Shown here piece by piece: positions 1-64,000 of a DNA stretch of 64,000 nt; position 1 is the stretch's first letter, and each line of letters begins with the position of its first letter. Where the stretch lies: positions 62,001 to 126,000 of the forward strand of contig WTGU01000146.1 in NCBI GenBank assembly GCA_011523425.1. The letters are read 5' to 3'. Origin of the DNA: Alphaproteobacteria bacterium (lineage in GTDB: Bacteria > Pseudomonadota > Alphaproteobacteria > UBA828). The translations under genes and the position numbers were made by a program. The notes under the pieces were generated by a model. The model was not told the DNA's origin. It was given only the letters and a program-made list of their open reading frames with translations, and did no database searches.

Positions 1-127
1 CGGCACGCCGGAGGAGACCGCGGCCGCAGCCCTCTTCCTCGCGAGCGAGGAGGCCCGCTACGTCACCGGGCACGTGCTCGCGGTCGACGGCGGCTTTCTC
101 GCAGCCGGCGTGATGCACCGGCGCTAG
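1..127 (+). CDS. SDR-family oxidoreductase, C-terminal fragment
   Basis: Only the last 41 codons are in the window; the gene begins before base 1. The reading frame starts at base 2 and ends at TAG 125-127. The fragment has the usual tail of classical short-chain dehydrogenases: a 'PEE.A.A..FLASEEA..VTG' stretch followed by 'DGG', which closes the Rossmann fold near the C-terminus. The NAD(P)-binding and Ser-Tyr-Lys catalytic parts are outside the window, so substrate and cofactor cannot be judged. Its stop codon lies one base before the first hairpin of a structured intergenic repeat. Confidence 0.85.
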
Positions 128-128
128 A

Positions 129-295
129 GCGGATCCGTCTTTGACGGATCCGCGACAGGCCGCGACTGCGGCCCGCCGCTTATGCGGCGCGCCCGCGCAG
201 GCGCCGGCCGTTGCGCCGGCAGGCGCGCGGTATCGAATGACGGCCGGCAGGCGCGCAGAATCGGATGACGGCCGGCTGCCGTGAGCGACAAAGAG
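129..295 (+). repeat. Structured intergenic repeat, copy A
   Basis: This element fills the gap between two convergent genes. It opens with a perfect 11-bp hairpin (129-139 with 143-153, loop TTT). Hairpins built on GGCCGC/GCGGCC and CGCCGC/GCGGCG with 4-nt loops follow, then a GCGCC/GGCGC hairpin, and it ends with CTGCCGTGAGCGAC near 276-289. A 28-bp segment is present twice in tandem here (218-245 and 246-273, 3 differences); the other copies have it once. Related copies lie at 6835-6973 (opposite strand, plus a truncated one at 6776-6826) and 45281-45405. All sit at convergent junctions, so a role in bidirectional termination or as a small mobile palindromic unit is inferred. Confidence 0.85.
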
Positions 296-324
296 CAAGA
301 ACGCTTCCGATTAAAAGGGAGACT

Positions 325-1212
325 CTAACCTGCAGCAGGCGGCGGCCGGCGCCAGGCGAACAGGCCGAAGAGCGCGTTGCCGGCCACCGAGGCGAGGATC
401 ACCACGGCGCCGATGAAGACCAGCGTGCCCGGCACCTCGCCGAAGCCGAGCCAGACCCAGATCGGCGCGAAGACCGCGTCGATCAGCACGACGAAGATCA
501 GGATCGGTGCCGGCAGATAGCGTGCGGCGTAGAAATAGAGGGTGAGCGCCGCGGCGAGTTGCACCAGGCCGAGCGCCGCCATGTACCCCAGTTCCGGCGG
601 CGTCGCCTCGAACGGCAGCGCGAGCGGCAGCGATGCGAGGCCAGCGATCACCGCCGCCATCAGCACCGCCGGCTCCATCCGCCCGGTGCGGAAGCGCCGC
701 GCGATCAGGGTCTGGAACGCGATGGCGGCCGCGATGGAGAGCGCGAGCAGGTTGCCGATGATGCCGCCGCTGCCGACGTCGCTCCAGAACATGACGCCGA
801 CGCCGCAGAGGCTGCCCGCCAGCGCGAGCCAGGTCCTGAGCGCCACCGGCTCGCCCAGCACCGGCTTCGCCAGCAGGGCGACCATCACGGTGGAGATCGT
901 CATGATCGCGATCACGTTGGCGACCAGCGTGTACTGCATCGCCAGCACGTAGGCGATGATCCCCCAGCCGGTGGCGACTCCCACCGCGAGCACCGGCCAG
1001 CCCGAGGCGCGGAGCAGCGGCCACACCCGCCCGCGCTCGCTCACGAAGAGAATTAGGAGAATGCCGAGCCCGGCGAAGAAGCAGCGGACCGTGATGATCT
1101 CCCAGGGATCGACCGAGACCGAGCGGACGAAGAAGCCGCCGGTGCTGAAGCAGAGGCCCGAGACGGCCGCGAGGCCGGCGCCGAAGAGGAGACGGCGGCG
1201 GGCAGGGGTCAT
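325..1212 (-). CDS. EamA/DMT-superfamily transporter
   Basis: This 295-aa integral membrane protein has about ten hydrophobic helices arranged as two EamA repeats. The N-terminus is basic ('TPARRRLL') and leads into a first helix with the 'SGLCFSTGGFFVRS' character of the drug/metabolite transporter superfamily. Such proteins usually export amino acids or other metabolites through the inner membrane; the substrate cannot be read from sequence. It is transcribed toward the repeat at 129-295 and has no operon partner. Its TAG stop lies in an AGACTCTAA context that recurs exactly at the stop of upp beside repeat copy C. Confidence 0.85.
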   Translation of the reverse strand: MTPARRRLLFGAGLAAVSGLCFSTGGFFVRSVSVDPWEIITVRCFFAGLGILLILFVSERGRVWPLLRASGWPVLAVGVATGWGIIAYVLAMQYTLVANVIAIMTISTVMVALLAKPVLGEPVALRTWLALAGSLCGVGVMFWSDVGSGGIIGNLLALSIAAAIAFQTLIARRFRTGRMEPAVLMAAVIAGLASLPLALPFEATPPELGYMAALGLVQLAAALTLYFYAARYLPAPILIFVVLIDAVFAPIWVWLGFGEVPGTLVFIGAVVILASVAGNALFGLFAWRRPPPAAG

Positions 1213-1357
1213 GGGCGGGCTCCCGTGTCACCCGATCCGCGCACGCTCGGGGACCGGCGCCGGCATGGTAGCCGGTTGCGCCGGCCGACGCCCGCGCGTC
1301 TGCTGCCCGGTGCCGGCGGCGGATGACGCTGGCGGGCGGCTCTGGCAAGGTGGGGCG

Positions 1358-2611
1358 ATGAGCGACGAGCCGAGAGCCCTCCTGCGCCGCCTGCTGGAGG
1401 CGGCGATCGCCAGCGCCAAGCCTGCCCACTGCCTGCCGCCGCACCTGCCTGCGCCGCCCGCCGGCCGCACCGTGGTCATCGGCGCGGGCAAGGCGGCGGC
1501 GACCATGGCGCAGGCCGTGGAGGATCACTGGGAGGGCCCCCTCGAGGGCCTCGTCGTCACCCGCTACGGCCACCGCGTGCCGACGCGCGCGATCGAGGTC
1601 GTCGAGGCGGCCCATCCGGTGCCGGATGCCGGCGGCCGCGCGGCCGCGGCGCGCATCCTCGCGCTCGCCGAGGGCTTGCGTCAGGACGATCTCGCGCTCT
1701 GCCTCGTCTCCGGCGGCGGCTCGGCGCTGCTCACCCTGCCGGCGCCGGGGATCGCGCTCGCCGACAAGCAGGCGGTGACCGGCGCGCTGCTGCGCTCGGG
1801 CGCCACCATCGGCGAGATCAACAGCGTCAGGAAGCATCTCTCGGCCATCAAGGGCGGCAGGCTCGGCGTGGCCTGTCATCCGGCGCGGCTGGTGAGCCTC
1901 CTGATCTCGGACGTGCCGGGGGACGATCCGGCGGTGATCGGCTCAGGCCCGACCGTGCCCGACCCGACGACCTTCGCCGACGCGCGTGCCGTGCTGGGCA
2001 GGTACGGGATCGCCGAGCCCGCCGGCGTCATCCGTCACCTGGAGCGCGCCGCGGACGAGACGCCGAAGGAGGGCGATCCCCGGCTCGCCGGCGCCGAGAC
2101 GCGGATCGTCGCCACGCCCGCGATGGCGCTGGCCGCCGCCGCCGCCGTGGCGCGGGACGCCGGTTATGCGCCCGTGGTGCTCGGCGACGCGCTGGAGGGC
2201 GAGGCGCGCGATCTCGCCCGCGCCCATGCCGCGCTCGCCCGCGAGGCCGCGCCCGGCACCCTGCTGCTCTCCGGCGGCGAGGCCACGGTGACCGTGAGCG
2301 GAGCGGGGCGCGGCGGCCCCAATGCGGAATACGCGCTGGCGCTGGCGCTCGCGCTGGAGGGCGCGCCCGGCATCTTTGCCGCGGCCTGCGACACCGACGG
2401 GATCGACGGCACCGAGGACAATGCCGGCGCCCTGGTGACGCCGGAGACGCTCGCGCGCGCCCGTGCGCTCGGCGAGGATGCCGGCGCCCGGCTCGCCGCC
2501 AACGATGCCTACGGCTTCTTCGCCGCGCTCGGCGATCTGGTGATGACCGGGCCGACGCTCACCAACGTGAACGACTTCCGCGCCATTCTCGTCGGCTCCG
2601 TCGGCCGTTGA
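1358..2611 (+). CDS. gckA: Glycerate 2-kinase (MOFRL family)
   Basis: This 417-aa cytosolic kinase phosphorylates D-glycerate to 2-phosphoglycerate, the entry from hydroxypyruvate/tartronate metabolism into lower glycolysis. Visible family features are the N-terminal 'IGAGKAAATMAQAVE' nucleotide-site motif, 'SGGGSALL', 'NSVRKHLSAIKGG', 'SDVPGDDPAVIGSGPT', and the C-terminal MOFRL segment 'SGGEATVTV' with 'GRGGPNAEYALALAL' and 'DTDGIDGTEDNAGA'. ATG 1358 is chosen because an AAGGTGGGG stretch precedes it; the frame is open further upstream, but that would cross into the neighbouring promoter. It is followed 55 bp later by pyruvate kinase, which uses the next metabolites in the same route, so the two are probably co-transcribed. 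Confidence 0.92.
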   Translation: MSDEPRALLRRLLEAAIASAKPAHCLPPHLPAPPAGRTVVIGAGKAAATMAQAVEDHWEGPLEGLVVTRYGHRVPTRAIEVVEAAHPVPDAGGRAAAARILALAEGLRQDDLALCLVSGGGSALLTLPAPGIALADKQAVTGALLRSGATIGEINSVRKHLSAIKGGRLGVACHPARLVSLLISDVPGDDPAVIGSGPTVPDPTTFADARAVLGRYGIAEPAGVIRHLERAADETPKEGDPRLAGAETRIVATPAMALAAAAAVARDAGYAPVVLGDALEGEARDLARAHAALAREAAPGTLLLSGGEATVTVSGAGRGGPNAEYALALALALEGAPGIFAAACDTDGIDGTEDNAGALVTPETLARARALGEDAGARLAANDAYGFFAALGDLVMTGPTLTNVNDFRAILVGSVGR

Positions 2612-2666
2612 CCGGCGGCGGCGCCTTGCCGATATAGGGAGCAGGGAGATCGCAGAGGCACCGTCC

Positions 2667-4112
2667 GTGCGTCGCCACCGCCGCGCCAAGATCGTCGCGA
2701 CCCTCGGGCCGTCGAGCACCGATGCGTCGATGGTCCGCGCGCTGTTCGAGACCGGCGTGGACGTCTTCCGCCTCAACTTCAGCCACGGCAGCCATGCCGA
2801 GCACCGCGCCCGTCACGCCCTCGTTCGCGCGGTCGAGGCCGAGGTCGGCCGGCCCATCGGCATCCTCGTCGACCTGCAGGGGCCGAAGCTCAGGATCGGC
2901 ACCTTCCGGGGCGGCGAGGCGGCGCTCGCCCGGGGGCAGCGCTTCACGCTCGCGCTCGGCGATGCGCCGGGGGACGGAAGCGGCGTCGGCGTGCCGCACC
3001 CGCAGGTCTTCGAGGCGCTCCTGCCCGGCGCCGAGGTCCTGCTCGACGACGGCAAGGTGCGGCTCGCGGTCATCGACTGCGGCCCGGACCGGGCCGAGAC
3101 CGAGGTGGTGACGCCCGGTGTCCTCTCCGACCGCAAGGGCCTCAACCTGCCGGGCGTGACGCTCCCCATCGACGCGGTCACGGCCAAGGATCGCGACGAC
3201 CTCGCGTTCGCGCTCGGCCTCGGCGTCGACTGGGTCGCGCTCTCCTTCGTCCAGGGGCCGGAGGACATCGCCGCCGCGCGCCGCCTGGTGCCGCACGACG
3301 TGGCCATCGTGACGAAGCTGGAAAAGCCCAGGGCGCTCGACTGTCTGGAGGAGATCGTCGCGCTGTCCGACGCGATCATGGTGGCGCGCGGCGATCTCGG
3401 CGTGGAGCTCGCGCCCGAGGACGTGCCGGCCGCGCAGAAGCGGATCGTGCGGGCGGCACGCGGCGCCGGCAAGCCGGTAGTGATCGCGACCCAGATGCTG
3501 GACTCCATGATGAACGCGCCGGCGCCGACCCGGGCCGAGGCCTCGGACGTAGCGACGGCCGTCTACGACGGCGCGGACGCGCTCATGCTCTCCGGCGAAT
3601 CCGCCGCCGGGCGCTACCCTCGCGAGGCGACGGCGATGATGAACCGCATCATCGAGCGCGTGGAGCACGACGACGCCTACCGGCGCCATGTCCACTGGCA
3701 GCAGCAGGATCCGGAAGCCACCTCGGCCGACGCGATCACTGCCGCCGCCCGCCAGGTGGCGGAGACCCTCGATGCCGCCAGCATCGTGACCTACACCACC
3801 TCCGGCTCCACCGCGCTCAGGGCGGCGCGCGAGAGGCCGCCGGCGCCGATCCTGGTGCTCACGCCGAATCTCGGCACCGCACGGCGGCTCGCGCTCCTCT
3901 GGGGCGTGCACTGCATCCACACCGAAGACGCCACCGGCTTCACCGACATGGTGGAGAAGGCGTGCGCGCACGCCCTGGACTCGGGCCACGCCGCCCCCGG
4001 CGCGCGCATCGTCATCACCGCGGGCGTCCCCTTCGGCACCCCCGGCACCACGAACGCGCTGAGGATCGCCCGCGTCGGCGGAGCGCGGGAGAAAACCGGG
4101 ACGCGCGCTTGA
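2667..4112 (+). CDS. pyk: Pyruvate kinase
   Basis: This 481-aa enzyme converts phosphoenolpyruvate and ADP to pyruvate and ATP. It begins with GTG 2667. The order of motifs is standard: 'KIVATLGPSS', 'RLNFSHG', a B-domain from roughly residue 70 to 165, the catalytic lysine segment 'VTKLEKPRALD', the metal-binding 'MVARGDLGVEL', 'ATQMLDSM', and 'EASDVATAVYDGADALMLSGE' split over the active-site lid, then an allosteric C domain. Length is normal for a bacterial enzyme. It lies downstream of glycerate 2-kinase in the same orientation, which fits a glycerate-to-pyruvate module. Confidence 0.97.
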   Translation: MRRHRRAKIVATLGPSSTDASMVRALFETGVDVFRLNFSHGSHAEHRARHALVRAVEAEVGRPIGILVDLQGPKLRIGTFRGGEAALARGQRFTLALGDAPGDGSGVGVPHPQVFEALLPGAEVLLDDGKVRLAVIDCGPDRAETEVVTPGVLSDRKGLNLPGVTLPIDAVTAKDRDDLAFALGLGVDWVALSFVQGPEDIAAARRLVPHDVAIVTKLEKPRALDCLEEIVALSDAIMVARGDLGVELAPEDVPAAQKRIVRAARGAGKPVVIATQMLDSMMNAPAPTRAEASDVATAVYDGADALMLSGESAAGRYPREATAMMNRIIERVEHDDAYRRHVHWQQQDPEATSADAITAAARQVAETLDAASIVTYTTSGSTALRAARERPPAPILVLTPNLGTARRLALLWGVHCIHTEDATGFTDMVEKACAHALDSGHAAPGARIVITAGVPFGTPGTTNALRIARVGGAREKTGTRA

Positions 4113-4206
4113 CCCCGGCCTGCGGCGATTCCTATGCTGCCTCTCTGTCCATGCCGCCGGGGGCGGCCCGCGCAACGGCTCGCGCGAACTCAGGGGAGGG
4201 GAAGGA

Positions 4207-5373
4207 ATGATCAAGCTGTTGCCCGCCGGCCTCGGCGCGCTCGTCGTGCTTACCGCGCTCGCCGCAGAGGCGCCGCGCGCGCACGCGCTGGACGACCTCT
4301 CGCACCATGTGTTCGTGCCCAACCGGGCGTCGGCCGACGTGGCGGTGATCGACACGCGCAGCGATACCGTCGTCGCCCACGTTCCGGTCGGCGAGGTGCC
4401 GCACCAGGTCGCGGTCTCGCAGCGTCTCGGCAAGATGGCCGTGACCAACACCGCCGACGACACCCTTTCGCTGATCGACCTCGCGACGCTGGAGGTGACG
4501 GCCACCGTTCATCTCGGCCACGAGCCCGAGCACATGGAGATCGACCCCTCCGGCGCGGTGGTCGCCGTCGGCAACATCGGCGAGGGCACGGTCTCCCTCG
4601 TCTCGCTCGTCGAAGAGCGCGAGCTCGCGCGCGTGGACGGGCTGCACGAGCCCCACAACATGACCTTCGATCCCTCGGGCCAGCGCCTCTATGTCGGCAA
4701 TCTCGGCGCGAGCTTCGTCAGCGTGATCGACGTCGCGGAAGCTCGGGTGGCGGGCGAGATCGCCGTCGGGCCCGACCGCGCCCTTGCCGCGCGCGGCGAG
4801 GACGATACCGCCTACCAGGGCATCATCAACGTCACCGCCACGCCGGACGGCAGGCTCGGCTTCGCGGCCTACGGCGAGGGCGACGGCATGGCGGTGATCG
4901 ACCTCGAAACCGGCGGCACGCTCAAGACGCTCACGCTGGGCGACACGCCCTGGCGCGCGTTCACCACGACCGACGGCCGCTACATGATCGTCCCCAACAA
5001 CGGCGACGAGACGGTCTCGATCGTCTCGACCGAGACGCTGACCGAGGTCGCCCGCCTCCCCGGCGCGGCCGACATGACCGGCGTCAACGCCGGCCTGCTC
5101 GACACCCGCGCCTTCGTCATCAGCCGGGGCGACGACAAGGCGCTGGTCATCGACCTCGTGACCATGCGCCTGGCCGGCGAGATCGCGCTGCCCGGCACGC
5201 CCGAGACCGGCGTCGTGACGCCGGACGGCACCAAGCTCTACGTCGCGCTGAGCGATGCCGGCACAGTCGCCGTGATCGACGTGCGGGCGCAGGCCGTCAC
5301 GACGACGATCGAGGGTGTGGGCGCGGAGCCCTGGGGCGCGCACATGGCGGGAGCGGTCAACTACTGTCACTGA
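4207..5373 (+). CDS. Secreted YVTN-type beta-propeller protein
   Basis: This 388-aa exported protein starts at ATG 4207 behind a strong AGGGGAAGGA ribosome site. A signal peptide of about 27 residues ends near 'PRAHA'. The remainder is a series of roughly 40-residue blades with the pattern 'N...D.V.VID..T..V...IPVG..PH' (for example 'FVPNRASADVAVIDTRS', 'VTNTADDTLSLIDL'), as in YVTN/cytochrome-d1-like propellers (YncE family). It should fold as a six- or seven-bladed propeller in the periplasm. No haem ligands or catalytic residues can be assigned. The following periplasmic protease-like and copper chaperone genes suggest a shared envelope function, possibly metal- or stress-related; that is inference. 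Confidence 0.88.
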   Translation: MIKLLPAGLGALVVLTALAAEAPRAHALDDLSHHVFVPNRASADVAVIDTRSDTVVAHVPVGEVPHQVAVSQRLGKMAVTNTADDTLSLIDLATLEVTATVHLGHEPEHMEIDPSGAVVAVGNIGEGTVSLVSLVEERELARVDGLHEPHNMTFDPSGQRLYVGNLGASFVSVIDVAEARVAGEIAVGPDRALAARGEDDTAYQGIINVTATPDGRLGFAAYGEGDGMAVIDLETGGTLKTLTLGDTPWRAFTTTDGRYMIVPNNGDETVSIVSTETLTEVARLPGAADMTGVNAGLLDTRAFVISRGDDKALVIDLVTMRLAGEIALPGTPETGVVTPDGTKLYVALSDAGTVAVIDVRAQAVTTTIEGVGAEPWGAHMAGAVNYCH

Positions 5374-5384
5374 GGAGAGCCGCT

Positions 5385-6227
5385 CTGCCGGCGGCGCCGG
5401 CGCCTGCCCGCATCGTCGCCGCCGGCCTGCTGGCGCTGGCTGCGCTGGCCGCGGCCTCGACCGCGCGCGCCGAGGCGGAGGCGCCGCGCGACCGTCTGCT
5501 CGGTGCCGTCGAGCGCCACGCCGTGTTGCCGGCGGCGCTCGGCCCGGCCATCGAGCGGCGCTGTGCGCCGGCGGACTCGGGCTGCGCCGCGCGGCTCATC
5601 GCCGGCAGCCTCCCTGCGGCACGGCTGGTTCGGGTGAGCCACCCCGATACCGACACGATCCGCCGCGCCTACACTCGTCCCTCGGTCACGGCCGTCCGGT
5701 GGCGGGAAGATTCCGCGCTGGTCCTGGTGCTGGCCCGCTTCGGCCGCACCGCCGACCGCGAGATCGCCGATGCCGTGGTCGCGCACGCGCACGCGCCCAC
5801 GCCCGGCGCAACGGCGCGGCTGGTGCTCGACCTGCGCGGCAACGGGGGCGGCGACTTCGACCGTATGCGCCGCGTCGCGAGCCTCTTCACCGGCCCGCGC
5901 GAGGGGGCGATCCGCCTGCGTGGCACCGACGGGGCGAGGGAGGTGGCGCTGCCCGCGCCGCTGCGCGCCCTGGAGCGGGTCGCCCTCGACGTGCTGATCG
6001 GGCCGGGGACGGCGAGCAGCGCGGAGGTGCTGGCGGCGCTGCTGCGGCGCCACGCCGGCGCCAGGCTCATCGGCGCGCGGACCCGGGGCAAGGACCGGCT
6101 CACGCGGCTCGTCCCGGTCGATCACGACTGGCGCCTCGCGATCCCCGCCGAGCGGATCGAGGTGCCGGGCGAGGCGCTGGTGCGGGGCCTCGTGCCCGAC
6201 ATCGAGGCGGCGCCCGGCCGCCTGTAG
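5385..6227 (+). CDS. S41-family (tail-specific) peptidase-like periplasmic protein, probable CTG start
   Basis: The product has about 280 residues with a signal-peptide-like N-terminus ('AAGLLALAALAAASTARA'). The S41 core is visible: 'LDLRGNGGGDFDRM', the probable nucleophile region 'GTASSAEVLAALL', and the lysine in 'GARTRGKDRL'. There is no PDZ domain, so it resembles a minimal C-terminal-processing peptidase. The open frame offers no ATG or GTG that would keep the signal peptide. A CTG at 5385 sits 7 nt after AGGAG (5373-5377), the best-spaced start, and that ribosome site overlaps the stop of the upstream propeller gene. Start assignment is the main uncertainty; the active-site assignment is by motif only. 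Confidence 0.75.
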   Translation: MPAAPAPARIVAAGLLALAALAAASTARAEAEAPRDRLLGAVERHAVLPAALGPAIERRCAPADSGCAARLIAGSLPAARLVRVSHPDTDTIRRAYTRPSVTAVRWREDSALVLVLARFGRTADREIADAVVAHAHAPTPGATARLVLDLRGNGGGDFDRMRRVASLFTGPREGAIRLRGTDGAREVALPAPLRALERVALDVLIGPGTASSAEVLAALLRRHAGARLIGARTRGKDRLTRLVPVDHDWRLAIPAERIEVPGEALVRGLVPDIEAAPGRL

Positions 6228-6258
6228 CCGGCCGCGCCGGGAGAGAGGGAGAACGGGA

Positions 6259-6759
6259 ATGATCCGGTCGAGAGTCGTCGCCGTTGCCCTCGTCGCCGCG
6301 CTGGCCGCCTTTGCCCTGGCGGCGCCCGTGACGACGCCGGCTACGGCGCACGAGGAGCGGGTTGGCGCCATCACTATCGTCCACCCACGGTCGCGGCCGG
6401 TGGCGCAGGGGCAGAACGGTGTGATCTACCTCGACATGCGCAACGAGGGCGAGGCCGACGACCGTCTCCTCGCCGTGGACACGCCGCTCGCCACGAAGGT
6501 CGAGCTCCACGAGAGCACCATGGAGGACGGCATCCACCGCATGGAGAAGGTGGAGAGCATCGCGCTGCCGGCCGGCGCCACGGTGGCGCTCGCCCCCGGC
6601 GGCCTTCACGTCATGCTGATTGGCCTCAAGTTCGCGCTGTTCGCCGAGGAGACCATTCCCGTCACCCTCAGCTTCGAGCGCGCGGGCGACGTCACGGTCA
6701 GCGTCTCGGTCGAGGCCGGGATGGGGCACGGCGACGAATCGGGCCACGGCGACCACTGA
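6259..6759 (+). CDS. PCu(A)C-type periplasmic copper chaperone
   Basis: This 166-aa exported protein delivers Cu(I) to cytochrome oxidase assembly factors in its family. A signal peptide ends around 'PATAHE'. The cupredoxin-like core has the expected methionine/histidine ligand set: His in 'KVELHESTM', the following Met residues ('IHRMEKV'), and 'GGLHVMLIGLK', matching the H-M-x10-M-x21-H-x-M pattern. The C-terminus ends in a short His/Gly-rich tail ('MGHGDESGHGDH') that may add metal ligands. It starts 31 bp after the protease-like gene. The gene ends in a convergent junction filled by repeat copy B. Confidence 0.92.
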   Translation: MIRSRVVAVALVAALAAFALAAPVTTPATAHEERVGAITIVHPRSRPVAQGQNGVIYLDMRNEGEADDRLLAVDTPLATKVELHESTMEDGIHRMEKVESIALPAGATVALAPGGLHVMLIGLKFALFAEETIPVTLSFERAGDVTVSVSVEAGMGHGDESGHGDH

Positions 6760-6775
6760 GCGTTTGGGCCCCGGC

Positions 6776-6826
6776 GGGCGGGCCGCCGTCGCGGCCTGGT
6801 CGCGAGCCCGTCAAAGACTGATACGC
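6776..6826 (-). repeat. Structured intergenic repeat, truncated copy B2
   Basis: Read on the minus strand, this 51-bp piece matches the first third of the repeat (leading hairpin region with GTCTTTGACGG, then the GGCCGCGAC...GCGGCCCGCC part) and then stops. It directly follows the full copy B1 on the same strand, giving a tandem arrangement. Its two leading arms do not pair well: the left arm resembles copy B1 (GCGTATC) while the right arm resembles copy C (GGGCTCGC). It therefore looks like a recombined or decayed copy. Confidence 0.7.
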
Positions 6827-6834
6827 TCTCGCCC

Positions 6835-6973
6835 CTTTGTCGCTCACGGCAGCCGGCCGTCCCGCGATTCTGCGCGCCTGCCAGCGCGACGGCCGGCGCC
6901 TCCGCGAGGGCGCCGCATACGCGGCGGGCCGCAGTCGCGGCCAGTGCGTATCCGTCAAGGACGGATACGCACT
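6835..6973 (-). repeat. Structured intergenic repeat, copy B1
   Basis: This is a full-length minus-strand copy of the repeat seen at 129-295 and 45281-45405. Its leading hairpin is a perfect 14-bp stem with a 3-nt loop (6943-6956 with 6960-6973) and overlaps the last two bases of the neighbouring minus-strand gene. The inner GTC-loop-GAC and the downstream GGCCGC/GCGGCC and CGCCGC/GCGGCG hairpins are conserved. The outer stem differs from the other copies but still pairs. The element ends at CTGCCGTGAGCGACAAAG (minus strand). Confidence 0.85.
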
Positions 6974-7439
6974 ACCCGGTCTGCTCCGCCCAGCCCTCGA
7001 CGGGAGAGGCGAGGAACTTGCCGTCCACCGTGATGGAGGTGAACAGCCATTCGCCGTCGCGCCTCACCAGATGATCGTCGTACTCGCCGGCGAACCAGCG
7101 GGCCTCCTTCTCGCCGTCCACGATCATGGTGCTCCACATGATGAGCCACCACTTGGCGTTCGCCGTGTCGCCGCCGATCGTGATGATCGGGTTCATCACC
7201 GGGTGGATCGCGAAGACGATCTCCTTCGAGATGCCGGCGAAGAACTCCCTGATCGCCTCTCGGCCCTCGTAGCGGCCGAACTGGCCGCCGTCCCAGATGG
7301 CGTCCTCGACGAAGAGGCTCGCCATGCCGTCGGGATCGTAGCCGTGATCGGCGTAGTAGCAGTACTGCGCCTTCATCCGCTTGATGTCCTCGATCGCGGC
7401 AAGCCGCGCCACCTGCTGCTCGAGAGTGAGTTCCGCCAT
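6972..7439 (-). CDS. NTF2/SnoaL-like fold protein
   Basis: This 155-aa cytosolic protein begins 'MAELTLEQQVARLAAIEDI' and carries 'DIKRMKAQYCYYAD' and 'LFVEDAIWDGG', the pattern of SnoaL_4/NTF2-like proteins. That fold houses isomerases, dehydratases and small accessory subunits, so the reaction is open. ATG 7439 is preferred because GGGAGG lies 6 nt upstream. An alternative ATG at 7445 overlaps the thioesterase stop as ATGA but has no spacer to the ribosome site. It is the last gene of a minus-strand run (SDR, PNPOx-like, SDR, thioesterase, this gene). Confidence 0.8.
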   Translation of the reverse strand: MAELTLEQQVARLAAIEDIKRMKAQYCYYADHGYDPDGMASLFVEDAIWDGGQFGRYEGREAIREFFAGISKEIVFAIHPVMNPIITIGGDTANAKWWLIMWSTMIVDGEKEARWFAGEYDDHLVRRDGEWLFTSITVDGKFLASPVEGWAEQTG

Positions 7440-7441
7440 CG

Positions 7442-7894
7442 TCATCCTCCCAGCTCGGTTGCCTTCGCGTCGCCGTCGAACGCCCGCAGCTTCCCGACCA
7501 GCTCGGCGGGAAGCGGCGCCGGGCGGTGCGTCGTCTGGTTGGTGTTGACCCATACCACCTCGCCGGAGGCGAGGCGTTCGTCCCGGCCCTTCGGGTGGAT
7601 CTCCAGGCCGAAGGTGAGGCTCGAGCGGCCGATGCGCGCGGTCCGCACGCCGACCTCGATCTCGTCGTCGAAGCGGATCGGCGCATAGTACTCAACCACG
7701 GTCCGGACCGTGTGATAGTCCTCGCCGGTGCGCTCTACCTGCCCCTGGTAGTCGTAGGGCAGAACCCGGAAATACTCGGTGATCGCGGTATCGAAGTAGG
7801 TGAGGTAGTGGGCGTTGAAGACGATCATCTGCCCGTCGACCTCCGCATACCTCACCCGGAAGGGGAAGAAGAAGCCGAAGTCCGCTCGTGCCAT
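7442..7894 (-). CDS. Acyl-CoA thioesterase, 4HBT hot-dog family
   Basis: The 150-aa product has the hot-dog thioesterase signature: 'FRVRYAEVDGQMIVFNAHYLTYFDTAITEYFR', which carries the YbgC/4HBT acidic active-site residue (here 'YAEVDGQ'; Asp or Glu by family) and the helix that follows. It would hydrolyse an acyl-CoA in the cytosol and release CoA. It overlaps the downstream NTF2-like gene at the stop codon (TGA within ATGA), indicating translational coupling. Its position among acyl-CoA oxidoreductases suggests a role in ending or rescuing a beta-oxidation-like route. Confidence 0.88.
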   Translation of the reverse strand: MARADFGFFFPFRVRYAEVDGQMIVFNAHYLTYFDTAITEYFRVLPYDYQGQVERTGEDYHTVRTVVEYYAPIRFDDEIEVGVRTARIGRSSLTFGLEIHPKGRDERLASGEVVWVNTNQTTHRPAPLPAELVGKLRAFDGDAKATELGG

Positions 7895-7912
7895 GTCGGT
7901 GGTGCTCTCCGC

Positions 7913-8698
7913 TCAGGAATGGGGCCGGGAGAGCGCTCCTCCGTGCGCCGCGCGCAGCTTGCGCATCCCCTTCAGCCAGCGTTCGTGATCCGAAACCTTG
8001 CGCTCCATGTAGCCCTGCACCTCGGGGTGCGGAAGGATGAGGAATTCCTCCCGCTCCATCGCCGCGACCACGCAGTCGGCCACCTGCTCCGGCTCGAGGA
8101 TGCCGTCCAGGCTGGCGACGCTCTCGTCATGGCCCGCGAGCATCGCCGTGCGCACCGCCTGCGGGCAGAGCACCGAGACCCGCACGCCCCGGTCGCCGTA
8201 GGCGATCGCGAGCCACTCGGCGAAAGCCACGGCGGCGTGCTTCGTCACCGAGTAGGTCGCCGAATCCACGTGGCTGAGGAGCCCGGCGGCCGAGGCAGTG
8301 TTGACCAGATAGCCGCTGCCGCGCGCGGCCATCCCGGGCGCCACCGCCCGCGCCGCATAGACGTGGGCCATGACGTGGATATCCCAGTTCTGCCGCCACT
8401 CCTCGTCCGGCGCGTCGACGCCCCCCATGCGCGCGATGCCGGCGTTGGAGACGAACACGTCGACGGGCCCGAAGGTGTCCTCTGCGGCCGCGACGAGGCG
8501 TTTGACGGCGGCCTCGTCCGCCACGTCGCAAGGCACCGCCAGGGCGTCGATCTCGCCGGCGGCGTTCAGTAGGGCGTCCTCCTGAAGGTCGGCCAGGGCG
8601 ATGCCCCGCGCGCCCTCCGCGCGGAAGCGGCGCGCGAGCGCGAGCCCGATGCCGCTCGCGCCGCCGGTGACGACGACGGACTTGTCCGCGATCCTCAA
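7913..8698 (-). CDS. SDR-family NAD(P)-dependent oxidoreductase
   Basis: This is a 261-aa classical short-chain dehydrogenase with TTG start at 8698. Seen are 'VVTGGASGIGLALARRF' (nucleotide-binding TGxxxGxG), 'VSNAGIA' (the NNAG position), the catalytic serine near 'VNTASAAGLL' and 'YSVTKHA' (YxxxK). The acidic residue after strand 2 ('ALADLQ') suggests NAD preference. The C-terminus is extended and basic. It starts 19 nt downstream of the PNPOx-like gene and ends 18 nt before the thioesterase start, so it is part of the same operon. The substrate is not identifiable. Confidence 0.9.
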   Translation of the reverse strand: MRIADKSVVVTGGASGIGLALARRFRAEGARGIALADLQEDALLNAAGEIDALAVPCDVADEAAVKRLVAAAEDTFGPVDVFVSNAGIARMGGVDAPDEEWRQNWDIHVMAHVYAARAVAPGMAARGSGYLVNTASAAGLLSHVDSATYSVTKHAAVAFAEWLAIAYGDRGVRVSVLCPQAVRTAMLAGHDESVASLDGILEPEQVADCVVAAMEREEFLILPHPEVQGYMERKVSDHERWLKGMRKLRAAHGGALSRPHS

Positions 8699-8717
8699 CG
8701 GTCGCTCGCGTCGGGCA

Positions 8718-9122
8718 TCAGTAGGAGAGGATGCGGGTCGGCGTGAGCACCAGCAGGACCCAGTCGTCCCGCGCGGACCACTCGGCGATGGCCTCCTCCC
8801 GCCGCGGGCTCTCGTAGTAGCGCCTGGTGAGTTCGAGTCCGAACTCCTTGCCGCCCTCGCCGAAGAGCTTGATGGTCCCTTCCACCGTGACCCACGCCTC
8901 GGGCGCGCCGACCGGGTCGGCCACGCTGAGGCAGGCGCGCGGATCGCGCCGCAGCCGCGTCACCTTGCCGGTGTCCAGCATCGAGAACATGCGGGCCTTC
9001 TCGCCGTCCCACTCGTACCAGAGCGGGAGCGCGTTGGGAGAGCCGTCCTCGTTCAGCGTGCACAGCGTGCCGATGCGCACCTCGCGCAGGAAGGCATCGC
9101 GTTCCTCGTCGGTCATGCTCAT
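8718..9122 (-). CDS. Pyridoxamine-5'-phosphate-oxidase-like flavin-binding protein
   Basis: The 134-aa protein has the split-barrel start 'GTLCTLNEDGSPNALPLWYEWDG' and 'VTRLRRDPRACLSVAD', typical of PNPOx-like proteins that bind FMN, F420 or haem. In unusual catabolic operons these small proteins serve as flavin reductases or F420-dependent enzymes; no specific cofactor can be chosen here. ATG 9122 is selected because GAGG lies 5 nt upstream; GTG 9128 and ATG 9116 are alternatives. It is co-oriented with SDR genes on both sides. Confidence 0.82.
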   Translation of the reverse strand: MSMTDEERDAFLREVRIGTLCTLNEDGSPNALPLWYEWDGEKARMFSMLDTGKVTRLRRDPRACLSVADPVGAPEAWVTVEGTIKLFGEGGKEFGLELTRRYYESPRREEAIAEWSARDDWVLLVLTPTRILSY

Positions 9123-9223
9123 CGTCACCTCATGCGGCGTTCTCTTGCGGTTCTATCGGATACTCGTCGCCCCGGTGCAAGCGCTGCGGCGCACGAATGC
9201 GCCAGCACCCTCGCTCACTCCGC

Positions 9224-9985
9224 TCACGCCGGCCTGTTGCCGCGCCCTCCGTCCACGTCGTAGATCGCCGCGGTGACGTAGGAGGCCTCTTCCGAGCAGA
9301 GCCAAAGGCACATGGCGGCGACCTCCTCGGGCCGGCCGATGCGCTTGAGCATCGAGCCGGTCCTGCCCAGCGCGGTCGCGGCCTCGATGCCGATGGAGCG
9401 CTCCCACATCTCGGTGGCGATCAATCCGGGGCGCACGCAGTTCACGCGAATGCCGTGCTCGGCATATTCGTGGGCGAGGCCCTTGGTGAAGGAATCGACG
9501 GCGCCCTTGGACGAGGCGTAGACGACATCGCTCGGCAGCCCGCCGTAGCGGGCCGAGATCGAGCCGACGTTGACGATGGCGCCGCCCTTTCCGCCCAGCC
9601 TGGTCGACATGCGTTTGACCGCCTCGCGCGCGATGACGAAGAGGCCGAAGACGTTGACCGCGAAGACGCGCTCCAGCTTCGCCAGGTCCATGTCGGGGAT
9701 CAGGGTCTCGTAGTCGATCGCCGCATTGTTGACGATGGCCGTGACCGGCCCGAGCTCGGAATCGACCACGTCCAGCATCCGCAGGATATCGTCCTCGCGC
9801 CCCATGTCGGCCTGGATGGCGACGGCGCGCCGGCCCGCCCTCTCGATCTCGGCTGCGACCGCCTCGGCCCGGTCCCTGGCCTGGGCGTAGTTGACGGCGA
9901 CATCGTATCCCTTTGCGCCGGCGAGCCGCGCGACGGCGGCGCCGATCCCGCGGCTGCCGCCCGTGACGATCATGACCCTGGACAT
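9224..9985 (-). CDS. SDR-family oxidoreductase
   Basis: This is a 253-aa classical SDR: 'MIVTGGSRGIGAAVARL', 'VNNAAIDYET', 'IVNVGSISARYG', 'VYASSKGAVDSF' (YxxxK), and the C-terminal 'CLWLCSEEASYVTAAIYDVDGG'. The basic 'N-Y-A-Q-A-R-D-R' after strand 2 is compatible with NADP(H). ATG 9985 is chosen because a purine-rich GGGGACGGGGGG stretch precedes it. It is the first gene of the minus-strand acyl-CoA set and starts 114 bp from a divergent plus-strand operon, with a 20-bp palindrome between them. Confidence 0.9.
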   Translation of the reverse strand: MSRVMIVTGGSRGIGAAVARLAGAKGYDVAVNYAQARDRAEAVAAEIERAGRRAVAIQADMGREDDILRMLDVVDSELGPVTAIVNNAAIDYETLIPDMDLAKLERVFAVNVFGLFVIAREAVKRMSTRLGGKGGAIVNVGSISARYGGLPSDVVYASSKGAVDSFTKGLAHEYAEHGIRVNCVRPGLIATEMWERSIGIEAATALGRTGSMLKRIGRPEEVAAMCLWLCSEEASYVTAAIYDVDGGRGNRPA

Positions 9986-10007
9986 GCCTGCCCCCCGTCC
10001 CCTGGAG

Positions 10008-10027
10008 CAGTCGGCGCCGGCCGACTG
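10008..10027. promoter_or_regulatory. Palindrome between divergent operons (candidate operator)
   Basis: CAGTCGGC (10008-10015) and GCCGACTG (10020-10027) form a perfect 8-bp inverted repeat with a 4-bp spacer. It lies in the 113-bp gap between the SDR start at 9985 (minus) and the synthase-like start at 10099 (plus). That is the position of an operator controlling both divergent operons. No regulator gene is adjacent, so the binding protein is unknown. Confidence 0.5.
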
Positions 10028-10098
10028 GTCTTGCGGCCGCGAGCGTGTAGTATGCGCCCGCCCTCGGTCGCGCAACCGTCCGTCTCCGGAGTCCCGAC

Positions 10099-11529
10099 GT
10101 GCCCGGCATCACCGCGTATGGCGCCTACCTGCCGCGCCGACGCCTTCAACGCTCGGCGATCGCCGCCGCCAACGCCTGGTTCGACGCATCGCTTGCAGCC
10201 CTCGCGCGCGGCGAGCGCAGCATGTGCAGCTGGGACGAGGACCCGGTCACGATGGCCGTGGAGGCCGTGCGCGACATGGGCGCGGCCGCGCCCGTCGAGG
10301 CGCTGTTCCTGGCGTCGACCACGCATCCCTTCGCCGTCCGCCAGAATGCCGGCATCGTCGCGGAGGCGCTCAATCTCGGGAGCGCGCTGCGCACCATGGA
10401 CGCGGCGGGCTCGCTCCGCGCCTCGACCACCGCGCTGATGAGCGCGCTCGACGCCGCGGCGGCGGGTCAGCCGGCGATCGTGGCGGCGGCCGACCGCCGC
10501 AGGGCCCGTGCCGGCAGCCCGATGGAGATGCTGTCCGGCGACGGGGCCGCCGCCCTTCGCACCGGCGGCGAGGGGGAGATCGCGACCCTGCTCGGGGCAG
10601 CGATGGTCGCCGCGGACTTCATCGATCACTTCCGCGCGAGCGGCGACGACTTCGACTATGGCTGGGAGGACCGCTGGATACGCGACGAAGGCTGGTTGAA
10701 GCTGGTGCCGCAGGCGGTCGAACGCGCTCTCGCGAAGGCCGGCGTCGAGCCTGCGGCCGTCGACCGTCTGATCGTGCCCTGCCACCTGAGGCGGGTGCCG
10801 GAGAGCGTCGCGAAGGCCTGCGGCATTCCGGCGGGCGCCGTTGCCGACCCGATGATGGAGACGGTCGGCCAGTGCGGCACGGCCCAGCCGCTGCTCATGC
10901 TGGCGGCCGAGCTGGCGAATGCTGAGCCGGGGCAGACCATCGTCGTCACCGGGTTCGGCCAGGGCTGCGATGCGCTGGTGTTCCGCGTCACGGATGCGAT
11001 CGGCGCGACCCGGCCCGGACGTGGCGTCGCCGGGTGGCTGAGCCGGCGGGTGGAGGAATCCAGCTATCACAGGTTCCTGACCTACAGCGGCGTCGTCGAG
11101 CGCGAATACGGCAAGCGGGCCGAGCTCGACCGTCCGCCGGCGCTGACCGCGCAGTACCGCAACCGCGAGGGCGTGACCGGATTCGTCGGCGGCCGCTGCA
11201 GCCGCTGCGGCACGGTGCAGTATCCGCGCTCGATCTACTGCGTGAATCCCAACTGCGGCGCGCGGGACACGCAGGAGCCCCACCCCATGGCGGACGTCCC
11301 CGCCACGGTGAAGACGTTCACCGCCGACCATCTCGTCTTTTCCATGGACCCGCCAGCCTATCTCGGCCTTGTCGAGTTCGAGGGCGGCGGGCGCACCATG
11401 GTGGAGTTCACGGAGGTCGATCCCGAGAGCTTCGACGTCGGCACGCGGGCGAGCATGCGCTTCAGGATCAAGCATGTGGATGAACGGCGCGGGATGCGTC
11501 AGTATTTCTGGAAGGCGGCGCCCGACTAG
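10099..11529 (+). CDS. HMG-CoA-synthase-like protein fused to DUF35 (Zn ribbon + OB) domain
   Basis: This 476-aa protein starts with GTG 10099. Residues about 1-340 resemble archaeal-type HMG-CoA synthase ('ITAYGAYLPRRRL', 'LASTTHPFAVRQNAGIVAEAL', 'MLSGDGAAAL'). Residues about 350-476 are a DUF35 module with the zinc ribbon 'CSRCGTVQYPRSIYCVNPNC' and an OB fold. The usual nucleophile position (FACKAGT in archaeal enzymes) reads 'GSLRAST' here, so the catalytic cysteine appears to be missing. It is followed by a thiolase gene 31 bp downstream. In archaeal systems and in steroid side-chain retro-aldolases, DUF35 proteins act as partners of thiolase-like enzymes. I infer a lyase-type or scaffold role rather than ordinary HMG-CoA synthesis. 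Confidence 0.82.
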   Translation: MPGITAYGAYLPRRRLQRSAIAAANAWFDASLAALARGERSMCSWDEDPVTMAVEAVRDMGAAAPVEALFLASTTHPFAVRQNAGIVAEALNLGSALRTMDAAGSLRASTTALMSALDAAAAGQPAIVAAADRRRARAGSPMEMLSGDGAAALRTGGEGEIATLLGAAMVAADFIDHFRASGDDFDYGWEDRWIRDEGWLKLVPQAVERALAKAGVEPAAVDRLIVPCHLRRVPESVAKACGIPAGAVADPMMETVGQCGTAQPLLMLAAELANAEPGQTIVVTGFGQGCDALVFRVTDAIGATRPGRGVAGWLSRRVEESSYHRFLTYSGVVEREYGKRAELDRPPALTAQYRNREGVTGFVGGRCSRCGTVQYPRSIYCVNPNCGARDTQEPHPMADVPATVKTFTADHLVFSMDPPAYLGLVEFEGGGRTMVEFTEVDPESFDVGTRASMRFRIKHVDERRGMRQYFWKAAPD

Positions 11530-11560
11530 GGCTAGGCCTCACGGCGCGAGAGGAGCGGAG

Positions 11561-12763
11561 ATGGCCAGCGGCATTCGCGACAAGGTCGCCATCCTCGGGA
11601 TGGGATGCTCGAAGTTCGGCGAGCGGTGGGATGCGGAGCCCTCGGACCTGATGGCCGAGGCGTTCGAGGAATGCATCGCCGACGCCGGGATCGAACGCTC
11701 GCAGATCGATGCGGCGTGGCTCAGCACGGCGTTCGATTCCGTCAACGTCGGGCCGAGCGCGCTGCCTCTCGCGACCGCGCTCAGGCTCGGCTACATCCCC
11801 GTCACGCACGTCGAGAACATGTGCGCGAGCGGAACGGAGGCCTTCCGCGGCGCCTGCTACGCGGTGGCCTCGGGCGCCGCGGACTTCGCGCTCGCGCTCG
11901 GCGTGGAGAAGCTGAAGGACACCGGCTACGGCGGCCTGCCGGCCCGCACCCGCGGGGTGACGAACGATCTGTTCGCCCCCACCGTCTCCGCCCCCGGCGC
12001 GTTCGCGCAGCTCGCGGCCGGCTATCGCGGCGCTCACGGCATCGACGGGGACGATCTCAAGCGCGCGATGGCGCACGTCTCGGTCAAGAGCCACGCCAAC
12101 GGCGCGCGCAATCCCAAGGCCCACCTCAGGCGCGAGATCACCCACGAGCAGGCGATCGCGGCGCCGATGGTCGCCGAACCCATTGGCCTGTTCGACTGCT
12201 GCGGCGTCAGCGACGGCGCGGCGTGCGCCATCGTCACCACGCCGGAGATCGCCGTGACCCTGGGCAGGACCGATGTCGTGACGGTCAAGGCCCTGCAGCT
12301 CAGCGTCTCGAACGGCGAGGAGGTCGGCTTCAACGGCTGGGACGGCGCTCACTTCAAGACCACGCGCATCGCGGCGCGGCGGGCCTACGAGGAAGCCGGC
12401 ATCGACGATGCGCGCAGGGAGATCAGCGCGACCGAGGTCCACGACTGCTTCTCGATCACCGAGCTGGTGACGATGGAGGACCTCGGCCTCGCCGACGAGG
12501 GCCAGGCCTGGAAGGCGGTGCTCGACGGCCGTTTCGACGCCGATGGCGAGATGCCCTGTCAGATCGACGGCGGCCTGAAGTGCTTCGGCCACCCCATCGG
12601 CGCCTCCGGCCTGCGGATGCTCTACGAGATCTATCTGCAGTTCCTGGGCCGCGCAGGCGAGCGCCAGATCGGCACCATGCGCTACGGGCTCACCCACAAT
12701 CTGGGCGGCCATCCCGCGCAGAACATCTGCAGCGTGGCGATCGTCGGCCACTACGACGGTTGA
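11561..12763 (+). CDS. Thiolase-family acetyl-CoA acetyltransferase (SCP-x-like)
   Basis: The 400-aa enzyme begins at ATG 11561 after AGGAGCGGAG. It is a thiolase superfamily member of the SCP2/SCP-x type: nucleophile cysteine in 'ENMCASGTEAFRGA', 'GLFDCCGVSDGAACAIV', 'EVHDCFSITELV', and the His of 'CFGHPIGASGLRM'. The last active-site loop reads 'THNLGGHPAQNICSVAIVG' instead of the CxGGG of degradative thiolases, so it belongs to the divergent group often paired with DUF35 proteins. It would cleave or form a C-C bond on an acyl-CoA. Neighbours are the DUF35 fusion, a MaoC hydratase and an SDR, a complete set for one beta-oxidation-like turn. Confidence 0.88.
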   Translation: MASGIRDKVAILGMGCSKFGERWDAEPSDLMAEAFEECIADAGIERSQIDAAWLSTAFDSVNVGPSALPLATALRLGYIPVTHVENMCASGTEAFRGACYAVASGAADFALALGVEKLKDTGYGGLPARTRGVTNDLFAPTVSAPGAFAQLAAGYRGAHGIDGDDLKRAMAHVSVKSHANGARNPKAHLRREITHEQAIAAPMVAEPIGLFDCCGVSDGAACAIVTTPEIAVTLGRTDVVTVKALQLSVSNGEEVGFNGWDGAHFKTTRIAARRAYEEAGIDDARREISATEVHDCFSITELVTMEDLGLADEGQAWKAVLDGRFDADGEMPCQIDGGLKCFGHPIGASGLRMLYEIYLQFLGRAGERQIGTMRYGLTHNLGGHPAQNICSVAIVGHYDG

Positions 12764-12848
12764 GCCGAGCGCCGCGCCGGTCCGCAGCAGCCCCCCGAGC
12801 GGTCGCGAGGCCCGTGAGCCGCCCGCCACGCGCCGCCGATACAGGGCC

Positions 12849-13694
12849 GTGAATTACGACGCGCTCATGGGCTTCGAGATTCCCGAGGCCCGCCAGACCT
12901 TCGGCCCTCTCGACGCGGTCCGCTACGCGCTCTCGATCGGCCTCGGCCGCGATCCCCTCGACCCGTGGCAGCTGCAGTTCGTGGACGAGCGGAAGGGTCC
13001 CGGCATCGTGCCGTCGTTCTGCTCGGTGCTCGGCCACCCCGGCTTCTGGCTGGCCGATCCGCGCACGACGGTCGATGCGACCCGCCTCGTCCATGCCGAG
13101 CAGGGATTCCGCCTGCAGCGGGCGATCCCCAGCGCCGGCACGGTCGCGGGCGTGACCCGGATCGTCGATATCGTCGACAAGGGCGCCGCCAGGGGCGCGC
13201 TGCTCTATCTCGAGAAGGACCTGCGCGAGGTCGAGACGGGCGCGCTCATCGCGACCGAGACGCGCACGCTCATGCTCCGGGGCGACGGCGGCTACGACGG
13301 CCCCTCCGGCACGCCGCCGCCTGTGCCGGAGGAGCCGGGCGGCGCGCCCGACCGCACCGCCCGCGTGGCGACCCGGCCGGAGCAGGCCCTCCTCTATCGC
13401 CTTAACGGCGATCTCAACCTGCTCCATCTCGACCCCGAGGTCGCGCGGAAGGCGGGCTTCGGCCGGCCGATACTCCACGGGCTCTGCACCTTCGGCATCG
13501 CCTGCCACGCCCTTCTGCGCGCGTTCGCAGGCGACGATCCCGGCGCGCTCCGCAGCATGTCCGCGCGCTTCTCGGCGCCGGTCTTTCCGGGCGAGACCGT
13601 CGAGGTGGAGATGTGGCAGGGCGGCGCCTTTCGTGCCCGGGCCGTCGAGCGCGACGTCGTCGTGCTGCGTCAGGGGCTGGCCCGCTTCACCTGA
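12849..13694 (+). CDS. MaoC-family enoyl-CoA hydratase 2
   Basis: This 281-aa protein starts with GTG 12849. It has the double hot-dog arrangement of hydratase 2: an N-terminal non-catalytic half and a C-terminal half bearing 'YRLNGDLNLLHLDP' and 'AGFGRPILHGLCTFG'. The Asp and His of the hydratase-2 motif (D-x4-H) are both present. It hydrates trans-2-enoyl-CoA to the (R)-3-hydroxyacyl-CoA, suited to the following SDR of MFE-2 type. It lies 85 bp after the thiolase gene. Confidence 0.92.
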   Translation: MNYDALMGFEIPEARQTFGPLDAVRYALSIGLGRDPLDPWQLQFVDERKGPGIVPSFCSVLGHPGFWLADPRTTVDATRLVHAEQGFRLQRAIPSAGTVAGVTRIVDIVDKGAARGALLYLEKDLREVETGALIATETRTLMLRGDGGYDGPSGTPPPVPEEPGGAPDRTARVATRPEQALLYRLNGDLNLLHLDPEVARKAGFGRPILHGLCTFGIACHALLRAFAGDDPGALRSMSARFSAPVFPGETVEVEMWQGGAFRARAVERDVVVLRQGLARFT

Positions 13695-13722
13695 GGCGCC
13701 GGTATCAAGGGAGAATCGAACG

Positions 13723-14628
13723 GTGAACGAGGGAAGGGTTGCGATCGTCTCCGGCGCGGGCGGCGGCATAGGGCGCGAGATCGCGCTGGCGCTGGCACGG
13801 ACCGGGGCCGCTGTCGTCGTCAACGACATCGGCGTCTCGGTCACGGGCGAGGGCGGGTCGGCAGCCCCGGCCGAGGAGACGAAGGGGCTGATAGAGGAGG
13901 CCGGCGGAAGGGCGGTCGTCGACACGCACGGCGTCGAGAGCTGGGACGGCGCGCGCGCCATCGTGGAGACGGCGCTTGGGGCCTTCGGGCGGATCGACAT
14001 CGTGGTGAACAACGCCGGCATCCTGCGCGACACGATCTTCCACAAGATGACGGCCGAGCAGTGGCTCTCCGTCGTCGGCGTGCACCTCAACGGCAGCTTC
14101 TTCCTCAGCCGCGCGGCGGCGGAGCACTTCCGGCGACAGGAATCGGGCGCGTTCGTGCACATGACCAGCACGTCGGGGCTGATCGGCAATTTCGGGCAGG
14201 CCAACTACGCCGCGGCCAAGCTCGGCATCTGCGCGCTCTCCAAGTCGATCGCGCTCGACATGCGGCGCTTCAACGTGCGCTCCAACTGCATCGCGCCCTT
14301 CGCCTGGAGCCGGATGACCGGCGAGATCCCGGCCGAGACCGACGAGCAAAGGGAGAGGATCGCGCGGCTGAGGAAGATGACGCCGGCGAAGAACGCCCCG
14401 CTCGCCGTGTTTCTCGCGTCGGACGCCGCGCGCGACATCACCGGGCAGGTCTTCGCCACACGCCACAACGAGATCTTTCTCCTCGCGCCTTTTCGGCCCG
14501 TTCGCAGCGTCCACCGAAGCGAGGGGTGGGACGCGCAGGCGATCGCCGACCATGCCGTGCCGGCGCTGCAGTCCCACTTCGCCGCGCTGGATCGCTCCGG
14601 CGACGTGTTCAGCTGGGATCCGCTATGA
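13723..14628 (+). CDS. SDR-family (3R)-hydroxyacyl-CoA dehydrogenase-like protein
   Basis: This is a 301-aa SDR related to the dehydrogenase domain of multifunctional enzyme 2. Seen are 'IVSGAGGGIGREIALAL', 'VVVNDIGVSVTGEGGS' (the extended loop after strand 2 typical of MFE-2), 'NNAGILRDTIF', 'TSTSGLIGNFGQANYAAAKLG' split into the Ser-Tyr-Lys set, and a long C-terminal extension. GTG 13723 follows AGGGAGA. Together with the MaoC hydratase it would carry out hydration and oxidation of an enoyl-CoA. Last gene of the plus-strand set; the next gene is convergent. Confidence 0.88.
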   Translation: MNEGRVAIVSGAGGGIGREIALALARTGAAVVVNDIGVSVTGEGGSAAPAEETKGLIEEAGGRAVVDTHGVESWDGARAIVETALGAFGRIDIVVNNAGILRDTIFHKMTAEQWLSVVGVHLNGSFFLSRAAAEHFRRQESGAFVHMTSTSGLIGNFGQANYAAAKLGICALSKSIALDMRRFNVRSNCIAPFAWSRMTGEIPAETDEQRERIARLRKMTPAKNAPLAVFLASDAARDITGQVFATRHNEIFLLAPFRPVRSVHRSEGWDAQAIADHAVPALQSHFAALDRSGDVFSWDPL

Positions 14629-14675
14629 GGTGAGGGCGCGCGGTTTTAGCGGCGGGCCGCCGACTGGGCCTTCGC

Positions 14676-15590
14676 TCACACCTTCATGCGCGCGCGGCCG
14701 ATGGCCTCGGTCCCGTCGATCCTGAAACGCTGGATCGCGTTGTCCGCGTCCATCAGCTCCTGAGGGCCGAGCACGCCGGCCTGCTCGCCCGCGGTTCCGT
14801 TCAGGACGTCGTTCGGGTGCTTGTGGTCGACGAAGCCCAGATTGACCGTGCCGAGGTCGTAGCCCATCAGGCATTGCAGCCGGTGGGGGAAGGTCCGGGC
14901 CTCCTCCATCGGCACGGCGAGATACTGGTTCTCCTCCTGGCGCAGCCAGCCGAGACAGTAGTGCAGGGCGACGCCGCAGCGGGCGGCGTTCGAGCGGTTG
15001 GCGCCGCCGCCGTGGATCAGGCTGCCCACGTAGATCAGCAGCGAGCCCGCCGGCATCTCGGCTACCGCGATCTCCTCCGGCGTCGGAACGCGCGCATCGG
15101 GCCAGCGGTGGCTCCCCGGCACGAAGCGGGTCGCCCCGTTCTCCTCCGAGAAGTCGCTCACCGCCCACATGGTCGCGAGCGTTAGCGGCGGAGCCGGGTT
15201 CTGGATGGGATAGAGGCCGGTATCCCGATGCATCGACTGCGCGCTCTCGCCGGGCTCGATGTGCATGACCCCGGTGTAGTGGATCTGGTATCGCGCGCAG
15301 TAGGGCCCGAGGACGCGGTCGGCGATCTCCAGCACGAGCGGATGCACGACCATGTCGCGGCTCGTCGGGCAGCGCGAAAGCAACGCGCCGAAGCGCTTCG
15401 TCTTCTGCCCGAAGAAGGCGTCGGGGTCGCCGAGCGCCGTCGCCTCCAGGTGCGGGGCCAGCTCGCCCGTGAGCCGCGCGCGGGTCTCCGGGTCGAGTAT
15501 CTCCCGCACGATCGCGTAGCCGTCCCGCTCGATCGCCGCCACCAGCGGGTCCGCGCCTGCGTCGGCGTCGAAGGTATTGAGCTGCGCCAT
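14676..15590 (-). CDS. Phytanoyl-CoA dioxygenase (PhyH) family protein
   Basis: This 304-aa Fe(II)/2-oxoglutarate-type oxygenase has its facial triad visible: His and Asp in 'QSMHRDTGLYPI' (HxD) and the distal His in 'LIHGGGANRS'. The arginine for 2-oxoglutarate probably lies in 'NRSNAARCG'. The N-terminal segment 'AIERDGYAIVREILDPETRARL' is typical of PhyH proteins. Substrates in this family range from acyl-CoAs to ectoine, so none is assigned. It is convergent with the SDR gene and divergent from the molybdopterin enzyme 199 bp away. Confidence 0.9.
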   Translation of the reverse strand: MAQLNTFDADAGADPLVAAIERDGYAIVREILDPETRARLTGELAPHLEATALGDPDAFFGQKTKRFGALLSRCPTSRDMVVHPLVLEIADRVLGPYCARYQIHYTGVMHIEPGESAQSMHRDTGLYPIQNPAPPLTLATMWAVSDFSEENGATRFVPGSHRWPDARVPTPEEIAVAEMPAGSLLIYVGSLIHGGGANRSNAARCGVALHYCLGWLRQEENQYLAVPMEEARTFPHRLQCLMGYDLGTVNLGFVDHKHPNDVLNGTAGEQAGVLGPQELMDADNAIQRFRIDGTEAIGRARMKV

Positions 15591-15789
15591 GCTCCGGCCC
15601 CGTCGTGCGCGACCCCTCGGTTATCGCGTTGTCTCTATCACGGGAGGCGCGCCCGGGTCATCAGCGCGAGAGGCCGACATTTCCGAACGGCCGGCGATCC
15701 GCTAGAAATGAGCAGCGGCAACCCGTCGATCGCGCTGAAAAGCGCCGCCTGAGCATACGGGAGCCGCCGAGAGCCGGAGGAGGCAAGCC

Positions 15790-18168
15790 ATGGCCACCGA
15801 ACGCATCCACGGATTCTGCGCCCTCTGCTGGTCGCGCTGCGGCTGTATCTCCACGGTGGAGGACGGCCGCCTCGTCGCGGTGGAGCCGGATCCGGCGCAT
15901 CCCACCGGCAAGGCGCTCTGCGCCAAGGGCCGGGCCGCGCCGGAGCTGGTGCATCATCCCGAGCGGCTGCTCCACCCGATGAAGCGCACGCAGCCCAAGG
16001 GCGCGGCCGACCCCGGCTGGCAGCGCATCGGCTGGGACGAAGCGCTCGACACGATCGCCGACACGCTCACGCGGCTCGCGAAGGACTCAGGCCCCGAGAC
16101 GGTCGCGTTCGGCATCACGACGACGGCCGGCACCGCGATGCAGGACGGCTACGCCTGGGTCGAGCGTCTGCGGCGCGCCTTCGGCAGCCCCAACGCGGCC
16201 GTCGCGATGGAGCTCTGCGCCTTCGCCAAGGAGATGGTGTTTCCCCACACCTTCGGCGTGCCGCTGCCCGTGGCCGACCTCGAGCGGACCGACTGCTTCA
16301 TCCTCTGGGGGCACAACCCGAGCACGACCTGGCTCGCCCATGCGACGCGGATCGCGGACGCCAAGGCGCGGGGCGCTGCGCTCGTGGTCGTCGACCCGCG
16401 CGGCGCCGGCTTCGCCAACAAGGCCGATCAATGGCTTCGCGTGCGCCCAGGCAGTGACGGCGCGCTGGCGCTCGGCCTCGCCGGCGTCATGATCGCTGAA
16501 GGCTGGTTCGACCGGGAGTTCGTCACGCGCTGGACCAACGGCCCCTTGCTGGTGCGCGAGGACACCGGGCGCTTCCTCACCGGTGCCGACACGAACGAGG
16601 GCGGCGACCCGGCGGTGCGCGTCGCCTGGGACGCCGGCACGGACGCGCCGCTTCGCTACGACACGCAGAGCGGCGTCTACGAGCGCGAGGGCGCCCGCCT
16701 CGCGCTCGCCGGCCGCTACGAGATCGCCGGCCCGCACGGTACCCTCGCCTGCCGGCCCGCGTTCGATCTCTATGCCGAGCTCTGCCGGCGCTACCCGCCC
16801 GAGCGCGTCGAGGAGATCACCTGGGTGCCGGCCTCGCAGATCCGCGAGACGGCGCGGCTCATCGGCACGTCGGGGTCGGTCTCGTTCTACGCCTGGTCCG
16901 GGCTCGAGATGCTGGCGAACGCGAGCCAGACCAACCGCGCCATCGCCCTGCTCTACGCCCTCACCGGGAGCTTCGATTCGGAAGGGGGCAACGTGGTGCC
17001 TGCGACCATCCCGACCAACGACGTGATGGCCGCCGACCTGATGCCCGAGGACCTGTGGAGCAGGACGCTCGGCCTCGAGGAGCGGCCTCTCGGCCCGGAA
17101 TCCGGGGGCTGGATCAACACGGATGCGCTCTACGAGGCGGTCCTCGATCATCGCCCCTATCCGGTGCGGGCGCTCGTCAACTTCGGCAAGAACATCCTCT
17201 ACACCCATGCCGACGGCGCGCGCGGCGCCAGGGCCCTCGGCGCCCTCGAATTCATGGTCCACGCCGACCTCTTCATGAACCCGACGGCGGCCTATGCGGA
17301 CATCGTGCTGCCGGTCGCGTCCGCCTGGGAGCGGGAGGGGCTCTGCACCGACTTCCTGGTGGACCAGGAGGCGAGCGCCCATGCCCAGCTCCGGCCGGCG
17401 GTGGTCGAGGCGCGGGGCGAGGCCCGCTCCGACATGGAGATCGCCTTCGCGCTCGCCGAGCGTCTGGGTCTCGGCAACCTGTTCTGGAACGGCGACCGCG
17501 ATGCGGCCTACAGGCATCAGCTCGCGCCGAGCGGCATCACGCTGGAGGCCCTGCGGGAGAACCCGCGGGGCGTGAAGGCGGCGCTGCCGGTGCGCCGCCG
17601 CAAGTTCGCCGCGCCCGTCGACGGCCGCCCGGCCGGCTTCGATACGCCGAGCAAGAAGGTCGAGATCTACGCCGAGCGCTTCCTGGAGCACGGCTACGCG
17701 CCGTTGCCGGACCATGTCGAGCCGGCCATCGGCAAGAACGGCGACACCGCGCTAACGGACGAATTCCCGCTGGTGCTCACCTGCGCCAAGTCGACGCACT
17801 TCCTGCACAGCCAGAACCGGAATCTCCCGTCGCTCCGGCGTCACGAGCCCGATCCGCTGGTGGAGATCAGCCCCGAGACGGCGGCCGCGCACGCGGTCGG
17901 CGAGGGCGACTGGGTCACGCTGACGACGCCCCACGGCACCCTGCGCGCCCGCGCCCGCTTCGCCGCGAAGCTGCATCCCAGGGTGGTGAGCGCCACGCAC
18001 GGGTGGTGGCAGGGCTGCGAGGGGCTCTCCCTCGCCGGCTACCCGGCGTCCGACAATACCAATTTCAATGCGGCGATCGGCACCGAGGCCGTCGATCCCA
18101 TCGGCGGCTCAACGCCAAACAATGCCTATCCCTGCCGACTGGAGCCGTCCGCGCCGCGCGCCGGCTGA
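15790..18168 (+). CDS. Molybdopterin-dependent oxidoreductase, DMSO-reductase superfamily
   Basis: This is a 792-aa single-chain Mo/W-bis-MGD enzyme. The N-terminus binds a [4Fe-4S] cluster through 'FCALCWSRCGC' and a later 'CAKG' (C-x2-C-x3-C-x27-C spacing). The molybdopterin domains follow: 'NPSTTWLAHATRI', 'VVVDPRGAG', 'LPVASAWEREGLCTDF', and a C-terminal molydopterin-dinucleotide-binding domain ('LTCAKSTHFLHSQNRNLPSL'). There is no Tat signal, so it is cytoplasmic. The residue pattern 'MELCAFAKEMVFPHTFG' puts a Cys near the metal-ligand position, but I cannot confirm it as the ligand. No partner subunits flank it. Substrate is unknown. Confidence 0.9.
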   Translation: MATERIHGFCALCWSRCGCISTVEDGRLVAVEPDPAHPTGKALCAKGRAAPELVHHPERLLHPMKRTQPKGAADPGWQRIGWDEALDTIADTLTRLAKDSGPETVAFGITTTAGTAMQDGYAWVERLRRAFGSPNAAVAMELCAFAKEMVFPHTFGVPLPVADLERTDCFILWGHNPSTTWLAHATRIADAKARGAALVVVDPRGAGFANKADQWLRVRPGSDGALALGLAGVMIAEGWFDREFVTRWTNGPLLVREDTGRFLTGADTNEGGDPAVRVAWDAGTDAPLRYDTQSGVYEREGARLALAGRYEIAGPHGTLACRPAFDLYAELCRRYPPERVEEITWVPASQIRETARLIGTSGSVSFYAWSGLEMLANASQTNRAIALLYALTGSFDSEGGNVVPATIPTNDVMAADLMPEDLWSRTLGLEERPLGPESGGWINTDALYEAVLDHRPYPVRALVNFGKNILYTHADGARGARALGALEFMVHADLFMNPTAAYADIVLPVASAWEREGLCTDFLVDQEASAHAQLRPAVVEARGEARSDMEIAFALAERLGLGNLFWNGDRDAAYRHQLAPSGITLEALRENPRGVKAALPVRRRKFAAPVDGRPAGFDTPSKKVEIYAERFLEHGYAPLPDHVEPAIGKNGDTALTDEFPLVLTCAKSTHFLHSQNRNLPSLRRHEPDPLVEISPETAAAHAVGEGDWVTLTTPHGTLRARARFAAKLHPRVVSATHGWWQGCEGLSLAGYPASDNTNFNAAIGTEAVDPIGGSTPNNAYPCRLEPSAPRAG

Positions 18169-18233
18169 CTCGGAAGACCCGGAGGGCCGAGCGCCCCTGG
18201 TCGACCACGACGTCGGCGCCCGCCCGGCCGCGT

Positions 18234-19418
18234 TCAGGCGAAGGTCGAGACCACGTTCGAGCGGGCGACGGCGACCGTGCGGGTGGTCGGCGGCGTGTTG
18301 CGGCTGCGGCCGACGAAGCGCGGCACGCCGTCCGTGATCACCGCGCCGATGGCGAAGGGATCGCCGTTCTTCATCGCCTCGAGCGCGGTGCCCTTGGTGC
18401 CGCCGAGCGGCGCGTCGACGATGACAAGGTCGGCATCGCAGCCCGCGCGGATGAAGCCGCTGTTCAGGCCGTAGACCTTGGCGACGTTTCCCGTCGCCGC
18501 CGCGATCATCTCGACCGGGTCGAAGTCGGTCAGCGAGGCGATCTGGATCATGGTGTAGATCATGCCGAGCGGCATGATCCCGCTGCCCGTGGGCGTGTCG
18601 GTCGCGATCAGGAAGCGGTCGAAGGCGGCGTGCGCGCGGGCCATCTCGGCACAGAGAATCGTCGTCCGCAGGTTCCCCGCCGTGCAGACCTGCATGGCGA
18701 TCCCGGTATCCCTGGCCACGATCTCGAAATACTCGTCCGCGATGGCCACGGGGCCGCCGTTGATGTGGAACGAGACGTGCGGGTCGATGTCGAGCAGGTC
18801 CTGGCCGGTGATGGGAAAGGAGCCGGGGATCGAGGCGCCGCCGGTGTGGAGCGTCGTGGTCAGCCCCGCCTCCCGGGCCATGCGCACGAGATCGACGTAC
18901 TCCGACGCCGCGCCGACGGCGCCGAACCCGGCCTTGGCGAGCCAGACTCCGTCGGCGTGAATCTCGGCGAAGTCGTCTGCCGTAAGCCCCGGCTCGAGGA
19001 TGATCGAGCCGCCGTGGACGAGCATGCCGCCGGGCCGGTAGTCCTTGAAGCACTTGTGCGCCGCGACCGCGAGGGCCTTCACCCCCTGCGGGTCGCTGGG
19101 GCGGCCGGGCACATGCACCTCGGACGCCGAGATCGAGGTCGTGGTCCCGCCATGGAGGTAGCTGGAAAGAAAGCCGACGGTGTTCTGGCGCGGGGTGAAG
19201 TCGCCGAAGGTGATGTGCACCTGCGAGTCGATCAGGCCGGGGATCGCCGTCGCCCCGCCGGCGTCGATGACGACGTCGCAGCGCTCGAGCTCGGCGGCGT
19301 CGGCCGCGCCGACCTTCTCGATCAGCCCGCCGTCCATGAGGATCGTGTCGCCGTCGGCGAGGCCGGCGCGCCAGTCGCCGGTGACGATGGTTGCGAGGTT
19401 GGTCACGCCGACGCGCAT
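18234..19418 (-). CDS. Enamidase-like amidohydrolase
   Basis: This 394-aa amidohydrolase-superfamily protein is closest by eye to enamidase of nicotinate fermentation, which opens the ring of 1,4,5,6-tetrahydro-6-oxonicotinate. Features: 'AIPGLIDSQVHITFGDFTP', 'GGTTTSISASEVHVPGRPSDP', a His in 'TTTLHTGGASIPG', 'HINGGPVA', 'ATDTPTGSGIMPLGM', and the C-terminal 'GLNSGFIRAGCDADLVIVDAPLG'. The first metal-binding His of the usual HxH reads Gln (SQVH). It is followed on the same strand by an HpaB-type monooxygenase gene upstream and a MarR regulator further upstream, suggesting one operon for a nitrogen-containing substrate. Confidence 0.8.
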   Translation of the reverse strand: MRVGVTNLATIVTGDWRAGLADGDTILMDGGLIEKVGAADAAELERCDVVIDAGGATAIPGLIDSQVHITFGDFTPRQNTVGFLSSYLHGGTTTSISASEVHVPGRPSDPQGVKALAVAAHKCFKDYRPGGMLVHGGSIILEPGLTADDFAEIHADGVWLAKAGFGAVGAASEYVDLVRMAREAGLTTTLHTGGASIPGSFPITGQDLLDIDPHVSFHINGGPVAIADEYFEIVARDTGIAMQVCTAGNLRTTILCAEMARAHAAFDRFLIATDTPTGSGIMPLGMIYTMIQIASLTDFDPVEMIAAATGNVAKVYGLNSGFIRAGCDADLVIVDAPLGGTKGTALEAMKNGDPFAIGAVITDGVPRFVGRSRNTPPTTRTVAVARSNVVSTFA

Positions 19419-19428
19419 TGCTTCGTTC

Positions 19429-20931
19429 TCATTCGGCGCCCTTGCGCGACGTTCCCCGCGCCCCGCCGGCGGCCCAGGCCGTGTCGTTGCCTTCGAGAAA
19501 GGCGTTCAGGATACGCTCCGCGCCCGCCCAGTCGTAGGTCCGGAAGGTGTGCCCCCGCGTGACGAACTGGGCGCCGTTGTAGAACATCTCGTACTGGGTG
19601 TGCCGGCTGGCGAACTCGGAGCCGACCGCATCCCAGGCCAGCTTGAGGAACTTGATCCGGTCGTAGGCGTCCTCGCCCTCTCTGGCCGAGACCAGCACGG
19701 TGTCGAACACTCCGGCCAGCTCCGGGTCGGCGAGATCGGCGGCCGACGACGGCAGCATGATCAGCCCGCCCCCGGCGAGCTCCCGGATCTCGGTGACGAA
19801 CTGCGGGTAGAGGCCTTGGGTGTAGGCCGTCGCGGCGTAGAGGAGGTTCTTCTTCGGGACGAAGTAGTCGCCATACCGGGTTCCGGCCGCCTCCATCCCG
19901 TAGAGCAGGCCCTCCGCCACGCCGATCTGGGAGGCCATCTGGCCCAGTCTCTCGCGCACGGCGGGCATCTTGATGGTGCCTACGGTCTCCGTGATCCGCC
20001 GCGTGATGGCGAGGAGGAACTTCATCTTCACGGTGTAGCGGATCTGCGCCTGGTAGTTCTGGTAGACGTGGCCCGGCGTGTCGTGAAACTGCGCCCGGCA
20101 CATGTCGATGTCGCGGAAGACGAATACCCTCTCCCACGGCACCTTCACGTCGTCGAAATAGATCAGCGCGTCGTTCTCATCGAAGCGGTAGGAGAGCGGA
20201 TTGTCCCAGGGCGTCACGGCGTTCTGCTCGTAGCTCTTGCGCGAGAGGATCTTGATGCCGCCTGCGTCGAGCGGCATGGCGAAGCAGACCGCGAGATCTT
20301 CCTCGCCCTCCTGGAGGGGCTGGAGATTGGCGACGAAGATCTCCTCGGCCATGATCGCGCTGGTGCCCAGCATCTTCGCGCCGCGCACGGTGATGCCGTC
20401 GCCGTCCTCGTCGACGATGCGGCAGGTGAGGTCCTCGCTCGCCTGCTCTCCCCAGGCCTTCGAGCGGTCGGCCTGGGGATTGATGATGACGTAGGTCAGG
20501 AAGACGTCGTTGTCCCGGGCGTAGCGGTAGTAGTCCCGGTAGGCGTCGGCGAAGCGCGCGCCGTGCCGCTCGAACACCTCGATCCCCATGATCTGCCCGC
20601 TGATGCAGCAGGACAGGTGGTCGGGCGAGCGCCCCATGAAGCCGCCGTGCTGCTCCGCCCAGGCGGTCATCGCCACGCGGTTCGCGACCAGATCGTCGTA
20701 GGAGCGCGGCATCTGCCAGGCGCGGTTGGCGCGCCGGCCCGTGCCGGTGTCGAAGGTCATCCACTCGACGTTCTCGGGCCGGGCCTGAAAGTCGTAGAGC
20801 GCCGCCGCCGAGCGGCAGCCGTTGGCGAAGGCGGGGTGGTCGGCGACGCGGGTGACCAGCGTGCCGTCGAGATAGACCGCCCGGTCCCGGTCGAGTTGAG
20901 CGAGATGCGCGGCGCCGTCCTTGACCCTCAT
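19429..20931 (-). CDS. HpaB-type flavin-dependent monooxygenase (4-hydroxyphenylacetate 3-hydroxylase family)
   Basis: The 500-aa protein has the acyl-CoA-dehydrogenase-like fold of HpaB/PvcC oxygenases: 'MPRSYDDLVANRVAMTAWAEQ' near the N-terminus, 'YVIINPQADRSKAW', 'GDGITVRGAKMLGTSAIMAEEI', and 'KVPWERVFVFRDI'. Members are two-component oxygenases that use reduced flavin made by a separate reductase; none is encoded beside it. Related enzymes hydroxylate phenols or attack pyrroles and pyridines. ATG 20931 is used. It sits between the MarR gene (16 nt upstream) and the enamidase-like gene (10 nt downstream), a tight three-gene operon. Confidence 0.9.
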   Translation of the reverse strand: MRVKDGAAHLAQLDRDRAVYLDGTLVTRVADHPAFANGCRSAAALYDFQARPENVEWMTFDTGTGRRANRAWQMPRSYDDLVANRVAMTAWAEQHGGFMGRSPDHLSCCISGQIMGIEVFERHGARFADAYRDYYRYARDNDVFLTYVIINPQADRSKAWGEQASEDLTCRIVDEDGDGITVRGAKMLGTSAIMAEEIFVANLQPLQEGEEDLAVCFAMPLDAGGIKILSRKSYEQNAVTPWDNPLSYRFDENDALIYFDDVKVPWERVFVFRDIDMCRAQFHDTPGHVYQNYQAQIRYTVKMKFLLAITRRITETVGTIKMPAVRERLGQMASQIGVAEGLLYGMEAAGTRYGDYFVPKKNLLYAATAYTQGLYPQFVTEIRELAGGGLIMLPSSAADLADPELAGVFDTVLVSAREGEDAYDRIKFLKLAWDAVGSEFASRHTQYEMFYNGAQFVTRGHTFRTYDWAGAERILNAFLEGNDTAWAAGGARGTSRKGAE

Positions 20932-20947
20932 CGTCGTTGCTCTTCTC

Positions 20948-21574
20948 TCAGGCGGGCGGGGCGTCGCCCGCGGGGAGCGCCGGCGCCATGGGCTTAGGCC
21001 CGGCCGCATCCTGCGGCGCGATGCGCGGGCCGAGTGCATCGAGCAGCGCGAGCGCGCGCTCGGTGCTCTCCACCAGCTCCGAGACCAGGCGCGCGAAGGT
21101 CCCGAATCCGCCGTCCGCAAGCGGCGCGAAGTGCTCGTCGTTGACCTGGCTCTGCACCGGGGCCAGCCGGTCGAGCCGCGCCTCTGCCTCGGCCGTGGTG
21201 CGCAGGATCAGCCGCCGCCCGTCGTCCGGGTCCCGGAACTTCTCCACCAGCGCCATGGCCACGAGCTTGCCGGTCTCGTTGGTCACGAAGGGGGGCGAGA
21301 GATGGAGATGCCGGGCGAGCGTCGAGACGTTGACGTCGCGCTCGTACTGCAGGTGGTGGATCGCGATCAGGATGGTGTACTGGACGCCCGTCAGCCCGAT
21401 CAGGCGGGCGTAGCCGTCGCGCACGGCCTGCAGCCGCGAGGCGAAGGCCAGCGCGTCGTGGACCATCCGGCGGAAGGCGTCGTCAGAGCCGCCGGCCAGC
21501 AGCTCAGGCCGCGCCACGGTCAGCGCCGCCTGGGGCCGGTCCTTGGGAAACCGTTCGCGATCGGCGACTTCCAC
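20948..21574 (-). CDS. MarR-family transcriptional regulator
   Basis: This 208-aa protein carries a winged helix-turn-helix: 'LTGVQYTILIAIHHLQ', 'VNVSTLARHLHLSPPFVTNETGKLVAMALVEKFRDPDDGRRLILRTT' in pattern, with the wing Asp-Arg-Arg. A proline/alanine-rich tail of about 30 residues follows the usual dimerisation helices. It is the first gene of the minus-strand operon with the HpaB-type oxygenase and enamidase-like gene and is divergent from an isochorismatase-fold hydrolase. A palindromic TTGTACAA lies in the shared promoter gap, consistent with autoregulation and control of both directions. Confidence 0.9.
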   Translation of the reverse strand: MEVADRERFPKDRPQAALTVARPELLAGGSDDAFRRMVHDALAFASRLQAVRDGYARLIGLTGVQYTILIAIHHLQYERDVNVSTLARHLHLSPPFVTNETGKLVAMALVEKFRDPDDGRRLILRTTAEAEARLDRLAPVQSQVNDEHFAPLADGGFGTFARLVSELVESTERALALLDALGPRIAPQDAAGPKPMAPALPAGDAPPA

Positions 21575-21615
21575 TCTCGGCTCTCTCCGCCCAGCCTGCT
21601 GGGTAGCTTCGCAAG

Positions 21616-21638
21616 ATAGTTATTGTACAAAACGAACC
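21616..21638. promoter_or_regulatory. Candidate MarR operator in divergent promoter
   Basis: TTGTACAA at 21623-21630 is a perfect 8-bp palindrome inside an AT-rich stretch of a very GC-rich region. It lies 49 bp upstream of the MarR gene start and about 100 bp upstream of the divergent hydrolase start. The right flank, CAAAACGAACC (21628-21638), is repeated exactly at 24692-24702, inside another inverted repeat. Binding by the adjacent MarR protein is inferred from position. Confidence 0.5.
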
Positions 21639-21732
21639 AGCCTGTCCAGCGCTCTGGGGTATTCTCGGGTCTGAGGCACAGGAGGCGGCCCGACGGGCGT
21701 CGGGACGAACAATGAGCAGGGAGGGCGTTGCC

Positions 21733-22413
21733 ATGGCGGAGAAGGACGCTCAGGCGTTCGCGGGCGAGGCGGAAATCCTCGCGCGCGCGGCCGATCAGTA
21801 CGAATCGTCCAACCCCGACTTTCCCATCGATCCGGGCAGGACGGCGCTGCTGGTGATCGACCTGCAGGAAGGATTCGTCGCCGAGGGCGCGCGCATGTGG
21901 ACCCCGGAGAACCTGCGCATCCTGCCCCGCGTCAAGGCGCTGATCGCGCGCTGCCGCGCCCTCGGCATGCCCGTCATCTTCACCGAGCACGCCCACGACG
22001 CCTCGGGCCGGGACAAGGGGCTGATGTGGGACGTGCCGCTCAACCGGCCGATCAGGGAGGGCGCGCTCCGGATCGGCGCGGACGACGTGCCCACCTACCG
22101 CGAGATCGCCCCGGAGCCGGGCGAGAAGGTCATCCAGAAGCACCGCTACAGCGCCTTCTTCGATACGGACCTGCACACTTACTTGCGCGGCTGCGCGGTG
22201 GACACGGTGATCATCACCGGCTGCATGACCAACTACTGCTGCGGCGCGACCGCCCGGGACGCGTTCTTCCGCGACTACAAGGTCATTTTCGGCAGCGACG
22301 TGACCGCCACCGACAGCCGTGACCTGCACGAGGCGGAGCTGAAGACGCTCCGGCGGGGCTATGCGCGGGTGATCCCGGCCGACGAGATCATGGGCGAGAT
22401 CGGCGAGCCCTGA
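21733..22413 (+). CDS. Isochorismatase-fold cysteine hydrolase
   Basis: This 226-aa cytosolic hydrolase has the Asp-Lys-Cys triad of the isochorismatase/nicotinamidase fold: 'ALLVIDLQEGF', 'VIQKHRYSAFF', and 'TGCMTNYCCGATARDAF', whose second cysteine pair holds the nucleophile. Relatives include N-carbamoylsarcosine amidase and maleamate amidohydrolase of pyridine catabolism. ATG 21733 is chosen because GGGAGG lies about 8 nt upstream; ATG 21712 lacks a ribosome site. It is divergent from the MarR/HpaB/enamidase operon, so an amide-hydrolysing step in the same pathway is plausible. Confidence 0.88.
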   Translation: MAEKDAQAFAGEAEILARAADQYESSNPDFPIDPGRTALLVIDLQEGFVAEGARMWTPENLRILPRVKALIARCRALGMPVIFTEHAHDASGRDKGLMWDVPLNRPIREGALRIGADDVPTYREIAPEPGEKVIQKHRYSAFFDTDLHTYLRGCAVDTVIITGCMTNYCCGATARDAFFRDYKVIFGSDVTATDSRDLHEAELKTLRRGYARVIPADEIMGEIGEP

Positions 22414-22563
22414 GTGCTGCGGCCCGTCGCCGAGGCCGGTCCGGCTGTCTCTGGACGACGCGACCCTCCCGGCCGATATTGACCCCCACCGGGCCAGCCC
22501 CTAAGGTCGCGGCCGCCGCGCGTCGGCGGCGAGCGGGCGGAAAACAGCGGGGGACATCGGGCG

Positions 22564-23082
22564 ATGGCCGTGGAGCGCAAGGAGGTGGCGGAACAGCGCT
22601 ACCGCGAATCCTACGGGCGCTACTTCGAGGATTTCACCGTGGGCGACGTCTACGAGCACAGGCCGGGGCGGACGCTCACCGAGTACGACAACATTTCCTT
22701 CACCCTGCTCACCATGAACACCCACCCGCTCCATTTCGACAGCCACTACGCGAGCCACAGCGAGTTCGGCCAGCCGCTGGTCAACAGCGCGCTGACGCTC
22801 GCCATCGTCGCCGGCATGTCGGTGAGCGACATCAGCCAGAAGGCGATCGCCAACCTCGGCTGGAACGACATCCGCCTGACCGCTCCGGTCTACGCCGGCG
22901 ATACCATCTACGCCGAATCGGAGGTGCTGGAGACCCGGGAATCGCGCTCCCGCCCTACCCAGGGCATCGTCACCGTGAAGACCACCGGCAAGAAGTCCGA
23001 CGGCACCGTCTTCATGACCTACGAGCGCACGGTGCTGGTGCCGAAGCGGGGCCACGCCGTTGACGACCGCGCCGACTACTGA
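22564..23082 (+). CDS. MaoC-family hydratase
   Basis: The 172-aa protein is a single hot-dog MaoC dehydratase of the mesaconyl-CoA-hydratase-like group: 'GRYFEDFTVGDVYEHRPGRTLTEYDN', 'NTHPLHFDSHYA' (catalytic Asp/His region), 'FGQPLVNSALTLAIV', and 'LTAPVYAGDTIYAESEVL'. It would add or remove water from a short or branched enoyl-CoA. It begins 150 bp after the hydrolase gene and is followed 113 bp later by a radical SAM gene. Confidence 0.9.
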   Translation: MAVERKEVAEQRYRESYGRYFEDFTVGDVYEHRPGRTLTEYDNISFTLLTMNTHPLHFDSHYASHSEFGQPLVNSALTLAIVAGMSVSDISQKAIANLGWNDIRLTAPVYAGDTIYAESEVLETRESRSRPTQGIVTVKTTGKKSDGTVFMTYERTVLVPKRGHAVDDRADY

Positions 23083-23195
23083 GCCGCGACGGCCGCCGCC
23101 GCCACCGTGGGCCGGATTCGAACGATGAAAGCCATTCGCAAAGCTTCTCGGCAGGTGGGCAGAGGTCGGGTATAATCGCGCGAGCGGAGGTACGC

Positions 23196-24647
23196 ATGCG
23201 CACACGAATCATTCACCTCATCAATCCCCAGACCAACCAGTTCACCACGCGGCCGATGTATTTCGGCCGGGCGCTCTATTCGCCGCTGGCCGGTCTGCTC
23301 GCGGTCGCGGCGGTGATTCCGCAGGACGAGTACGAAGTCGTGATGACCGACGAGAACATCGAGGACATCGACTTCGACCTGAAGGTCGACATGGTCGGCA
23401 TCTCGGCCATGACGAGCTACGTCAAGCGGGGCTACGAGATCGCCGATGCGTTCCGCGCGCGCGGCGTGCCCGTGGTCATGGGCGGCGTCCACGCGAGCTT
23501 CATGCCCGAGGAGGCGCTCGAGCACTGCGACGCCGTGGTGATCGGCGAGGCCGAGATGGTCATGCCGAAGGTGCTGGACGACCTGGAACAGGGTGCGCTC
23601 AAGGGCGTCTACCGCGCCGACAAGCTCCACCCCATGGTCGACATGCCCATGCCGCGCTACGACCTGGTGAAGAAGAACCGCTACGTCAACCGTACCTTCG
23701 TCCAGACCTCGCGCGGCTGCCACCAGGGCTGCACCTTCTGCGCCGAGCCGCTGATGAACGGGCTGAAGTTCCGCTACCGGCCCATCGACGAGGTGATCCA
23801 CGAGGTCGAGAACTGCGGCCAGCGCACGATCTCGCTGAACGACGCCGACTTCTTCGGCACCGAGGCCCGGCCCAAGGAGGTGATGAAGGCGCTCAAGGGG
23901 CGCGGCATCCGCTGGCAGGCCGGCGTCACCAGCAAGCTCGCCCAGAAGGACGAGATGCTGGAGCTCGCCGCCGAGAGCGGCTGCTACATGCTGAGCATCG
24001 GCTTCGAGTCGATCTCGCGGGACACGCTCAAGAGCGTCCACAAGTACGTCAACCGGCCGGAGCAGTTCCAGGCGCTGGTGGAGAAGATCCACAGCTACGG
24101 GATCATGGTCTTCGGCCTCTTCATGTTCGGCTTCGAGGGCGACGACGAGACCGTCTTCGACGAGACGACCAGCTTCAACATCGGCGCCAAGTACGACATG
24201 TGCGCCTACTCGGTGCTGACCCCCTATCCCGGCACGCTCACCTGGTACCAGATGAAGAAGGCGGGGGACATCGTCTCCTACGACTGGGATCTCTACGACC
24301 AGGGGCACATCGTCTACCAGCCGAAGAAGATGACCACCGAGCAGCTTCGCGAAGGCCACATGCGGGCCTACGGGAACTTCTACTCGCTCCCCTCGATCGC
24401 GAAGCGCTTCCCGCTCACCGGCGCGCGCAACCGGCTCCACTGGGGCATCTACAACGGTTTCTTCCGGCGGGGCGAGGTCACGGGCCGGGGGCTGGAGAAG
24501 CCGATCGCGGACGCGACGCCCGAGCCCAAGACCATCCCGGTGCCGCCGATCATGCCGCAGAAGCGCGAGTGGCGTGAGATGGTGGCCGAGGGCATCGGCC
24601 CCATGCCGGTGCCGCAGACCGAGCGGGAGCTGCGGAGCCAGGCTTAG
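23196..24647 (+). CDS. B12-binding-domain radical SAM protein
   Basis: This 483-aa protein starts at ATG 23196 behind GGAGG. The N-terminal 150 residues form a cobalamin-binding-like Rossmann domain ('GISAMTSYVKRGYEIADAF', 'VVMGGVHASFMPEEAL') lacking the DxHxxG base ligand, as in many class-B relatives. The radical SAM cluster motif is 'RGCHQGCTFC' (C-x3-C-x2-C), followed by 'LNDADFFG' and 'LSIGFESIS'. The C-terminal region resembles the HpnP/HpnR-type extension. It probably catalyses a methyl transfer or rearrangement; the substrate is unknown. It precedes an AT-rich inverted repeat and then the mobile element. Confidence 0.88.
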   Translation: MRTRIIHLINPQTNQFTTRPMYFGRALYSPLAGLLAVAAVIPQDEYEVVMTDENIEDIDFDLKVDMVGISAMTSYVKRGYEIADAFRARGVPVVMGGVHASFMPEEALEHCDAVVIGEAEMVMPKVLDDLEQGALKGVYRADKLHPMVDMPMPRYDLVKKNRYVNRTFVQTSRGCHQGCTFCAEPLMNGLKFRYRPIDEVIHEVENCGQRTISLNDADFFGTEARPKEVMKALKGRGIRWQAGVTSKLAQKDEMLELAAESGCYMLSIGFESISRDTLKSVHKYVNRPEQFQALVEKIHSYGIMVFGLFMFGFEGDDETVFDETTSFNIGAKYDMCAYSVLTPYPGTLTWYQMKKAGDIVSYDWDLYDQGHIVYQPKKMTTEQLREGHMRAYGNFYSLPSIAKRFPLTGARNRLHWGIYNGFFRRGEVTGRGLEKPIADATPEPKTIPVPPIMPQKREWREMVAEGIGPMPVPQTERELRSQA

Positions 24648-24677
24648 ACGTCCGCGCCCCGGCCTGCGGGGCGCCAC

Positions 24678-24707
24678 AATTGGGTTTTTTGCAAAACGAA
24701 CCCAATT
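24678..24707. promoter_or_regulatory. AT-rich inverted repeat downstream of radical SAM gene
   Basis: AATTGGGTT (24678-24686) and AACCCAATT (24699-24707) are perfect 9-bp arms; the centre contains the palindrome TTTTGCAAAA. It could be a terminator stem for the radical SAM gene, but no T-run follows. It includes CAAAACGAACC, also found beside the MarR palindrome at 21628-21638, so an operator is equally possible. The remaining 24648-24891 shows no gene; it is GC-rich except for this spot. Confidence 0.45.
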
Positions 24708-24891
24708 CCGGGTAGCGGTCTGATTTAGCTACATAATCGGCCAAATCGAGCGACTTGCGCTCGCTTCGCCCGCCTCGACCGGCGGCCCACGCGGCCGCGG
24801 CGAGAGGCGATCCTCCCGACCGCTGCGCCGCGCTTGCCGGCCGCCGCTCGGGCGCCGCACGCCGGCGCGGCCGCGCGGCGGGCGACGACCT

Positions 24892-24899
24892 CCTTGTTG
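24892..24899. other. Target site duplication, left
   Basis: CCTTGTTG lies immediately outside the left inverted repeat and is repeated at 28132-28139 immediately outside the right one. An 8-bp duplication agrees with IS1-family transposition. Confidence 0.9.
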
Positions 24900-24921
24900 G
24901 GTAGTGGGCTAGTTTGAAATC
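24900..24921 (+). repeat. Left terminal inverted repeat of the element
   Basis: The repeat starts GGTAGTGGGCTAGTTTG and matches the right end over 22 consecutive bases; the next base differs. The transposase stop codon (24909-24911 on the complementary strand) is inside it. The GGT start resembles classical IS1 ends. Confidence 0.92.
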
Positions 24922-25799
24922 TGCCGCTTGCGGTATGGCCCGCGCGGACCAGGCTTGGGCATCGCGTCCTCGGTGATCTGCACCAAGTCCTCGATGTCCC
25001 AGAGACGATCCGTGACGCCTGCGGCCATGGCTGGGCTGATACCGCCCAGGCTCTGGTGAGGCCGGCAGAAGTTGTAGTGCATGAAATGCAGCGCCACGCT
25101 GTGCGCGTGGTTCTCGATCTTCTTGGAGAAGGCGTTGGTCAGTCGGGTGAAGCGCCGGATCGACATGCGCATGGTCAGGTTCTGCCGCTCGACGTAGGAC
25201 GTGCTCACCGCTGCCGGATCGGGACTGCCCTCGATCTTGCGCTTGCGGATGCCGGTGCACTCCGCCGGCGAGTACCGCTTCTCGTCGCCCTTGCCGCCCG
25301 CAGAGCCGTACAGCTTCACAAGCTGCGCATAGTCCACATCGCCGCCGAAGGCACCCTCGACGGCCTCCAGGTACGCCTTGTGGCCGTCGCTGGTGAGCTG
25401 GACGCGTTTCGCCAGGCGAGGCCGCAGGTCGTCCATGAACTCAATCGCGGTGGCGCTAGAGCGATCCCCGATCTGCCATGACGGGACAAGCTTGGTGTCC
25501 GCGCAGATCGCCGTCCAGGTCCACACGTCGCCGGCCTCCGGCGGTGCAGACTTGGCGCGCGCGACGTTCTTGTCCTTCGCATAGATGAACGACCAGATCT
25601 CGTCCACCTGGATGCGCTCGCACGGGAGATCGCGCAGCGCCTCGTCCTGATAGGCCGCGCTGGCCTTTCCCGCGTTGACGAGCAGCTTCATCACGGTAGA
25701 CTTGCTCACGTCTGCCGTGCGCGCCGTGGCGCGGACGCTCATGCCCTCCACCAAGAGACGGAGGATCAGGCAGCGCTTCTCGAAAGGCAGTATGTTCAT
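24909..25799 (-). CDS. IS1-family-type DDE transposase
   Basis: This 296-aa transposase begins 'MNILPFEKRCLILRLLVEG' with an N-terminal helix-turn-helix ('SVRATARTADVSKSTVMKLL'). Probable acidic catalytic residues are in 'IQVDEIWSFIYAKDKNVA', 'LTSDGHKAYLEAV' and 'SYVERQNLTMRM'. The form is the single-frame version annotated as IS1 family in many alphaproteobacteria, without the frameshift of enteric IS1. The C-terminus includes 'FCRPHQSLGGISPAMAAG', common in these transposases. The reading frame is intact, so the element may be active. Confidence 0.9.
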   Translation of the reverse strand: MNILPFEKRCLILRLLVEGMSVRATARTADVSKSTVMKLLVNAGKASAAYQDEALRDLPCERIQVDEIWSFIYAKDKNVARAKSAPPEAGDVWTWTAICADTKLVPSWQIGDRSSATAIEFMDDLRPRLAKRVQLTSDGHKAYLEAVEGAFGGDVDYAQLVKLYGSAGGKGDEKRYSPAECTGIRKRKIEGSPDPAAVSTSYVERQNLTMRMSIRRFTRLTNAFSKKIENHAHSVALHFMHYNFCRPHQSLGGISPAMAAGVTDRLWDIEDLVQITEDAMPKPGPRGPYRKRQISN

Positions 25800-25858
25800 G
25801 CCGCCAATATGGCAGCATGGCGCATGGGTGTCAAGCAGAAGGGTTACATTGAATATGC

Positions 25859-26140
25859 CTACTGCATTCTCGGATTTGGATCGTTCACAAGCTCCGGCAT
25901 CTGAAACCGGGTGTACGTCGCCACCAACAAGCGCTGCATCGTCCGAAGACGATTCTTTTGATTTGGATCAAGCTCTTCGGGAGCTGATGCGCGAGATAGG
26001 GCTGTCAGAAGATGTAGTGAATGCCTTGCGCACCCCGGCATTTGACCGAACTCTTGGAGATATTGCCCCAAAATCTTAACGAAGGCGCTCTCAGCAGAAG
26101 CACTGTATGCTAGCGCAACAATGTCCTCATCATCGCTCAT
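25859..26140 (-). CDS. Hypothetical protein, element cargo
   Basis: This 93-aa acidic-to-neutral protein ('MSDDEDIVALAYSASAESAF' at its start) has no motif I recognise. It is supported by a good ribosome site, AGGAAAGG, 6 nt before ATG 26140, and by a start downstream of the lipoprotein gene in the same direction. The local GC content is clearly lower than the host genome. A plus-strand frame overlaps it (25855-26079) but lacks a ribosome site. A role in element maintenance or regulation is possible but unproven. Confidence 0.55.
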   Translation of the reverse strand: MSDDEDIVALAYSASAESAFVKILGQYLQEFGQMPGCARHSLHLLTALSRASAPEELDPNQKNRLRTMQRLLVATYTRFQMPELVNDPNPRMQ

Positions 26141-26171
26141 GACAGCCCTTTCCTGTCGTGGGTGGAGAGGT

Positions 26172-26191
26172 CCGGCGGTGGCAGCCGCCGG
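26172..26191 (-). terminator. GC-rich hairpin after lipoprotein gene
   Basis: CCGGCGG (26172-26178) and CCGCCGG (26185-26191) form a perfect 7-bp stem with a 6-nt loop, 11 nt past the lipoprotein stop. No T-run follows, so it may be a stability or Rho-type element rather than an intrinsic terminator. Confidence 0.4.
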
Positions 26192-26202
26192 GCCTCGTGA
26201 TT

Positions 26203-27294
26203 CTACTCTCGAAGCGCGCCGAATACTCCATCCAGCCGGTCACGCTTGAACGTTCCGCCCACCGCTTCATGCCCGGCGCCGTAGAAGGCACCGTTGAGGG
26301 ATTCGAAACCGCTGCGGTGGCTGAACGCGCCGTTCGTCAACGCCAGGCCGTCCCATGCCATGTCGGCGTGTCCTCCCGAGAAGCCGGTGAAATCCACGTC
26401 GATGGTCACGGCCGAGAAGTCCATTTCCAGGCGGGCTGACCCTTCGACCGGCGTACCAAGCTTCTCCGGGTGGGCATCGTAGGCCCGGACATCGCCGGTC
26501 CAGACCGCTGAACCGAGCGCCGGGTTACTGCCTGTGCGCGTTCCTTCGGTGTGCAGATCGTAGTCATCGGACGAGAAGATGTTGGTGTTCTCGCGGATGA
26601 CGGCTTTGAAGAGCGTCGATGCGCCCTGCGTCACCTCGACACCCCAATCGCCGAAGTCGTAGACGGGGCGCGTGCCCGAGAAGGTGCCGGGGAAGCGCCC
26701 GCCAACTGTGGTGACCGAGTAGGAGGACGTGCCGGTCCGGCGCGCGGTGCCGATCTGCGCGAGCATGGCAGAATCGGCAGGGGTTCCGGCCATGTCGTCG
26801 TCGGGCGGCGGCTCTCCGTTGCCGTTGCCTGCTGCGGCCTCGAGTTCTGCAACCCTGGCCTCGAGCATTGCCACCTGGGCGCGAAGCGCCGTCCTGTCGG
26901 CATTAGCGGTGGCCAGAGCTGCGCGAGCCGTGGTCAATGCAGCGTTCGCCGTCGCCAGCTCCGATGTGAGCCTGGAGATCTCGGCGGTATCGGCGTCGTC
27001 ATCCGCCATGGCTTGCGCGAGTGCCATCTGGGCCTCGTCCCGCGCGTTCTCGGCCACCATGACGCGCGTATTGAGATCGTCGATCTCGGCCTGCTTGGCC
27101 TCGATTTCCGCCTGAGCGGCGGTGAGGCTGGCGTTTGCGGCGGCCAAGTCGGTCCTGGCCGTTGCCAGCGCCTCTTCGGCGGTCTTGAGCTTCGCCATCA
27201 AGGCGGCATCCCCGTCATCGTCATGGAGACACCCTGAGACGAGTAGGGCGGCCGCGCCGATCGCAGTGAGACCCATCCCGATACGTGTTTTCAT
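26203..27294 (-). CDS. TbpB-like surface lipoprotein with long coiled coil, element cargo
   Basis: The 363-aa product starts at ATG 27294 and has a lipoprotein signal ('AALLVSGC', lipid-modified Cys near residue 21). Residues about 30-165 are an alanine-rich heptad coiled coil ('AEEALATARTDLAAANASL' and similar). The last 200 residues resemble the small beta-barrel of transferrin-binding-protein-B-like proteins, with the end motif 'GAFYGAGHEAVGGTF' then 'GVFGALRE'. Such domains sit on the outer surface and bind host or environmental ligands. Finding one inside an insertion element is unusual. Its 5' leader carries a strong hairpin. Confidence 0.85.
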   Translation of the reverse strand: MKTRIGMGLTAIGAAALLVSGCLHDDDGDAALMAKLKTAEEALATARTDLAAANASLTAAQAEIEAKQAEIDDLNTRVMVAENARDEAQMALAQAMADDDADTAEISRLTSELATANAALTTARAALATANADRTALRAQVAMLEARVAELEAAAGNGNGEPPPDDDMAGTPADSAMLAQIGTARRTGTSSYSVTTVGGRFPGTFSGTRPVYDFGDWGVEVTQGASTLFKAVIRENTNIFSSDDYDLHTEGTRTGSNPALGSAVWTGDVRAYDAHPEKLGTPVEGSARLEMDFSAVTIDVDFTGFSGGHADMAWDGLALTNGAFSHRSGFESLNGAFYGAGHEAVGGTFKRDRLDGVFGALRE

Positions 27295-27382
27295 GCTTCT
27301 CTCCCTGTGTCGCTCGGCTCCGGCCTGGTGCCGGGCCGTTGCAACGATCACAGGTTGAGTGAAAGCCCTGCCTATTCGCCTG

Positions 27383-27403
27383 GGCCGGGGAGCTACCCCG
27401 GCC
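27383..27403. other. Strong hairpin in lipoprotein 5' leader
   Basis: GGCCGGGG (27383-27390) and CCCCGGCC (27396-27403) form a perfect 8-bp stem with a 5-nt loop, about 90 nt upstream of the lipoprotein start. It could be an attenuator or an RNA-stability element in the divergent intergenic region of the mobile element (27295-27522). A weaker repeat CACGCT...AGCGTG is at 27481-27500. Confidence 0.4.
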
Positions 27404-27522
27404 GGGTCTTGAGGCTGTTGTATTCGGCAGGCGACCCGACAGAGCGGGCAACCTGGATCGTTGCAGGGGAGAGTGTAGCACACGCTTTATGAACAGCGTG
27501 CGTATGTGGTAGCATCGCGGTC

Positions 27523-27702
27523 ATGGCGTTGATGCTGTCGAAAACCTACGATGCGCTCGTTGCTGCAGGCGCGCCCGAGGACAAGGCCCGCGCCGCCGCT
27601 GAAGAAGTGGCGGGGATGAATGCGCGACTCATCCGGCTGGAGATCACCACAAGCATCGGCGCGGTAGGCGTCCTGATCCTACTACTCAAGGCGTTCATCT
27701 GA
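27523..27702 (+). CDS. 59-aa membrane-anchored micro-protein, element cargo
   Basis: The protein has an N-terminal amphipathic part ('MLSKTYDALVAAGAPEDKA') followed by a C-terminal membrane helix ('TTSIGAVGVLILLLKAFI'). It looks like a short version of DUF1640/CCDC90-type proteins, which are coiled coils with a terminal membrane helix; this is a weak resemblance. It overlaps the next gene by one base (TGATG), indicating coupled translation. It is divergent from the lipoprotein gene. Confidence 0.6.
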   Translation: MALMLSKTYDALVAAGAPEDKARAAAEEVAGMNARLIRLEITTSIGAVGVLILLLKAFI

Positions 27703-27917
27703 TGACCAAGGCACCGAAGCGCCCCCGCGACCCCAACCAGCTCGGGAAGAAGATCGTTGATCTCGCGACCGGGCAGGATCAGGACGAGGTCCAGGCGGTA
27801 GATGCGAAGAAGCGGGACGCTGGGCGCAAGGGAGGCGCGGCCCGTGCTGGCTCCCTCAGCTCGTCCGAGAGGTCGGAGATCGCCCGCGCCGCCGCAGGGG
27901 CGCGCTGGGAACGATGA
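27702..27917 (+). CDS. 71-aa basic protein with KGG/ARW motif, element cargo
   Basis: This small, charged protein begins 'MTKAPKRPRDPNQLGKKIVD' and ends 'SSERSEIARAAAGARW' plus 'ER'. The 'RKGGAARA...LS..ER..IA..AA.ARW' pattern is known from many short alphaproteobacterial proteins often annotated as histone-like or hypothetical, some of them near transposases. It overlaps its neighbours by 1 and 4 bases, so all three form one translationally coupled unit. Nucleic-acid binding is plausible from its basic character only. Confidence 0.65.
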   Translation: MTKAPKRPRDPNQLGKKIVDLATGQDQDEVQAVDAKKRDAGRKGGAARAGSLSSSERSEIARAAAGARWER

Positions 27918-28111
27918 CACGCCGCGAACTGCTGGCGAGTGCGTCAATCGCTGTGATCGCGCAAGCCATGCCGATCTATGAAGCGGCCCGGCGCTTGGTG
28001 CCGCCGCCAGACGTTCATCTGAAGACGGCGCTACGTGCGTCTGGCCTGGGAAGCGCTACCCCTGGAAAGCGCCGCAACCCAGTCCCCGATCAACCCATAA
28101 AGCTCGCCTGA
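27914..28111 (+). CDS. 65-aa hypothetical protein ending in the right inverted repeat
   Basis: The product starts 'MTRRELLASASIAVIAQAMP' with a short hydrophobic stretch after two arginines, and then a proline-rich, basic tail. It starts at an ATGA overlap with the 71-aa gene. Its TGA (28109-28111) enters the right inverted repeat. The translation past residue 40 has low complexity, so the true end may have been set by the element boundary. No family is recognised. Confidence 0.45.
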   Translation: MTRRELLASASIAVIAQAMPIYEAARRLVPPPDVHLKTALRASGLGSATPGKRRNPVPDQPIKLA

Positions 28112-28131
28112 TTTCAAACTAGCCCACTACC
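28110..28131 (-). repeat. Right terminal inverted repeat of the element
   Basis: This is the exact reverse complement of 24900-24921 over 22 bases, ending CCCACTACC at 28131. It is followed directly by the second copy of the 8-bp target duplication. Confidence 0.92.
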
Positions 28132-28139
28132 CCTTGTTG
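28132..28139. other. Target site duplication, right
   Basis: CCTTGTTG is identical to 24892-24899. The insertion lies about 125 bp upstream of the betaine importer start, in what was probably its upstream region. Confidence 0.9.
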
Positions 28140-28263
28140 CCACGGCTCTCCCGGGCTGACTATGATCGGCTTGTGAGGGGCCTGTCGTGCCGGCGGGTCC
28201 CCGACAAGGCATTGCGCAGCAAGAACAAGCGGCCACGGCGCGATGCAGACAGGGAGCTGTCCA

Positions 28264-29265
28264 ATGCGAAAGCTGACAATGTCACTGGCGGTGGCACTCA
28301 TGGTTGCCGGCGCCCTGATGCTTGCGCGCGGTGCCGATGCGGCCTGCGGCAAGGTGACGATCGCGGAGATGACGTGGGCGTCGGCCGGCGTCGCGGCCCA
28401 TGTCGAGGATATCATCCTCAAGGAAGGCTACGGCTGCGATACCGAGATCGTGCCCGGCGACACGGTGCCCACCGTCACATCGATGACGGAGAAGGGCGAG
28501 CCCGACATCGCGCCCGAGATCTGGATCAACTCCGCGCGCGAGGTCGTCGAGGCGGCGGTGGCCGAGGGCCGCCTCGCGATCGCCGGCGAGATCCTCTCCG
28601 ACGGCGGCGAGGAAGGCTGGTGGGTGCCTGACTACGTGGTGGAGCAGAATCCGGAGCTCACCACTCTGCAGGAGATCATCAAGCGGCCCGACCTCTTCCC
28701 CGACAAGGAGGAGCCGGGCAAGGGTCGCTTCTACGGCTGCCCGCCGGGCTGGGCCTGCGAGTACGTCAACGCCAATCTCTTCAGGGCCTACGGGCTCGAC
28801 GACGCGGGCTTTACCCTCTTCAACCCGGGCTCGGGCGAGGGGCTGGCAGGCGCGATCGCCAGCGCCTACGAGCGCGGCAACCCGATCTTCGCCTACTACT
28901 GGGCGCCGACCGCGTTGCTCGGCAACTACCCGATGGTGAAGCTGGGCGGGATGGTGCACGACCCCGAGACGTGGCCCTGCATCATCGACAAGGATTGCGC
29001 CGACCCGCAGCCCAACATGTACGCGAAGTCGGTGGTGATCACGGTGGTGACCTCGAGCTTCGCCGAGTCCGCGCCGGAAGCCTTCGCGTTCGTCTCCAAC
29101 GTGTCCTGGCCGAACAGCTTGGTGAACAGCGTCCTGGCGTGGAAGGACTCGAATCAGGCGACCACGCGGGAAGCGGCCGAGTACTTCCTCAAGAACCATG
29201 AGGACGTGTGGACCGCCTGGGTGCCCGAAGACGTCGCGGCCAAGGTGAAGGCGGCCATGATGTAG
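28264..29265 (+). CDS. proX: Betaine/quaternary-amine ABC transporter, substrate-binding protein
   Basis: This 333-aa periplasmic protein of the OpuAC family has a signal peptide ending near 'GADA'. It then reads 'CGKVTIAEMTWASAGVAAHV' and has several Trp/Tyr residues expected for a cation-pi ligand box ('EGWWVPDYVV', 'FAYYWAPTALLG'). The Cys pairs ('CGKV..CDTE', 'GCPPGWACE') may form disulfides. It begins the three-gene import operon proX-proW-proV. ATG 28264 follows GGGAGCTGTCC. The insertion element ends 132 bp upstream, so native promoter control may have changed. Confidence 0.9.
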   Translation: MRKLTMSLAVALMVAGALMLARGADAACGKVTIAEMTWASAGVAAHVEDIILKEGYGCDTEIVPGDTVPTVTSMTEKGEPDIAPEIWINSAREVVEAAVAEGRLAIAGEILSDGGEEGWWVPDYVVEQNPELTTLQEIIKRPDLFPDKEEPGKGRFYGCPPGWACEYVNANLFRAYGLDDAGFTLFNPGSGEGLAGAIASAYERGNPIFAYYWAPTALLGNYPMVKLGGMVHDPETWPCIIDKDCADPQPNMYAKSVVITVVTSSFAESAPEAFAFVSNVSWPNSLVNSVLAWKDSNQATTREAAEYFLKNHEDVWTAWVPEDVAAKVKAAMM

Positions 29266-29423
29266 TCCGCGGGCGCGCGGGTCAGACGCCGCTCGTCACC
29301 GCGCGCGCCGGCCCGCTCCCCCGCCCCGTCCCGGCGCGCCGTGTGGCCGCCGGGACGGGGCGTCGCGCCGGCGTGGAGTGCGAGCGGGTTGTCCTCGGGG
29401 AGCCGAACCGGGGAGCGTGAACC

Positions 29424-30305
29424 GTGACCGACTGGGTCCTGAACTTTCCCACTCTCGACATCGCCACGCTGCGCGCCGTCCACAAGTCCATCGACGCGGC
29501 GTACAAGACGTTCTCGCGCAACTACGGCGATGCTATCGAGAGCGTCTTCGACCCGCTCCTCTGGCTCCTGATCAAGTTCGAGTGGGTCCTGCTCAACGCC
29601 CCCTGGTGGGTGATCGTGCTCGCGATCGCAGGCATCTGCTACAGCGCGAGCCGGCGCGTGCGGCTGAGCCTCGGCGTCATCGTCGCCTTCCTCGTCATCG
29701 GTGTCCTCGGCATGTGGGAGGACACGATGCGCACGCTCGCCATCATCTTCGTCGCCACCCTCATCGCCATCGCCATCGGCATCCCCCTCGGCATCGCCAT
29801 GTCGCGCTCCGACCGCATGCAGGCGTTCATGACGCCGATCCTCGACGTAATGCAGACGATGCCGATCTTCGTCTATCTGATTCCTGTGGTGATGCTCTTC
29901 GGCCTCGGCAAGATACCGGGGCTGATCGCGGTGGTGATCTACGCCGTGCCGCCGGTGATCCGGCTGACCAACCTCGGCATCCGCCTGGTGGACCAGGAGG
30001 TACTGGAGGCGGCGGACGCCTTCGGTGCCGGCACCTGGCGCAGGCTCTTCGGCGTCCAGTTGCCGCTGGCGCTCCCCAACATCATGGCCGGCGTCAACCA
30101 GACCATCATGATGGCGCTCTCGATGGTGGTGATCGCCTCGATGATCGGCGTCAAGGGCCTCGGCATGCCGGTGCTCCAGGCGGTCACCAACCAGTACTTC
30201 GCTCTCGGGCTCTTCAACGGGGCGGCGGTGGTGGGGCTCGCGATCGTCTTCGACCGGGTGACCCAGAGCTACGGCCGGCGCATCCAGGCGCAGCGGCAGG
30301 CATGA
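29424..30305 (+). CDS. proW: Betaine/quaternary-amine ABC transporter, permease
   Basis: The 293-aa inner-membrane protein is of the OpuAB/ProW type. About six to seven hydrophobic helices follow an amphipathic N-terminal region, and the coupling motif 'EAADAFGAGTWRRLFGVQLPLALPNIMAG' carries the EAA loop. The segment 'LDVMQTMPIFVYLIPVVMLFG' is highly characteristic of proline/glycine betaine permeases. It lies 158 bp after the binding protein and 4 bp before the ATPase gene. No fused binding domain is present. Confidence 0.92.
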   Translation: MTDWVLNFPTLDIATLRAVHKSIDAAYKTFSRNYGDAIESVFDPLLWLLIKFEWVLLNAPWWVIVLAIAGICYSASRRVRLSLGVIVAFLVIGVLGMWEDTMRTLAIIFVATLIAIAIGIPLGIAMSRSDRMQAFMTPILDVMQTMPIFVYLIPVVMLFGLGKIPGLIAVVIYAVPPVIRLTNLGIRLVDQEVLEAADAFGAGTWRRLFGVQLPLALPNIMAGVNQTIMMALSMVVIASMIGVKGLGMPVLQAVTNQYFALGLFNGAAVVGLAIVFDRVTQSYGRRIQAQRQA

Positions 30306-30309
30306 CGGC

Positions 30310-31383
30310 ATGACCATGCCCGGCAGCGAGGGGATCCACGTCGGCGGCCTCTACAAGGTGTTCGGCGCCAATCCGGCTGGCGTCATGCCCTACGTGCACG
30401 AAGGCATGGGCAAGCAGGAGCTGCTGGAAGACCACGGCCACGTGCTCGGGCTGCGCGACATCAATCTGGATGTGGCCCCGCACAGCATCCAGGTCGTCAT
30501 GGGGCTCAGCGGCTCGGGCAAGTCCACCCTCGTGCGCCACATCAACCGCCTGATCGACCCGACCGAAGGCGATATCCGCATCGACGGGGAGGACATGCTC
30601 GCCCTCGACGCTGCAGCGCTCAAGCAGCTCCGGCGCTACAAGATCAGCATGGTGTTCCAGCGCTTCGCGCTGTTCCCGCACCGGACCGTGATGGAGAACG
30701 TGGGCTACGGGCTTGCGCTCCAGGGCCTTGCTAGGAGCGCCCGCGCGGCGCGCGCGGCGCGCTGGGTGGAACGTGTCGGGCTCCAGGGCTACGAGGACTC
30801 CTATCCCCATCACCTCTCGGGCGGCATGCAGCAGCGGGTCGGCCTCGCCCGCGCGCTCGCGACCGATGCGGACATCCTGCTGATGGACGAGGCCTTCAGC
30901 GCGCTCGATCCGCTGATCCGCTCGGACATGCGGGCGCTGCTGCTCGACCTGCAGCACGAGCTGCACAAGACCATCGTGTTCGTCACCCACGACCTCGAGG
31001 AAGCCATCGAGATCGGCGACCGCATCGCGATCCTGCGCGACGGCGAGGTCGTCCAGAACGGCGATTCGCAGGATATCGTGCTACGCCCGGCGGACTCCTA
31101 CATCGCCGACTTCACGAAGAGCATCAATCGCGGCCGGGTCATTCGCGTGGGCTCCATCATGGAGCCGCTCAGGCCGGACCTCGCGGGGCCCGACTGCGCC
31201 CACGACATGACGATCGAGGATGCGCTGCCGCTGGCGGTCGCATCGCCCGGCGGCGAGGCCAGGGTGGTGAGCGCGGAAGGGGAGCCGGTCGGCGCCGTGT
31301 CACTCGGCGCCCTGGTGCGCGCCCTCGGCAACAGCCGGGAGGCCGACCGGGCGGCGGCGGGGGCCGCCGGGCCCGGCGCCTAG
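30310..31383 (+). CDS. proV: Betaine/quaternary-amine ABC transporter, ATP-binding subunit
   Basis: The 357-aa ATPase has Walker A 'GLSGSGKSTLVRH', Q-loop 'VFQRFALFPH', signature 'LSGGMQQRVGLARAL', Walker B 'ILLMDEAFSALDPL' and H-loop 'FVTHDLEEA', matching ProV/OpuAA. The extended N-terminus ('GGLYKVFGANPAGVMPYV') is typical for this subgroup. The C-terminus after residue 270 is a degenerate CBS-like regulatory region, possibly an ionic-strength sensor as in OpuA; that is inference. It ends 18 bp from the convergent hydantoinase gene. Confidence 0.93.
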   Translation: MTMPGSEGIHVGGLYKVFGANPAGVMPYVHEGMGKQELLEDHGHVLGLRDINLDVAPHSIQVVMGLSGSGKSTLVRHINRLIDPTEGDIRIDGEDMLALDAAALKQLRRYKISMVFQRFALFPHRTVMENVGYGLALQGLARSARAARAARWVERVGLQGYEDSYPHHLSGGMQQRVGLARALATDADILLMDEAFSALDPLIRSDMRALLLDLQHELHKTIVFVTHDLEEAIEIGDRIAILRDGEVVQNGDSQDIVLRPADSYIADFTKSINRGRVIRVGSIMEPLRPDLAGPDCAHDMTIEDALPLAVASPGGEARVVSAEGEPVGAVSLGALVRALGNSREADRAAAGAAGPGA

Positions 31384-31389
31384 GCCAAC

Positions 31390-31404
31390 TAGGCCGACGG
31401 CCTA
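31390..31404. terminator. Hairpin at convergent proV / hydantoinase junction
   Basis: TAGGCC (31390-31395), loop GAC, GGCCTA (31399-31404) forms a perfect 6-bp stem in an 18-bp gap and includes the hydantoinase stop codon. It may serve both genes as a compact bidirectional terminator, though no T-runs are present. Confidence 0.45.
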
Positions 31405-34400
31405 TTCGGCTGCGGCTGCCTCCTTCACCGATTCCGCGAAGCTCGCGTCGCGGCCGTAGGCCGCGAGCCCTTCCACGCTGACGAAGCCGTCTGCCAGATC
31501 GGCGCGGAGGGCTGCGTCCGCCCGCTCGCGCGGGTCGCCATAGCCGCCGCCGCCCGGCACCCGGACCAGGATCTGGTCGCCCCGATAGAGCCGGATGTTG
31601 ACGAACTTGGTCGGGCTGACGGTGCCGTAGACCTCCTTGAAGGTGCGGAACTTCTCGTCTTGCGTGCGCTTGACGAAGAAGCCCGTGGGCGCACCCGCCT
31701 GCCCCTTCATCAGCCCGTAGGGCCCTTCGGTGATGCGGTCGGTGAGCGCGCTCACGCTGATGGCATCCGCGATCACCTCGAACTGGCGCCAGCAGCCGAG
31801 GCCGCCCCGCCACTTGCCGGCGCCGCCGGAATCGGGGCGGATCTCGTACTTCAGCACGCGCAGCGGGAAGCGCGTCTCGAACACCTCGATCGGCGTCGCC
31901 CGGATGGTGCTCGCATGGGCGCAGCAGAGCGCGGTGTTGCCGTCCTTGCCGAGCCGGCCGCCCCAGCCGCCGCCCTCGAGCTGGTAGTGGGTCCAGTACT
32001 CGTCGGTATCGGGGTGGATACCGCCGAGCAGCAGGTTGCATGCGGTCCCGCCCTCGGCGGCGCTCACCATCTCCGGCACGGCCTTCGATAGCGCATGCTG
32101 CACCGCCGCGATGATGCGGGGCTGGCCCTCGGTGTTGCCGGCGACGCTGGGCGCGGGGAAGACCGGGTTCGCCACGGTGCCGGGCGGCGCCACCACGCGG
32201 AGCGGCTTGAAGCAGCCGCTGTTCAGCGGCACGTCGCGGGCACACAGCGTCTGCAGCACCGCGGTGCAGCCGGCGGCCGCGGTCGCCACGTAGGTGACGT
32301 TGATCGGCCCCCGCGCCTGCTCGTCCGATTCCGAGAGATCGACGACGATCTCCTCCTCGCGGATATGCACGGTGGGGCGGAAGTAGTAGCGCCGGGCGGT
32401 GACGCCGTCGTCCTCGAAGTAGTCCTCGGCCTTGTAGATGCCGTTGGGGAGCTTGCGGATCTCGTTCCGCATCCAGCTTTCGGCGTGATCGACCAGCGCG
32501 TCGCAGATCTTCTCGAAGGTATCCACGCCCAGGCGCTTCACCAGCGCGCTCAGCCGCTGCTCGGCGGTATTGAGCGAGCCGATCATCGCGTGGAAGTCGC
32601 CCCAGGTGGTGTTGGGGGTGCGGTGGTTGGCGAGCGCGATGCGCCAGACGTCCTTCACGTACTCGCCCCGCGAGAGCAGCTTCACCGGCGGCAGCCGCAG
32701 CCCCTCCTGGAACACCTCGGTGGCGGTGCTGGCGAAGGAGCCCACCGCCATGCCGCCGATCTCGGCGATATGGGCGATGTTGGCGGCGTAGCCGATGAGC
32801 GTGCCGTCGACGAAGACCGGCTTCATCAGCAAGTGTTCGGGCATGTGGCACTGGCCGCGGTAGGGGTCGTTGTGGACGATCACGTCGCCCTGCTCGATCG
32901 GCTCCTCCATCTCCTTCACGCAGAGCGGCACCGTGTGCAGCCCGGCGCAGATGATCGCCGGGTTCATCTCCGCCTGGCCCACCATGCGCAGCCGCCGGTC
33001 GAACAGGCAGCACGAGAAGTCCCGCGATTCGCTGAAGATCGGCGAATAGGCGGTGCGCACCATGGCGCTTTCCATCTCGTTGCAGATGTTGCCGAGCGCG
33101 TTGTTGACCACCGTGAGCGTGACCGGGTCCTTCTCCGGCGCGAGCCTCCCGGTGCCGACTGCGGCGCCCTCTTCGCGTGCAGCCCTTGGCAGGCTGACGA
33201 TGAGGCTGCCGTCGGCGCCCACCTCGACCTCGCTCCGGGGCGGCACCAGCGTGGTGGAATCCATCTCGTCGATGATCGCGGGGCCGGCGATCACCGCGCC
33301 TGCGGCAAGCGCGGCGCGGCGGTAGATCGGTGTCTCCAGCGGCTCCTCGCCGTCGAAGTGGACCTCGCGGTGGGCGTGCGCCTCGCCCGAGCCAGAGGCG
33401 GGCGCGCTGAGGTGGGCGTCGGTGCGTTCCTCGCCGACGGCGATCACCCGGACCTCTGTCATCTCGACCACCTTGTCGCGCAGCGCGTAGCCGTAGAGCT
33501 CCTCGTGCTGGCGGTGCAGCCCCTCAAGCGCGCGGGCGAGCGAATCGGCGTCGAGCTCGAGCGTGTCGAGCTGCACCAGCTCGCCGAAGTTCTGCCCCAT
33601 GTAGCGCATGCTGATATAGCCGGTGACGCGCGCCTCGCCCTCCAGCCCGTCGCGCCTGAGCTCGTCCACCGCCTCGCGGGCGAGCGCGCGGAGCTGGTCG
33701 TTGAGCCGGGCGAGTTCCACCGTGTCGGAGCGGTGGTTGACCGTGCGCGCGCGGTCGACCCGCAGGTCAGTCAGCAGCGTGCCGAGCGCCGAGCAGAGCC
33801 CGGGGTGGGGTGGCACGACGACCTTCTTCATCTCCAGCGGTGCCGCCACGTCGACGGCGTGCAGCGGGCCGGCGCCGCCGAAGGCGATCAGCGCATAGTC
33901 GCGGTGGTCGATGCCGCGCTCGACGGTCATCAGCCGGATGGCGTCCGCCATGTTCTCGGCCGCCGTCTCGAGGATCGCCCGCGCGGTCTCCACCGCCGTC
34001 AGCCCGAGCGTATTCCCCAGCGCCGCCACGGCCTCGTGCGCCTTCGCGGCGTCGAGCGTCATCTCGCCGCCGAGGAAGTAATCGGGGTCGAGCCGGCCGA
34101 GCACCACGTTGGCGTCGGTGACCGTGGGCTCGGTCCCGCCCTTGCCGTAGCAGGCGGGGCCGGGGTCGGCGCCAGCGCTGCGGGGCCCGACGCGGAGCAG
34201 ACCGCCCGCATCGACATGGGCGATCGACCCGCCACCCGCGCCGATGGTGGTGTAGTCGATGAAGAGCGCATTCACCGGCACGCCCCATTCGACCTCGTAC
34301 TCGGTGGTGGAGCCGAAGGCGCCGTCGGTGACGAGGCCCACGTCGCAGCTCGTACCCCCCATGTCGAGGGTGACGCCGTTGCCGTCCGCGTGGTCGCGGG

Positions 34401-35226
34401 CGAAGCGGGCGCCGGCGATGACGCCGCCGGCGAGGCCGGAGAGCAGAAGCTGCACCGGCACGTCGCCTGCGGACTCGGCCTGCAGGTGGCCGCCGTTCGA
34501 CTTCATCAGCGAGAGCGGCGCCCCGATCCCCGCCTCCGCGAGGTCGGCCGAGACCTGGCCCACGAAGCGGTCGATGATGCGCTTGATGAAGGCGTCGGTG
34601 ATGACCGTGGCGCTCCGCTCGAACTCGCGCCAGATCGGGCAGACCCGGCAGGAGAGCGAGACCGGCAGGTCGGGAAAGCGCTCGGCCAGATAGGCGCCGA
34701 TGGCCTCCTCGTGGCGCGGGTCGACATAGGAGAAGAGCAGGTTGACCGCCACCGCCCACTCGCGGCCGGGCGCGCTCGCGATCCATTCGTCGATCCAGTC
34801 GCCGAGGCGCTCGAGCTCCGAACGCTCCAGCGCGATCAGGATGTTGCTCTTGTGGTCGACGCGCTCGCGGATGCCGAAGACATGGCGGCGCAGCACGCCG
34901 GCCGAGGGCTTCTCCCAGGCCGGGTTGTAGGCCTCCTTGCGGGCGATGATGCCGATGACGGGCACGTCCTGCACGCCGTCGGTGCCGACATAGAGCACGG
35001 TCGCGCCCTTCTTCTGCAGGCGCGCGTTGGTGGCGATGGTGGTGCCGAGCACGATGCGGCCGATCTCGTCCGGCGAGAGCGCGCTCTGGTCGATGGCAGC
35101 GAGCGGGGCCGCGGCGGGCGTCTGCGGCGTCGACGGGACCTTGACGGTGCGGATACGGCCGCTCCCGTCGTCCAGCGCCACGAGGTCGGTGAACGTACCG
35201 CCGGTGTCGATGCCGACCCTATACAT
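31402..35226 (-). CDS. Fused HyuA-HyuB hydantoinase/5-oxoprolinase
   Basis: This 1274-aa protein joins the two halves that are separate in most bacteria. Residues about 1-690 are HyuA: the ATP-binding 'MYRVGIDTGGTFTDLVALD', 'TIATNARLQKKGATVLYVGTDG' in pattern, 'DMGGTSCDVGLV', and 'AFGGAGPLHA'. Residues about 705-1270 are HyuB: 'VVNNALGNICNEMESAMVRTAYSPIFSESRDFS' in pattern, 'HNDPYRGQCHMPEH', and 'GGGGYGDP' at the end. The arrangement resembles 5-oxoprolinase (ATP-driven opening of pyroglutamate) and N-methylhydantoinase; sequence alone does not separate them. It overlaps by 8 bp with a small Cys-rich gene upstream. Confidence 0.92.
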   Translation of the reverse strand: MYRVGIDTGGTFTDLVALDDGSGRIRTVKVPSTPQTPAAAPLAAIDQSALSPDEIGRIVLGTTIATNARLQKKGATVLYVGTDGVQDVPVIGIIARKEAYNPAWEKPSAGVLRRHVFGIRERVDHKSNILIALERSELERLGDWIDEWIASAPGREWAVAVNLLFSYVDPRHEEAIGAYLAERFPDLPVSLSCRVCPIWREFERSATVITDAFIKRIIDRFVGQVSADLAEAGIGAPLSLMKSNGGHLQAESAGDVPVQLLLSGLAGGVIAGARFARDHADGNGVTLDMGGTSCDVGLVTDGAFGSTTEYEVEWGVPVNALFIDYTTIGAGGGSIAHVDAGGLLRVGPRSAGADPGPACYGKGGTEPTVTDANVVLGRLDPDYFLGGEMTLDAAKAHEAVAALGNTLGLTAVETARAILETAAENMADAIRLMTVERGIDHRDYALIAFGGAGPLHAVDVAAPLEMKKVVVPPHPGLCSALGTLLTDLRVDRARTVNHRSDTVELARLNDQLRALAREAVDELRRDGLEGEARVTGYISMRYMGQNFGELVQLDTLELDADSLARALEGLHRQHEELYGYALRDKVVEMTEVRVIAVGEERTDAHLSAPASGSGEAHAHREVHFDGEEPLETPIYRRAALAAGAVIAGPAIIDEMDSTTLVPPRSEVEVGADGSLIVSLPRAAREEGAAVGTGRLAPEKDPVTLTVVNNALGNICNEMESAMVRTAYSPIFSESRDFSCCLFDRRLRMVGQAEMNPAIICAGLHTVPLCVKEMEEPIEQGDVIVHNDPYRGQCHMPEHLLMKPVFVDGTLIGYAANIAHIAEIGGMAVGSFASTATEVFQEGLRLPPVKLLSRGEYVKDVWRIALANHRTPNTTWGDFHAMIGSLNTAEQRLSALVKRLGVDTFEKICDALVDHAESWMRNEIRKLPNGIYKAEDYFEDDGVTARRYYFRPTVHIREEEIVVDLSESDEQARGPINVTYVATAAAGCTAVLQTLCARDVPLNSGCFKPLRVVAPPGTVANPVFPAPSVAGNTEGQPRIIAAVQHALSKAVPEMVSAAEGGTACNLLLGGIHPDTDEYWTHYQLEGGGWGGRLGKDGNTALCCAHASTIRATPIEVFETRFPLRVLKYEIRPDSGGAGKWRGGLGCWRQFEVIADAISVSALTDRITEGPYGLMKGQAGAPTGFFVKRTQDEKFRTFKEVYGTVSPTKFVNIRLYRGDQILVRVPGGGGYGDPRERADAALRADLADGFVSVEGLAAYGRDASFAESVKEAAAAE

Positions 35227-35458
35227 CGTTGCTCTCCCCGGCGCGGCCCGCGTCCTCGACGCGACCCTCGGCCTTCGCCGCGGCGAACTCGGCCCGGAGC
35301 CTGCGCTTCACGCCGGCGCACTTGTCCTCGCAGAACATCTCGCCGGGGAACTCGTCGTCCACCCAGTACTCCCGCGCCATCATGATGCCGCAGAAGGAGC
35401 AGTTGAAGATACGCGTGTCGTACCAGGCGAGGTCAAACGGAACCCACTTGCCGCTCAT
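35219..35458 (-). CDS. Small four-cysteine, probably zinc-binding protein
   Basis: The 79-aa protein has two cysteine pairs, 'NCSFCGIMMAREYW' and 'MFCEDKCAGVKRRL', suggesting a single zinc ribbon-like site. The rest is charged and low in complexity. It overlaps the fused hydantoinase gene by 8 bp and shares its direction, so it is probably translationally coupled to it. A role as accessory or maturation factor for the hydantoinase is inferred only from this coupling. Confidence 0.75.
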   Translation of the reverse strand: MSGKWVPFDLAWYDTRIFNCSFCGIMMAREYWVDDEFPGEMFCEDKCAGVKRRLRAEFAAAKAEGRVEDAGRAGESNDV

Positions 35459-35554
35459 CTCGGCCCGCCTCCCAGCAAGTCTCGGACGGGCGGGACACTT
35501 TCATGGCCGGGGGTAGGGGTCAACTGCCCCGGGCCGCCGCACGCCGGGAGCGCC

Positions 35555-36241
35555 TCAGGCCGAAACCGCCGCCGGGCGTGTGGCGTGCGTGCGCTCCAGT
35601 TCTTCCAGTATCTCGGCGGTGGTACGGACGCGGCAGTAGCCCCTGAATCCGTGCAGGGCCTCGCGGTGCCGCTGCTCCGAAACGGTGGCGCAGGCGTCGT
35701 CGACCAGGGTCATGAGAAAGCCGCGGTCGCAGCCATCGCGCACCGCTGTCTCGACGCACTGGTCCGTGAGAACTCCCATGACCATCACGTACTCGATGCC
35801 GAGGTTGCGCAGCACGTATTCGCAGTTGGTCGAGTTGAACAGGCTGGACGAGGTCTTGGGGATGACGATGTCGTCGTCGCCCGGCCGCAACTCGTCGATG
35901 ACCTCCGCTTCCCAGGACCCCTTGGCGGCGAAGATGCCGGAAATCTTGTAGTCCAGGCCGCGGTCGCGCCCGTCCTTCGTGAGGCATTCGATCACCGTGT
36001 ACATGACCTCGATGCCTGCACCGCGGCATGCGGCGATCAGGCGTTGCCCGTTCGGGATCACGACGTCTCGGATGCGGTCGTGGAGGTACCGGTGGCTCGG
36101 GTTCTCCGCGCTCTTCTCCGCGTTGTACTCGCCCTTCTGGAGGTCGACGACGAGCAGAGCGGTTCGCTCAGGCTCGACCGCCCGCTGCCTGAACGACACG
36201 TCGCCTTCCGGGGGAATGGCATCGATCTCGCTGCGCTTCAT
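35555..36241 (-). CDS. Isochorismatase-family cysteine hydrolase
   Basis: This 228-aa cytosolic enzyme has Asp in 'ALLVVDLQKGEYN', Lys in 'DIVIPKTSSSLFNSTN', and Cys in 'VLTDQCVETAVRDG', the amidase triad of isochorismatase-fold hydrolases. The 'FNSTN' segment is typical of a subgroup found with amide or ureido catabolism. ATG 36241 is used; longer starts lack a ribosome site. It lies 96 bp upstream of the small Cys-rich gene and 96 bp downstream of the glutamine-synthetase-like gene, all on the minus strand, a nitrogen-recovery cluster. Confidence 0.88.
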   Translation of the reverse strand: MKRSEIDAIPPEGDVSFRQRAVEPERTALLVVDLQKGEYNAEKSAENPSHRYLHDRIRDVVIPNGQRLIAACRGAGIEVMYTVIECLTKDGRDRGLDYKISGIFAAKGSWEAEVIDELRPGDDDIVIPKTSSSLFNSTNCEYVLRNLGIEYVMVMGVLTDQCVETAVRDGCDRGFLMTLVDDACATVSEQRHREALHGFRGYCRVRTTAEILEELERTHATRPAAVSA

Positions 36242-36337
36242 GGTTGTCGTCTCCCCTTCGTGAGGCCGGGTCGCCCGCCTCTGTCGGACCGCGCCGAGAG
36301 GCCGCACCGCGACGGCCAGCATGAATTCCCGGTTCCG

Positions 36338-37678
36338 TCAGTAAACCTGCGCGTACCTCTCGCACATGCGTTCGGCGCGTGACTCCGCGTAGAGCCGCAG
36401 TTCATGCCGCTTGAGCGCGGTATAAGCCTGCACCATGGTGGGCGAGAACCAGCCCTTCGCGGTCTCGTCCTCGCCGAACGCGTCGAGCGCCTCCGCGAGC
36501 GAGGTGGGGAGCCTGCCGATGCCCTGCGCGCTTCTCTCGTCTTCGCTCAGGTCGTCCGGTTCTCCATCCACCAGAGCCGGGCGCGGGAGTTCGTCGCGGA
36601 TACCCTGGAGACCCGCGCGCACGATCACGCCGATGGCCAGATAGGGGCTCGCAGTGGCATCAGTAAAGCGGAACTCGATGTTGAAGGCCTCGCCACGGTC
36701 CGCCGGATCGGCCGCCGGCGACGGGCAGATGCGAATGGCGGCCTCGCGGTTCTGCACGCCGACGATATCGTAGCCGCAGCTCCAGTGATGCGGGCCGAGT
36801 CGCAGATAGGAAATGGGGCTCGGCGCCGTCACGGCACAGAGGGCCGCGACGTGGCGCTGAACGCCCGCGACGAAGCTCGCGGCAACCGCGCTGAGCTCTC
36901 CCGGAGCATCGGCGTCGTAGGCGGCCGCCCTGTCGTCTGCGTCCCAAAAGCTCAGATGAAGGTGGCAGCCGTTGCCGACCGCGTCCGGGGCCGGTTTGGG
37001 CGAGAACGTCGCACGCAGCCCGCACTGGCGCGCAGCCTCGTGCACGACTTCGCGGGTCAGCACGAGACGGTCCGCGCCCGCGAGGCCCACCGCAGGCCCG
37101 CAGGTGATCTCGAACTGCCCCACGCCATACTCGGGCTCGAAGGTCTCGATCCCAGCGCCGACATCGATCAAGGCCGCAACGCAAAGATCGGCGAACGGCG
37201 CGATCCGGCGCACCGCGTCCAGCGAGAACGGCGCCGCCCAGCGGATGTCCTCGCCGTAGAGCGCGAACTCGTTTTCGTAGGCGATGTGCAGGTCGAGACC
37301 GGTTTCCGCCTTCAGATCCGCCAGAGCGGAAGCCAGGAAGCTCCGCGTGCAGCACTCCCAGGGGCTCCCGTCCGGGTTGATGCTGTCGCACAGCACGAGA
37401 TGAAGGGGCGGATGCTCGGGCCGCAGCACAATACGCCGTCGTGTGCCGTCATCGGGCGTCTGGCGCACCTCGTCCATAGGCCCCCAGGGGTTCTCGGCGA
37501 TGTCTTCGAACGGGGTCATCGCCTGCCCCGCCAGCGCCCAGCCGAGCCCGTGGGCCTTTCGCCGCTCGTATTCCGCGACCGGCACGCCCCGGGTGCGCGA
37601 TAGCCCCACGAGGTCGTTCCAGACCAGAAAGATCAGCTCGCCCGAAGTCACGTTTAGTGTTGTGCCGGAATCCGTCAT
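36338..37678 (-). CDS. Glutamine-synthetase-family ligase (gamma-glutamyl ligase-like)
   Basis: The 446-aa protein is a type-I-like glutamine synthetase homologue of the PuuA/GlnT kind. Visible are the metal-binding glutamates in 'AYENEFALYG' and 'EYGVGQFEITCGP', the ATP/phosphate loop 'GNGCHLHLSF', and 'IEFRFTDATASPYLA', where the usual Asn before PYL reads Ser. Such enzymes often attach glutamate to amines rather than to ammonia. It is preceded by a 13-bp palindrome and is the first gene of a probable minus-strand operon with the cysteine hydrolase. Confidence 0.9.
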   Translation of the reverse strand: MTDSGTTLNVTSGELIFLVWNDLVGLSRTRGVPVAEYERRKAHGLGWALAGQAMTPFEDIAENPWGPMDEVRQTPDDGTRRRIVLRPEHPPLHLVLCDSINPDGSPWECCTRSFLASALADLKAETGLDLHIAYENEFALYGEDIRWAAPFSLDAVRRIAPFADLCVAALIDVGAGIETFEPEYGVGQFEITCGPAVGLAGADRLVLTREVVHEAARQCGLRATFSPKPAPDAVGNGCHLHLSFWDADDRAAAYDADAPGELSAVAASFVAGVQRHVAALCAVTAPSPISYLRLGPHHWSCGYDIVGVQNREAAIRICPSPAADPADRGEAFNIEFRFTDATASPYLAIGVIVRAGLQGIRDELPRPALVDGEPDDLSEDERSAQGIGRLPTSLAEALDAFGEDETAKGWFSPTMVQAYTALKRHELRLYAESRAERMCERYAQVY

Positions 37679-37701
37679 GGCTGACCAGCGCGGCTTGCAA
37701 T

Positions 37702-37714
37702 AACTAACTTAGTT
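37702..37714. promoter_or_regulatory. 13-bp palindrome upstream of glutamine-synthetase-like gene
   Basis: AACTAA-C-TTAGTT is a perfect 6-bp inverted repeat about one centre base, 24 bp upstream of the start at 37678. It is AT-rich in a GC-rich context, as expected for a repressor operator overlapping the promoter or leader. The regulator is unknown. Confidence 0.45.
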
Positions 37715-37978
37715 TCAGCCACTTATCACACCATTGCAAGAATGCTCGAAGTTCTGGCTCCGTGTGCCAACGGTCTGAACGCCGACACGCAAGCGTGGTG
37801 GAGAATCGACACGTTGCCGGGTCGATCGGCGTCCGAACGGCGCGCCGAACAACATGTCTTCCTGGGAACGCGGCCCATTCGTCTTCCGACGCTCCGGCCC
37901 AAGCCGTCTCGTGTTCGCGACCGCGCGTCATTCCCGGCCCTTGACCGCACTCCGCGTCCGACCCATCATGCACGCTAC
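37715..37978. other. Intergenic region between divergent genes
   Basis: This 264-bp stretch between the minus-strand ligase gene and the metH riboswitch shows no convincing gene. Short open frames on both strands have no ribosome sites, and one runs through the riboswitch. It presumably holds two divergent promoters. Confidence 0.5.
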
Positions 37979-38034
37979 AGCGCCGATTTGAGCGACAGCT
38001 TGCGGGCGCTTTACAAATGCGGCTAAAGCGTTGG
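37979..38034 (+). ncRNA. SAM-II riboswitch (SAM_alpha)
   Basis: The aptamer features follow the SAM-II pattern. P1 is AGCGCC (37979-37984) with GGCGCT (38005-38010). GATTT follows the 5' arm. After the 3' arm come AAATG (38015-38019) and the conserved GCTAAA (38022-38027). A pseudoknot pairing is available between GCTT (37998-38001) and AAGC (38026-38029). It lies about 60 nt upstream of metH, a gene class known to be controlled by SAM riboswitches in alphaproteobacteria. High S-adenosylmethionine should lower metH expression. Confidence 0.8.
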
Positions 38035-38066
38035 GCCCGCCCCGCTCAAGCCGCGGCGGGCATTTT
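38035..38066 (+). terminator. Terminator-like hairpin of the metH leader
   Basis: GCCCGCC (38035-38041) pairs perfectly with GGCGGGC (38055-38061), followed by ATTTT. It begins directly after the aptamer, so it is well placed as the expression platform, giving transcriptional rather than only translational control. Confidence 0.6.
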
Positions 38067-38092
38067 CGTGCGGCGGGCCACGGGGGCGGGGC

Positions 38093-41917
<3,825 letters not shown>

Positions 41918-42011
41918 TCTCCTCCATCGAGAGGAGGGCTGTGACGTCGAAGATCTTCACCTGCGAAATCAGCGCCCGTTGCTCTTCAGAGGGAGCAAGA
42001 GGCGGCAGCAC

Positions 42012-42980
42012 CTACCAGCCGCGGGCCTTCTCGATGACGCGGACGTTGGCGAGGCCGTCGTCCGCGCTCACGGCAAGCGGCGCGCCCCGGGCAACGGCGC
42101 GGCTGACGCTCTCCACCTGGGCCTTGTAGGTATCGTGACCTGCGAGCGGGACGGTGCGCGGCGCGCCCCCGCGGCGCACGGTGGTGATGGAGCCGGGGAG
42201 CCCGACGAAGCCGCCTTCGATCCGGCAGTGGCCCTCGCTGCCGAGGAGCTCGATGCCGCCGCCGGAGGTAACGGCCACCGAGGCCGAGATGGTGCCCAGC
42301 GCCCCGTTGGCGAAGCCGATCGAGAGGAAGGCGGTATCGGCCGAGCGGCCGTAGGCCTTGTTCGAGAGGTGGGCCTGGACCGTCTTCGCCTCGCCGTTGA
42401 ACCAGCGCAGGAGGTCGATGAAGTGGGTGCCCACATCGCCCAGCACCCAGCAGCCCGACGTCTCGTCGTCGAGCCGCCACCAGTCGTCCGGCACGTGCGG
42501 ATAGCGGTAGTGGAACTGGCCGTGCATGCGCACCGGCGTGCCGAAGCGGCCTGCCTGCCACTGCTCGCGGAGCGTTCTCAACCTGGGGTGGTGGCGGCTG
42601 TTGTAGCCGATGGTGAGCAGGCGGTCGGCCTTCCTGGCGGCGCGGATCATGGCCCGGCACTCGGCCTGGCTCATCGCCATGGGCTTCTCGCAGAGCACGT
42701 GCTTGCCCGCCTTGAGCGCTGCGACCGCCTGCGCCTTGTGCAGGTGGTTGGGGCTCGCGATCCACACCACGTCGATGGCGGGATCGGCGAGGAAGGCATC
42801 GATATCCGAATAGCCCCGCGCCACCCCGTGGCTCGCGCAGTAGCGCGCGGCGTTCTCCGCCGTCGATGACAGCACGGCCCTGAGCCGGGCGCCCCGCGCC
42901 GCGTTCACCGCGGGCCCGAGGATCATGTCGCTCCAGCCCCGCGTGCCGATCATGCCCCAGCCGACCGCCTTCGCCGCCAT
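42012..42980 (-). CDS. Gfo/Idh/MocA-family oxidoreductase
   Basis: The 322-aa protein has an N-terminal Rossmann domain ('VGWGMIGTRGWSDMILGPAV'), the conserved 'VWIASPNHLHKAQAVAALKAGKHVLCEKPMA' region with the catalytic Lys of EKP, and a C-terminal substrate domain with 'GDVGTHFIDLLRWF'. Such enzymes oxidise or reduce sugars, inositols or related compounds using NAD(P). It is isolated between metH (convergent) and the CoA-transferase gene (divergent). Substrate is unknown. Confidence 0.92.
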   Translation of the reverse strand: MAAKAVGWGMIGTRGWSDMILGPAVNAARGARLRAVLSSTAENAARYCASHGVARGYSDIDAFLADPAIDVVWIASPNHLHKAQAVAALKAGKHVLCEKPMAMSQAECRAMIRAARKADRLLTIGYNSRHHPRLRTLREQWQAGRFGTPVRMHGQFHYRYPHVPDDWWRLDDETSGCWVLGDVGTHFIDLLRWFNGEAKTVQAHLSNKAYGRSADTAFLSIGFANGALGTISASVAVTSGGGIELLGSEGHCRIEGGFVGLPGSITTVRRGGAPRTVPLAGHDTYKAQVESVSRAVARGAPLAVSADDGLANVRVIEKARGW

Positions 42981-43124
42981 GCTCGCCTCCCTCTCGCTGC
43001 CCGGTCGGCGATGGTATCACGAGGCGGCTGCGCCCGGCGGGTGGCCGGTCCGGCTGCATTGACCGGCCGCGGGCGCGGGCCATAGAGTGTGCCCCCCTCC
43101 CGCCGCCGGACACCCGCCGACCCG

Positions 43125-44324
43125 ATGAAGGCCCTCTCGGACATCGTGATGCTCGACCTGACGCACATGCTGTCGGGTCCCTTCGCCACCATGCTGCTGG
43201 CCGACCTCGGCGCCCAGACGATCAAGGTGGAGCCGCCCGGTAGCGGCGAGATGACACGCGGCCTGCTCGCCGACGACCCCCGCTACGCCTACAAGGGCAT
43301 GGGGCCCTACTTCCGCACGCTCAACCGCAACAAGAAGAGCGTCTGCATCGACCTCAAGCAGGCGGAGGGCCGCGCCCTCTTCCACGAGCTCGCGGCGGCG
43401 GCGGATATCGTCGTCAACAACTTCCGCCCCGGCGTGCCCGAGCGGCTGGAGGTCGACCACGCGACGCTCGCCGCCATCAACCCGCGCATCGTCACCTGCA
43501 GCATCACCGGCTTCGGCGAGGCGGGCCCCGACTGTGACCGTACCGCCTTCGACGTGGTGTCCCAGGGCTACGGCGGCGGCATGTCGATCACCGGCGAGGC
43601 CGGCGGCCCGCCGATCCGTGCCGGCGTGCCCATGGGCGACCTTTCCAGCGGGCTCTTCGGCGCCGTCGCCATGCTGGCCGCGCTGCACGCGCGCGAGGTG
43701 ACCGGGCAGGGCCAGCACATCGACCTCTCCATGCAGGACTGCCAGGTCTCGCTCCTGAGCTACATCGCCGCGATGCAGCTCCTGTCCGGCGAGGTGCCGC
43801 GCCAGTTCGGCAACGCGCATCCCATCTATGTCCCCTACAATGCGTTCCCGACCAGGGACAGGTGGCTGATCATCGCGGTGGTGAAGGACGACCAGTGGGC
43901 GCGGCTCAGGGAGGTGCTGGCCTCGCCTGCGCTCCAGGATGCGCGCTTCGACGGCTACGAGGGCCGGTGCGAGCACCGCGAGGCGGTGGACGGCGCGATC
44001 ACGGAAGCGCTCGGGGCGCACGGCTGCGACACATGGCTCGAGCGCCTGCGCGCCGCCCGCGTCCCCTGCGGGCCGGTCAACGACGTGGCCCGTGCGCTCG
44101 CCGACGTGCAGGTGCAGGCCCGCGACATGGTGGTCGACATCGCGCATCCCGAGGGCGGCTCCTTCCGCACCACCGGCAACCCGATCAAGCTGAGCGCGAC
44201 GCCGGGCGAGAGCTACGAGCCGCCGCCGCTCCTCGGCCAGCACACGGACGAGGTGCTGGGCCGCCTCTGCGGCAAGGACGCGCGCGCTCTCGCGGGTCTT
44301 CGCGCGGCCGGCGTGATAGCCTGA
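43125..44324 (+). CDS. CaiB/BaiF family III CoA-transferase
   Basis: This 399-aa enzyme transfers CoA between acids. It begins 'MKALSDIVMLDLTHMLSGPFATM' and contains 'LLADLGAQTIKVEPPGSGE', 'NKKSVCIDLKQ' and the catalytic Asp region 'DLSMQDCQVSLLSY'. ATG 43125 fits the family start better than the upstream GTG 43089. It lies 30 bp before HMG-CoA lyase. That pair recalls leucine or itaconate-type routes where a CoA-transferase activates an acid that the lyase then cleaves; this is inference. Confidence 0.92.
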   Translation: MKALSDIVMLDLTHMLSGPFATMLLADLGAQTIKVEPPGSGEMTRGLLADDPRYAYKGMGPYFRTLNRNKKSVCIDLKQAEGRALFHELAAAADIVVNNFRPGVPERLEVDHATLAAINPRIVTCSITGFGEAGPDCDRTAFDVVSQGYGGGMSITGEAGGPPIRAGVPMGDLSSGLFGAVAMLAALHAREVTGQGQHIDLSMQDCQVSLLSYIAAMQLLSGEVPRQFGNAHPIYVPYNAFPTRDRWLIIAVVKDDQWARLREVLASPALQDARFDGYEGRCEHREAVDGAITEALGAHGCDTWLERLRAARVPCGPVNDVARALADVQVQARDMVVDIAHPEGGSFRTTGNPIKLSATPGESYEPPPLLGQHTDEVLGRLCGKDARALAGLRAAGVIA

Positions 44325-44354
44325 GCCCGCTTCGCAAGCGCAAGGAAACGAGCG

Positions 44355-45269
44355 ATGGGTGACGTCATCACCGTGCACGAGGTGGGGCTCCGCGACGGGC
44401 TCCAGAACCAGCCGCGCGTCGTGCCGACCGAGGGCAAGCTGCGCCTTCTGGACGCGCTGCTGGATGCGGGCCTGCGCTCCGTCGAGGCGGCGAGCTTCGT
44501 CTCGCCGAAGGCGGTGCCGCAGATGGCGGACGCGGCCGAGGTCTACGCCCGTCTGCCGCAGGATCGTGGCGCAGGCTACGAGGCGCTGGTGCCCAACGAG
44601 AAGGGCTACGAGCGCGCGGTGGACGCCGGCGCCACCACGGTGGCCCTGGTGCTCGCCGCCACCGACAGCTTCAACCGGCGCAACATCAACATGACGCTGG
44701 ACGAGGCGATCAGGGTCAACGAGGCGGTGATCCGCCGGGCCAAGGCGGACGGCATCCGCGCCCGCTCCTACCTCTCGGTGGTCGCCGCCTGCCCCTACGA
44801 GGGCGTGGTTCCGCCAGAGACGGTGTTCGATCTCGCCGCGCGCATGTTCGACGCGGGTGCCGACGAGCTCGCGCTGGGCGATTCGACCGGCGCCGGCACC
44901 CCGCCGCAGATGGCCCACCTCTTCGAGACGCTCGCCCGGCGCTACGGGCCGGAGCGGCTCGCCGGCCATTTCCACGACACGCGCGCGATGGGGCTCACGC
45001 TCACCTGGGTCGCCATCGAGTGCGGGATCCGCAAGTTCGACAGCTCCATCGGCGGCCTCGGCGGCTGCCCCTTCGCGCCCGGCGCCACCGGCAACCTCGC
45101 CACCGAGGACCTCGTGTTCATGGCGAGCGAGGCTGGCTTCGAGACCGGCATCGACGTGGCCGGCCTGCGCAAGGCCGTGGCCATCGCCGAGGAGCTGACC
45201 GGCCAGACCCTCGGCGGCCGGATCACCCCCTACCTGGACTCGCGCGAGAAGCACACGGCGGCAAACTGA
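44355..45269 (+). CDS. mvaB: Hydroxymethylglutaryl-CoA lyase
   Basis: The 304-aa TIM-barrel lyase splits HMG-CoA to acetyl-CoA and acetoacetate (or a related citramalyl-type substrate). Motifs: 'HEVGLRDGLQNQPRVVPT', 'SFVSPKAVPQMADA', 'LGDSTGAGTPPQM', 'GHFHDTRAMGLT', and the signature 'GGLGGCPFAPGATGNLATED' with the active-site Cys. A start at 44355 follows AAGGAAACGAGCG. It is probably co-transcribed with the CoA-transferase and ends 12 bp before repeat copy C. Confidence 0.95.
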   Translation: MGDVITVHEVGLRDGLQNQPRVVPTEGKLRLLDALLDAGLRSVEAASFVSPKAVPQMADAAEVYARLPQDRGAGYEALVPNEKGYERAVDAGATTVALVLAATDSFNRRNINMTLDEAIRVNEAVIRRAKADGIRARSYLSVVAACPYEGVVPPETVFDLAARMFDAGADELALGDSTGAGTPPQMAHLFETLARRYGPERLAGHFHDTRAMGLTLTWVAIECGIRKFDSSIGGLGGCPFAPGATGNLATEDLVFMASEAGFETGIDVAGLRKAVAIAEELTGQTLGGRITPYLDSREKHTAAN

Positions 45270-45280
45270 CTGACGCGGGA

Positions 45281-45405
45281 GCGAGGCCGTCATTGACGGG
45301 CTCGCGACAGGCCGCGACCGCGGCCCGCCGCTTGTGCGGCGCGCCCGCGCAGGCGCCGGCTGGCGCGCGGAATCGCAGGCCGGCCGGCTGCCGTGAGCGA
45401 AAAAG
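45281..45405 (+). repeat. Structured intergenic repeat, copy C
   Basis: This copy lies between convergent mvaB and upp. The leading hairpin (45281-45291 with 45295-45305, loop ATT) has one mismatch; its outer stem differs from copies A and B while still pairing. The GGCCGC/GCGGCC and CGCCGC/GCGGCG hairpins and the CTGCCGTGAGCGA end are conserved. It lacks the internal duplication and the GCCGGC hairpin part of copy A, so it is shorter. The AGACTCTAA that follows is shared with copy A and includes the neighbouring stop codon. Confidence 0.85.
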
Positions 45406-45408
45406 ACT

Positions 45409-46056
45409 CTAATCCGTGCCGAAGAGGCGGTCGCCGGCGTCGCCCAGTCCCGGCACGATGTAGGCCTTCTCGTTCAGGCACTCGTCGAGGGAGGCCGCCC
45501 ACACCTCGACGCGCGCGTGCTTCTCGTTGAAGGCGCGCATGCCCTCGGGCGATGCCACCATGGCCATGAAGCGCACGTTCCTGTCGTCGATGCCGTTCCG
45601 GTTGAGCAGATCGACCGCGTAGGACGCGGAGTAGCCGGTGGCGAGCATCGGGTCGACCAGGATGAAGAGGCGGTCGGTATCCGCCGGCAGCCTGACGTAG
45701 TACTCGACCGGACGATGGGTCTCGGGGTCGCGGTAGAGCCCGATATGGCCGAGCGGCGCGGTCGGCAGGAGCTCGGCCAGCCCCTCCGCCATGCCGAGGC
45801 CGGCCCGCAGGATGGGCACGATCGCGGGCTTCCGGCCGCGCAGGAAGGGCGCCTCCATCGCCGTGAGCGGCGTCTCGATGGTCCGCGAATCCATCGGCAG
45901 GCCGCGCGTGATCTCGTAGCCGATGAGCAGCGCGATCTCGCGCAGGAGCGCGCGAAAGAGCGGGGTCCACGTCGTCTTGTCGCGCAGGTGGCTCAGCTTG
46001 TGCTGGACCAGCGGATGGTCGACCAGGTGGAGGTTGGGAAAGGGGTTCTCGCTCAT
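45409..46056 (-). CDS. upp: Uracil phosphoribosyltransferase
   Basis: The 215-aa salvage enzyme makes UMP from uracil and PRPP. It has '[16 protein letters not shown]' at the N-terminus, the PRPP-binding '[13 protein letters not shown]', and the uracil-site end '[16 protein letters not shown]'. Length and motifs are standard. It lies 22 bp downstream of the queuosine-precursor transporter gene on the same strand, and its stop codon is contiguous with repeat copy C. Confidence 0.97.
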
Positions 46057-46078
46057 GGGTCTGTCGTCTCACCTAGCG

Positions 46079-46672
46079 TCAGAGGTCTGCATGGCGCGCG
46101 CCCGCCCGCGCGTCGCCGTAGAGGGTGGGCACGATCCAGGGCATCAGCAGCCGGAAGGGGATCAGCAGGAGGGCCGCCATGCCCACCTTGATCGCGAAAT
46201 CGCCGAGCGCCCACGTCACCCACGGCAGGCCGGTCAGCGCGAAGGCCGCGCTGAAGAAGATCGCGGTATCCAGCGCCGAGGCCGACAGCGACGAGACCAG
46301 CGGCGCCCGCCACCAGAGCCCGCGCCTCAGCCGGTGGAACAGCGCGATGTCGAAGAGCTGCGCGCAGATGAAGGCGAAGCCCGACGCCAGCGCCACGCGC
46401 ACGCCTTCCCAGAGCGGAATGTCCGCCGCCACCGCGAGCAGGATGGAGAGCCCCATTCCGAAGGGGAAGCCCACATAGGCCACCGTGCGCGCCCGCCCCG
46501 GCCCCCACGCCCGGTTGGTGAGGTCGGTCACCAGGAAGGCGAGCGGATAGGTGAAAGCGCCCCAGGTCAGCCAGTCGTTGATCGCGTGCTGGACGGCGAC
46601 GTTGGAGACGCCGATCACCGCCATCATCGCGGCGATGGGGAGCAGCAGAGACGGCGGGAACGGCGCCTTCAT
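46079..46672 (-). CDS. yhhQ: Queuosine-precursor transporter (VUT/YhhQ family)
   Basis: This 197-aa inner-membrane protein has about six helices and the family pattern 'GAFTYPLAFLVTDLTNRAWGPGRARTVAYVGF' (TYP.....D..N...G....R). It imports queuosine precursors such as preQ0 or preQ1 for tRNA modification. It precedes upp, a frequent arrangement of nucleobase salvage functions, although no queuosine biosynthesis genes are nearby. Confidence 0.9.
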   Translation of the reverse strand: MKAPFPPSLLLPIAAMMAVIGVSNVAVQHAINDWLTWGAFTYPLAFLVTDLTNRAWGPGRARTVAYVGFPFGMGLSILLAVAADIPLWEGVRVALASGFAFICAQLFDIALFHRLRRGLWWRAPLVSSLSASALDTAIFFSAAFALTGLPWVTWALGDFAIKVGMAALLLIPFRLLMPWIVPTLYGDARAGARHADL

Positions 46673-46735
46673 GGCCGCGGACTATAAGGCGCGGGTCCCG
46701 CAGGGCCAACGCGCCGGGGTCTGCGATAGGACGGG

Positions 46736-47032
46736 TCAGTCGGCGGCGTTCGCCGCGAGGACGGTCCTCACCTGGCGCTTGATGCGGCGCGCTCCCTGGG
46801 AGAGCCGGTCGTCCGACGTCTTCAGCAGGTAGGCGTCGAGGCCGCCGTGGCGCTCCACCGTGCGGATGGCGTTCGCCGAGACGCGGAGCCGCACCATGCG
46901 CCCCAGCGCCTCGCTGTGCAGCGCCTTGTCGTGGAGATTGGGCAGAAACCGCCGCCGGGTCTTGTTGTGGGCGTGGCTTACGTTGTTGCCGGTCAGCACG
47001 CCCTTGCCGGTCAGCTCGCAGCGCCGTGCCAT
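46736..47032 (-). CDS. rpmB: 50S ribosomal protein L28
   Basis: The 98-aa protein begins '[29 protein letters not shown]', the highly conserved L28 N-terminus, and continues with '[16 protein letters not shown]' and '[19 protein letters not shown]'. Length is typical for alphaproteobacteria. It is a single gene, divergent from hslV. Confidence 0.97.
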
Positions 47033-47214
47033 GGCCTCGCGCTCCGTGGATGGGAGAGCGGGCTATGTAAAGGCAACGCGCGTCCCGGTCAAGCGCGCGC
47101 ATGAGCGCGTGACCTTTCCTGTCCTGCCCTTGACCGGGCGCCAGGAATACCCACATGGTGCGGCGCGGCAGGCGGCGTGCAATCGGGCGCCGCGCGCGGG
47201 CGCGGCAGGAGCAT

Positions 47215-47778
47215 ATGACCGAGGCGGAACGGGAGCGCGGGCCGGTGTGGCACGGGACGACGGTGCTGTCGGTCCGCAAGGGCGACGAGGTCGTCGTCGC
47301 GGGCGACGGCCAGGTCACGCTCGGGCAGACGGTCATCAAGGCGAACGCCCGCAAGGTCCGGCGCCTCGGCGAGGGGAACATCGTCGCGGGCTTCGCCGGC
47401 GCCACGGCCGATGCGTTCACCCTCTTCGAGCGGCTGGAAGGCAAGCTGGAGCAGCATCCGGGCCAGCTCACCCGTGCCTGCGTCGAGCTCGCGAAGGACT
47501 GGCGCACCGACCGCTACCTGCGCCGGCTGGAGGCGATGATGGCGGTCGCCGATGCCGAGGTCTCGCTCGTGCTCACCGGCACCGGCGACGTGCTTGAGCC
47601 GGCGGACGGGCTGATCGGCATCGGCTCCGGCGGCCCCTTCGCGCTGGCCGCGGCACGCGCGCTGGTGGAGGTGGACGGCCTCGACGCCGAGGCGGTGGCG
47701 CGCCGCGCGATGGCGATCGCCGCCGACATCTGCATCTACACCAACACCGAGCTGGTGCTCGAGAAGATCGGCCCATGA
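47215..47778 (+). CDS. hslV: ATP-dependent protease HslUV, peptidase subunit
   Basis: The 187-aa subunit forms the proteolytic double ring of HslUV (ClpQY). The active-site Thr is exposed after removal of a propeptide of about 15 residues: '[24 protein letters not shown]'. Also seen are '[13 protein letters not shown]' and '[17 protein letters not shown]'. ATG 47215 follows CAGGAG; a longer frame from 47155 has no such site. It overlaps hslU by 4 bp (ATGA), so the two are translationally coupled. Confidence 0.96.
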
Positions 47779-49085
47779 GCGGCTTCAGCCCGCGCGAGAT
47801 CGTCTCCGAGCTGGACCGCTTCATCATCGGCCAGGACGAGGCCAAGCGCTCGGTGGCGATCGCGCTGCGCAACCGTTGGCGGCGCCAGCAGCTCACCGGC
47901 GACCTGCGCGAGGAGGTGCTGCCCAAGAACATCCTGATGATCGGCCCCACGGGCGTCGGCAAGACCGAGATCGCGCGCCGGCTCGCGCGCCTCGCTCAGG
48001 CGCCCTTCCTCAAGGTCGAGGCGACCAAGTTCACCGAGGTCGGCTACGTCGGCCGCGACGTCGAGCAGATCGTGCGCGACCTGGTGGAGATCTCGATCCA
48101 CATGACCCGCGAGCGCATGCGCAAGGAGGTGGCCGCCCGGGCCGAGCTCAACGCCGAGGAGCGCGTGCTCGATGCGCTGGTGGGCAAGAACGCGAGCAAG
48201 GAGACCCGCACCAAGTTCCGCAAGATGCTGCGCGAAGGCACGCTCGCCGAGAAGGAGGTGGACATCGAGGTGAGCGAGTCCGCGGCCTCTTCGCTGCCGA
48301 CCTTCGAGATTCCCGGCATGCCGGGTGCCCAGATGGGCATGGTCAATCTCGGCGAGATGTTCGGCAAGGCCTTCGGCGAGCAGAAGAAGATCAAGCGCAT
48401 GTCGGTCGAGGACTCCTACGACGCGCTGATGGCCGAGGAGAGCGACAGCCTGCTCGATCAGGACGAGGTCGTGCGCAGCGCGCTGGAGAGCGCCGGGAAC
48501 GACGGCATCGTCTTCATCGACGAGATCGACAAGATCTGCGCCCGCTCCGACCGGCTCGGCGCCGACGTGAGCCGCGAGGGCGTGCAGCGCGACCTGCTGC
48601 CGCTGATCGAGGGCACCACCGTCTCCACCAAGCACGGCGCGATCACCACCGACCACATCCTCTTCATCGCGTCCGGCGCCTTCCACCTGGCGAAGCCGGC
48701 GGACCTCCTGCCCGAGCTCCAGGGGCGGCTGCCGATCCGGGTCGAGCTCAGGGCGCTCGCCCGCGACGACCTGAAGAAGATCCTGACCGAGCCCGAGAAC
48801 AGCCTGATCCGCCAGTACCGCGCGCTGATGCAGACCGAGAGCGTGACGCTGGAATTCAGCGACTGCGCCATCGACGCGCTCTCGGACCTCGCCGCCGAGG
48901 TCAACCGGTCGGTCGAGAACATCGGCGCGCGCCGGCTGCACACGGTGATGGAGAAGCTGCTGGAGGAGATCAGCTTCGAGGCCGCCGACCGCTCCGGCGA
49001 GACCATCACCATCGATGCGGCCTACGTCGAGGCCCATGTGGGCGACCTTGCCAAGGACGCGGACCTCAGCAGGTTCATCCTCTAG
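47775..49085 (+). CDS. hslU: ATP-dependent protease HslUV, ATPase subunit
   Basis: The 436-aa AAA+ unfoldase feeds substrates to HslV. It has '[22 protein letters not shown]', Walker A '[15 protein letters not shown]', the pore loop region '[12 protein letters not shown]', an I-domain from about residue 110 to 230, Walker B '[11 protein letters not shown]', and the C-terminal 'LSRFIL' that docks into HslV. Everything is standard for the family. It ends at 49085, followed by an unusual repeat-bearing intergenic region. Confidence 0.97.
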
Positions 49086-49532
49086 CCCGCGTTTCTCGCC
49101 GGGGTCATGGCCGGCGCGACCCGCGGCCGGGCGGCGGGGGCGCAAAGTGGCACAGCCGGTAAATTAATTTTTTAGGCGGCACAATCCGGCACAATCCGGC
49201 ACAACGCGGCACTTTATGCGGCACAGCGTCTCGCGCGGGGCAGGCAGGAGCGCGGCGCGAAAGTGGGATTCGGCAGTGCCCCCTCCCTGACGGGATTCGC
49301 CGGGATAGCAAGGGATTCCGCGCGGGACATTTTCCGAAGAAGGTGGGATTCCGCTGGGATATCCGAGCGGGTTTCCGGGATGAATCCCACGACCGCGGGG
49401 TGGCGCCGGGCGGCTCCCCCCGTCGCCCCGTCTGCCCCGCCCCGTTCTCTCACGCACTGCATGGCGCGATCGTCGCACGCCCGCTGCGCGCCCTGCACCG
49501 CACCATGGTCCGGGGTGAAAGACGCCCGGCCC
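49086..49532. other. Repeat-bearing intergenic region, no gene seen
   Basis: The region between convergent hslU and livF holds no convincing coding sequence. It has two repeat clusters. At 49177-49230 a CGGCACAATC-like unit of about 10 bp occurs five times in a row. At 49265-49388 GGGATTC or GGGAT recurs at least six times, ending in GGGAT-GA-ATCCC (49377-49388). Open frames crossing it are low-complexity and have no ribosome sites. Confidence 0.6.
49177..49230 (+). repeat. Short tandem array, unit near 10 bp
   Basis: Units read CGGCACAATC, CGGCACAATC, CGGCACAACG, CGGCACTTTATG, CGGCACAGCG; a further GGCACA is at 49149. The period matches one helical turn and is not a multiple of three, so it is not a coding repeat. 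Possible meanings are repeated protein binding sites or replication slippage. Confidence 0.7.
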
Positions 49533-50217
<685 letters not shown>

Positions 50218-50225
<8 letters not shown>

Positions 50226-50958
50226 GGCCCGACGCTCCCAGATAGACCTCGCGCACCGCCTGGTCGGCCTGGATGCGCGCCATGCTGTCCTCGGCCAGGA
50301 TGCGGCCCTGGTGAAACACGGTGACGATGTCGGCGATCTGGCGGATGAACTGCATATCGTGCTCGACCACGACGATGGTCGTGGTCCGGTTCACCTCGCG
50401 GATCAGCGCCGCCGTGCGGTTGGTCTCCTCGACGCTCATGCCGGCGGTCGGCTCGTCGAGCAGGATCACGCTGGGTTCCAGCGCCATCAGCATGCCGAAC
50501 TCGACCCACTGGCGCTGGCCGTGGGCGAGGGCGCCCAGCATCTGCCAGCGGATGTCGCCGAGCTCGAGCCGGTCCAGCGTCTCGTCCACCTTGGTGCGCG
50601 CGGCCTTCGTGCCGTGGCGGAAGCGCGCGGCCAGCCACAGGTTCTCGTCCACGGTGATGCCGTCGTAGACGTCCGGCACCTGGTTCTTGATGCCGATGCC
50701 GAGGCGAGAAATCTCGTGCGGATGCGCGCGGCTGATGTCGCGGCCGTCGAAGAGGATCTGCCCGGCGGAGGGTCTCAGCTGGGCGGTGAGCATCTTGAAG
50801 AAGGTGCTCTTGCCCGCGCCGTTGGGGCCGATCAGGCAGCGCAGCTCGCCCCGCCGAAGCGAGAAGTCCACGCCGGCGATGGCGCTCACCCCGCCGAAGC
50901 GTTTTTCGAGCGCCTTCGTCTCGAGGATCACCTCGTCCTGGCGCACTGCCTCGCTCAC
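50218..50958 (-). CDS. livG: Branched-chain/urea/amide-type ABC transporter, ATP-binding protein LivG
   Basis: The 246-aa ATPase starts at GTG 50958, which overlaps the livM stop as GTGA. It has 'ALEKRFGGVSAIAGVDFSL', Walker A 'GPNGAGKSTFFKML', the insertion 'GIGIKNQVPDVYDGITVDENL' typical of LivG/UrtD, signature 'LAHGQRQWVEFGMLMAL', Walker B 'VILLDEPTAGMSVEE' and 'VVVEHDMQFI'. The longer open frame upstream is out of register with livM and is rejected. Confidence 0.92.
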
Positions 50959-52052
50959 GGGCGGCCTCCCGCGCCCGGCGGGCGGTTGCGCGGGACCAGC
51001 CCGCCCATCGCCTCGCCGAGCCTGCGCCGGATCGCCGCGCGGTCCGCCCAGACGCCCGGCAGCGAGCCGACGCTCGGCAGCAGGCCCTTGTGGAAGACCA
51101 GGACGAAGAGGATCAGCACCGCGCCCAGCACCAGCGTGACCTGGCCCACCCCCTGGGTGCCGAGCCAGCCCTTGAAGTGCTCGATGGCGAAGACCCCGGC
51201 GATCGGCCCGATGAGCGTCCCCCTGCCGCCCACCAGCACCCACATGATGACGTCGGCGGCGCGGCCCAGGCTGAACATCTCCGGGTGCGCCAGCGGAATC
51301 GAGATCGCGTAGAAGGCGCCGCCGAGCCCGGCCACCCCGCCCGCCAGCATGAAGGCCGCGAGCTTGTAGCGCCGCGTGTCGTAGCCGAGCAGCTCGGTCC
51401 TGCGCTCGTTCTCGCGGATGCCCACGAGCACCCGGCCGAAGGGCGTGGTGAGGACGAGCCGGAGCCCGATGTAGACCAGGATCATGAGCACGGCGCCCGT
51501 CCAGAAGAACCAGTTGATGTCGAGCTGGACCGACGGGTTCCACGGCACGTCGAGCTGGGGGACCGTGGGGATCCCGTTCTGGCCGTTCAGCCGCACCGTG
51601 CCGATGACGTACTGATCGCCCGAGGTGGCGCGGATGCCCTTCTCCAGGATCAGGGTGAAGACCAGGGTGATGACGCTCAGATAGATCTCGCTGATGCGGC
51701 CGTAGATCATGAAGTAGCCGAGGATGCCGGCGCCCGCGGCGGCGATGGCGACGGCGAAGAAGACCGAGCCCGTGGTCTCGCCCGTATTCAGCGCGAGCAC
51801 GGTGAAGCCGTAGCCGCCGAGCCCGAAGAACGCCGTCTGCCCGAAGCTCAGGATGCCGCTGAAGCCCCAGAGGAAGCCCATGCTGAGCGCGAGCATCGCC
51901 ATGCCGAAGAAGCGCGACATCTCCAGGATGACGAAGATTTCCAGGTGGAAGGGCATGGTGATGAAGAAGGCGGCGAGGCCCGCGATGAAGACCCACCACC
52001 ACCATCTGGGCCGCTCGCTCGGGTGCTGCATGAGCGCGATGCCGTGGATCAT
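50955..52052 (-). CDS. livM: Branched-chain/urea/amide-type ABC transporter, permease LivM
   Basis: The 365-aa membrane protein has about nine to ten helices. The 'LGYDTRRYKLAAFMLAGGVAGLGGAFYA' segment is the LivM/UrtC coupling region. The segment 'GFLWGFSGILSFGQTAFFGLGGYG' is characteristic as well. It overlaps livG by 4 bp and starts 3 bp after livH ends. Combined with a FmdD/UrtA-like binding protein, the transporter more likely imports short amides or urea than leucine; that is inference. Confidence 0.92.
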   Translation of the reverse strand: MIHGIALMQHPSERPRWWWWVFIAGLAAFFITMPFHLEIFVILEMSRFFGMAMLALSMGFLWGFSGILSFGQTAFFGLGGYGFTVLALNTGETTGSVFFAVAIAAAGAGILGYFMIYGRISEIYLSVITLVFTLILEKGIRATSGDQYVIGTVRLNGQNGIPTVPQLDVPWNPSVQLDINWFFWTGAVLMILVYIGLRLVLTTPFGRVLVGIRENERRTELLGYDTRRYKLAAFMLAGGVAGLGGAFYAISIPLAHPEMFSLGRAADVIMWVLVGGRGTLIGPIAGVFAIEHFKGWLGTQGVGQVTLVLGAVLILFVLVFHKGLLPSVGSLPGVWADRAAIRRRLGEAMGGLVPRNRPPGAGGRP

Positions 52053-52055
52053 CGC

Positions 52056-52916
52056 TCAGACGCCCCTCGTCATGCGCCCGGTGATGCCGAGCGGCAGCAG
52101 CCTCAGCAGGATGATGGCGACGAAGAGCACCGTCATCTCGCCGATCACCGAGCTGGAGACGGTGGCGACGATGCCGTCGATGGTGCTGAAGAGGCCGGAC
52201 GCGCTCACCGTGCCGACCAGCGGCAGATGGCCGCCGCTGATGACCGTGATGAAGGCCTTGGCGATGTAGACGATGCCGAGCGTGGGGTAGGCGCCGACGA
52301 TGGGCGCCAGCACCGCGCCGGCGAGCCCCGTGAGCGCCGAGCCGAAGGCGAAGGTGAGCATGTAGACGAGGCTGCGGTTCACCCCCAGCGCGGCGGAGAT
52401 CGTCGGGTTCTGCATGGTGCCGCGCACGATCAGCCCGTAGCGGGTGAAGCGCCAGAAGGCGTAGACCGCAGCCAGCGCCGCCACGGCGATCGCCATCATC
52501 ACGAGGCCGTAGATGGGGAACCCGAAGGCGCCTACCTGGACGTTGCCGAGCGGCGCGGCGACGCTCTCGGTCTGGGGGCCGAAGATCGTGGTGACGCCGC
52601 CGACGAGCAGCAGGCTCAGCCCCCAGGTGGCCAGCAGCGTGTCGATGATGCGGCCGTAGAGCCACTGGATGACCAGGCGCTCGACGATGATGCCGAAGAC
52701 GCCGACGGCAAGCGCCGAGAGGATGAAGGAGAGCCAGAGGTTGATGCCGAAGTGGTTGCAGAGCGTGCAGAAATAGGCGCCGAGCATGAGGAACTCGCCC
52801 TGCGCCAGGTTGATGACCCGCATCATGCCGAAGATGACCGCGAGCCCGAGGCTGATCAGGATGAAGATCGAGAAGGAAAAGCCGATCTGGAAGAGATAGT
52901 TCGCGACCTGATCCAC
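52056..52916 (-). CDS. livH: Branched-chain/urea/amide-type ABC transporter, permease LivH
   Basis: The 286-aa permease of the LivH/UrtB family contains 'LGLAVIFGMMRVINLAQGEFLMLGAY' and the coupling segment 'RFTRYGLIVRGTMQNPTISAALGVN'. It has about eight helices. It starts 192 bp downstream of the binding-protein gene, with a long inverted repeat in between that may reduce read-through. Confidence 0.93.
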   Translation of the reverse strand: MDQVANYLFQIGFSFSIFILISLGLAVIFGMMRVINLAQGEFLMLGAYFCTLCNHFGINLWLSFILSALAVGVFGIIVERLVIQWLYGRIIDTLLATWGLSLLLVGGVTTIFGPQTESVAAPLGNVQVGAFGFPIYGLVMMAIAVAALAAVYAFWRFTRYGLIVRGTMQNPTISAALGVNRSLVYMLTFAFGSALTGLAGAVLAPIVGAYPTLGIVYIAKAFITVISGGHLPLVGTVSASGLFSTIDGIVATVSSSVIGEMTVLFVAIILLRLLPLGITGRMTRGV

Positions 52917-53038
52917 CCGTCACCCCCGCCGTCCCGGCCGGCCGAGCCGGGGCGGAACACGCGCGCCCGGGCGCAAGGCCCGCCGCCGGCAGCGTTCGCC
53001 GCCGGCAGCCGGAGGCCCTAGCGTCCGGATAACACCGG

Positions 53039-53088
53039 CGCCGTCGTCATGTAGCGCGCCGAGATACTGCCGGGCGCCGACGACGGCG
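53039..53088. terminator. 10-bp inverted repeat between binding-protein and permease genes
   Basis: CGCCGTCGTC (53039-53048) and GACGACGGCG (53079-53088) are perfect arms with a 30-nt loop, 20 nt past the stop of the binding-protein gene. It could stabilise that part of the mRNA or attenuate transcription into the permease genes, giving excess binding protein. Confidence 0.5.
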
Positions 53089-53108
53089 GTACGTTCGCGT
53101 CCCGATTC

Positions 53109-54356
53109 CTACTCGACCTCGACCTCGTACTGGGTCTTGTCGTCCGGGTTGGCGTGGAGATCGCAGACCTGCTGCGTGTCCAGCGGCGGGCGCTGCGAGA
53201 ACGAGCGGATCACGTCGAAGGTCTGGGACATGTTGCCGCGGACGATGTGGATGTCCATGGTCGTGTGGTTGGTCTGCCCGTCCACGGTGTACTGCCCGCC
53301 AGCGCCGACGACGCTGACGTTGCCCGACGCCAGCGCCTCGATCACCGCGTCCGAGCTGGCGTCGCCAGCCTGGCGCACCGCCTCGGCCCAGACCTTGACC
53401 CCGCGCTCGCCGTACTCGCCGTACTCGCCGACATAGCCGGTATCGCCGGTATAGGCGTGGAAGCGGCTCACGAAGTCCTTGGCCTCGGCCGTGTCGAGAT
53501 CGTCCACGAAGGAGGTGGCGAGGATGATGCCGTTGCCCTCCTCGGGGCTGAGCTGGGTGTGCTCGAGGCCGACGCCGTAGGAGCCCGACGCCAGCATCAT
53601 GTTGTCCTTGCCGATGGAGGCTTCGAACTGGCGGTAGAAGGCGATGTGCGCGCCGCCCACCAGCGCGGACATGACCACGTCGGGCTTGGCCGCCTGGATG
53701 CGCGAGATCGCCGGCTGGAAGTTGGTGACGTCGAGCGGGAAGAACTCGACCGCCAGGTCCTCGCCGCCGTTGTCGCGGGTGAACTTCTGCATCCACTTGG
53801 ACGTGATGTGGCCGTAGTTGTAGTCGGCGGCCAGGATGTAGGTGCGCTTGCCGCCGAGCTCGTTCACCACGTAGTCGAAGAGCGGCTCGAGCTGCTGCGC
53901 CGGCACCATCCCGGTCGAGACGTGGCGCCGGTCGCAGACGCCGCCCTCGTAGAGCGAGTTGTAGAAGAGCAGGCCCTTGAAGCGGTTGACGATGGGGCGC
54001 ATCACCTCGCGCGAGGAGCTGGTGATGCCGCCGTGCACCACCACGCACTTGTCCTTGACCAGCGCCTCGGTGACGTACTGGGAGTTGTACTGGCCGTCGG
54101 ACTGGGAATCGTAGAACACCAGCTCCAGCGGCCGGCCGAGCAGGCCGCCGGCGGCGTTGATCTCGTCCACCGCCATCGCCGTCGCCTGGATCTGCTTCAG
54201 GCTGTAGATGTTGAGGATCCCGGTGCGGTCGAGGATGTTGCCGACCTTGATCGGGTCCTCGGCGGCGATGCCGGCGCGCCGCAGCACGTGTGGCAGGCTG
54301 GCGAAGGCCAGTGCGCCGGATGAGGCCTGGAAGAACTGTCTGCGGCTCAGTCTCAT
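53109..54356 (-). CDS. ABC transporter substrate-binding protein, urea/short-chain-amide type
   Basis: The 415-aa periplasmic binding protein carries a twin-arginine-type N-terminus ('LSRRQFFQASSGALAFA'). It resembles UrtA/FmdD/AmiC: 'IKVGNILDRTGILNIYSLKQ', 'VVVHGGITSSSREVMRPIV', 'LLFYNSLYEGGVCD', and 'ILAADYNYGHITSKW'. The ligand is probably urea, an amide or a related nitrogen compound; branched-chain amino acids are less likely. It is the first gene of the importer operon and is preceded by an N-formylglutamate-amidohydrolase-like gene. Confidence 0.88.
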   Translation of the reverse strand: MRLSRRQFFQASSGALAFASLPHVLRRAGIAAEDPIKVGNILDRTGILNIYSLKQIQATAMAVDEINAAGGLLGRPLELVFYDSQSDGQYNSQYVTEALVKDKCVVVHGGITSSSREVMRPIVNRFKGLLFYNSLYEGGVCDRRHVSTGMVPAQQLEPLFDYVVNELGGKRTYILAADYNYGHITSKWMQKFTRDNGGEDLAVEFFPLDVTNFQPAISRIQAAKPDVVMSALVGGAHIAFYRQFEASIGKDNMMLASGSYGVGLEHTQLSPEEGNGIILATSFVDDLDTAEAKDFVSRFHAYTGDTGYVGEYGEYGERGVKVWAEAVRQAGDASSDAVIEALASGNVSVVGAGGQYTVDGQTNHTTMDIHIVRGNMSQTFDVIRSFSQRPPLDTQQVCDLHANPDDKTQYEVEVE

Positions 54357-54451
54357 GGTCTGCTCCCGTGCGAAATGTCCGGGCGGCGTTGCGCCGCCGT
54401 CGGCTCATCATAATTCCAGGGACGGCGCCCGTACAACAGATGCGGACGCGC

Positions 54452-55369
54452 TCAGAGCGTCTCGACGAGAGTCAGGCTCTCCTCCGCCATCGCGGCGATG
54501 AAGCGGTTCATCTTCCGCTTAAGCCGGGGCAGGTCGCGGGAGCGGGCGACGGTGGCCTCGTTCATGTAGAGCCGGCGGTTCACCTCGATCTGGATCGCGT
54601 GGACGCGCTGGCCGGGCCTCCCGTAGTGGGCGGTGGTGAAGGCGCCGGCATAGGGCTCGTTGCGCCTGACCGAGAAGTCGAGATCGCGGAGGATGCGCTC
54701 CGCCGTCTCGATCACCCGGGGCTCGCAGGAGGCGCCGAAGCGGTCGCCCAGCACGATGTCGGGGCGCGGCGTGCCGCGGTCGCGGTCGGTCGGCCCGCCG
54801 ACCGAGGGCATCGAGTGGCAGTCGAACAGGAACGCCGCGCCGAAGTCGCGCAGCGTCGTCTCGATCAGGCCTTCGAGCGCCCGGTGGTAGGGCCGGTAGA
54901 GCTCGTCGATGCGGCGCTCCGCCTCGGCGTAGGGCATCTTCGCCTCATAGATCTCGGCGCCCGAGGCGACGAGGCGGGCGATGGTGCCGAAGCCCGCGCG
55001 CACCCGGTCGGAGCGGCTCTTCACGTGGCTCGGCAGCGGCTCGGTGAACATCTCCGGGTCGAGCTCGTAGGGCTCGCGGTTGGGATCGAGATAGGCCCTC
55101 GGATAGAGCGCGCAGAGGAGCGGCGCCCCGCTCTTCGGCGCGGCGGCGAAGATCTCGTCGACGAAGCTGTCCTCCGAGCGCCTGAGGTTCTTCTCGTCGA
55201 GCCGGGAGCTCGCGATGAACGCCGGGTCGTACCGCGTGCCGCTGTGGGGGGAGGCGAAGATGAGCGGCGCGCTCTGGCACGACGGCAGGCGGAGGTCGAT
55301 GACCCCGTTGACCGCCGCCGCCGGGGCCTGCTCGGGGCTGCGTCGGGCGGCTTGTCGTCGTCCGCTCAT
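54452..55369 (-). CDS. N-formylglutamate amidohydrolase family protein
   Basis: The 305-aa protein has 'LIFASPHSGTRYDPAF', 'RRSEDSFVDEIFAAAPKSGAPLL' in pattern, 'AFLFDCHSMPSVGGP' and 'AIQIEVNRRLYMNE', the metal and substrate motifs of HutG-type N-formylglutamate hydrolases. The enzyme would release formate and glutamate. ATG 55369 is taken; the upstream open extension runs through the tRNA gene and cannot be coding. It is probably transcribed together with the ABC importer that follows 95 bp later, linking amide uptake with deformylation. Confidence 0.88.
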   Translation of the reverse strand: MSGRRQAARRSPEQAPAAAVNGVIDLRLPSCQSAPLIFASPHSGTRYDPAFIASSRLDEKNLRRSEDSFVDEIFAAAPKSGAPLLCALYPRAYLDPNREPYELDPEMFTEPLPSHVKSRSDRVRAGFGTIARLVASGAEIYEAKMPYAEAERRIDELYRPYHRALEGLIETTLRDFGAAFLFDCHSMPSVGGPTDRDRGTPRPDIVLGDRFGASCEPRVIETAERILRDLDFSVRRNEPYAGAFTTAHYGRPGQRVHAIQIEVNRRLYMNEATVARSRDLPRLKRKMNRFIAAMAEESLTLVETL

Positions 55370-55476
55370 CCCTCGCCGTTTAGAGCAAAAGCCGCGCCTT
55401 GTCATCCGCACCGCCGCCGCACCCCCGCCCTTGCCAATGCCGCGCGGGCGGTGGTAAGCGAGCCGGACGGCAGTAC

Positions 55477-55551
55477 GGGCGCTTAGCTCAGGGGGAGAGC
55501 GCTTGCTTGACATGCAAGAGGTCCCTGGTTCGATCCCAGGAGCGCCCACCA
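55477..55551 (+). tRNA. tRNA-Val (GAC)
   Basis: A full cloverleaf is visible: acceptor GGGCGCT/AGCGCCC, D-arm with TAGCTCAGGGGGAGAGC, anticodon arm CTTGC-TTGACAT-GCAAG with anticodon GAC, and T-arm CCTGGTTCGATCCCAGG. The 3' ACCA is encoded. It is a single tRNA between divergent genes. Confidence 0.95.
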
Positions 55552-55655
55552 GGCCGCAACGCCCGGCCACGCCTCTTGTCTGACCCCCGGCACGCGCCAG
55601 CGCTCACCGCAGGGCTCCGCACTGCCATCCGGGCCGTGCGCCGGAGCGGCTGGCC

Positions 55656-56615
55656 ATGATCCCGGCCCTTAGTCGCCTGCGCGAGAACAAGCTCCTGCTG
55701 CCGACCGTGCTGCTGCTGCTCGGCGGCATCTCCTACGGCAGCCTCTTCACCGCCAACAAGATCGCGATCGACGCGGGCTTTCCCTTCATCGCCTATTCCT
55801 TCTGGCAGGCGCTCTTCGCCGGCGTGGTGACGCTGGCGCTCGCCACGATCTTCTCCAAGCCGCCGTCGCTCCGGCGCGAGAACTTGCGGGTCTTCGGGCT
55901 GGTCGCGGTCTTCGGCTTCCTCGGCCCGCTGCTGGTGGTGACCTACGTCGCCGACCGGCTGCCGCCCGCCGTGCTCACGCTCTGCGCCGCGCTGATCCCG
56001 GCGACCACCTATTCGCTCACGCTCGTGCTCCGGTTCGACCGCTTCCGCTGGCTGAGCGTCGCCGGGGTGCTGCTCGGTTTCGGCGGCATCCTGCTCATCG
56101 TCGTGCCCACCGGCAGCCTGCCGGAATCCGGCGCCTGGGTGTGGGTGCTGTTCTCGCTGCTGATGCCGCTCTCGGCCGCGGTCAACAACGTCGCCGGCGC
56201 GCGCTTCTCGCCCGTGGGCGTGAGCGCGTTCGCGCTCTGCGGCGGCATGATGATCACGGCAGCACTCCTGCTGCTCATCGTGATGCTGGCCCAGGGCGAC
56301 TTCTTCCTGCCGACCGACGCCGCGTCCTCCGGCCTCTGGGGCCTGCTCTGGGCCACCGCCGGTCAGGCCATCACCTACAGCTGCTTCTTCGAGATCGTGC
56401 GCCGCGCCGGCGCCCTCTTCTTCGCCCAGCTCAACTACGTGGTGGTCGCCGCCGGCATCTTCTGGGCGAGCATCTTCTTCGGTGCCGCGCTCAGCCACTG
56501 GGTCTGGGCCGCGGTCGCGGTGCTGGTGGTGAGCCTCGTGCTGATCAACGCCGGCACCGCGCGGGGGCTGCGCGAGCAGGCCGCCCGCTACGAGGCGGAG
56601 CGGGCGAGCCAGTGA
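55656..56615 (+). CDS. EamA/DMT-superfamily transporter
   Basis: The 319-aa inner-membrane protein has ten predicted helices in two EamA repeats ('LLLGGISYGSLFTANKIAID' at the start, 'AVNNVAGARF' and 'GLLWATAGQAITYSCFFEIV' later). The C-terminal 20 residues are charged and cytosolic. It is a likely metabolite exporter of unknown substrate. It stands between tRNA-Val and the sarcosine oxidase operon in the same direction, so co-transcription with sox is possible but a promoter-like sequence separates them. Confidence 0.87.
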   Translation: MIPALSRLRENKLLLPTVLLLLGGISYGSLFTANKIAIDAGFPFIAYSFWQALFAGVVTLALATIFSKPPSLRRENLRVFGLVAVFGFLGPLLVVTYVADRLPPAVLTLCAALIPATTYSLTLVLRFDRFRWLSVAGVLLGFGGILLIVVPTGSLPESGAWVWVLFSLLMPLSAAVNNVAGARFSPVGVSAFALCGGMMITAALLLLIVMLAQGDFFLPTDAASSGLWGLLWATAGQAITYSCFFEIVRRAGALFFAQLNYVVVAAGIFWASIFFGAALSHWVWAAVAVLVVSLVLINAGTARGLREQAARYEAERASQ

Positions 56616-56648
56616 AGCGGTCGGGCCAATAAAGTCATCGACAACGCC

Positions 56649-56677
56649 TTGCCGCGCCACGCATAAGAGCCTATCAA
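56649..56677 (+). promoter_or_regulatory. Candidate sigma-70-type promoter of sox operon
   Basis: TTGCCG (56649-56654) and TATCAA (56672-56677) are separated by 17 bp and lie about 30 bp before the soxB start. Both boxes deviate from consensus, so this is only a candidate. Confidence 0.35.
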
Positions 56678-56707
56678 CCGCCAGCATCTGAGCGACGACG
56701 ACGAACG

Positions 56708-57949
56708 ATGGCGTTCGGCCTCCTGAAGTACGGCCTCTCCCGGCGCCGGCCGGTGAAGCGTTTCCTCAGCGCCCGGCCGGAGCTCCGGCCGAGCTACGAC
56801 GTGGCGATCATCGGCGGCGGCGGCCACGGGCTCGCCACCGCCTACTACCTCGCCGCGAAGCATGGCGTGCGCAACGTCGCCGTGTTCGACAAGGGCTGGC
56901 TCGGCGGCGGCAACACCGGCCGCAACACGGCCATCATCCGCTCCAACTACCTGACGCCGGAAGGGGTCGCCTTCTACGAGGAGTCGATGCGGCTCTACCG
57001 CGGCCTCAGCGAGGAGCTCGACTTCAACATCCTCTATTCGGAACGCGGGCACTTCACCCTCGCGCATTCCGACGCGGCCATGCGCACCTCGCGCTGGCGG
57101 GCCGAGGTCAACAAGCATCTCGGCGTCGATTCCGAGGTGGTGGGTCGCGAGGAGCTCGCCCGCCTGGTGCCGCTGCTGAACATGTCGGACGAGGTGCGCC
57201 ACCCGGTCCTCGGCGCGCTCTATCATCCGCCCGGCGCGCTCGCCCGCCACGATGCGGTCGCCTGGGCCTACGCCGGCCGCGCCCAGGAGCTCGGCGTCGA
57301 GATCCATACCGAGACCGAGGTGACGGGCATCAACGTGGAGAACGGGCGCGTCACCGGCCTCGAGACCACGCGGGGGCCGGTCGCCTGCGGCAAGGCGATG
57401 CAGGCGGTGGCGGGTCTCAGCGGCCAGGTCGCCCGCCTCGCGGGCTTCACGCTGCCGATCCGCACCGTGCCGCTGCAGGCCTGCGTCTCGCTGCCGCTCA
57501 AGCCCTTTCTCGACCCCATCATCGTCTCGGGCAGCCTGCACGTCTACATCTCGCAGTCCGACCGGGGCGAGCTCGTGATGGGGGGCGCGACCGACCCCTA
57601 CCCGCGCTACCAGACCTCGTCGACCCTCGATTTCATGGAGGGTCTAATGGCGCACATCCTGGAGCTCTTCCCCTTCATGTCCGACGTCCCGGTGCTCAGG
57701 CAGTGGGCCGGCATGACCGACATGACGCCCGACTTCGCGCCGGTCATGGGGCTGACCCCGGTGGAGAACTACTACATCGATTCCGGCTGGGGCACCTGGG
57801 GCTTCAAGGCCACGCCGGTCTGCGGCAATCGCATGGCCGAGCTGATCGCCACCGGGCGCGTGCCCGAGTTGATCCAGTCCTTCCACCTCGACCGCTTCCG
57901 CGACTTCTCGCTGATGGGCGAGAAGGGCGCGGCCTCGGTCGGGCACTAG
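56708..57949 (+). CDS. soxB: Sarcosine oxidase, beta subunit
   Basis: The 413-aa flavoprotein oxidises the N-methyl group of sarcosine, giving glycine and a one-carbon unit. Its FAD-binding motif is 'VAIIGGGGHGLATAYYLA'. Also seen are 'FDKGWLGGGNTGRNTAIIRSNY' and the C-terminal 'YYIDSGWGTWGFKATPVCG', all typical of heterotetrameric SoxB. It is the first gene of soxBDAG, the conserved order. The flavin-attachment His cannot be fixed by eye. Confidence 0.95.
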   Translation: MAFGLLKYGLSRRRPVKRFLSARPELRPSYDVAIIGGGGHGLATAYYLAAKHGVRNVAVFDKGWLGGGNTGRNTAIIRSNYLTPEGVAFYEESMRLYRGLSEELDFNILYSERGHFTLAHSDAAMRTSRWRAEVNKHLGVDSEVVGREELARLVPLLNMSDEVRHPVLGALYHPPGALARHDAVAWAYAGRAQELGVEIHTETEVTGINVENGRVTGLETTRGPVACGKAMQAVAGLSGQVARLAGFTLPIRTVPLQACVSLPLKPFLDPIIVSGSLHVYISQSDRGELVMGGATDPYPRYQTSSTLDFMEGLMAHILELFPFMSDVPVLRQWAGMTDMTPDFAPVMGLTPVENYYIDSGWGTWGFKATPVCGNRMAELIATGRVPELIQSFHLDRFRDFSLMGEKGAASVGH

Positions 57950-57968
57950 GGCGCAGGAGCACGCGCCG

Positions 57969-58394
57969 ATGAAGATCATGCCCTGCCCGCTCAACGGGCC
58001 ACGCAACATCCAGGAGTTCATCTGCGCCGGCCCGGTGGAGCCGCACCCGGACCCCAGCCGCTGCTCGGACGACGAGTGGGCCGAGTTCGTCTGGCTGGAG
58101 GAGAACCTGGCGGGCGTCGTCCGCGAATGGTGGTGCCACGCCGCCACCTCCTACTGGTTCATCGCCGAGCGCAACACGGTGACCGACGAGATCCTCGCCA
58201 CCTACCCGGCCGACAGGGTCTTTTCCGAGCGCGTCGACTTCGCCCCACTCGCGCTGCCAGAGCCGCCCGCGCCGCCTGAGCCACCGAAGGCGCCCGCGCC
58301 GCCTCCTCCGGCCGAAGCCGCCGCGGATACGCCCGCCGGCGACGCGCCCTCCGACGATGCGCTCCCGCTCGCGCCGAAGGAGACGGGCGGATGA
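57969..58394 (+). CDS. soxD: Sarcosine oxidase, delta subunit (variant zinc site, long Pro/Ala tail)
   Basis: The 141-aa subunit starts 'MKIMPCPLNGPRNIQEFICAG' and includes 'CSDDEWAEFVWLEENLAGVV', 'REWWCHAATSYWFIAERNT' and 'DEILATYP', as in SoxD. Canonical SoxD binds zinc through CPYCG and a later H and C. Here the second Cys is Asn (CPLNG) and the HAAGC position reads 'HAATS', so two zinc ligands are lost while another Cys precedes the His. The last 45 residues are Pro/Ala-rich and absent in standard subunits of about 95-100 aa. The gene overlaps soxA by 4 bp. Confidence 0.88.
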   Translation: MKIMPCPLNGPRNIQEFICAGPVEPHPDPSRCSDDEWAEFVWLEENLAGVVREWWCHAATSYWFIAERNTVTDEILATYPADRVFSERVDFAPLALPEPPAPPEPPKAPAPPPPAEAAADTPAGDAPSDDALPLAPKETGG

Positions 58395-61303
58395 TGGAGC
58401 GCCTGCCGGAGCCCGCCGGCCTCCTCCTCGACCGTTCGGAGCCCGTCGCCTTCAGTTTCGAGGGCAGGCGCTACCAGGGCTTTCGCGGCGACACGGTGGC
58501 GAGCGCGCTGGCCGCGAACGACGTGACGGTGCTCTCGCGCTCCTTCAAGTATCACCGAGCGCGCGGCATCCATTCGCTCTCGGGCCTCGATGCGAACACG
58601 CTGGTCCAGGTGGGCCCGGCGCCCAACCGCTTCGCCGACCGCGAGCCGCTCGCCGCCGGTCTCGTGGTCACGGGCCAGAACTACTGGGGGACGCTCAGGC
58701 ACGACCGGATGGCGGTGTTCGGCCTGCTGCACCGCTTCTTCCCGGCGGGCTTCTACTACAAGGCGTTCTACAAGCCGCGCTGGACCTGGCCGCTCTGGGC
58801 CAGGATGATCCGCCGCATCGCCGGGCTCGGCAGCGTCGATACGGCCGCGCCGCACGGCTACTTCGACAAGCAGTATCTCTTCTGCGACGTGCTGGTGGTG
58901 GGCGGCGGCGCGGCGGGGCTCGCGGCGGCATCGCAGGCGGCTGCGGCCGGTGCCGAGGTCGTGCTCGTGGACGAGAACGCGGCCCTCGGCGGTGCCCTTC
59001 TCCACGGCCGTTTCGACGCGGGCGGGGTCCGCACGGCGGACACGCGCACCGCGCTGGCGGGCGAGGTCGAGGCGGACGAGCGCATCTCGGTCATGACCGA
59101 GACCGCCTGCCTCGGCTGGTACGCCGACAACTGGCTGCCGCTCGTGCGCGGCAACCGGCTCTACAAGCTCAGGACCAAGGCGCTGGTGGTCGCGACCGGC
59201 TGCCTCGAGCAGCCGCTGGTCTTCCGCAACAACGACCTGCCCGGCGTCATGCTGGCCTCGGCCGCCCAGCGCCTCATCAAGCTCTACGGCGTCAGGCCCG
59301 GGCGCCGCGCGGTGGTGGCGACGGCGAGCGACGACGGCTACGGCGCCGCGCTGGACCTGCTGGACGCCGGCGTCGAGGTGGCGGCGGTGGTGGACCTGCG
59401 CACGGACGCGCCCCGCAGCGGCGTCGGCGACGCGCTTGCCGCCCGCCGGGTGCCGGTCCACGCGGGCGCCGCACCCTGGGAGGCCGTGCCCCAGCGCAAG
59501 GGCCCCGGCATCGCCCGCGTGCGGGTGGCCAAGATCGTGGAGGACGGCGTCTGCGCGCCGACCGTCGACAGCTTCACCTGCGACCTCCTCGTCGTCTCCG
59601 GCGGCCAGGCGCCGGCGGCCGCGCTGCTGCGCCAGGCGGGCGCCGCCATCGCCTACGACAGCCGGCGCCAGACGACGCGGATCGACGCGCTGCCCGCCGG
59701 TGTCTTCGCCGCAGGCGGGGTGGTGGGCGCGGCCGGCCTCGACGGGGTGATCGCCGACGGGCGCCGCGCCGGCTGGCAGGCGGCGGCTCATGCCGGCCTC
59801 GACGCCGGGCCCGAGCCCGCCGCCGCCCCCGATGGCGATGCGCCGGCGACTGCCAAGGGCGTATGGCCGATCTTCCCGCATCCCGACCACAAGGCCTTCG
59901 TCGACTTCGACGAGGACGTGCAGGTGCACGACCTCGAGGACGCGATCGCCGAGGGCTACGACCACGTCGAGCTGCTCAAGCGCTTCACCACCAACGGCAT
60001 GGGGCCCTCCCAGGGCCGGCACTCGTCGCTCAACGCGGTGCGCGTGCTGGCGCGGGCGACGGCGCGCAGCGTCGACGAGACCGGCGCCACCACGGTGCGC
60101 CAGCCCATCGTGCCGGTCACCATGGGCCACCTCGCCGGCCGCAGCTTCGAGCCGGTGCGCTACACGGCGATGCACTTCCGCCATCTCGAGGCCGGCGCCA
60201 CCATGATGCCGGCGGGCCTCTGGCTCCGGCCGGAGTACTACGGCGAGCCCGCGCGGCGGCAGGCGCTGATCCGCGAGGAGGCGAAGAACGTCCGCGACAA
60301 CGTGGGCATCATCGACGTCTCCACCCTCGGCGGGCTCGACGTGCGCGGGCCCGATGCGGCCGAGTTCATGAACCGCATGTACACCTTCGCCTATCTGAAG
60401 CAGCCGGTGGGCCGCTCGCGCTACGTGCTGATGACCGACCTCGGCGGCGTGGTGGTGGACGACGGCGTCGCCTGCCGGATGCACGAGGACCACTTCTACG
60501 TCACGGCGACGACCTCCGGCGTCGACAACGTCTACCGCGAGATGCTCTGGTACAACGCCCAGTGGCGGCTGAAGGTGGACGTGAGCAACGTCACCGCCGC
60601 GCTCGCCGGCGTCAACATCGCCGGCCCCAACTGCCGCGCGGTGCTGGAGACCCTCTGCGACGACGTCGACATCTCGCCCGAGGGCTTCCCCTACATGGGG
60701 GTGCGCGAAGGCCATGTCGCTGGCATCCCGGCGCTCTTCCTCCGCGTCGGCTTCGTCGGCGAGCTCGGCTACGAGCTGCACGTGCCGGCGAGCCAGGGCG
60801 AGGCGCTGTGGGACGCGCTGCTGGAGGCCGGCAGGGCGCACGGCATCCGGCCCTTCGGCGTCGAGGCGCAGCGCCTGCTCCGGCTCGAGAAGGGCCACAT
60901 CATCATCGGCCAGGACACCGATGGCCTCACCACTCCGCACGAGGCCGACATGGCCTGGGCGCTCGCCAAGAAGAAGCCCTTCCACGTCGGCATCCGCTCG
61001 GTGCGGATGCAGGCGGAGAAGGGGCTCACCCGCAGGCTGGTGGGGTTCGAGATGCCGGGCGTCGGCGTCGAGCAGCCGAAGGAGTGCCACCTGGTGATCC
61101 GCGAGGGCGAGATCACCGGGCGGGTCACCTCGGTCGCCTATTCGCCCAACCTCGACAGGATCATCGGCCTCGCCTACGTCGCGCCGGACCAGGGCGAGCC
61201 CGGCACCCGGATCGAGATCAGGGTGGACGGCGGACGCATGGTGAGCGCCACGGTGGCGAAGCTGCCCTTCTTCGACCCCGACGGCGCGCGGCAGGAGCTC
61301 TGA
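58391..61303 (+). CDS. soxA: Sarcosine oxidase, alpha subunit
   Basis: The 970-aa subunit binds NAD+ and tetrahydrofolate. An N-terminal ferredoxin-like domain ('VAFSFEGRRYQGFRGDTVASAL') is followed by the nucleotide-binding 'VLVVGGGAAGLAAASQAA', a pyridine-nucleotide fold to about residue 500, and a C-terminal GcvT-type aminomethyltransferase domain (from about 590: 'FGVEAQRLLRLEKGHIIIGQDTDG' in pattern). Methylene-THF is the expected one-carbon product. It starts 4 bp inside soxD and ends 2 bp before soxG. Confidence 0.95.
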   Translation: MMERLPEPAGLLLDRSEPVAFSFEGRRYQGFRGDTVASALAANDVTVLSRSFKYHRARGIHSLSGLDANTLVQVGPAPNRFADREPLAAGLVVTGQNYWGTLRHDRMAVFGLLHRFFPAGFYYKAFYKPRWTWPLWARMIRRIAGLGSVDTAAPHGYFDKQYLFCDVLVVGGGAAGLAAASQAAAAGAEVVLVDENAALGGALLHGRFDAGGVRTADTRTALAGEVEADERISVMTETACLGWYADNWLPLVRGNRLYKLRTKALVVATGCLEQPLVFRNNDLPGVMLASAAQRLIKLYGVRPGRRAVVATASDDGYGAALDLLDAGVEVAAVVDLRTDAPRSGVGDALAARRVPVHAGAAPWEAVPQRKGPGIARVRVAKIVEDGVCAPTVDSFTCDLLVVSGGQAPAAALLRQAGAAIAYDSRRQTTRIDALPAGVFAAGGVVGAAGLDGVIADGRRAGWQAAAHAGLDAGPEPAAAPDGDAPATAKGVWPIFPHPDHKAFVDFDEDVQVHDLEDAIAEGYDHVELLKRFTTNGMGPSQGRHSSLNAVRVLARATARSVDETGATTVRQPIVPVTMGHLAGRSFEPVRYTAMHFRHLEAGATMMPAGLWLRPEYYGEPARRQALIREEAKNVRDNVGIIDVSTLGGLDVRGPDAAEFMNRMYTFAYLKQPVGRSRYVLMTDLGGVVVDDGVACRMHEDHFYVTATTSGVDNVYREMLWYNAQWRLKVDVSNVTAALAGVNIAGPNCRAVLETLCDDVDISPEGFPYMGVREGHVAGIPALFLRVGFVGELGYELHVPASQGEALWDALLEAGRAHGIRPFGVEAQRLLRLEKGHIIIGQDTDGLTTPHEADMAWALAKKKPFHVGIRSVRMQAEKGLTRRLVGFEMPGVGVEQPKECHLVIREGEITGRVTSVAYSPNLDRIIGLAYVAPDQGEPGTRIEIRVDGGRMVSATVAKLPFFDPDGARQEL

Positions 61304-61305
61304 GC

Positions 61306-62013
61306 GTGACGGCGCCCGCAGAGCAGACCCGCCGCTCGCCGCTCTACCGCGCGCTCGCGGAAGACGGCGCGCGCTTCGAAGCGCTCGGCGACCACGCCGT
61401 GGCGCGGGACTTCGGGCGCGATGCGGCCGACGAGGCGGCCCGGGCGGAGGCGCTCGGCCTCGCCGACCTCACGCCGTTGCCGAGGGTCGGCTTCAAGGGC
61501 TGGAATGCCGGCCCCTGGCTGGCGCAGGCGGGTGCGGAGATGGGCGAGGCGAGCAACCGGGCCTACCCCCAGGCCGACGGCACCCGCATCGCGAGACTCG
61601 CGCCGGGCGAGGCGCTGGTGCTCGCCGACCGCGCCGGCCGCGGCCCGCTGATCGAGAGCCTGCGCCAAGCCTGGAGCATGGCGGAGGCGGACGGCTGCTT
61701 CCACGTCGCCAGGCAGGAGACGAGCTGCTGGCTGCTGCTCACCGGCGCGCACGCCGCCGGGATGCTCGCCAAGGTCTGCGCCGTGGACCTCAGGCCCGGC
61801 TCCTTCGCGGCGGACTCCATCGCCCAGACCAACGTCGCCCGCCTCAACGCCATCGTGATCCGGGGCGACATCGGCGCGGTGCCGGCCTTCGACCTGCTCG
61901 CCGACAGCGCGTCGGCGGTCTATCTCTGGGGTGCACTGCTTGACGCGATGGCCGAGCATGACGGCGCGCCCATCGGCCTCGCCGCCATCGGCGCCCTGCT
62001 GGAGCGGGGCTAG
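61306..62013 (+). CDS. soxG: Sarcosine oxidase, gamma subunit
   Basis: The 235-aa SoxG subunit completes the heterotetramer. GTG 61306 follows GGCAGGAG and lies 2 bp after soxA. It shows 'SPLYRALAEDGARFEALGDHAVA' and 'TSCWLLLTGAHAAGMLAKVCAVDLRPGSF', where the 'DLxPxxF' and the later 'QTNVARLNAIVIRGD' are the family landmarks. No catalytic residues are expected in this subunit; it resembles the small GcvT-like half. Confidence 0.9.
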   Translation: MTAPAEQTRRSPLYRALAEDGARFEALGDHAVARDFGRDAADEAARAEALGLADLTPLPRVGFKGWNAGPWLAQAGAEMGEASNRAYPQADGTRIARLAPGEALVLADRAGRGPLIESLRQAWSMAEADGCFHVARQETSCWLLLTGAHAAGMLAKVCAVDLRPGSFAADSIAQTNVARLNAIVIRGDIGAVPAFDLLADSASAVYLWGALLDAMAEHDGAPIGLAAIGALLERG

Positions 62014-62084
62014 CGTCCTGTTGGGGAAGTCGGCGTCCCGTTGGACCCGCGCACGTTCGCTCCAACCCGGTTGTTCCCGAACGC

Positions 62085-62175
62085 CGTCATGCCCGGACTT
62101 GTTCCGGGCATCCACGTTCTTTGTTGCCGCCGAATGAACAACTCGTGGATGGCCGGGGCAAGCCCGGCCATGACG
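62085..62175. repeat. REP-type palindromic repeat
   Basis: The element contains two hairpins: ATGCCCGG/CCGGGCAT with a 7-nt loop (62089-62111) and ATGGCCGGG/CCCGGCCAT with a 5-nt loop (62149-62171). The outer CGTCATG/CATGACG and an inner CCACG/CGTGG also pair. The sequence GTCATGCCCGGACTTGTTCC is a well-known alphaproteobacterial dispersed palindrome. It lies between convergent soxG and the DUF1192 gene. Confidence 0.85.
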
Positions 62176-62221
62176 TGATGGGGGCACCGCGCGCGAGCGC
62201 ACGACTGTCTCGAACAGGGCG

Positions 62222-62407
62222 CTAGCTCTTGAAGAGCGAATCCGCCTTGCTCAGATAGTCCGTCTTCGCCGCAAGCGCGCCCTTCACTCGCGCGAGCTCC
62301 TCTTCGAGCTGGCCGGCATAGGCGTGGAGCGCCTCGACCGACATGTCGTCGAGCACCCGCGGAGACCACTCCCGCTCCCGCGGGATGCGAACCTCGTCCT
62401 CGTCCAT
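62222..62407 (-). CDS. DUF1192 family protein
   Basis: This 61-aa protein ('MDEDEVRIPRE', 'VEALHAYAGQLEEELARVK', 'KADSLFKS') matches the small DUF1192 family, which is conserved in alphaproteobacteria and has no established function. It is a short coiled-coil-like helix. It is divergent from the quinone oxidoreductase gene, an arrangement common in Rhodospirillales. Confidence 0.88.
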   Translation of the reverse strand: MDEDEVRIPREREWSPRVLDDMSVEALHAYAGQLEEELARVKGALAAKTDYLSKADSLFKS

Positions 62408-62474
62408 CCCGTTTCTCCTGCGCCGGCCGGGCCGGCTTGAGTATAGTCGCGGGCGCAAACCGATTGGAGGCATC

Positions 62475-63482
62475 ATGACGACGCTGCCGGCAGACATGAC
62501 CGTGATCGAGATCGCGGAGCCCGGCGGGCCCGAGGTCCTGCGCCCGGCCAGGCGGCCGCTGCCCGCACCGGGGCTCGGCGAGGTGCTGATCGAGATTGCC
62601 GCGTCCGGCGTCAACCGGCCGGACACGATGCAGCGCGAGGGCCTCTATCCGCCGCCGCCCGGCGCGTCGGACATTCCGGGGCTCGAGGTTTCGGGAACCG
62701 TGGTGGCGAGCGGGCCCGGCGCGCACCGCTACGCGGCGGGCGACGCCGTCTGCGCGCTCACCCACGGCGGCGGCTACGCGGAATACTGCGTCGCCCCGGA
62801 AGGCCAGACGTTGCCCGTGCCGGCGCCGCTCCCGCTGGTGGACGCGGCTGGCCTTCCCGAGACCTGCTTCACGGTGTGGACCAATCTCTTCGAGCGCGCC
62901 CGGCTGCGCGCCGGCGAGCGGCTGCTCGTCCACGGCGGCAGCAGCGGCATCGGCACGACCGCGATCCAGATCGCGTCTGCGCTGGGCGTCCGTGTCTTCG
63001 CCACCGCCGGCTCGGCCGAGAAGTGCGCTGCCTGCGAGGCGCTCGGCGCGGAGAAGGCGATCGACTACCGGAGCGAGGACTTCGTCGCCGCGGTGAAGTC
63101 GCTCACCGGCGGAGAGGGCGTCGACGTGGTGCTCGACATGGTCGGCGGCAGCTACCTGCAGCGCAACATCGCGGCGCTCCGCCCGGAAGGCCGGCTGGCG
63201 CAGATCGCCGTGCAGGAGGCGTCGAAATCCCAGATCGACCTTTTCGCGCTGATGCGCAAGCGGCTGACGATCGTGGGCTCCACGCTCAGGCCCCAGAGCA
63301 TAGACAGCAAGGCCCGCATCGGGGCGGCGCTGGAGGAGACGGTCTGGCCGCTGGTGGGGCAGGGGCTGGTCCGCCCCGTCATCGACTGCCGGCTCCCGCT
63401 CGAGCAGGCGGCGGCGGCGCACGCGCGCATGGAGGACGGCGCACACATCGGCAAGATCCTGCTGGAGCGCGGCCACCGTTAG
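62475..63482 (+). CDS. NADPH:quinone oxidoreductase (zeta-crystallin/PIG3 type)
   Basis: This 335-aa medium-chain dehydrogenase lacks zinc ligands. It shows 'MTVIEIAEPGGPEVLRPARR', 'ASGVNRPDTMQREGLYPPPPGAS' in pattern, the nucleotide-binding 'LVHGGSSGIGTTAIQIA', and 'DVVLDMVGGSYLQRNIAAL', the PIG3 subgroup pattern. It reduces quinones or aldehydes with NADPH. ATG 62475 follows TTGGAGG. It precedes trcR by 141 bp. Confidence 0.9.
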   Translation: MTTLPADMTVIEIAEPGGPEVLRPARRPLPAPGLGEVLIEIAASGVNRPDTMQREGLYPPPPGASDIPGLEVSGTVVASGPGAHRYAAGDAVCALTHGGGYAEYCVAPEGQTLPVPAPLPLVDAAGLPETCFTVWTNLFERARLRAGERLLVHGGSSGIGTTAIQIASALGVRVFATAGSAEKCAACEALGAEKAIDYRSEDFVAAVKSLTGGEGVDVVLDMVGGSYLQRNIAALRPEGRLAQIAVQEASKSQIDLFALMRKRLTIVGSTLRPQSIDSKARIGAALEETVWPLVGQGLVRPVIDCRLPLEQAAAAHARMEDGAHIGKILLERGHR

Positions 63483-63623
63483 CACCTGCAGCGGGTCTCC
63501 GGCGTTTCCGGCTTTGCGCTCCCCCCGTCAAAGCGATATACCGGCCGGTTCAATCGCACTGGCATGCGCTGCTGCCGCCCGCGGCGGGAACGACCGCGGG
63601 CAGCGGAAGAAGGAACGCATAAG

Positions 63624-64000
63624 ATGGCCGACTTGCTGATGCCCAAGGCCACGGCTGTATGGCTGATCGACAACACGACGCTCACCTTCGATCAGATCGC
63701 GGCGTTTTGCGGCCTTCATCCGCTGGAGGTGCAGGGCATCGCCGACGGCGAGGTCGCGGTCGGCATCCGCGGCCTCGATCCGATCGCCAACGGACAGCTG
63801 AGCCGCGAGGAGGTGGCGCGCTGCGAGCAGGATACCTCGCTGCGCCTCGAGGCCACCGGCCCGGCCGAAGAGCTCCCCCAGCGCACCCGCCGCGCCCGCT
63901 ACACGCCGGTCAGCAAGCGTCAGGACCGGCCCAACGCCATCGCCTGGCTGCTCAAGAACTATGACGAGCTGAGCGACGCGCAGATCGGCAAGCTGCTGGG
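63624..64000 (+). CDS. trcR: TrcR/DUF1013 cell-cycle transcriptional regulator (partial)
   Basis: The first 125 codons are present; the window ends inside the gene. 'MADLLMPKATAVWLIDNTTLTFDQIAAFCGLHPLEVQGIADGEV' in pattern, then 'GIRGLDPIANGQLSREE' and 'KRQDRPNAIAWLLKNYDELSDAQIGKLLG', are the nearly invariant features of TrcR, a cytosolic regulator found across alphaproteobacteria and implicated in cell-cycle control in Caulobacter. ATG 63624 follows AAGAAGGAACG. The rest of the helix-turn-helix region lies beyond base 64000. Confidence 0.92.
   Translation, partial: MADLLMPKATAVWLIDNTTLTFDQIAAFCGLHPLEVQGIADGEVAVGIRGLDPIANGQLSREEVARCEQDTSLRLEATGPAEELPQRTRRARYTPVSKRQDRPNAIAWLLKNYDELSDAQIGKLL

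Follow-up and report, generated by a model that had tools for sequence, protein, structure and literature searches.

A transporter insertion sequence with IS1-like transposase, exchangeable cargo and a linked small basic protein in an alphaproteobacterial genome

IS1-type transposases are normally confined to elements of about 1 kb, and the family is thought to need only its transposase. In IS1 proper, the transposase is encoded by the overlapping ORFs insA and insB′ with a frameshift, and 24 residues lie between the second D and the E, while the ends of the family's elements follow the consensus GGnnnTG. One group in ISfinder, ISMhu11, reportedly reaches about 4.6 kb. Passenger genes have been described on so-called transporter IS (tIS) of several IS families (PMC7986276, PMC9330008). 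The element described here is of this known kind, a transporter IS. It lies in a stretch of alphaproteobacterial DNA of 64,000 nucleotides (the window), where it spans positions 24900-28131 (3,232 bp). From left to right, the features are:

24892-24899, no strand: left copy of the target-site duplication, CCTTGTTG (sequence)
24900-24921, plus strand: left terminal inverted repeat, GGTAGTGGGCTAGTTTGAAATC (sequence; end type recurs in 70 relatives)
24909-25799, minus strand: single-ORF IS1-like transposase, 296 aa, with conserved D66, D138 and E204 (PF03400, NF033558, conservation in relatives)
25859-26140, minus strand: 93-aa ORF separating the lipoprotein from the transposase (no family match)
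26203-27294, minus strand: cargo lipoprotein, 363 aa, with lipobox LLVSGC, coiled coil and Slam-type C-terminal domain (NF041636, PF01298)
27322-27440, minus strand: sRNA-Xcc1-like structured leader RNA (RF02221, 29.1 bits; model R1, 124.7 bits; position)
27523-27702, plus strand: 59-aa ORF that overlaps the start codon of KARW and has a hydrophobic C-terminal segment (ORF list)
27702-27917, plus strand: KARW protein, 71 aa, second conserved gene of the family (family profile, 88.5 bits; 61/70 elements)
27914-28111, plus strand: 65-aa ORF that overlaps the stop codon of KARW and reaches as far as the right inverted repeat (ORF list)
28110-28131, minus strand: right terminal inverted repeat (sequence)
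28132-28139, no strand: right copy of the target-site duplication, CCTTGTTG (sequence)

An initial annotation of this DNA had proposed a unit of 3,232 bp that encodes an intact transposase, is bounded by perfect inverted repeats of 22 bp and sits between the two copies of an 8-bp target duplication; the coordinates it gave proved exact. Both ends match perfectly over 22 bp and begin with GGTAGTG, which fits GGnnnTG. The observation that the outermost genes end in the repeats also holds, in that the TAG stop of the transposase sits within the left repeat and the stop of the 65-aa ORF (28109-28111) overlaps the first two bases of the right one. In its own genome (3.6 Mb, 159 contigs) the element is present in one copy. 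Three genomes of the same genus possess both flanking genes and lack the element, and their alignment to the window picks up again at TTGCCACGG, which is made up of the last 3 bases of the duplication and the right flank. An empty site in relatives, which had been proposed as a check, was thus found in part: the insert is missing from the three congeners, but their left intergenic sequence has diverged, such that the full empty octamer is unreadable. The transposition had furthermore been called recent, which the data do not establish: the duplication is intact, yet the element is single-copy and the congeners have diverged.

The transposase matches PF03400 with 33.5 bits (cut-off 24.1) and the IS1 equivalog model NF033558 with 69 bits, under its cut-off of 100. 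D66, D138 and E204 are at least 95% conserved among 96 relatives. The PF03400 domain, the GGnnnTG ends and a duplication of 8 bp (8-9 bp being expected) are features of the IS1 family. The overlapping insA/insB′ ORFs, the frameshift and the D-(24)-E arrangement of IS1 proper are absent, and there is instead one ORF of 296 aa with 65 residues between D138 and E204. Because of the single ORF and this D-E distance, the transposase is to be classed as IS1-like, not as IS1 proper, and the element probably belongs to the single-ORF ISMhu11-type group of the IS1 family. In a search of the open-licence literature, no paper was found that names ISMhu11 or describes an IS1-type transposon with defence genes. 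An unannotated, distant relative of the transposase (33%) is found in the jumbo phage Brevundimonas phage vB_BpoS-Gurke (ON529850.1, 174788-175666).

Relatives were collected in two sets, the first by scanning genome contigs with the transposase, without regard to cargo, which gave 80 loci, and the second from class-mates and plasmids. Ends and duplications were located by a script that required ends of the form GG[TC][AGC][CG]TG, and one duplicate was removed. This yielded 70 related elements with matching ends and a perfect 8-bp duplication; their end variants all conform to GGnnnTG, as the finder itself demanded. Their hosts belong to about a dozen phyla (approximately thirteen from the record names), many being metagenome bins, for which single host names may be wrong. 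The elements measure 1,476-4,779 bp (median 2,998), with one of the 70 below 1.5 kb, and no bare IS of about 1 kb with a transposase of this type was seen in this search, which was centred on its clade. Cargo inside IS1-type ends, which had been presented as an oddity of one copy, is thus confirmed but is the rule in this transposase family, since all 70 elements exceed a bare IS.

The cargo is exchanged between elements. Two pairs of relatives have transposases of 92% (L020 and L026, from one genome bin) and 94% identity (L025 and L028, from two isolates), and within each pair the DNA similarity is limited to the termini, the transposase block and a block at the end that holds KARW; the cargoes have no DNA match. 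L158 is the closest relative of the window element (transposase 83-84%), and the two differ for most of the cargo. A quick transposase tree shows seven recurrent cargo types in scattered positions, requiring 18 changes (minimum 6, shuffled mean 21.7). The initial annotation had called for a search for the same transposase with different cargo, and had named cargo fixed in every copy as evidence against a transporter IS. Near-identical transposases do indeed come with unrelated cargo, in one case inside a single genome bin, and the exchange in the two pairs rules out fixed cargo. The tIS reading is supported: passengers of a tIS lie between the ends of one IS and move with it as a unit, and here cargo lies inside duplicated ends in 70 elements and is exchanged between near-identical vehicles.

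Besides the transposase, a second gene, that for KARW, is conserved: it is present in 61 of the 70 duplicated elements and absent from nine. It had been counted among three "micro-genes" of the payload, but the one at 27702-27917 (71 aa) is a conserved core gene. The family consensus reads KRPxDxNQLAKxIVDxATG ... GGLKGGKARAxxLTxxxRSEIAKKAAxARW; the window protein has a calculated pI of 10.3, and its AlphaFold2 model consists of three helices (mean pLDDT 79.5, pTM 0.39). In 50 of the 61 elements the frame starts at most 350 bp from the end opposite the transposase; its orientation is reversed relative to the usual one in the window element, L158 and L008. An independent search of 289 class-mates placed 20 of 28 KARW hits no more than 4.5 kb from a transposase hit; conversely, KARW accompanies 18 of the 22 best transposase hits. 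The window's own genome has one KARW, that of the element. When 72,556 plasmids were queried with the KARW protein of M. loti, both hits obtained lay inside related elements, and one of them carries the NCBI label "histone H1". This linkage in class-mates and plasmids rules out that KARW is an accident of the window element. Because KARW persists while the cargo changes, we read it as part of the vehicle, and, given its linkage, its most likely role is to bind DNA and to help or regulate transposition.

The 93-aa, 59-aa and 65-aa ORFs have no family match in Pfam, NCBIfam or PHROGs. A small variable ORF that directly precedes KARW and overlaps its start, like the 59-aa ORF of the window (27523-27702), is also seen in L120, L121, L122, L160, L161 and L172. 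P63C-domain proteins of L033, L037, L057, L058 and L119 bear a KARW-like N-terminal motif (PHROG 2384 match), a possible clue to function.

With respect to the payload of the family, defence genes and toxin-antitoxin genes recur. PADLOC defence models (E ≤ 1e-5) matched 11 of 19 cargo proteins of the relatives and none of 10 large flanking proteins, in a small, non-random sample chosen by size (large ORFs), with heuristic ORF calls and with some models, such as those for methylases, being generic. The cargo includes RosmerTA antitoxins (L013, L123 and L173; 205-633 bits), PD-Lambda-2_B (L017, L121 and L159), a type IIG restriction enzyme (L008, 479 bits), a DNA methylase with an Mrr-type nuclease domain (L011), HEC-04 (L029), a PDC-S13/DinD-like protein (L165), SocA/Panacea (L016), AbiD/Abi_2 beside a dCTP-deaminase-like protein (L048), STAND-type NTPases (L027) and a HigA-like antitoxin (L172). 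P63C proteins with a KARW-like N-terminus were also among the sampled cargo. Both RmrA and Panacea proteins serve as antitoxins in toxin-antitoxin systems that have been linked with defence against phages (PMC10440598). The window element's own cargo matched no PADLOC model; that it is a putative adaptive payload, as the initial annotation had it, is plausible. A chrB-a cis-regulatory RNA (67 bits) lies at 3318-3403 (minus) of L013, just beyond the element boundary at 3452.

The window lipoprotein scores 29.3 bits against NF041636 (Slam-dependent surface lipoprotein), far under the cut-off of 80, and its match to PF01298 (TbpB) is weak. L158 carries another lipoprotein, with a zinc-protease-like motif (HELLHALGRGH); the N-terminal regions of the two differ, and the C-terminal domain is common to both (30% identity over 119 residues). 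Furthermore, the last domain (C4:31157-31654) of a host protein of 1,122 aa is 44% identical to the C-terminal domain of the cargo protein, and this gene lies about 16 kb from one for Slam (SlipAM protein; PF04575, 85.5 bits; C4:14811-15566). Each of the four genomes in which the C-terminal domain is known has a Slam; among the other, non-congeneric members of the class or family that were tested, it was found in G055, in G036 and, weakly, in G028. A PDB sequence search with the domain gave no hit, and an AlphaFold2 model of the C-terminal region alone was unusable (pLDDT 37.7). The host Slam, the shared domain and the occurrence of Slam in domain-bearing genomes point to a surface protein that uses an export route of the host, and the element thus probably supplies a surface lipoprotein exported via Slam. 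On the same host contig C4 (L229, 1809-5265), the Slam gene adjoins a gene for a 627-aa coiled-coil lipoprotein of similar architecture to the cargo lipoprotein; BLAST detected no similarity between these two lipoproteins.

The lipoprotein start codon is preceded, at a distance of 28 nt, by the structured RNA, whose RF02221 score lies below the gathering score of 53; it is a related but distinct variant of sRNA-Xcc1. An RNA model built from three examples recovers the leader from L118 (84 bits) and L175 (73 bits), with a weak match in L007. The window element, L158, L118 and L175 all have it ending just ahead of a cargo-gene start, and the cargo genes concerned differ. A second copy in the window's own genome lies upstream of a GIY-YIG gene in an element of the IS1595 type. 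This 2.46-kb element (contig C16; L002; L230, 2478-4938) is flanked by an 8-bp duplication of its own, TCAATATT, and has the ends GGGGATTATATA. Across the phylum, 22 of 30 Rfam-grade sRNA-Xcc1 hits are followed at 20-60 nt by an ATG ORF that has a motif resembling a ribosome site; on the opposite side this holds for none of the 30, and at random points for 7.5%. A cis-acting 5′ leader is favoured for this reason. This suggests that sRNA-Xcc1-like RNAs form a class of cis-acting 5′ leaders of mobile genes and are not trans-acting sRNAs; the window leader probably controls expression of the lipoprotein. The hits L178-L207 nearly all end 20-60 nt ahead of a gene start, often that of a phage-type gene, with up to nine copies per genome. 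Integron cassettes are a known setting of sRNA-Xcc1, which there lies upstream of symE (PMC12444791).

Taken together, these data make it very probable, in our view, that the element is a transporter IS whose vehicle consists of an IS1-like transposase and KARW, with exchangeable cargo that here is a lipoprotein under a leader RNA. The single-ORF transposase, presumably of the DDE type in its chemistry, would act on the 22-bp GGTAGTG ends and move all DNA between them, thereby generating the 8-bp duplication, and the element may still be mobile today. The two vehicle genes, the transposase at one end and the small, basic, three-helix KARW near the other, would enclose the exchangeable cargo, in many cases a module for defence or of the toxin-antitoxin type. 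KARW would bind DNA and assist or regulate transposition, and the lipoprotein would probably reach the cell surface through the outer-membrane Slam machinery of the host, its expression being probably controlled by the 5′ leader. A bolder reading, which we hold tentatively and consider possible, is that transposase and KARW form the two-gene core of a widespread, compact class of transposons specialised in spreading defence and toxin-antitoxin modules across phyla, with KARW allowing an IS1-type transposase to move several kb of cargo.

Other explanations have to be weighed against the transporter vehicle with a KARW core. The element could be an ordinary tIS of the IS1 family, of the ISMhu11 type recognised by ISfinder, in which passengers are of no particular kind and KARW is one of them. 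The GGnnnTG ends and the 8-bp duplication would suit the IS1 family, and the length that the ISMhu11 group is said to reach would also allow for it. Passenger-bearing tIS, moreover, have precedent in several IS families (PMC7986276, PMC9330008). However, KARW is kept, and kept in place, despite changes of cargo, unlike a passenger, and defence-model matches are far commoner in cargo than in flanking genes; hence we regard this reading as rather unlikely. It is even less likely that the repeats and the duplication are a coincidence and the genes an ordinary chromosomal island, a reading whose probability we consider negligible: the congeners are indeed too diverged for the full empty octamer to be read, but the whole insert is missing in three of them, and matching ends with perfect duplications around 70 related transposases argue against chance.

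Two further alternatives concern the parts. KARW might retain the element as an antitoxin, immunity or addiction factor instead of serving transposition; it is small, basic and helical, it is often translationally coupled to another small ORF, many cargoes are toxin-antitoxin systems, and its motif is found fused to P63C proteins. However, the adjoining ORF is not conserved in sequence between elements, such that no constant toxin partner is seen, and we deem this role unlikely. The lipoprotein, for its part, could act in surface exclusion or in masking a phage receptor, and thus be defence cargo like that of the relatives. This would fit the placement at the surface that is predicted from its lipobox, its Slam-type C-terminal domain and the Slam of the host, as well as the defence cargo elsewhere in the family and the presence in L158 of another lipoprotein with the same C-terminal domain and a different N-terminal region, but there is no PADLOC hit, and nutrient binding or adhesion is equally possible, which makes a defence function improbable at present.

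Small defence modules are scattered over genomes, and their route of travel is often unclear. A vehicle of about 3 kb with recognisable ends and the tell-tale KARW would allow cargo to be delimited exactly and new candidate defence genes to be found by position. KARW itself is a candidate accessory transposition factor in a family thought to rely on the transposase, and, judging from the leader, RNAs of the sRNA-Xcc1 type may act as 5′ control elements for cargo genes that are mobile. Cargo throughout the family, linkage of the KARW gene, a payload rich in defence genes and a leader shared by several elements appear to be new, as no description of them was found in open-licence papers.

In comparison with known systems, the family shares with the single-ORF (ISMhu11-type) group of IS1 the PF03400 domain, GGTAGTG (GGnnnTG) ends, the 8-bp duplication and DDE-type acidic residues, whereas it differs from IS1 in its one ORF, its D-E gap of 65 residues (24 in IS1), its length of 1.5-4.8 kb and its KARW gene and cargo. 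The lipoprotein resembles Slam-dependent surface lipoproteins in its lipobox, its C-terminal domain reminiscent of TbpB-like barrels and the host-encoded Slam, but its match is far below the family cut-off, and it is borne by a transposon. The leader has the conserved AATACAA and GAATA segments, the closing helix and the mobile-element setting of sRNA-Xcc1 (RF02221; PMC12444791), yet it is extended and sub-threshold, and its position just before a gene start marks it as a 5′ leader and not a free sRNA. Like Tn7-like transposons with defence cargo (PMC8649781), the family is a transposon vehicle that spreads varied defence and toxin-antitoxin modules to distant hosts, but it does so with about 3 kb, one IS1-like transposase and no TnsABCD-type machinery in the ORF lists. 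Transporter IS are likewise single IS units with passenger genes unrelated to transposition (PMC9330008, PMC7986276), from which the family is set apart by cargo that is family-wide and exchangeable and by its conserved second gene.
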